From: Pseudomonadota bacterium
GTDB taxonomy: Bacteria > CALINM01
Assembly: GCA_026415985.1 (NCBI GenBank)
Contig: JAOAGA010000013.1
Span: 9,680-25,406, forward strand
Reading direction: 5' to 3'
Length of the DNA stretch: 15,727 bases
Positions 1 to 15,727 of the stretch are shown here, in pieces; position 1 is the stretch's first letter, and each line of letters starts with the position of its first letter. The notes beneath the pieces were generated by a model. The model worked only from the letters and a program-made list of their open reading frames with translations. It ran no database searches and was not told where the DNA came from. The position numbers and the translations under genes were made by a program.

Positions 1-2
1 AT

Positions 3-197
3 GATTTTTATGAAGGCCTTAAAAATTTTAAAGGGTCTGTTATTATGGTAACCAATGAGATTGGTCTTGGAGGTATCTCAGCAAACCCATTGGCAAGAGA
101 GTTTGCTGACTTTTCAGGATGGGCAAACTCATTGATTGCCAAAACCTGTGATGAAGTCTATCTTGTAATGGCTGGGATAAATATTAAATTAAAATAA
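3..197 (+). CDS. cobU: CobU adenosylcobinamide kinase/guanylyltransferase, C-terminal 64 residues (5' end outside window)
   Basis: The open frame entering from the left edge ends at TAA 195-197. CobU phosphorylates adenosylcobinamide and then attaches GMP, giving AdoCbi-GDP, the substrate of the CobS encoded downstream. Visible are the C-terminal family signatures VTNEIGLGGIS and ANPLAREFADFSG, followed by ADEVYLV-like TCDEVYLVMAG near the end. These match the conserved tail of CobU/CobP proteins. The N-terminal P-loop and the guanylylated His lie outside the window. cobT follows after 32 bases on the same strand, so this is the continuation of a nucleotide-loop assembly operon. The identification rests on the tail alone but is strong, and the context agrees. 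Confidence 0.9.
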   Translation, partial: DFYEGLKNFKGSVIMVTNEIGLGGISANPLAREFADFSGWANSLIAKTCDEVYLVMAGINIKLK

Positions 198-229
198 AAA
201 AGATTATTTTAGACGGGGATTAAGCTGAC

Positions 230-1282
230 ATGATTGAAGATATAATAAGATCAATAACCCCTTTAGACGATAACCTTATCAAAAAAGCTTATGAAAGAAT
301 TGATAATTTGACAAAACCTAAAGGAAGCTTAGGAAGGCTTGAAGAGATTGCAGGTAAACTATATGCAATAAATGATGGCAGAATGCCGGTATCTTTTAAA
401 AAGGCAGTTGTAGTCTTTGCAAGCGACCACGGTATTACAGCACAGAACGTAAGCCCTTATCCAAATTATGTAACTTATCAGATGGTCTATAACTTTCTTA
501 GTGGTGGTGCAGGGATAAATGTTTTTGCAAGGCATAGCAGATCCGATGTTTTTGTTGTAGATGTGGGTGTTGATTATAATTTTGGTGAGACAAACAGACT
601 TATTGTAAAAAAGGTAGCAAAGGGAACCAAAGACTTCTCGAAAGAGCCTGCCATGACCATAGAAGAGGCTAAAAAATCTATTGTTGCGGGAATGGAGATG
701 GGAGAGGAGGTTTACAAAAGAGGTTATAATCTTGTGGGGACAGGTGAGATGGGTATAGGAAACACAACTCCAAGCACAGCAATAATGAGTGTAATAACGG
801 GAGTAAGTCTTGATCTGTTAACAGGAAGAGGAGCGGGTCTTGATGATGATGGGTTAAAAAGAAAAAAAGAGGTTATTGAAAAAGCGATTATTCTTCACAA
901 ACCTGTTAAAAATGATCCTCTTGATATATTGAGTAAGGTTGGTGGTTTTGAGATAGGGGCAATAGCGGGACTAATATTATATTGCAGCTCAAAGAAAATT
1001 CCTGTTGTGGTAGATGGGTTCATATCTTCCGCTGGTTTTTTAATTTCTTATCTTTTCAGCAAAGATGTAAAAGACTATGTATTTTTTGCCCACAGATCAA
1101 ATGAACAGGGACACAGAGTATTCTTTGATTTTATCGGGGAGAAGCCAGTCCTTGATTTGGATATGCGTCTTGGAGAAGGAACGGGATCAGCCCTTGCCTT
1201 TTTTATAATTGAGGCCTCTGCGAAGATGTTCTTGGAAATGGCCACCTTTGAATCAGCAAATATCTCAAGGGAAATGAAGTGA
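230..1282 (+). CDS. cobT: Nicotinate-nucleotide--dimethylbenzimidazole phosphoribosyltransferase CobT
   Basis: CobT transfers phosphoribose from nicotinate mononucleotide to 5,6-dimethylbenzimidazole or another lower-ligand base, giving the alpha-ribazole phosphate of the cobamide nucleotide loop. At 350 residues it has the usual length. Visible motifs are KPKGSLGRLE (29-38), FASDHGIT (63-70), SGGAGINVFAR (91-101), the phosphate-binding loop GEMGIGNTT (172-180) and GEGTGSALA (315-323), where Glu316 corresponds to the catalytic Glu317 of Salmonella CobT. The start aligns with the family N-terminus, although the only purine-rich stretch upstream (GGGG near 213-216) is too far away to be a good ribosome site. 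It lies 32 bases after cobU and overlaps cobS by 4 bases. A second, archaeal-type CobT lies at the end of the same operon. Confidence 0.96.
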   Translation: MIEDIIRSITPLDDNLIKKAYERIDNLTKPKGSLGRLEEIAGKLYAINDGRMPVSFKKAVVVFASDHGITAQNVSPYPNYVTYQMVYNFLSGGAGINVFARHSRSDVFVVDVGVDYNFGETNRLIVKKVAKGTKDFSKEPAMTIEEAKKSIVAGMEMGEEVYKRGYNLVGTGEMGIGNTTPSTAIMSVITGVSLDLLTGRGAGLDDDGLKRKKEVIEKAIILHKPVKNDPLDILSKVGGFEIGAIAGLILYCSSKKIPVVVDGFISSAGFLISYLFSKDVKDYVFFAHRSNEQGHRVFFDFIGEKPVLDLDMRLGEGTGSALAFFIIEASAKMFLEMATFESANISREMK

Positions 1283-2004
1283 GATATTTTTTCTGGGCAA
1301 TAAGTTTTATCTCAATTATACCAATCCCCAAAAAATATTTAGTTTTTGATGAAACGTTCTATAAATCCATAGGGTATTTTCCGATGGCAGGTGCCTTTTT
1401 AGGCTTGATTGCATATCTATTATTTCTTGTTTTCTCATTTTTTTTCTCCGTTAATCTCTCTCTTTTAATGTCAATTTTTTTGTATCATATATTAAATGGT
1501 GGTCTCCATTTAGACGGCTATGCTGATTTTTCCGATGCCTTTTTTGGTGCAAAAAAAAATAAAAGCAGATTTAAGGAAATTTTAAAAGACAGTCGTATAG
1601 GAACGATGGGGGCCTTCGCTCTGTTTTTTTATTTTTCGGTTGTTTTTAAGATTACAGATATATTAGTTCCTGACTTATATTTTTTTGTTTTTTTAGGAAT
1701 GGCGGGAAGAGTTACTATTGTAAACTGTGCCACTTTTTCTAAACCTCTTTTTAATGAAGGGTTAGGAAGGATCTTTATAGAAAAGGCGGGGTTACCGGAG
1801 TTTATTACAGGAAACCTCTTCTTTTTTATTTTGTCCTTAGTTATGGGGTGGAAGTATTTATTAACAGCATTGATTATTTTTATATTCTCTTTTATTTTTA
1901 AGTATATGATTTTAAGAAGTTATGAAGGATTTTCAGGTGATCTCTTTGGTGCGGGTTGTATATTTACAGAGATTATTGTTTTTTTGATGTTTATAAAAGG
2001 TTGA
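1279..2004 (+). CDS. cobS: Adenosylcobinamide-GDP ribazoletransferase CobS
   Basis: CobS is the integral membrane enzyme that joins AdoCbi-GDP (from CobU) to alpha-ribazole or its phosphate (from CobT), completing the cobamide. The 241-residue product is highly hydrophobic with several predicted membrane helices. It carries the CobS signature GGLHLDGYADFSDAF (74-88), with the Asp-rich Mg2+/pyrophosphate-binding residues Asp79 and Asp83, and RIGTMGAF (106-113). The start is GTG at 1279, overlapping the cobT stop as GTGA, with AAGGGA at 1268-1273 as ribosome site. That overlap suggests translational coupling. cobC begins 3 bases after the stop. Confidence 0.95.
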   Translation: MRYFFWAISFISIIPIPKKYLVFDETFYKSIGYFPMAGAFLGLIAYLLFLVFSFFFSVNLSLLMSIFLYHILNGGLHLDGYADFSDAFFGAKKNKSRFKEILKDSRIGTMGAFALFFYFSVVFKITDILVPDLYFFVFLGMAGRVTIVNCATFSKPLFNEGLGRIFIEKAGLPEFITGNLFFFILSLVMGWKYLLTALIIFIFSFIFKYMILRSYEGFSGDLFGAGCIFTEIIVFLMFIKG

Positions 2005-2007
2005 GAT

Positions 2008-2634
2008 ATGGTTGGTCACAGGGATTTATATCTGTTGAGACACGGAGAACTGACTAACTCTTCAGAAAATCTATTAAATGGTCAGAGTGATGTAAAGCTT
2101 TCCGAAAAGGGGTTTTTGGAAACAATAAGCTGGCTTCATTATTTTACTGACAAAGATATATCCTTAATCCTGTCTTCTGATCTTAAAAGAACCCTTAATC
2201 CTGCCATGTTTTTTTCAGAAAAACTTTGTTGTTCACACTTAGCTTTTAAAGAGCTCAGGGAGATAAGGGCAGGAAAATGGGAAGGCAAAACCTACGAAGA
2301 GATAATGAAACTTGATGGAGATTATTTGAAAAAACGATACGAAGATCCTGTAAATATGCCCTTCCCGGAAGGAGAATCTCTGAAAGATTTAAAAAAAAGG
2401 GTTATGGGAACACTAAAAAAATTTCTTAAAGAGAAAAAAAATATCCTTCTTATCAGCCATGCAGGGGTAATAAGGGTTATTGTTTTAACCCTTCTTGGCT
2501 TACCTTTGAAAAATTTTTTTAAGTTAAGTATTGATTATGCTGGTTTAAGCTTAATAAGACTTTTTGATGATGGTAATAATATTTTAGTTTTTCATAACAG
2601 GTTTTCAGGAAGGCAAGAATGGCAAAAGGAATAA
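2008..2634 (+). CDS. cobC: Alpha-ribazole phosphatase, histidine phosphatase superfamily
   Basis: This is a 208-residue histidine phosphatase. The RHGE motif (11-14) supplies the phosphate-accepting His12. Arg61 in SSDLKRT, Glu85 in LREIRAGKWEGK and His151 in LISHAGVIRV complete the classic active site. On its own the superfamily is broad (phosphoglycerate mutases, phosphatases). Its place directly after cobS and before a second CobT makes alpha-ribazole-5'-phosphate phosphatase (CobC) the natural assignment, removing the phosphate left by CobT. It starts 3 bases after cobS and its 3' end overlaps the next gene by 16 bases, so the two are likely translationally coupled. The CobC role is inferred from context; the fold is clear from sequence. 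Confidence 0.88.
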   Translation: MVGHRDLYLLRHGELTNSSENLLNGQSDVKLSEKGFLETISWLHYFTDKDISLILSSDLKRTLNPAMFFSEKLCCSHLAFKELREIRAGKWEGKTYEEIMKLDGDYLKKRYEDPVNMPFPEGESLKDLKKRVMGTLKKFLKEKKNILLISHAGVIRVIVLTLLGLPLKNFFKLSIDYAGLSLIRLFDDGNNILVFHNRFSGRQEWQKE

Positions 2635-3713
2635 TATCAGTAAGTGATTGTTTATACAGAGATAATTTTTTTAAAGAAATAAAAAAACGTGAAGGGCTTT
2701 TTATTTGCACAATAGCCACAACAAAAACCGCAGAAATTCCCGGCATTTCTGCTGCGGGTGCTACTCCAAGATTAAGAAGATATACCGCACAGGCTGATGT
2801 TGAGTATCTTTTTTATGAAAAGACCTACACAATAAAAGAAATACCCAAGAATCCATTAGGTCCGCCTTCCCCTGTTATAATAACAAAGGCTTGTCTTAAT
2901 CTTTCCGGAATACCTGTCTTCATAATAGATGCAGGCTGTCAGAAAAAGGCTAAAGTGCCTGCAATAATTATAAGACAGAAGGGGCTTGACTGCATTACCT
3001 CAGGAAAGGCCTTTGATAAAGCAGAAGATCTTTTTGATATATCCAAGAACCTTGCTTTCGAGTTTGCAAAACTTAACAGGTTTATTATATTAGGAGAGAG
3101 CGTGCCAGCAGGCACGACTACCGCTTTATCTTTGATGAGTTATTATGGCATATCGGCTCATAATAAGGTAAGTAGTAGTATAAAGGATAACGCCCACTCT
3201 TTAAAATCTGAAGTAGTAAAAACCGCCCATCTTAACTTCAAAAAAAGACATAAGGGTAAGTCCACCCCTTTTGATATTGTAAGTGGTATCGGCGATTCGA
3301 TGCAGATTGTAAATGGCACAATGGCATTATTTTTGGCCGATTATGTTCCTGTTATCCTTGCAGGAGGATCTCAGATGCTTGCCGTTGTTTGCTTTATGAT
3401 TAAACTTTCTGAATATTTAGGCAAAAAGGTCAGATGGGAAAATATATCTGTATGCACAACAAGATGGGTGTTGGAAGATAAAACTGCTGATTTCAGAGGT
3501 CTTTCAAAAGATGTTAAAAAGGATCTTCTGGTCCTTGCATCTGATATAAACTTTAGTGGATCTAAGTTCAAAGGTCTTCAGATGTATGAAGAAGGGCTTG
3601 TTAAAGAAGGAGTTGGTGCAGGTGGTATTGCGGGTGCAGGTTTTATAAGAAGGTATTTTGACCAAAACACACTTTTGGAAGAAATAGAAAGACTTTTCGG
3701 AAAAATGATATAA
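2619..3713 (+). CDS. Archaeal/cyanobacterial-type CobT-like phosphoribosyltransferase (TIGR00303/UPF0284 family)
   Basis: The 364-residue product resembles the UPF0284/TIGR00303 family represented by Methanocaldococcus MJ1598. I recall that members from methanogens and cyanobacteria were shown to be NaMN:base phosphoribosyltransferases acting in cobamide synthesis. Recognisable stretches are AEIPGISAAGATP (38-50), GPPSPVIITKA (81-91), GESVPAGTTTAL (159-170), which parallels the GEMGIGNTT loop of classical CobT, GIGDSMQIVNGTMA (223-236) and VILAGGSQM (245-253). ATG at 2619 is preceded by AGGAAGG (2607-2613) and lies inside the end of cobC. It is the last gene of the cob run and its stop sits one base from the glmS stop on the opposite strand. 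A second phosphoribosyltransferase beside a full-length CobT is unusual; it may handle a different lower-ligand base. Confidence 0.82.
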   Translation: MAKGIISVSDCLYRDNFFKEIKKREGLFICTIATTKTAEIPGISAAGATPRLRRYTAQADVEYLFYEKTYTIKEIPKNPLGPPSPVIITKACLNLSGIPVFIIDAGCQKKAKVPAIIIRQKGLDCITSGKAFDKAEDLFDISKNLAFEFAKLNRFIILGESVPAGTTTALSLMSYYGISAHNKVSSSIKDNAHSLKSEVVKTAHLNFKKRHKGKSTPFDIVSGIGDSMQIVNGTMALFLADYVPVILAGGSQMLAVVCFMIKLSEYLGKKVRWENISVCTTRWVLEDKTADFRGLSKDVKKDLLVLASDINFSGSKFKGLQMYEEGLVKEGVGAGGIAGAGFIRRYFDQNTLLEEIERLFGKMI

Positions 3714-3714
3714 C

Positions 3715-5538
3715 TTACTCCACAGTTACGCTCTTTGCTAAGTTTCTTGGTTGGTCAACATCGGTTCCCTTTAAAACCGCACAATAATAAGCAAAAAGCT
3801 GTAAGGGTATTATTGTCAGCAGTGTATCAAGATATGTGTTTATATGAGGGATATAAATTATGTAATCGGTGTAGTTCTTGGTTGTTGAATCATTATTTGA
3901 TGCAAGGGCAATTATCTTACCGCCTCTTGCTAACACCTCCTGCATATTGCTTAATGTCTTTTCAAAATGAGGGGATTCGGGGTTTATAAGAAAGGTTGGC
4001 ATGTTTTCATCTATTAATGCTATTGGTCCGTGTTTCATCTCTCCTGCTGCATAGGCTTCAGCATGAATATAAGAGATCTCCTTTAGTTTTAGCGCCCCTT
4101 CCATTGCAAGAGGGTAGCTAAGCCCCCTGCCTAAATATAGAAAGTTAGTATATTTATGAAATTTTTTTGCAATATCTTTAATATTTTCTGAAGACTTAAG
4201 GGCTTCTTCCATAAGCCTTGGGAGTGAGAGCATATCATTTATGTATTTTTTAATCTCTTTTCTTTTAAGTAGGTTTTTTTCTCCCGCAATCTTTAATGCC
4301 AAAAGAAGTAGGACAGAAACCTGGGTAGAAAAGGCTTTGGTTGATGCCACACCTATCTCTGGTCCCGCATGGGTATAGATGGTATTGTCGGCCTCAAGGG
4401 ATATACTACTGCCAAGGACATTGCATATAGCCAGAGTTCCCATGCCTGCTTCTTTACATTTTTTTAGGGCAGCAAGTGTATCAGCGGTAGAGCCTGACTG
4501 GGATATAAAAAGATACAATGTGTCTTTGTTAAAAAAGTTTTTCTTATATCTGAACTCAGAGGCTATCTCAACATAAACAGGCATCTCCGCCAGTTCTTCC
4601 AAAAAAATTCTTCCTAAAAGACCAGCGTGATAGGATGTACCACAGGCAACTATATGAATGGAGGAAAACCTTTCAGAAATCTTATAGTTAAGCTCATCTA
4701 AAACAATCTCTCCTTTGTCAGGATGTAACCTTGTCCTTACCGTGTTTATAAATGCTTCCGGCTGTTCAAAAATCTCCTTTAACATAAAGTGGGGATACCC
4801 ACCCTTCTCTGCCTGAGAGATGCTAATGTTCATAATCTCCGGTTCTCTCTTTACTTCATTACCACTGAAATCAAAAATTTTGTAAGTTTTATCAGTTAAT
4901 ACAGCAATCTCACCATCCTTTAAAAACACGATTCTGTTTGTGTATGGAAGCAAGGCGGGCATATCGGAGGCAAAAAAGTTTTCCCTATCACCAAGCCCTA
5001 TCACAAGGGGGCTTTCATATTTCATCAGATATATTTTATCTGGCTCTTTTTCGTTTAACACGGCGCAGGCAAAGGAACCACGTAAATCTTTGATAGATCT
5101 TATTATGGCACTGAAAAGGTCTTTTGTTTCCTGAAAATAAAAGTTTATAAGCTGGGCAATGACCTCCGTATCTGTTTCTGATTCAAAAATAACACCTTTC
5201 TTTATAAGTCTTGCTTTTAATTCGCCATAATTTTCGATAATCCCGTTATGGACAAGAACAATACTCCCTGCCTTATGAGGATGAGCGTTTACCTCTGATG
5301 GCTTTCCATGAGTTGCCCACCGTGTATGGCCAATGCCGGATGTGCCCGATGCTTTCAGATTGGCTGTTTTTTCTATAAGATTTCTCAGTTTCCCAACTGC
5401 TCTGACAATTTTTATGGCATTTCTTTCATGAACTGCAACACCTGCTGAGTCATAGCCTCTGTATTCCAACCTTTTTAATCCATCGATAATTATAGGAACT
5501 GCATACTTATTGCCTGTATAACCAACAATTCCACACAT
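3715..5538 (-). CDS. glmS: Glutamine--fructose-6-phosphate aminotransferase (isomerizing) GlmS
   Basis: GlmS makes glucosamine-6-phosphate from fructose-6-phosphate and glutamine, the committed step to UDP-GlcNAc for peptidoglycan and lipopolysaccharide. The 607 residues match the family length. Cys2 after the initiator Met is the glutaminase nucleophile (MCGIVGYTG). HTRWATHG (71-78), HNGIIENY (97-104) and ETDTEV (121-126) complete the N-terminal amidotransferase domain. Two SIS sugar-isomerase domains follow, with ACGTSYHAG (298-306), SQSGSTADT (346-354), STKAFSTQ (399-406) and GEMKHGPIALI (499-509), ending in the usual KSVTVE tail. The start has a clear AAAGGAG ribosome site 8 bases upstream. 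It is the last gene of the trmI-glmU-glmS run, 33 bases after glmU. No glmS ribozyme is visible in that gap. Confidence 0.98.
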   Translation of the reverse strand: MCGIVGYTGNKYAVPIIIDGLKRLEYRGYDSAGVAVHERNAIKIVRAVGKLRNLIEKTANLKASGTSGIGHTRWATHGKPSEVNAHPHKAGSIVLVHNGIIENYGELKARLIKKGVIFESETDTEVIAQLINFYFQETKDLFSAIIRSIKDLRGSFACAVLNEKEPDKIYLMKYESPLVIGLGDRENFFASDMPALLPYTNRIVFLKDGEIAVLTDKTYKIFDFSGNEVKREPEIMNISISQAEKGGYPHFMLKEIFEQPEAFINTVRTRLHPDKGEIVLDELNYKISERFSSIHIVACGTSYHAGLLGRIFLEELAEMPVYVEIASEFRYKKNFFNKDTLYLFISQSGSTADTLAALKKCKEAGMGTLAICNVLGSSISLEADNTIYTHAGPEIGVASTKAFSTQVSVLLLLALKIAGEKNLLKRKEIKKYINDMLSLPRLMEEALKSSENIKDIAKKFHKYTNFLYLGRGLSYPLAMEGALKLKEISYIHAEAYAAGEMKHGPIALIDENMPTFLINPESPHFEKTLSNMQEVLARGGKIIALASNNDSTTKNYTDYIIYIPHINTYLDTLLTIIPLQLFAYYCAVLKGTDVDQPRNLAKSVTVE

Positions 5539-5571
5539 CTAACGGTCTCCTTTACTGATAATATTGAATTT

Positions 5572-6957
5572 TTATTTTTTTATTCTTTTTTTAATCTTGT
5601 GCCAGTTCTCTATGATTCTTTGTTCAGATCTCTCAACCGCTAAGGAGTTATCGGGAACATCTTTTGTTATAACAGAGCCTGCACCGGTAACAGCAGATTC
5701 TCCTATTGTTACGGGCGCAACAAGGCATGTATTAGAGCCTATAAAGGCGTTTTTCTTTATGTGAGTAAAATGCTTTTTCTCTCCGTCGTAGTTACAGGTG
5801 ATTGTTCCCGCACCTATATTTGTATTTTCTTCAACGAGGGCATCTCCGATATATGAAAGATGGTTTGCCTTTGCTCCTTTTTTAAATCTTGCCTTTTTTG
5901 TCTCAACAAAATTACCTATCTTTACCTTTTCTTCAAGTATTGTTTCCGGTCTTAAATGGGCAAAGGGTCCTATAACAGTGTTACTGAATATCTCTGAATT
6001 TTCTATGACGCAATAGGGCTTTATGTGGACATTATCATGAATTATGGAATCTTTTATGATCACGCCCTGCTCAATAGTTGCGTTTTTGCCGATTTTAGTA
6101 ATTCCAGAGATATGACAATCGGGATAGATTACCGTATCCTCACCAATTAATACGTCTTTTTCAATATAAACCCTTTCAGGATTAATTATTGTAACTCCTG
6201 AATCCATATGGTTTTTTAAGATGGTATCCTGTAAATATTTTGTTGCGGTTGCGAGCTCAATTCTTGAGTTTATGCCCAACAGACGCCACCCTTCTTTTTC
6301 GGTGTAGCAGGATATGGGAGTACCTTCTGATACTGCCATATCAATTATTTCTGTCAGATAGTATTCTTTTGTAAGTTCGTTTGGTGTTAGCTTCTCTATG
6401 TGCTTCAAAAGAAAGGTTTTATCAAAACAGTATAACCCTGCATTGACCTCTTTAACTGATTTTTCTGCTTCACTGGCATTTTTTTCTTCAACAATTTTTA
6501 GTATATTTCCCTTGTTATCTCTTATGATTCTTCCATATCCAGCAGGGTTTTCAAGCTCGAGAGTGGTGATTGTAACCGGACTTCTATGATTATTCATTAG
6601 ATTATTAAGTAATTCAGGGGTAATTAGTGGGACATCTCCCGAAAGGATTAAAACTGTATCGATGTTTTCGCTGAGATGTTTAACCGCCCATCTGACCGCA
6701 TCACCTGTTCCAAGAGGGGTCTTTTGATGGGCAAACTTAAAAATGAAACCAAAATCATCGGTCAGATGTTTTTCAACAAGCTCTTTTTGGTGAGACAGGA
6801 CAGGTATTATCTCAAAGGGTTTCAGTTTTAAAGCGGACTCCACCACATAGTTTATCATTGCCTTGCCAAGAACAGGATGTAAAACCTTTGGAAATGATGA
6901 TTTCATCCTTGTTCCTTTACCGGCTGCCAAAATAACAACTGCTATATTTTTATTCAT
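5572..6957 (-). CDS. glmU: Bifunctional GlcNAc-1-phosphate uridyltransferase / glucosamine-1-phosphate N-acetyltransferase GlmU
   Basis: GlmU performs the last two steps to UDP-GlcNAc: acetylation of GlcN-1-P and uridylyl transfer. The N-terminal pyrophosphorylase domain begins VILAAGKGTRMKSSFPK (8-24), the nucleotide-binding loop. The C-terminal half is a left-handed beta-helix of hexapeptide repeats, with KIGNFVETKKA, ANHLSYIGDA and GAGTITCNYDGEKKH, which contain acetyltransferase active-site residues. I chose ATG at 6957 (461 aa) over an upstream in-frame ATG at 6972. A GGGGGAAG ribosome site sits about 6 bases ahead of 6957, whereas 6972 has none and would place the start deeper inside trmI. 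With this start the gene overlaps the trmI stop by 8 bases (ATGAATAA). glmS follows, so the pathway enzymes are co-expressed. Confidence 0.97.
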   Translation of the reverse strand: MNKNIAVVILAAGKGTRMKSSFPKVLHPVLGKAMINYVVESALKLKPFEIIPVLSHQKELVEKHLTDDFGFIFKFAHQKTPLGTGDAVRWAVKHLSENIDTVLILSGDVPLITPELLNNLMNNHRSPVTITTLELENPAGYGRIIRDNKGNILKIVEEKNASEAEKSVKEVNAGLYCFDKTFLLKHIEKLTPNELTKEYYLTEIIDMAVSEGTPISCYTEKEGWRLLGINSRIELATATKYLQDTILKNHMDSGVTIINPERVYIEKDVLIGEDTVIYPDCHISGITKIGKNATIEQGVIIKDSIIHDNVHIKPYCVIENSEIFSNTVIGPFAHLRPETILEEKVKIGNFVETKKARFKKGAKANHLSYIGDALVEENTNIGAGTITCNYDGEKKHFTHIKKNAFIGSNTCLVAPVTIGESAVTGAGSVITKDVPDNSLAVERSEQRIIENWHKIKKRIKK

Positions 6958-7741
6958 TTTCTTCCCCCACATATTTTCTTGTAAAGATTAAATAACCTGT
7001 GTGGGCTATCATTGTATCATCGGGCCTAAGTCTTTCCGCAACGGTTTTATATTTTCTTAAAAAAATTTCTAAAACATCGGTCTTAAAAAACCGATGATTT
7101 TCCAAAGCCTTTAATGTATCCGATACCTGATTTGCGGTAGGGACAAAAACACAAAGGTTACCGCTGTTTTTTAAGGATTTATAACAATGACCTATATATT
7201 TTTCAGGGAATTTTACATCTAAAAAGATTGCATCGACAGCATTTTCATCGAAGCCGTCCTCGATATCCTTGTTTTTGAAACTAACAACCTCTGTAAGTCC
7301 TAATCTGTCTAAATTTTTCTTTGCAAGCTCCATAAACTCTTCTCTTGCCTCATAGGAGAATAATTTACCATCGGGGTAAAGGGCAAAGGCAAAGGCAGAT
7401 GTGGCAGAGCCGCTTCCTGAACCACACTCAATCATCTTTATGCCGGAACGAATTCCTAATCTAAGTATAATATATCCTAAATCCTTTGCATATAGAACCT
7501 GAGTCTTTCTTTTTATGTGTCTTAAAAAATCATAAACCGTTGGCTTAAATAAAAAATACTCCGTAGCTAAGTGAGTTCTTACAATTGAACCAAAGGGCTT
7601 TCCAACAATTAGGTTATAATCTATAAACCCTTTATGGGTTGAAAAATTTCCCTTCTCTTCAATCCTAACAAGATACTCATCATCTTTTTTTGATACGATA
7701 AGAACATAATCACCGGGCTTTATTAAATCTTTCTCTTCCAT
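6950..7741 (-). CDS. trmI: tRNA (adenine-N1)-methyltransferase, TrmI family
   Basis: The 263-residue product resembles bacterial TrmI, which uses S-adenosylmethionine to make m1A58 in the T-loop of tRNA. It has a small N-terminal beta domain (PGDYVLIV, then HKGFIDYNLIVGKPFG) and a Rossmann methyltransferase domain with the SAM loop IECGSGSGSATSAF and an acidic motif AIFLDVKFPEKY. A frame could be extended upstream to a TTG at 7768, but that adds only a hydrophobic Phe/Ile stretch. The ATG at 7741 fits the family N-terminus. It has no Shine-Dalgarno sequence, and an extended -10 element ends 7 bases before it, so its mRNA may be leaderless. It heads the trmI-glmU-glmS run, an association with no obvious pathway logic beyond shared housekeeping expression. 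Confidence 0.88.
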   Translation of the reverse strand: MEEKDLIKPGDYVLIVSKKDDEYLVRIEEKGNFSTHKGFIDYNLIVGKPFGSIVRTHLATEYFLFKPTVYDFLRHIKRKTQVLYAKDLGYIILRLGIRSGIKMIECGSGSGSATSAFAFALYPDGKLFSYEAREEFMELAKKNLDRLGLTEVVSFKNKDIEDGFDENAVDAIFLDVKFPEKYIGHCYKSLKNSGNLCVFVPTANQVSDTLKALENHRFFKTDVLEIFLRKYKTVAERLRPDDTMIAHTGYLIFTRKYVGEENE

Positions 7742-7748
7742 TTGCAAA

Positions 7749-7757
7749 ATTATAACA
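7749..7757 (-). promoter_or_regulatory. Extended -10 promoter of trmI-glmU-glmS (possibly leaderless)
   Basis: On the minus strand TGTTATAAT forms a consensus -10 (TATAAT, 7749-7754) with the TG extension at 7756-7757. The gap to the trmI ATG at 7741 is only 7 bases, so transcription would be expected to begin at or within a base of the A of ATG. No convincing -35 is present (TTCTTT at 17 bp spacing), which fits extended -10 promoters. The position is seen in the sequence; the start site is inferred. Confidence 0.55.
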
Positions 7758-7799
7758 AAAAAAAACAAACAAAAGAATAAATATGAAAAAACCTACCTC

Positions 7800-7828
7800 T
7801 TGACGAAAAAATTTTTATCAGATATGTT
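7800..7828 (+). promoter_or_regulatory. Sigma70-type promoter of the small membrane protein cassette
   Basis: TTGACG (7800-7805) and TATGTT (7823-7828) are separated by exactly 17 bases. They match the housekeeping consensus at five and four of six positions. Predicted initiation near 7835 would give a short leader holding the AGAGGTG ribosome site of the first small gene. It is divergent from the trmI promoter, about 45 bases away. Confidence 0.5.
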
Positions 7829-7844
7829 TTTAATAGAGGTGAAT

Positions 7845-7952
7845 ATGAAAAAGCCAGCCCCCTTTTTAAGCTTATCCTGGTGGATTATACATTTGTTTGG
7901 AATAGCCTTTTTTTATACGGTTGGGGTTTTATTAAAAATTTATTGGGGGTAA
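7845..7952 (+). CDS. Small single-pass membrane protein A (35 aa), unknown function
   Basis: ATG 7845 to TAA 7950-7952 encodes 35 residues. AGAGGTG (7836-7842) provides a well-spaced ribosome site and a sigma70-type promoter lies just upstream, so expression is plausible despite the length. The N-terminus carries two lysines (KK at 2-3), then one hydrophobic helix from about residue 8 to 32. Within it Trp12, Ile14, His16, Ile20, Phe22 and Gly27 recur at the same positions in the next gene product, suggesting a tandem duplication. A buried His in a membrane helix could bind a metal or heme, but nothing shows that directly. I do not recognise the family by name. The next gene begins one base after its stop, and a four-helix membrane protein follows. 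Confidence 0.72.
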   Translation: MKKPAPFLSLSWWIIHLFGIAFFYTVGVLLKIYWG

Positions 7953-7953
7953 G

Positions 7954-8058
7954 ATGCTAAAATATTTTATGAGATATAAACCGGGATGGTTTATTCTTCA
8001 TGTCATAGCAATTTCTTTTACCATTTTTTTGGGTTACATTACAGATTTTTCAAGGTAG
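7954..8058 (+). CDS. Small single-pass membrane protein B (34 aa), paralogue of protein A
   Basis: ATG 7954 to TAG 8056-8058 encodes 34 residues. GGGGGTAAG (7945-7953) directly precedes the start and overlaps the end of gene A, so the two are probably coupled. A basic N-terminus is followed by the segment PGWFILHVIAI and a single membrane helix to about residue 29. Aligned without gaps to protein A it shares Met1, Lys3, Trp12, Ile14, His16, Ile20, Phe22 and Gly27. That is few residues, but the equal length and perfect register make shared ancestry likely. An internal ATG (codon 6) has no ribosome site of its own. Function is unknown; the conserved Trp and His suggest a helix-packing or ligand-binding role alongside proteins A and C. 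Confidence 0.72.
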   Translation: MLKYFMRYKPGWFILHVIAISFTIFLGYITDFSR

Positions 8059-8063
8059 AGCCT

Positions 8064-8468
8064 ATGAACAGAAAATTATTAATATTAGCCCTTTTCTTAT
8101 TTGCCATCTCGGGACTTATGTTACATTACAGAATCCACCCCTTTTTTGTTACAAGCAAGATAAACCCCGCTGAAAAGGTCTTTAGTCTTACCTATTTCTG
8201 GGCGAGCTTGTTACCACTTATTGATACAGTTTTGGTGACATTACTTTTTATGTCAAGAAAGACCGCGGTATACGCCTATCTTTTAAATGGACTAATTGTA
8301 ATTTATGGAACAGTTCTTATGTCTCATTTTAGTATTAACTATTTTATGGTAGCAAAAATACCACCCTCTGAGTGGATTTTAAAATCAACCCTTCCGGATA
8401 TTGGAATTGCCTTTGGTGATTTTTTTGTAGGAAAGGTTATTTATGATTCCTATATGGAAATAGCGTAA
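8064..8468 (+). CDS. Conserved-looking multi-pass membrane protein (134 aa), unknown function
   Basis: The frame is open from 7986, but ATG at 8064 is preferred: it has AAGGTAGAG just upstream (8053-8060) and falls 5 bases after gene B. The product has about four hydrophobic helices (roughly 4-22, 45-63, 70-87 and 108-127) and short polar loops. Histidines at 21 and 25 (LHYRIHPF) close helix 1 and His88 (SHFSI) closes helix 3, so they may lie on the same side of the membrane. I have a vague memory of similar uncharacterised membrane proteins in metal- and sulfur-respiring bacteria, but I cannot name the family. It is the last and largest of the three-gene cassette and ends 8 bases from the convergent rex stop. 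Function not assigned. Confidence 0.78.
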   Translation: MNRKLLILALFLFAISGLMLHYRIHPFFVTSKINPAEKVFSLTYFWASLLPLIDTVLVTLLFMSRKTAVYAYLLNGLIVIYGTVLMSHFSINYFMVAKIPPSEWILKSTLPDIGIAFGDFFVGKVIYDSYMEIA

Positions 8469-8476
8469 GATATTTC

Positions 8477-9118
8477 TTATTCAGATGAGATCTTGAAAAC
8501 CATCTTGTCAAACTCGGTAACAAGATCTACATAAGAGATTTTAATATTTTTAGAAGGATTAAGCTTAACCGGTGCAAAGTTAATAACTCCTTCCACATTA
8601 GCTTCTTCAAGCATGGTTAATACCTCATGGGCTGCAACTGCAGGAGTTGTAAGGATAGCTATTTTAACCGTATTTTTTCTTACTATTTCCTTTAATTTAG
8701 TGAGAGGGTAAACAGGAGTGTTATAAGCACCTATCTTGGTTCCGATCTTAGAAGGGTCATTATCAAATGCGGCAACAATATTGTATCCCTGGGATTTGAG
8801 ATTTCCGTATGACAGTATAGCCTGTCCTAATTTACCAGCCCCGATTATTATGAGATTCCATTGTCTGTTAATTCCGAGGATTTTTTTTATATTATCTCTT
8901 AAATGAGTAACAAAATAACCGACACCACGAACTCCAAACTCACCGAAGTATGTAAGGTCTTTTCTTATTTGTGCAGCATTTAATCCGCTTATCTCTGAAA
9001 GTCTTGCAGACGATACAACCTCAATACCATCTCTGCTTAACTCATTAAGAATTCTATTATAGATAGAAAGTCTTTTTATAGTTGCTTCAGGTATCTTAGG
9101 AAATTTTTTATGCCTCAT
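8477..9118 (-). CDS. rex: Redox-sensing transcriptional repressor Rex
   Basis: Rex binds operators when NADH/NAD+ is low and releases DNA when NADH rises, usually controlling fermentation, respiration and hydrogenase genes. The 213 residues match the family. An N-terminal winged helix is visible in IPEATIKRLSIYNRIL (9-24), SSARLSEISGLNAAQIRKDL (36-55) and YFGEFGVRGVGY (57-68). The Rossmann domain follows with GAGKLGQAI (93-101) and the Asp119 region AFDNDPSKIG (117-126). The start at 9118 has an in-frame stop 6 bases upstream and no Shine-Dalgarno sequence. It follows atpE by 41 bases with a GC-rich hairpin in between, so it may be expressed partly by read-through from the Fo operon. I found no complete TTGTGAA-N4-TTCACAA operator in the window. 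Confidence 0.95.
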   Translation of the reverse strand: MRHKKFPKIPEATIKRLSIYNRILNELSRDGIEVVSSARLSEISGLNAAQIRKDLTYFGEFGVRGVGYFVTHLRDNIKKILGINRQWNLIIIGAGKLGQAILSYGNLKSQGYNIVAAFDNDPSKIGTKIGAYNTPVYPLTKLKEIVRKNTVKIAILTTPAVAAHEVLTMLEEANVEGVINFAPVKLNPSKNIKISYVDLVTEFDKMVFKISSE

Positions 9119-9129
9119 AGTTTAGAAGA

Positions 9130-9146
9130 GGGGAGTAATGCTCCCC
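9130..9146 (-). terminator. GC-rich hairpin between atpE and rex (attenuator or mRNA-stabilising stem)
   Basis: Minus-strand GGGGAG-CATTA-CTCCCC gives a 6-bp GC-rich stem with a 5-base loop. The following sequence, TCTTCTAAACT, is only weakly T-rich, so it is at best a leaky terminator. It could instead protect the 3' end of the atpE message, whose product is needed in many copies. The plus-strand side has TTTT a few bases after the stem, but no plus-strand gene ends there. Confidence 0.5.
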
Positions 9147-9159
9147 CCGATTTTAAAGA

Positions 9160-9483
9160 TTAGAGTTTTAAAACTAACATTAATGAGATAACGAGAGAGT
9201 AAATAACGAGAGACTCAATCATAGCAAGACCGATAATCATTGGAGTAACAATTTTACCTGATGCAGCGGGGTTTCTTGCAATACCATCAAGGGCAGTTGA
9301 AAGACCTTTTGCCTGAGATAAGGCACCAAAGGCTGCTGCAATTGCGATTCCAAAACCTGCAGCTATAGCAATAGCTACTTTTACGGAATCAGAAAGCCCT
9401 CCTGCTGCTGGTGCTCCTTCTGCTGCGAAGGCAAATGAAGCAAGAGCAAGAACAATCGCGGTAGTAAGAACAGTTTTTTTCAT
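9160..9483 (-). CDS. atpE: ATP synthase Fo subunit c, with N-terminal signal peptide
   Basis: Subunit c forms the rotating ring of F-type ATP synthase. The product is 107 residues, longer than the usual 75-90, because residues 1-20 form a signal peptide (KK, hydrophobic stretch, then FAFA before AEG). The mature part has two helices joined by the polar loop ARNPAASGK (69-77). Glu90 in LAMIESLVIYSL is the ion-binding carboxylate. Gapless alignment from loop to helix 2 against the Ilyobacter Na+-ring places Gln57, Glu90, Ser91 and Tyr95 on its Gln32, Glu65, Ser66 and Tyr70, while Thr67 is replaced by Leu. In the same alignment the helix-1 glycines at Ilyobacter 25, 27, 29 and 31 become Ala50, Phe52, Ala54 and Ser56. 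A strong AAAGGAGG site precedes the ATG. It lies 34 bases after atpB. Confidence 0.96.
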   Translation of the reverse strand: MKKTVLTTAIVLALASFAFAAEGAPAAGGLSDSVKVAIAIAAGFGIAIAAAFGALSQAKGLSTALDGIARNPAASGKIVTPMIIGLAMIESLVIYSLVISLMLVLKL

Positions 9484-9517
9484 CTTCTTTCCTCCTTTCT
9501 TTATTTTTTATTCTCAA

Positions 9518-10252
9518 TTAGTGCTCGCCATGTTCGACAGCACCAGAGATGTAGGCCATTGAAAGCAGACAGAAAACAAAGGTCTGAACAAAACAAACAA
9601 ATAAACCTAAAACCATTATAGGAACAGGAACCAGCAACGGAACAAGTGCAAAGAAGATGGCGGTAACGAGATGATCTCCCATGATATTACCAAATAACCT
9701 TAAGGATAGTGACAGTGGTCTTGCCAGGTGCCCGATTATCTCAATGGGTATCATTAAAGGAGCAAGCCACCAGAAGGGACCAGCAAAATGCTTTAGATAG
9801 GCAAGCCCGTGCTCCTTTAGTCCATGATAGTTGTAAAGGATAAAAACGGTCAGTGCACATGCTGCTGTAGTGTTTATATTATCAGTAGGCGGGTTAAAGC
9901 CGGGAACCAGTCCGGAAAGATTCGAAAACAATATAAATATCGCAGCAGAACCGATCAGATAAAGAAACTTTCTTGCGTGATGACCCAATGAGTCTTCCAT
10001 TATCTTTAAAATGCCTTCGATGAGAAGCTCGCAGAAATTTTTAAAGGTAAAGGTTGAATCCGGAACCGCACCTTCTTCTGTATGCTTTAACCTTCTTGTG
10101 CCTAAAAATATAATGATAAATATAATTGCAGAAATAAGTATTGCATTTGATACATGAGTACCGCCGTGAATCCCGAGACTGTGGTCTTTTGCAATTGAGC
10201 TGAGCCCCGGAATAACCTGATCAAAAGTAAAAGGAGTTGCTCCACCCGCCAT
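9518..10252 (-). CDS. atpB: ATP synthase Fo subunit a
   Basis: Subunit a forms the half-channels next to the c ring in the inner membrane. The 244-residue product has the expected five to six helices. The family signature ARPLSLSLRLFGNIMGDH runs from residue 177 to 194; Arg185 corresponds to the essential E. coli Arg210 that faces the c-ring carboxylate. NLSGLVPGFNPPTDNINTT (111-129) is the other conserved block. GGGGGGAGG just before the ATG is a strong ribosome site. It follows atpI by 3 bases. No subunit b, delta or F1 genes are present, so the enzyme is encoded by at least two separate loci. Confidence 0.97.
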   Translation of the reverse strand: MAGGATPFTFDQVIPGLSSIAKDHSLGIHGGTHVSNAILISAIIFIIIFLGTRRLKHTEEGAVPDSTFTFKNFCELLIEGILKIMEDSLGHHARKFLYLIGSAAIFILFSNLSGLVPGFNPPTDNINTTAACALTVFILYNYHGLKEHGLAYLKHFAGPFWWLAPLMIPIEIIGHLARPLSLSLRLFGNIMGDHLVTAIFFALVPLLVPVPIMVLGLFVCFVQTFVFCLLSMAYISGAVEHGEH

Positions 10253-10255
10253 TTA

Positions 10256-10642
10256 CTACCTCCCCCCAATAGTTTTAAAATAACCAAAAAAGCTCTGTAA
10301 AATTACTGCAAATGGTAATATACTCAAACCGGAAACAAAAATCAAGATATTTATTTTTGTTTTTAAAATTAGAAGAGTTATGAGACCAAAAATTATTAAA
10401 ATCTTGATCCCCCATTCAGCTCCGGACCGTTTAGTAAATTTCCCCGCGGAAAGAAGTTTTCTGATTAACCTTTTTAACCAGATAAAATTCAGTATAGAAA
10501 TCAACCCCCCTGATATGAAGCTTAATATATTGACAAGGCTAAAAAATATAACCGATATAATAACTGTTCCTGCTATTAAAAGAATAATCATTAAAAGAAC
10601 AATTACATCGACAATGTTTTCTTTTTCCTTAATCTGAGTCAT
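10256..10642 (-). CDS. atpI: ATP synthase I-chain family membrane protein
   Basis: The 128-residue product has about four hydrophobic helices, a Lys/Arg-rich central segment (LKRLIRKLLSAGKFTKRSG) and no soluble domain. Its size, topology and place just before atpB fit the ATP synthase I-chain family (Pfam ATP-synt_I), thought to help c-ring assembly or Mg2+ supply. Direct sequence recognition is weaker than for atpB. An AAGGA ribosome site precedes the ATG. The gene overlaps atpZ by 14 bases and ends 3 bases before atpB. Confidence 0.78.
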   Translation of the reverse strand: MTQIKEKENIVDVIVLLMIILLIAGTVIISVIFFSLVNILSFISGGLISILNFIWLKRLIRKLLSAGKFTKRSGAEWGIKILIIFGLITLLILKTKINILIFVSGLSILPFAVILQSFFGYFKTIGGR

Positions 10643-10865
10643 TATTGTCCTTGCCTAAACTTTTCATTAGCTTTATAACATTTTTTATGCCTGCTGCAAA
10701 CCCAAAAAACAAAAAAATCAGTGTAAAAAGAGGTGAATACTTATCATTAAAGATGTATTTATCTATTAACCATCCCATACCAATACCAATCATAGTAGCT
10801 ACACCCATCTCAATGCCAATGGAACTCAAATAAAAATATTTTCTGAAATTTTTACCCCTGTCCAT
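10629..10865 (-). CDS. atpZ: AtpZ/AtpI-type small ATP synthase accessory protein
   Basis: The small membrane protein starts MDRGKNFRKYFYLSSIGIE and has a two-helix hairpin: a first helix with the Gly-rich stretch MIGIGMGWLIDKY and a second with LFFGFAAGIKNV. This matches the AtpZ family (Pfam ATPase_gene1), found at the head of Fo operons and proposed to act with AtpI in Mg2+/Ca2+ transport. I chose ATG at 10865 (78 aa) over ATG at 10883 (84 aa). Neither has a Shine-Dalgarno sequence, the shorter form matches the usual N-terminus, and a TATTAT element ends 5 bases before it. It is the first gene of the atpZ-I-B-E-rex run and overlaps atpI by 14 bases. The start is uncertain; the family call is fairly firm. 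Confidence 0.8.
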   Translation of the reverse strand: MDRGKNFRKYFYLSSIGIEMGVATMIGIGMGWLIDKYIFNDKYSPLFTLIFLFFGFAAGIKNVIKLMKSLGKDNNDSD

Positions 10866-10870
10866 AAGTG

Positions 10871-10876
10871 ATAATA
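10871..10876 (-). promoter_or_regulatory. Possible -10 element of the atpZIBE-rex operon
   Basis: Minus-strand TATTAT (five of six to consensus) ends 5 bases before the preferred atpZ ATG at 10865. I see no acceptable -35 at 16-18 bp spacing, so the call is weak. If real, the message would be leaderless or nearly so. Confidence 0.3.
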
Positions 10877-10955
10877 CTATCATTAGCTTATTACTCAGAG
10901 CAATGAAAAATTTATTTAAAAATATCCCCCTTATTTACTATTTTTAAATCTTGTA

Positions 10956-10961
10956 TATAAT
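10956..10961 (+). promoter_or_regulatory. Consensus -10 element of the PAP2 phosphatase gene (possibly leaderless)
   Basis: TATAAT matches the -10 consensus fully and is followed by 7 bases and then the ATG at 10969, so initiation would fall at the start codon. A modest -35 (TTTACT, 10934-10939) lies 16 bases upstream. There is no Shine-Dalgarno sequence. It is divergent from the atp operon start, about 90 bases away. Confidence 0.5.
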
Positions 10962-10968
10962 TTACCAG

Positions 10969-11715
10969 ATGAGGTTAGTGGTAATCTTTTCAATAATCTT
11001 TTTAACCAGTTTGTCCTATGCCAGTGATTATATGGCTCAATTTAATCGAATAAAAGAAGATGTTGGTGAGTTTAGGTTCTCTGCTGAAAAAGATCAGATG
11101 ATAGCAGGGATATCTGTAACCACAATATCATTTTTTTTCGAAGGTGATATAAAAAATTTTTTTGAAAAGAACAGAAACAAAGAAAGCAATTCAATTTCAG
11201 ATTTTGGAAATTGGGTTGGTAACCCTTTCATTGATTTTGCAGTTCCAATGACTATTTATACCTTTTCAGAAAAGGATTCTAAACTTTCAAGAAGCTCCTT
11301 TTCTGCAGGTGAGTCTGTTTTTTTCTCAACTTTAATAGCGGGGGTATCATCTTTGGCCATAGGAAGAAACAGACCCTATAAAGAGACAGGGCGTCATAAT
11401 TATAAGCCATTTTCATTTGATGATAACGATAGTTTTCCGTCAAAGCATTTGGCTTCTTCGACTGCTCTATTTACAACCTATGCAAAATATTATGATGCAC
11501 CGGTTTTTTATTTATTCCCTCTTTTTACAGCTTTTGGAAGATTATATGAGAACAAACATTATCTTGCCGATACAGCAATGGGAGCGACAATTGGTTATAT
11601 AATTGCAGACTATGTTTACAAAAAGGACAAAGAAAGACAGAATAAATTGTCTTTCCTGCCTGTTTTAGATGTCAATAAAGACCATGTCTTTTTAGGTTTT
11701 ACATATAAGTTTTAA
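10969..11715 (+). CDS. Secreted PAP2-superfamily phosphatase
   Basis: The 248-residue product begins with a signal peptide (residues 1 to about 18, ending SYA before SD). It then shows the PAP2 motifs: IGRNRPYKE for motif 1 (Arg-Pro), FPSKHLASS for motif 2 (PSGH becomes PSKH) and GRLYENKHYLADTAMG for motif 3, with the catalytic His and supporting Asp. Such enzymes dephosphorylate lipids such as undecaprenyl pyrophosphate, phosphatidic acid or lipid A. The substrate here is unknown. The last 20 or so residues look like a beta hairpin ending in Phe, as in outer-membrane proteins. A frame opens upstream at TTG 10951, but that start would contain the -10 element, so ATG 10969 is preferred. It stands alone, divergent from the atp operon. 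A PAP2 fold is clear; its location is inferred. Confidence 0.87.
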   Translation: MRLVVIFSIIFLTSLSYASDYMAQFNRIKEDVGEFRFSAEKDQMIAGISVTTISFFFEGDIKNFFEKNRNKESNSISDFGNWVGNPFIDFAVPMTIYTFSEKDSKLSRSSFSAGESVFFSTLIAGVSSLAIGRNRPYKETGRHNYKPFSFDDNDSFPSKHLASSTALFTTYAKYYDAPVFYLFPLFTAFGRLYENKHYLADTAMGATIGYIIADYVYKKDKERQNKLSFLPVLDVNKDHVFLGFTYKF

Positions 11716-11798
11716 CTCTTTTAAGGGCAAAAAAATCTGCTTACTTGGAAAACTAAAGTTTCTTAATTTCAATCAACAGAGGGCCTGTCATTTTTTCT

Positions 11799-11827
11799 TT
11801 GACTTTTTTCCTCTTTCAGGTTTTAAT
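11799..11827 (+). promoter_or_regulatory. Sigma70-type promoter of cooT and probably the thi operon
   Basis: TTGACT (11799-11804) and TTTAAT (11822-11827), each five of six to consensus, are separated by exactly 17 bases. Only 6 bases separate the -10 from the cooT ATG at 11834, so the transcript would begin at the start codon. No comparable promoter is visible between cooT and the riboswitch, which are 7 bases apart, so this one may serve the whole unit. Confidence 0.6.
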
Positions 11828-11833
11828 TAAATT

Positions 11834-12025
11834 ATGTGTGAATCCAATGTTTTTATAAAGAGTGAAGAGAAGGAAGTTCTGTTTTATAAAGAGGCAGTAA
11901 AAATTATCCCTGTAGGGGAAGATGAGTTTGTTATCGAAGGGCTTTTAGGTGAGCCTCAGAAGATTAGCGGAAAGATAAAAGAGATTAACCTTATCGGTCA
12001 CAAGATAGTCTTCGAAAAAAAATAA
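11834..12025 (+). CDS. cooT: CooT-family small nickel-binding protein
   Basis: The 63-residue protein begins MCESNVFI and has the mixed beta pattern and the conserved tail IKEINLIGHKIVFE of the CooT family. In Rhodospirillum rubrum CooT is a dimer that binds one Ni(II) through Cys2 and takes part in nickel delivery to carbon monoxide dehydrogenase. The key Cys2 is present here. Homologues also occur away from CODH genes, as in this window, where their role is unknown. The start has no Shine-Dalgarno sequence but a good promoter ends 6 bases before it. The TPP riboswitch begins 7 bases after the stop, so cooT probably lies upstream of it in the same transcript. Family call good; nickel binding inferred from the family. 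Confidence 0.8.
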   Translation: MCESNVFIKSEEKEVLFYKEAVKIIPVGEDEFVIEGLLGEPQKISGKIKEINLIGHKIVFEKK

Positions 12026-12032
12026 ATTGTGA

Positions 12033-12123
12033 AAGGACCGGGGGTGCTTTTAAGCTGAGAGTCTCTTTGATGAGACAACCCTAAGAACCTGATACGGATA
12101 ATGCCGGCGGAGGGAAGGTCTTT
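12033..12123 (+). promoter_or_regulatory. TPP riboswitch (THI element)
   Basis: The aptamer consensus is present in order: GGGGTGC (12041-12047), CTGAGAG (12055-12061), ACCCTAAGAACCTGAT (12078-12093), and CGGATAATGCCGGCG followed by AGGGAA (12095-12116). A P3 arm is visible as GTCTC/GAGAC with a TTTGAT loop. P1 is AAGGACC (12033-12039) paired with GGTCTTT (12117-12123), seven pairs including one G-U. TPP binding should lower expression of the thi genes downstream. I see no separate terminator hairpin before thiF; P1 is followed directly by a U-rich run, and the thiF start lacks a well-spaced ribosome site. The mode of control is therefore open. Confidence 0.97.
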
Positions 12124-12183
12124 CTTTTTGTATATCCTTTCAAAACCCCTTTTTTCCGTTACCCCTAAGGTCTAAAATATTTT

Positions 12184-13002
12184 ATGAAAATAAAAGTTAA
12201 CGAAAAAGAACTTTTTTTTCCGGAAGGAATGTCTGTTTTTGAAGTTAAAGATCTTATAAAACCATACGCAGATATAGTAATTTATAATGGTTTTCCTGTA
12301 AAAGATAATGTTTTACTTAAAGATGGCGATGAGGTAACTTTGATCAAAAGAGGTGAGATGCCATCAAAAGAAGAGCTGGAACATCTTCTTATCGCAAGGC
12401 ACACACCAAAGATTTATGAAAAACTTAAAAAAGGCGTTGTAGGAATAGCAGGAGTGGGAGGATTAGGCTCAAATGTTGCCATATCCCTTGCAAGAGTTGG
12501 TGTTGGTAAGCTGATAATAGCAGATTTTGATGTAGTTGAGCCTTCAAATCTGAACAGGCAACAATATTTTATAGATCAGTTGGGAAAAGAAAAGGTCTTT
12601 GCCTTGAAAGAAAATATCTCAAGGATCAATCCTTTTACAGAGGTTGTCGCTCATAATATCTTGCTTACAAAAGACAATATCCCTCAGATTTTTGCAGGTG
12701 CAACAGTAATAGTTGAGGCCTTTGACAGAGCGGATATGAAGGCTATGATTATTAACACAGTTTTTGAAAACATGGAGGGTGTTTTTGTAGTTTCAGCCTC
12801 CGGCTTGGCTGGATATGGACCAAACAATGATATTAAGACAAGAAAATTTTCCAAGAGATTGTTTATAGTTGGGGATCTCGTATCTGAGGCAAAGCCAGGA
12901 AGGGGGCTTATGGCACCTCGTGTTTCTATTGCTGCAGGTCATCAGGCAAATCAGGTTATAAGAATTCTTCTGAATGAACCCGATGAGGAGGATGAATTAT
13001 GA
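12184..13002 (+). CDS. thiF: ThiF-type sulfur carrier adenylyltransferase with ThiS-like N-terminal domain
   Basis: ThiF adenylates the C-terminal Gly of ThiS so that it can carry sulfur to the thiazole. Residues 1 to about 57 form a ThiS-like beta-grasp (KDGDEVTLIKRG), without the terminal Gly-Gly, so this part cannot itself be a sulfur carrier. The E1-like domain follows: GVVGIAGVGGLGSNVA (84-99, ATP loop), IIADFDVVEPSNLNRQQ (111-127) and a C-terminal APRVSIAAGHQANQ block. At 272 residues it resembles the ThiF family 2 type. It contains no cysteine at all, so it lacks both the zinc CxxC pairs and the Cys184 equivalent of E. coli ThiF. AAGG at 12167-12170 is 13 bases before the ATG, a poor ribosome site. 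The stop overlaps the next start (ATGA). Confidence 0.88.
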   Translation: MKIKVNEKELFFPEGMSVFEVKDLIKPYADIVIYNGFPVKDNVLLKDGDEVTLIKRGEMPSKEELEHLLIARHTPKIYEKLKKGVVGIAGVGGLGSNVAISLARVGVGKLIIADFDVVEPSNLNRQQYFIDQLGKEKVFALKENISRINPFTEVVAHNILLTKDNIPQIFAGATVIVEAFDRADMKAMIINTVFENMEGVFVVSASGLAGYGPNNDIKTRKFSKRLFIVGDLVSEAKPGRGLMAPRVSIAAGHQANQVIRILLNEPDEEDEL

Positions 13003-14315
13003 AAAGAGTATTAATCATTGCAGGCTCAGATTCTTCAGGCGGTGCAGGAATTCAGGCTGATATAAAAACTGCCTCTGCCATAGGGTTGTATCCTTTGACG
13101 GTTATTACTGCGGTTACATCTCAAAATACAAAGGGTGTTCACAGAGTTCATTTTGTTCCTGAACAGGATATTAAAGCACAACTTGATGCAATCACCGATG
13201 ACATAGAGTTTAATGTAGTAAAGATTGGAATGCTTGGAGACAGAGCTATTGCAAAGGTCGTGCTTGATTTTATTAAAAAATGCAATAAGCAGGTTATCCT
13301 TGACCCTGTTATGTACGCACAAAGCGGGGGGAAATTATCTGAAGAAAATATATTTAAAGATCTGATTAAATATTGTTCTCTTGTTACGCCTAACTATATG
13401 GAGGCCCAAAAAATAACCGGAAAAAAAATTAATTCTTTAAAGGATTTCAGGACCACTGCAAAAGAGATTGGCAAGATTGCAAAGAGAGTATTGGTAAAGG
13501 GGGGTGATTCTGATATTGATTATGACATTTATTATGACGGTAAGGATATTTATGAGTTTAAGATAGACAGGATCTCCACACAAAACACCCATGGTACGGG
13601 TTGTAGCCTTGCTACAGCTATAGCAGGCTATTTTGCATTAACAGGAGATTATCTTGAGGCTATCAAGAAAGCGAGAGAGTTTGTTTACTATTCTTTAAAA
13701 AATGGTATTCCCTTAGGAAGCAGGTTTGGAACAGTCGACCAGTTCGCCCTTTTAAGAAAGGATGCTCAAAGATATTTATGTATTAAAGAGCTTATCTCCG
13801 CCTATGAGCAGTTAAAGAATTTAAAAATTGGAAAAATACTTCCGGAAGTTCAGTCAAATCTCGTTTATTCTCTCTCTGATGCAGAGGATCTTTCAGATGT
13901 GGCAGGATTTAACGGAAGAATTATATCTGTTGGAGATGATATTTTTACTCCTTCTTTTCCTGTATTCGGTGGTTCAAAGCATATTGGCAGAGTTATTCTT
14001 TCTGCAAAAAGATTTTTCCCTCAACTAAACTCAGCCATGGCTCTTAGATATGAAAAAGCGGTTATTGAAAAAATAAAAAAATCTGGTTTCGTTGTAGGAT
14101 TTTTTGATAGGAAAAAAGAGCCAAAAGAAATCAGAGAGAAAGAGGGTAGCAGTTTAGACTGGGGTGTTACAACAGCCTGCAGGAAACTCAAAAACCCTCC
14201 TGACTTTATATATGATGAAGGTTCTGTCGGTAAGGAGCCGGTGATAAGGCTGTTTGGGAAAAATCCGTCAGATATTATTGAAAAAATTAGAAAAGTAAAG
14301 GAGTTTTATTTTTAA
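12999..14315 (+). CDS. thiD: ThiD-ThiN fusion: HMP/HMP-phosphate kinase with thiamin-phosphate synthase domain
   Basis: The N-terminal half (1 to about 255) is ThiD, which phosphorylates HMP to HMP-PP. Visible are IAGSDSSGGAGIQADIK (7-23), LDPVMYAQSG (101-110) and NTHGTGCSLATAIAGYF (196-212), with Cys202 as the usual catalytic residue. The C-terminal part (about 265-435) matches ThiN, which joins HMP-PP and thiazole phosphate to thiamin phosphate in place of ThiE; its signatures are FFDRKKEPKEIREKEGSSLD (368-387), WGV and DFIYDEGSVGKEP (402-414). The 438-residue length fits the known ThiDN architecture. It overlaps thiF by 4 bases (ATGA) and precedes the thiH-like gene by 4 bases. If ThiN is active, no separate thiE is needed. 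Confidence 0.93.
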   Translation: MKRVLIIAGSDSSGGAGIQADIKTASAIGLYPLTVITAVTSQNTKGVHRVHFVPEQDIKAQLDAITDDIEFNVVKIGMLGDRAIAKVVLDFIKKCNKQVILDPVMYAQSGGKLSEENIFKDLIKYCSLVTPNYMEAQKITGKKINSLKDFRTTAKEIGKIAKRVLVKGGDSDIDYDIYYDGKDIYEFKIDRISTQNTHGTGCSLATAIAGYFALTGDYLEAIKKAREFVYYSLKNGIPLGSRFGTVDQFALLRKDAQRYLCIKELISAYEQLKNLKIGKILPEVQSNLVYSLSDAEDLSDVAGFNGRIISVGDDIFTPSFPVFGGSKHIGRVILSAKRFFPQLNSAMALRYEKAVIEKIKKSGFVVGFFDRKKEPKEIREKEGSSLDWGVTTACRKLKNPPDFIYDEGSVGKEPVIRLFGKNPSDIIEKIRKVKEFYF

Positions 14316-14319
14316 TAGT

Positions 14320-15639
14320 ATGCTTGATTTTAAAACAATTGAAGAGCTTTCAAAGGAAAATCCTGCTGTTGGAAGCAAAACTTTAGAAAAGATTTTATCA
14401 AAGGCCTTAAACTTAGAGCCTCTTTCTTTGGAAGAGATCACCATTCTTCTTAATATTGATAAAGCAGAAGAACTTGAGTTGTTGAGAGATACCGCAGATA
14501 AAATCAAAAGGAAAATTTTTGGTAAAAGAATCGTTCTCTTTGCTCCATTATATCTGTCAAATGAATGTGTTAACAAATGTCTCTACTGCGGATTTCAAAA
14601 CGGCAACCCGGAGGAGAAAAGAAAGACCTTAACAAAAGAAGAGGCTCTGAAAGAAGCAAAATTTTTGGTAAGTAGGGGGTTTAAAAGGGCTTTACTTGTT
14701 CTTGCTGAAAACAAGTCTAAATGCGGGCTTGAATATATAAAATCTGTGGTCAGAGAGATATATAAAGAAACGGGTATGAGAATTTTACATATTAATTCTG
14801 CGCCGATGGAAGTTTATGAATTAAAGGAGTTGAAAAGAGAAGGACTCGGCGTTTTTCAGGTTTTCCAGGAAACCTATCATAAAGAAACCTATGAGAAACT
14901 ACATGTAAAAGGCAGGAAGGCAGATTTTAACTACAGGCTTACTTGTATGGATAGAGCAATAACTGCGGGATTTAAAGATGTGGGAATAGGATGTCTTTTA
15001 GGATTATATGATTACAGGTTTGATGTTCTCGCAACAATCTCTCATGCAAGATACCTCAAGGAAAGCTATGGAACCTATCCTCATACAATCTCTGTTCCGA
15101 GATTCAGATATGCAAAAGGTGCTGTTGTAGAAAAACCGCTATATGCGGTAGATGATTTTACCTTTAAGAAAATTGTTGCAGTTTATAGATTAGCAGTTCC
15201 TACCGCTGGTATTGTTATATCTACCAGAGAGCCAGCCTATTTAAGAGATGAGATTCTTTATTATGGTGCCTCACAGATTAGTGCAGAGTCAAAAACATCT
15301 CCCGGTGGTTATACAGATATTCTGGAGGAAGAAAAGGGGGCACAATTTAGTTTGAACGATAAAAGAAGCCTTGAAGAAGTAGTTATATCAATCCTTGAAA
15401 GGGGGTTTTTACCAAGTTTCTGTACCGCCTGCTATGGCAAGGGAAGGGTAGGTGAACACTTTCATCGTTTGGCAGAAGAGGAAGTTATAAAAGATTTCTG
15501 TGAAAAGAATGCAATTTCTACTTTTTTAGAATATTTATCAGACATAAAAGATAAAAGCTTAAGAGAAAAAATTACACGGTTTTATGAAAAACTTATCGAT
15601 GATAAAAGCACAAATACAGAGAAAGGTGCCCTTATATGA
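14320..15639 (+). CDS. thiH: HydG-like radical SAM tyrosine lyase in the thiamin operon (ThiH role inferred)
   Basis: ThiH and HydG are related radical SAM enzymes that split tyrosine into p-cresol and dehydroglycine. ThiH feeds this to ThiG; HydG goes on to make CO and cyanide for the [FeFe]-hydrogenase cofactor. The radical SAM triad is Cys83, Cys87 and Cys90 (CVNKCLYC). The rest reads like HydG: VFQVFQETYHKETYEKLH (178-195), DVGIGCLLGLYDYRFDVL (220-237), PHTISVPRFR (254-263) and SFCTACYGKGRVGEHF (366-381). The C-terminal cysteines 368, 371 and 394 form the CX2CX22C motif of the HydG auxiliary cluster, absent from ordinary ThiH. At 439 residues it is longer than typical ThiH (about 370) and near HydG (about 470). 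It follows thiDN by 4 bases, and overlaps thiS by 4, which favours a thiazole role. Confidence 0.85.
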   Translation: MLDFKTIEELSKENPAVGSKTLEKILSKALNLEPLSLEEITILLNIDKAEELELLRDTADKIKRKIFGKRIVLFAPLYLSNECVNKCLYCGFQNGNPEEKRKTLTKEEALKEAKFLVSRGFKRALLVLAENKSKCGLEYIKSVVREIYKETGMRILHINSAPMEVYELKELKREGLGVFQVFQETYHKETYEKLHVKGRKADFNYRLTCMDRAITAGFKDVGIGCLLGLYDYRFDVLATISHARYLKESYGTYPHTISVPRFRYAKGAVVEKPLYAVDDFTFKKIVAVYRLAVPTAGIVISTREPAYLRDEILYYGASQISAESKTSPGGYTDILEEEKGAQFSLNDKRSLEEVVISILERGFLPSFCTACYGKGRVGEHFHRLAEEEVIKDFCEKNAISTFLEYLSDIKDKSLREKITRFYEKLIDDKSTNTEKGALI

Positions 15640-15727
15640 AGGTTAAGATAAATGGAAAACATGCCGATGTTTCAGATAATATAAATATTCTCCAATTACT
15701 TGAGCATCTTAATATTAAGTCCAATTA
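15636..15727 (+). CDS. thiS: ThiS sulfur carrier protein, N-terminal 30 residues (3' end outside window)
   Basis: ATG 15636 overlaps the preceding stop as ATGA and has AAAGGTG (15623-15629) as ribosome site. The visible part, MKVKINGKHADVSDNINI followed by a Leu-rich helix, matches the first strands and helix of the ThiS ubiquitin-like fold. The diagnostic C-terminal Gly-Gly is beyond the edge. It would be the genuine sulfur carrier for the ThiF encoded upstream, and thiG probably follows. Confidence 0.85.
   Translation, partial: MKVKINGKHADVSDNINILQLLEHLNIKSN

Follow-up and report, generated by a model that had tools for sequence, protein, structure and literature searches.

Organization of the A-B-C cassette

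The stretch of DNA that was analysed, 15,727 nucleotides long and called the window here, contains on its plus strand a cassette of three small genes coding for membrane proteins. Gene A (positions 7845 to 7952) encodes a peptide of 35 residues with one membrane helix and a WWxxH motif, similar to the alpha subunit of cytochrome b559 (PsbE). Gene B (7954 to 8058) encodes 34 residues, again with a single membrane helix, with a WxxxH motif and a similarity to the beta subunit of cytochrome b559 (PsbF), while gene C (8064 to 8468) encodes a protein of 134 residues with four membrane helices. The tight packing given in the preliminary description was found again, the intergenic gaps being of 1 base between A and B and of 5 bases between B and C. 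A Shine-Dalgarno-like AGAGGTG, read from the sequence, precedes the ATG of A (7836 to 7842, plus strand), and weak promoter-like hexamers, TTGACG and TATGTT separated by 17 bases, are located further upstream on the same strand (7800 to 7828). The cassette had been said to possess its own promoter-like sequence: a -35/-10-like site is indeed present 5' of A, but the number of such sites is not above that of shuffled sequence (2 compared to 3.5 expected).

The left neighbour of the cassette codes for a TrmI/GCD14-type tRNA methyltransferase and the right one for a Rex-like repressor, followed by ATP synthase genes. As both flanking genes are on the opposite strand, the cassette is a self-contained unit in the window.

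Elsewhere in the window, the region from 230 to 3713 was read as cobalamin genes, namely a CobT-like gene (230 to 1282), a CobS-like gene, a phosphatase gene and a second CobT-like gene (2619 to 3713), whose product of 364 residues has no Pfam match at an E-value of 0.001. A CooT-type nickel-binding accessory protein (PF10133, E = 1.9e-15) is encoded at 11834 to 12025, between the gene of a PAP2 phosphatase and thiamine-related genes. The latter form a compact cluster from 12184 to 15639, with a ThiS-like/ThiF fusion recognized by Pfam, then an apparent ThiD-ThiN fusion and a ThiH-like radical SAM protein.

Recurrence and distribution of the trio

No described family was found for the A-B-C trio, A, B and C each being without a family in Pfam, NCBIfam or PHROGs, and the search for a phage origin of the cassette found nothing among 50,697 phage records. 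With C as the query, the trio was recovered in Thermodesulfovibrio and other Nitrospirota as well as in a Rokubacteria MAG. By count, 17 of 295 Nitrospirota genomes carry it, as do 13 of the 386 genomes taken across bacterial families and 3 of the 4 genomes of a small phylum, a patchy distribution across bacteria.

Recurrence of the trio and its intactness in close relatives had been proposed as checks in the preliminary description. A and B were found beside C in 30 of the 31 fully read C loci, and the gene order A-B-C is constant in the loci read. The sole C locus of the 31 without A and B, L064, is also the only one in which C has no His at position 88; at L067, where C is partial, no A or B was detected by pattern. 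As a control for circularity, the B profile alone was searched over the same 386 genomes and gave 12 strong matches (E < 1e-12), all of them in C-bearing genomes, with no strong match at this threshold in any genome without C. Weak B-profile matches in genomes G625 and G513, as well as a PF00283 match with a stop in G425, were inspected and left out of the count. The recurrence of the trio is not chance. Within the same family, the comparison comprised two other genomes (loci L002/L065 and L003/L066), and the trio is whole in both of them, as it is in Nitrospirota. In L002 it is carried by the minus strand, with A at 2016 to 2126, B at 1914 to 2012 and C at 1486 to 1914, while in L003 the order is that of the window.

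The C homologue without A or B (L064/L040, genome G419, positions 3082 to 3483) presents a Trp in place of His88. It is located about 1.5 kb upstream of the gene of a ferric-reductase/NADPH-oxidase-like flavocytochrome (PF01794 with FAD/NAD domains).

Peptides A and B are paralogues with a conserved histidine

As described previously for the window, the alignment of A with B needs no gaps, and the two have in common Met1, Lys3, Trp12, Ile14, His16, Ile20, Phe22 and Gly27. The profile-profile comparison of the A family with the B family gave a probability of 97.7 and an E-value of 1.4e-12, and A and B are therefore true paralogues. Among 30 sequences of each family, the invariant positions are Trp13, His16, Tyr24 and Gly27 in A (window numbering, corresponding to Trp12, His15, Tyr23 and Gly26 of the trimmed alignment) and Trp12, His16 and Phe32 in B, in which Gly11, Leu15, Leu26 and Gly27 are almost invariant. 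Trp12 and His16, on whose conservation the preliminary description had relied, are conserved in A and B across the recurring trios, Nitrospirota included; this conservation is partly built in, since A and B were initially gathered by a W-x-x-x-H pattern, with which only two C loci (L064 and L067) gave none. The N-terminal side of the peptides is positively charged, with means of +2.1 and +2.8, which according to the positive-inside rule would place His16 of both peptides near the cytoplasmic face.

A second His at position H+12, found in many A and B peptides of Nitrospirota, gives a spacing reminiscent of diheme proteins and had raised the idea of two hemes. Of the 30 sequences of each family, however, this residue is present in 14 for A and 16 for B, in both peptides in 10 cases and in neither in 10, and it is absent in the window. 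Being patchy and missing in the window, it is not essential, and the two-heme idea was rejected.

Separately, genome G625 contains a lone frame of 97 residues (L110, 1441 to 1731, minus strand) with a helix resembling those of b559 and of A and B (LKLGWWAVHAIAISLVFTWGYRKGR), which matches the B profile with an E-value of 0.0013. No match to the C profile was obtained in this genome, and the frame may represent a relative consisting of one peptide, or a chance match.

Protein C

From the sequence of C, about four helices with His21, His25 and His88 near helix ends had been proposed. The AlphaFold2 model, although of low confidence (mean pLDDT 67, pTM 0.44), agrees with this reading and presents helices at residues 3-24, 42-63, 68-97 and 110-133. 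Across 31 sequences, His21, His25, Phe62, Asn75 and Met86 are invariant, and His88 is found in 30 of the 31. By the positive-inside rule the three His residues are predicted to be near the periplasmic face, opposite to His16 of A and B; with the two sets predicted on opposite faces of the membrane, they would not constitute a single shared site. A Foldseek search with the model, which is too uncertain to rely on, gave no match below an E-value of 0.6. The identification of C as MauE was dropped, the match being weak (E = 0.14) and below the cut-off, and the PDB matches of the C profile (CD3 zeta and other helices) were dismissed as chance.

Gene fusions and gene neighbours

In four distant genomes (L060-L063, in G614, G635, G037 and G358 respectively), C and A form a single protein, the A helix being attached at the C-terminal end of C, with B as the next gene, and this speaks for a joint action of A and C. 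These C-A fusion proteins have no significant Pfam match to membrane cytochrome families. In three genomes of another phylum (L058, L059 and L088), A is extended at its N-terminus by a rubredoxin domain of the rubrerythrin type, PF21349, which passed the Pfam cut-off in the loci tested, L058 (E = 6.5e-9) and L088 (E = 1.7e-7). This second fusion argues for an electron exchange between the complex and an iron centre of rubredoxin type, located N-terminally of the A helix.

The gene of a Fe-type superoxide dismutase adjoins the cassette in L009, L052 and L059, and that of a rubrerythrin in L006, L046 and L051, with a distance from C or A of no more than about 300 bases in each of the six; the loci belong to two phyla, and the Nitrospirota cases are not mutually independent. 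In L052, the superoxide dismutase gene is followed by two rubrerythrin-type genes in tandem. A superoxide reductase is encoded about 2 kb from the cassette in L058, and a ferritin near the cassette in L043. At most loci, the window included, no oxidative-stress gene is next door, and no flanking gene is common to the majority of loci as a conserved operon partner.

A gene coding for a protein of 148 residues and of unknown family (MPHxGLMxxxELGPE...) is located directly 3' of C in three Nitrospirota genomes (L004 8438-8884, L005 8452-8898 and L009 8407-8853), with a homologue elsewhere in L045 (493-942). A protein read as YyaL-type (thioredoxin-domain, DUF255-like) is encoded a few kb or less from the cassette in L009, L046, L052 and L065, the last being the same-family relative G001.

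Genes of molybdopterin oxidoreductases (PF00174) are located directly upstream of A, in the same orientation, in L043 (two genes) and L048. This arrangement resembles that of MsrP/MsrQ and sulfite-oxidase-like systems, and A-B-C might then be a quinol dehydrogenase feeding a periplasmic molybdenum enzyme, in the way that MsrQ, a heme protein, serves MsrP, a role with which the conserved His residues of C on the predicted periplasmic side would be consistent. However, the PF00174 link is rare, being seen in only 2 of about 31 loci and absent around the window and in the other phyla, A, B and C have no match to the ferric-reductase-like membrane family PF01794, and the rubredoxin fusion indicates a cytoplasmic partner. 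We consider such a role unlikely.

Resemblance of A and B to cytochrome b559

Over matched helices of only 20-25 residues and with modest E-values, the B profile searched against all PDB chains gave 22 matches up to an E-value of 10, of which all 22 are cytochrome b559 beta (PsbF), the best having an E-value of 0.028. In the same way, the single B peptide of L041 matched PsbF in 22 of 22 cases, while the A profile gave two matches, one of them being b559 alpha (E = 1.9). PsbE and PsbF sequences verified against PDB chains or taken from cyanobacterial loci were then compared with both families by hhalign, which gave 71 for B-PsbF and 72 for A-PsbE and lower values for the crossed pairs (50 and 59); the reference pairs A-B and PsbE-PsbF reached 97.7 and 89.9. 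None of the proteins in ten cassette genomes exceeded the cut-off of PF00283, and A and B of the window have no Pfam match. Formal membership of the b559 family therefore fails on this test, although the likeness, which supports a relationship but falls short of proving homology, seems specific.

Cytochrome b559 is a heterodimer bridged by a heme near the cytoplasmic side (PMC9214863). The resemblance extends to the adjacency of the two small genes in alpha-beta order, with A and B a single base apart in the window, and to the architecture of the subunits, each consisting of one helix with one conserved His, the invariant His16 in A and B, near its N-terminal end, which in A and B is predicted to be cytoplasmic. 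In A and PsbE a Trp occupies H-3, in B and PsbF it occupies H-4, and all four have a Gly at H+11. Both systems are also found in a redox or superoxide setting, superoxide oxidase and reductase activities having been reported for b559 (PMC9214863). In contrast, A does not have the long C-terminal tail of PsbE, and the cassette adds the four-helix partner C, which was not found in 79 cyanobacterial genomes (two weak matches, one with stops). Cytochrome b559 is part of photosystem II, every oxygenic phototroph having it but no anoxygenic reaction centre (PMC9214863, PMC4709441), whereas the 31 cassette genomes contain no PF00124 reaction-centre protein, compared to five in the control cyanobacterium G622. 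The sequence comparisons point to a b559-like pair, a true relative or only similar in appearance, in several groups of non-photosynthetic bacteria, joined to a third protein, C. No report of b559-like proteins in non-phototrophs was found in the full-text literature, which is weak evidence, as subscription papers and preprints were mostly beyond reach.

Short helices clamping a heme probably have few sequence solutions, and the b559 likeness could be convergent, with A and B binding heme in a complex that serves another membrane enzyme as a sensor, assembly factor or stabilizer. Most organisms tested need cytochrome b559 itself to assemble photosystem II, its function being described as unclear (PMC9214863), and the cassette has no fixed enzyme neighbour. 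The shuffled controls weigh against convergence for part of the comparisons. Column-shuffled PsbF (0/300) and PsbE (0/300) never reached the score of the best-matching family, A or B. When the profiles of the cassette were shuffled, the score of B against PsbF was reached in 0/400 cases, and in 3/400 with the W, H and G columns fixed, and that of A against PsbF in 0/400 cases under both regimes, so that these two matches exceed the motif. The score of A against PsbE was reached in 1/400 cases, and in 25/400 with W, H and G fixed; this match owes largely to the W/W/H/G motif. Considering also that the fusion with rubredoxin and the neighbouring superoxide-defence genes speak for a flow of electrons, we judge a sensor or assembly role with a convergent likeness to be improbable. 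It is less probable still that the ligand of A/B and C is a metal or that they have no ligand at all, with structural or quinone-binding His residues and W-H-G as a generic membrane-interface feature (a Trp is near the interface in many single-helix proteins), since all collected sequences keep His16 of A/B and His21 and His25 of C, and the B profile matches only b559 among PDB chains and no other single-helix proteins.

In cyanobacteria, rubA adjoins psbEFLJ (PMC3772215), and we confirmed its position beside the psbE/psbF cluster in the cyanobacterial locus L082. L058, L059 and L088 resemble this RubA/RBD1 system of photosystem II assembly in having a rubredoxin-like domain fused to a membrane helix beside a b559-like pair. 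The likeness is limited to these three loci, A of the window having no rubredoxin domain, and the fused helix is A itself, with its WWxxH, whereas the helix of RubA, inspected in L082, has neither W nor His; moreover, the rubredoxin domain of the cassette is of the rubrerythrin type. The superoxide oxidase SOO/CybB has been described as a minimal membrane heme protein removing superoxide (PMC11869295). This cytochrome b561 is a four-helix bundle, and C likewise has four helices, but A, B, C and the C-A fusions have no significant match to b561-family Pfam models, and C has no PDB relative by sequence or fold.

Proposed function and significance

The co-occurrence of the three genes, their kept order, the C-A fusions, the conserved His residues and the likeness of A and B to the heme-bridging helices of cytochrome b559 support the small heteromeric membrane complex, with possible heme or metal binding through its His residues, put forward in the preliminary description, which had missed the specific b559 likeness, the rubredoxin fusion and the link to superoxide and peroxide defence. 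We consider it probable that A-B-C is a small membrane complex in which His16 of A and of B clamp one b-type heme and C provides an anchor and a second site, with electron transfer serving oxygen and superoxide defence. A and B, as single-helix peptides, would pair as a heterodimer and hold the heme between the two His16 residues near the cytoplasmic face, in the fashion of PsbE/PsbF. C would be the four-helix partner that holds the A/B pair, and its His21, His25 and His88 would form the second site on the predicted periplasmic face. Single electrons would then pass between the membrane, i.e. the quinone pool or the outer site of C, and cytoplasmic acceptors, for which rubredoxin/rubrerythrin or superoxide itself are candidates, and the complex would help anaerobic or microaerophilic bacteria in their defence against oxygen and superoxide. 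The analysis shows the genes with their conservation, co-occurrence, fusions, neighbours and sequence likeness to b559; from these we infer the heme binding, the stoichiometry, the topology, the direction of electron flow and the physiological role.

The profile comparisons indicate that the A/B core may be related to cytochrome b559. Common descent of A/B and PsbE/PsbF is a possibility that we regard with some doubt. On this tentative reading, A/B would be true cousins of PsbE/PsbF, the heme-bridged pair would be ancestral in an oxygen/superoxide-defence complex of non-phototrophs, together with C (and rubredoxin), and photosystem II would have recruited the pair plus a rubredoxin-membrane protein at the rise of oxygen evolution. 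Alternatively, the non-phototrophs would have taken the pair from phototrophs, which is the less likely direction of transfer.

The genes of A, B and C are too small for good annotation, and none of them has a family model. A b559-like pair without any reaction centre would offer a simpler system for probing the role of the heme, and the A/B pair is a candidate outgroup for the origin of cytochrome b559, the context of the cassette suggesting that this cytochrome first served in the chemistry of superoxide or rubredoxin.
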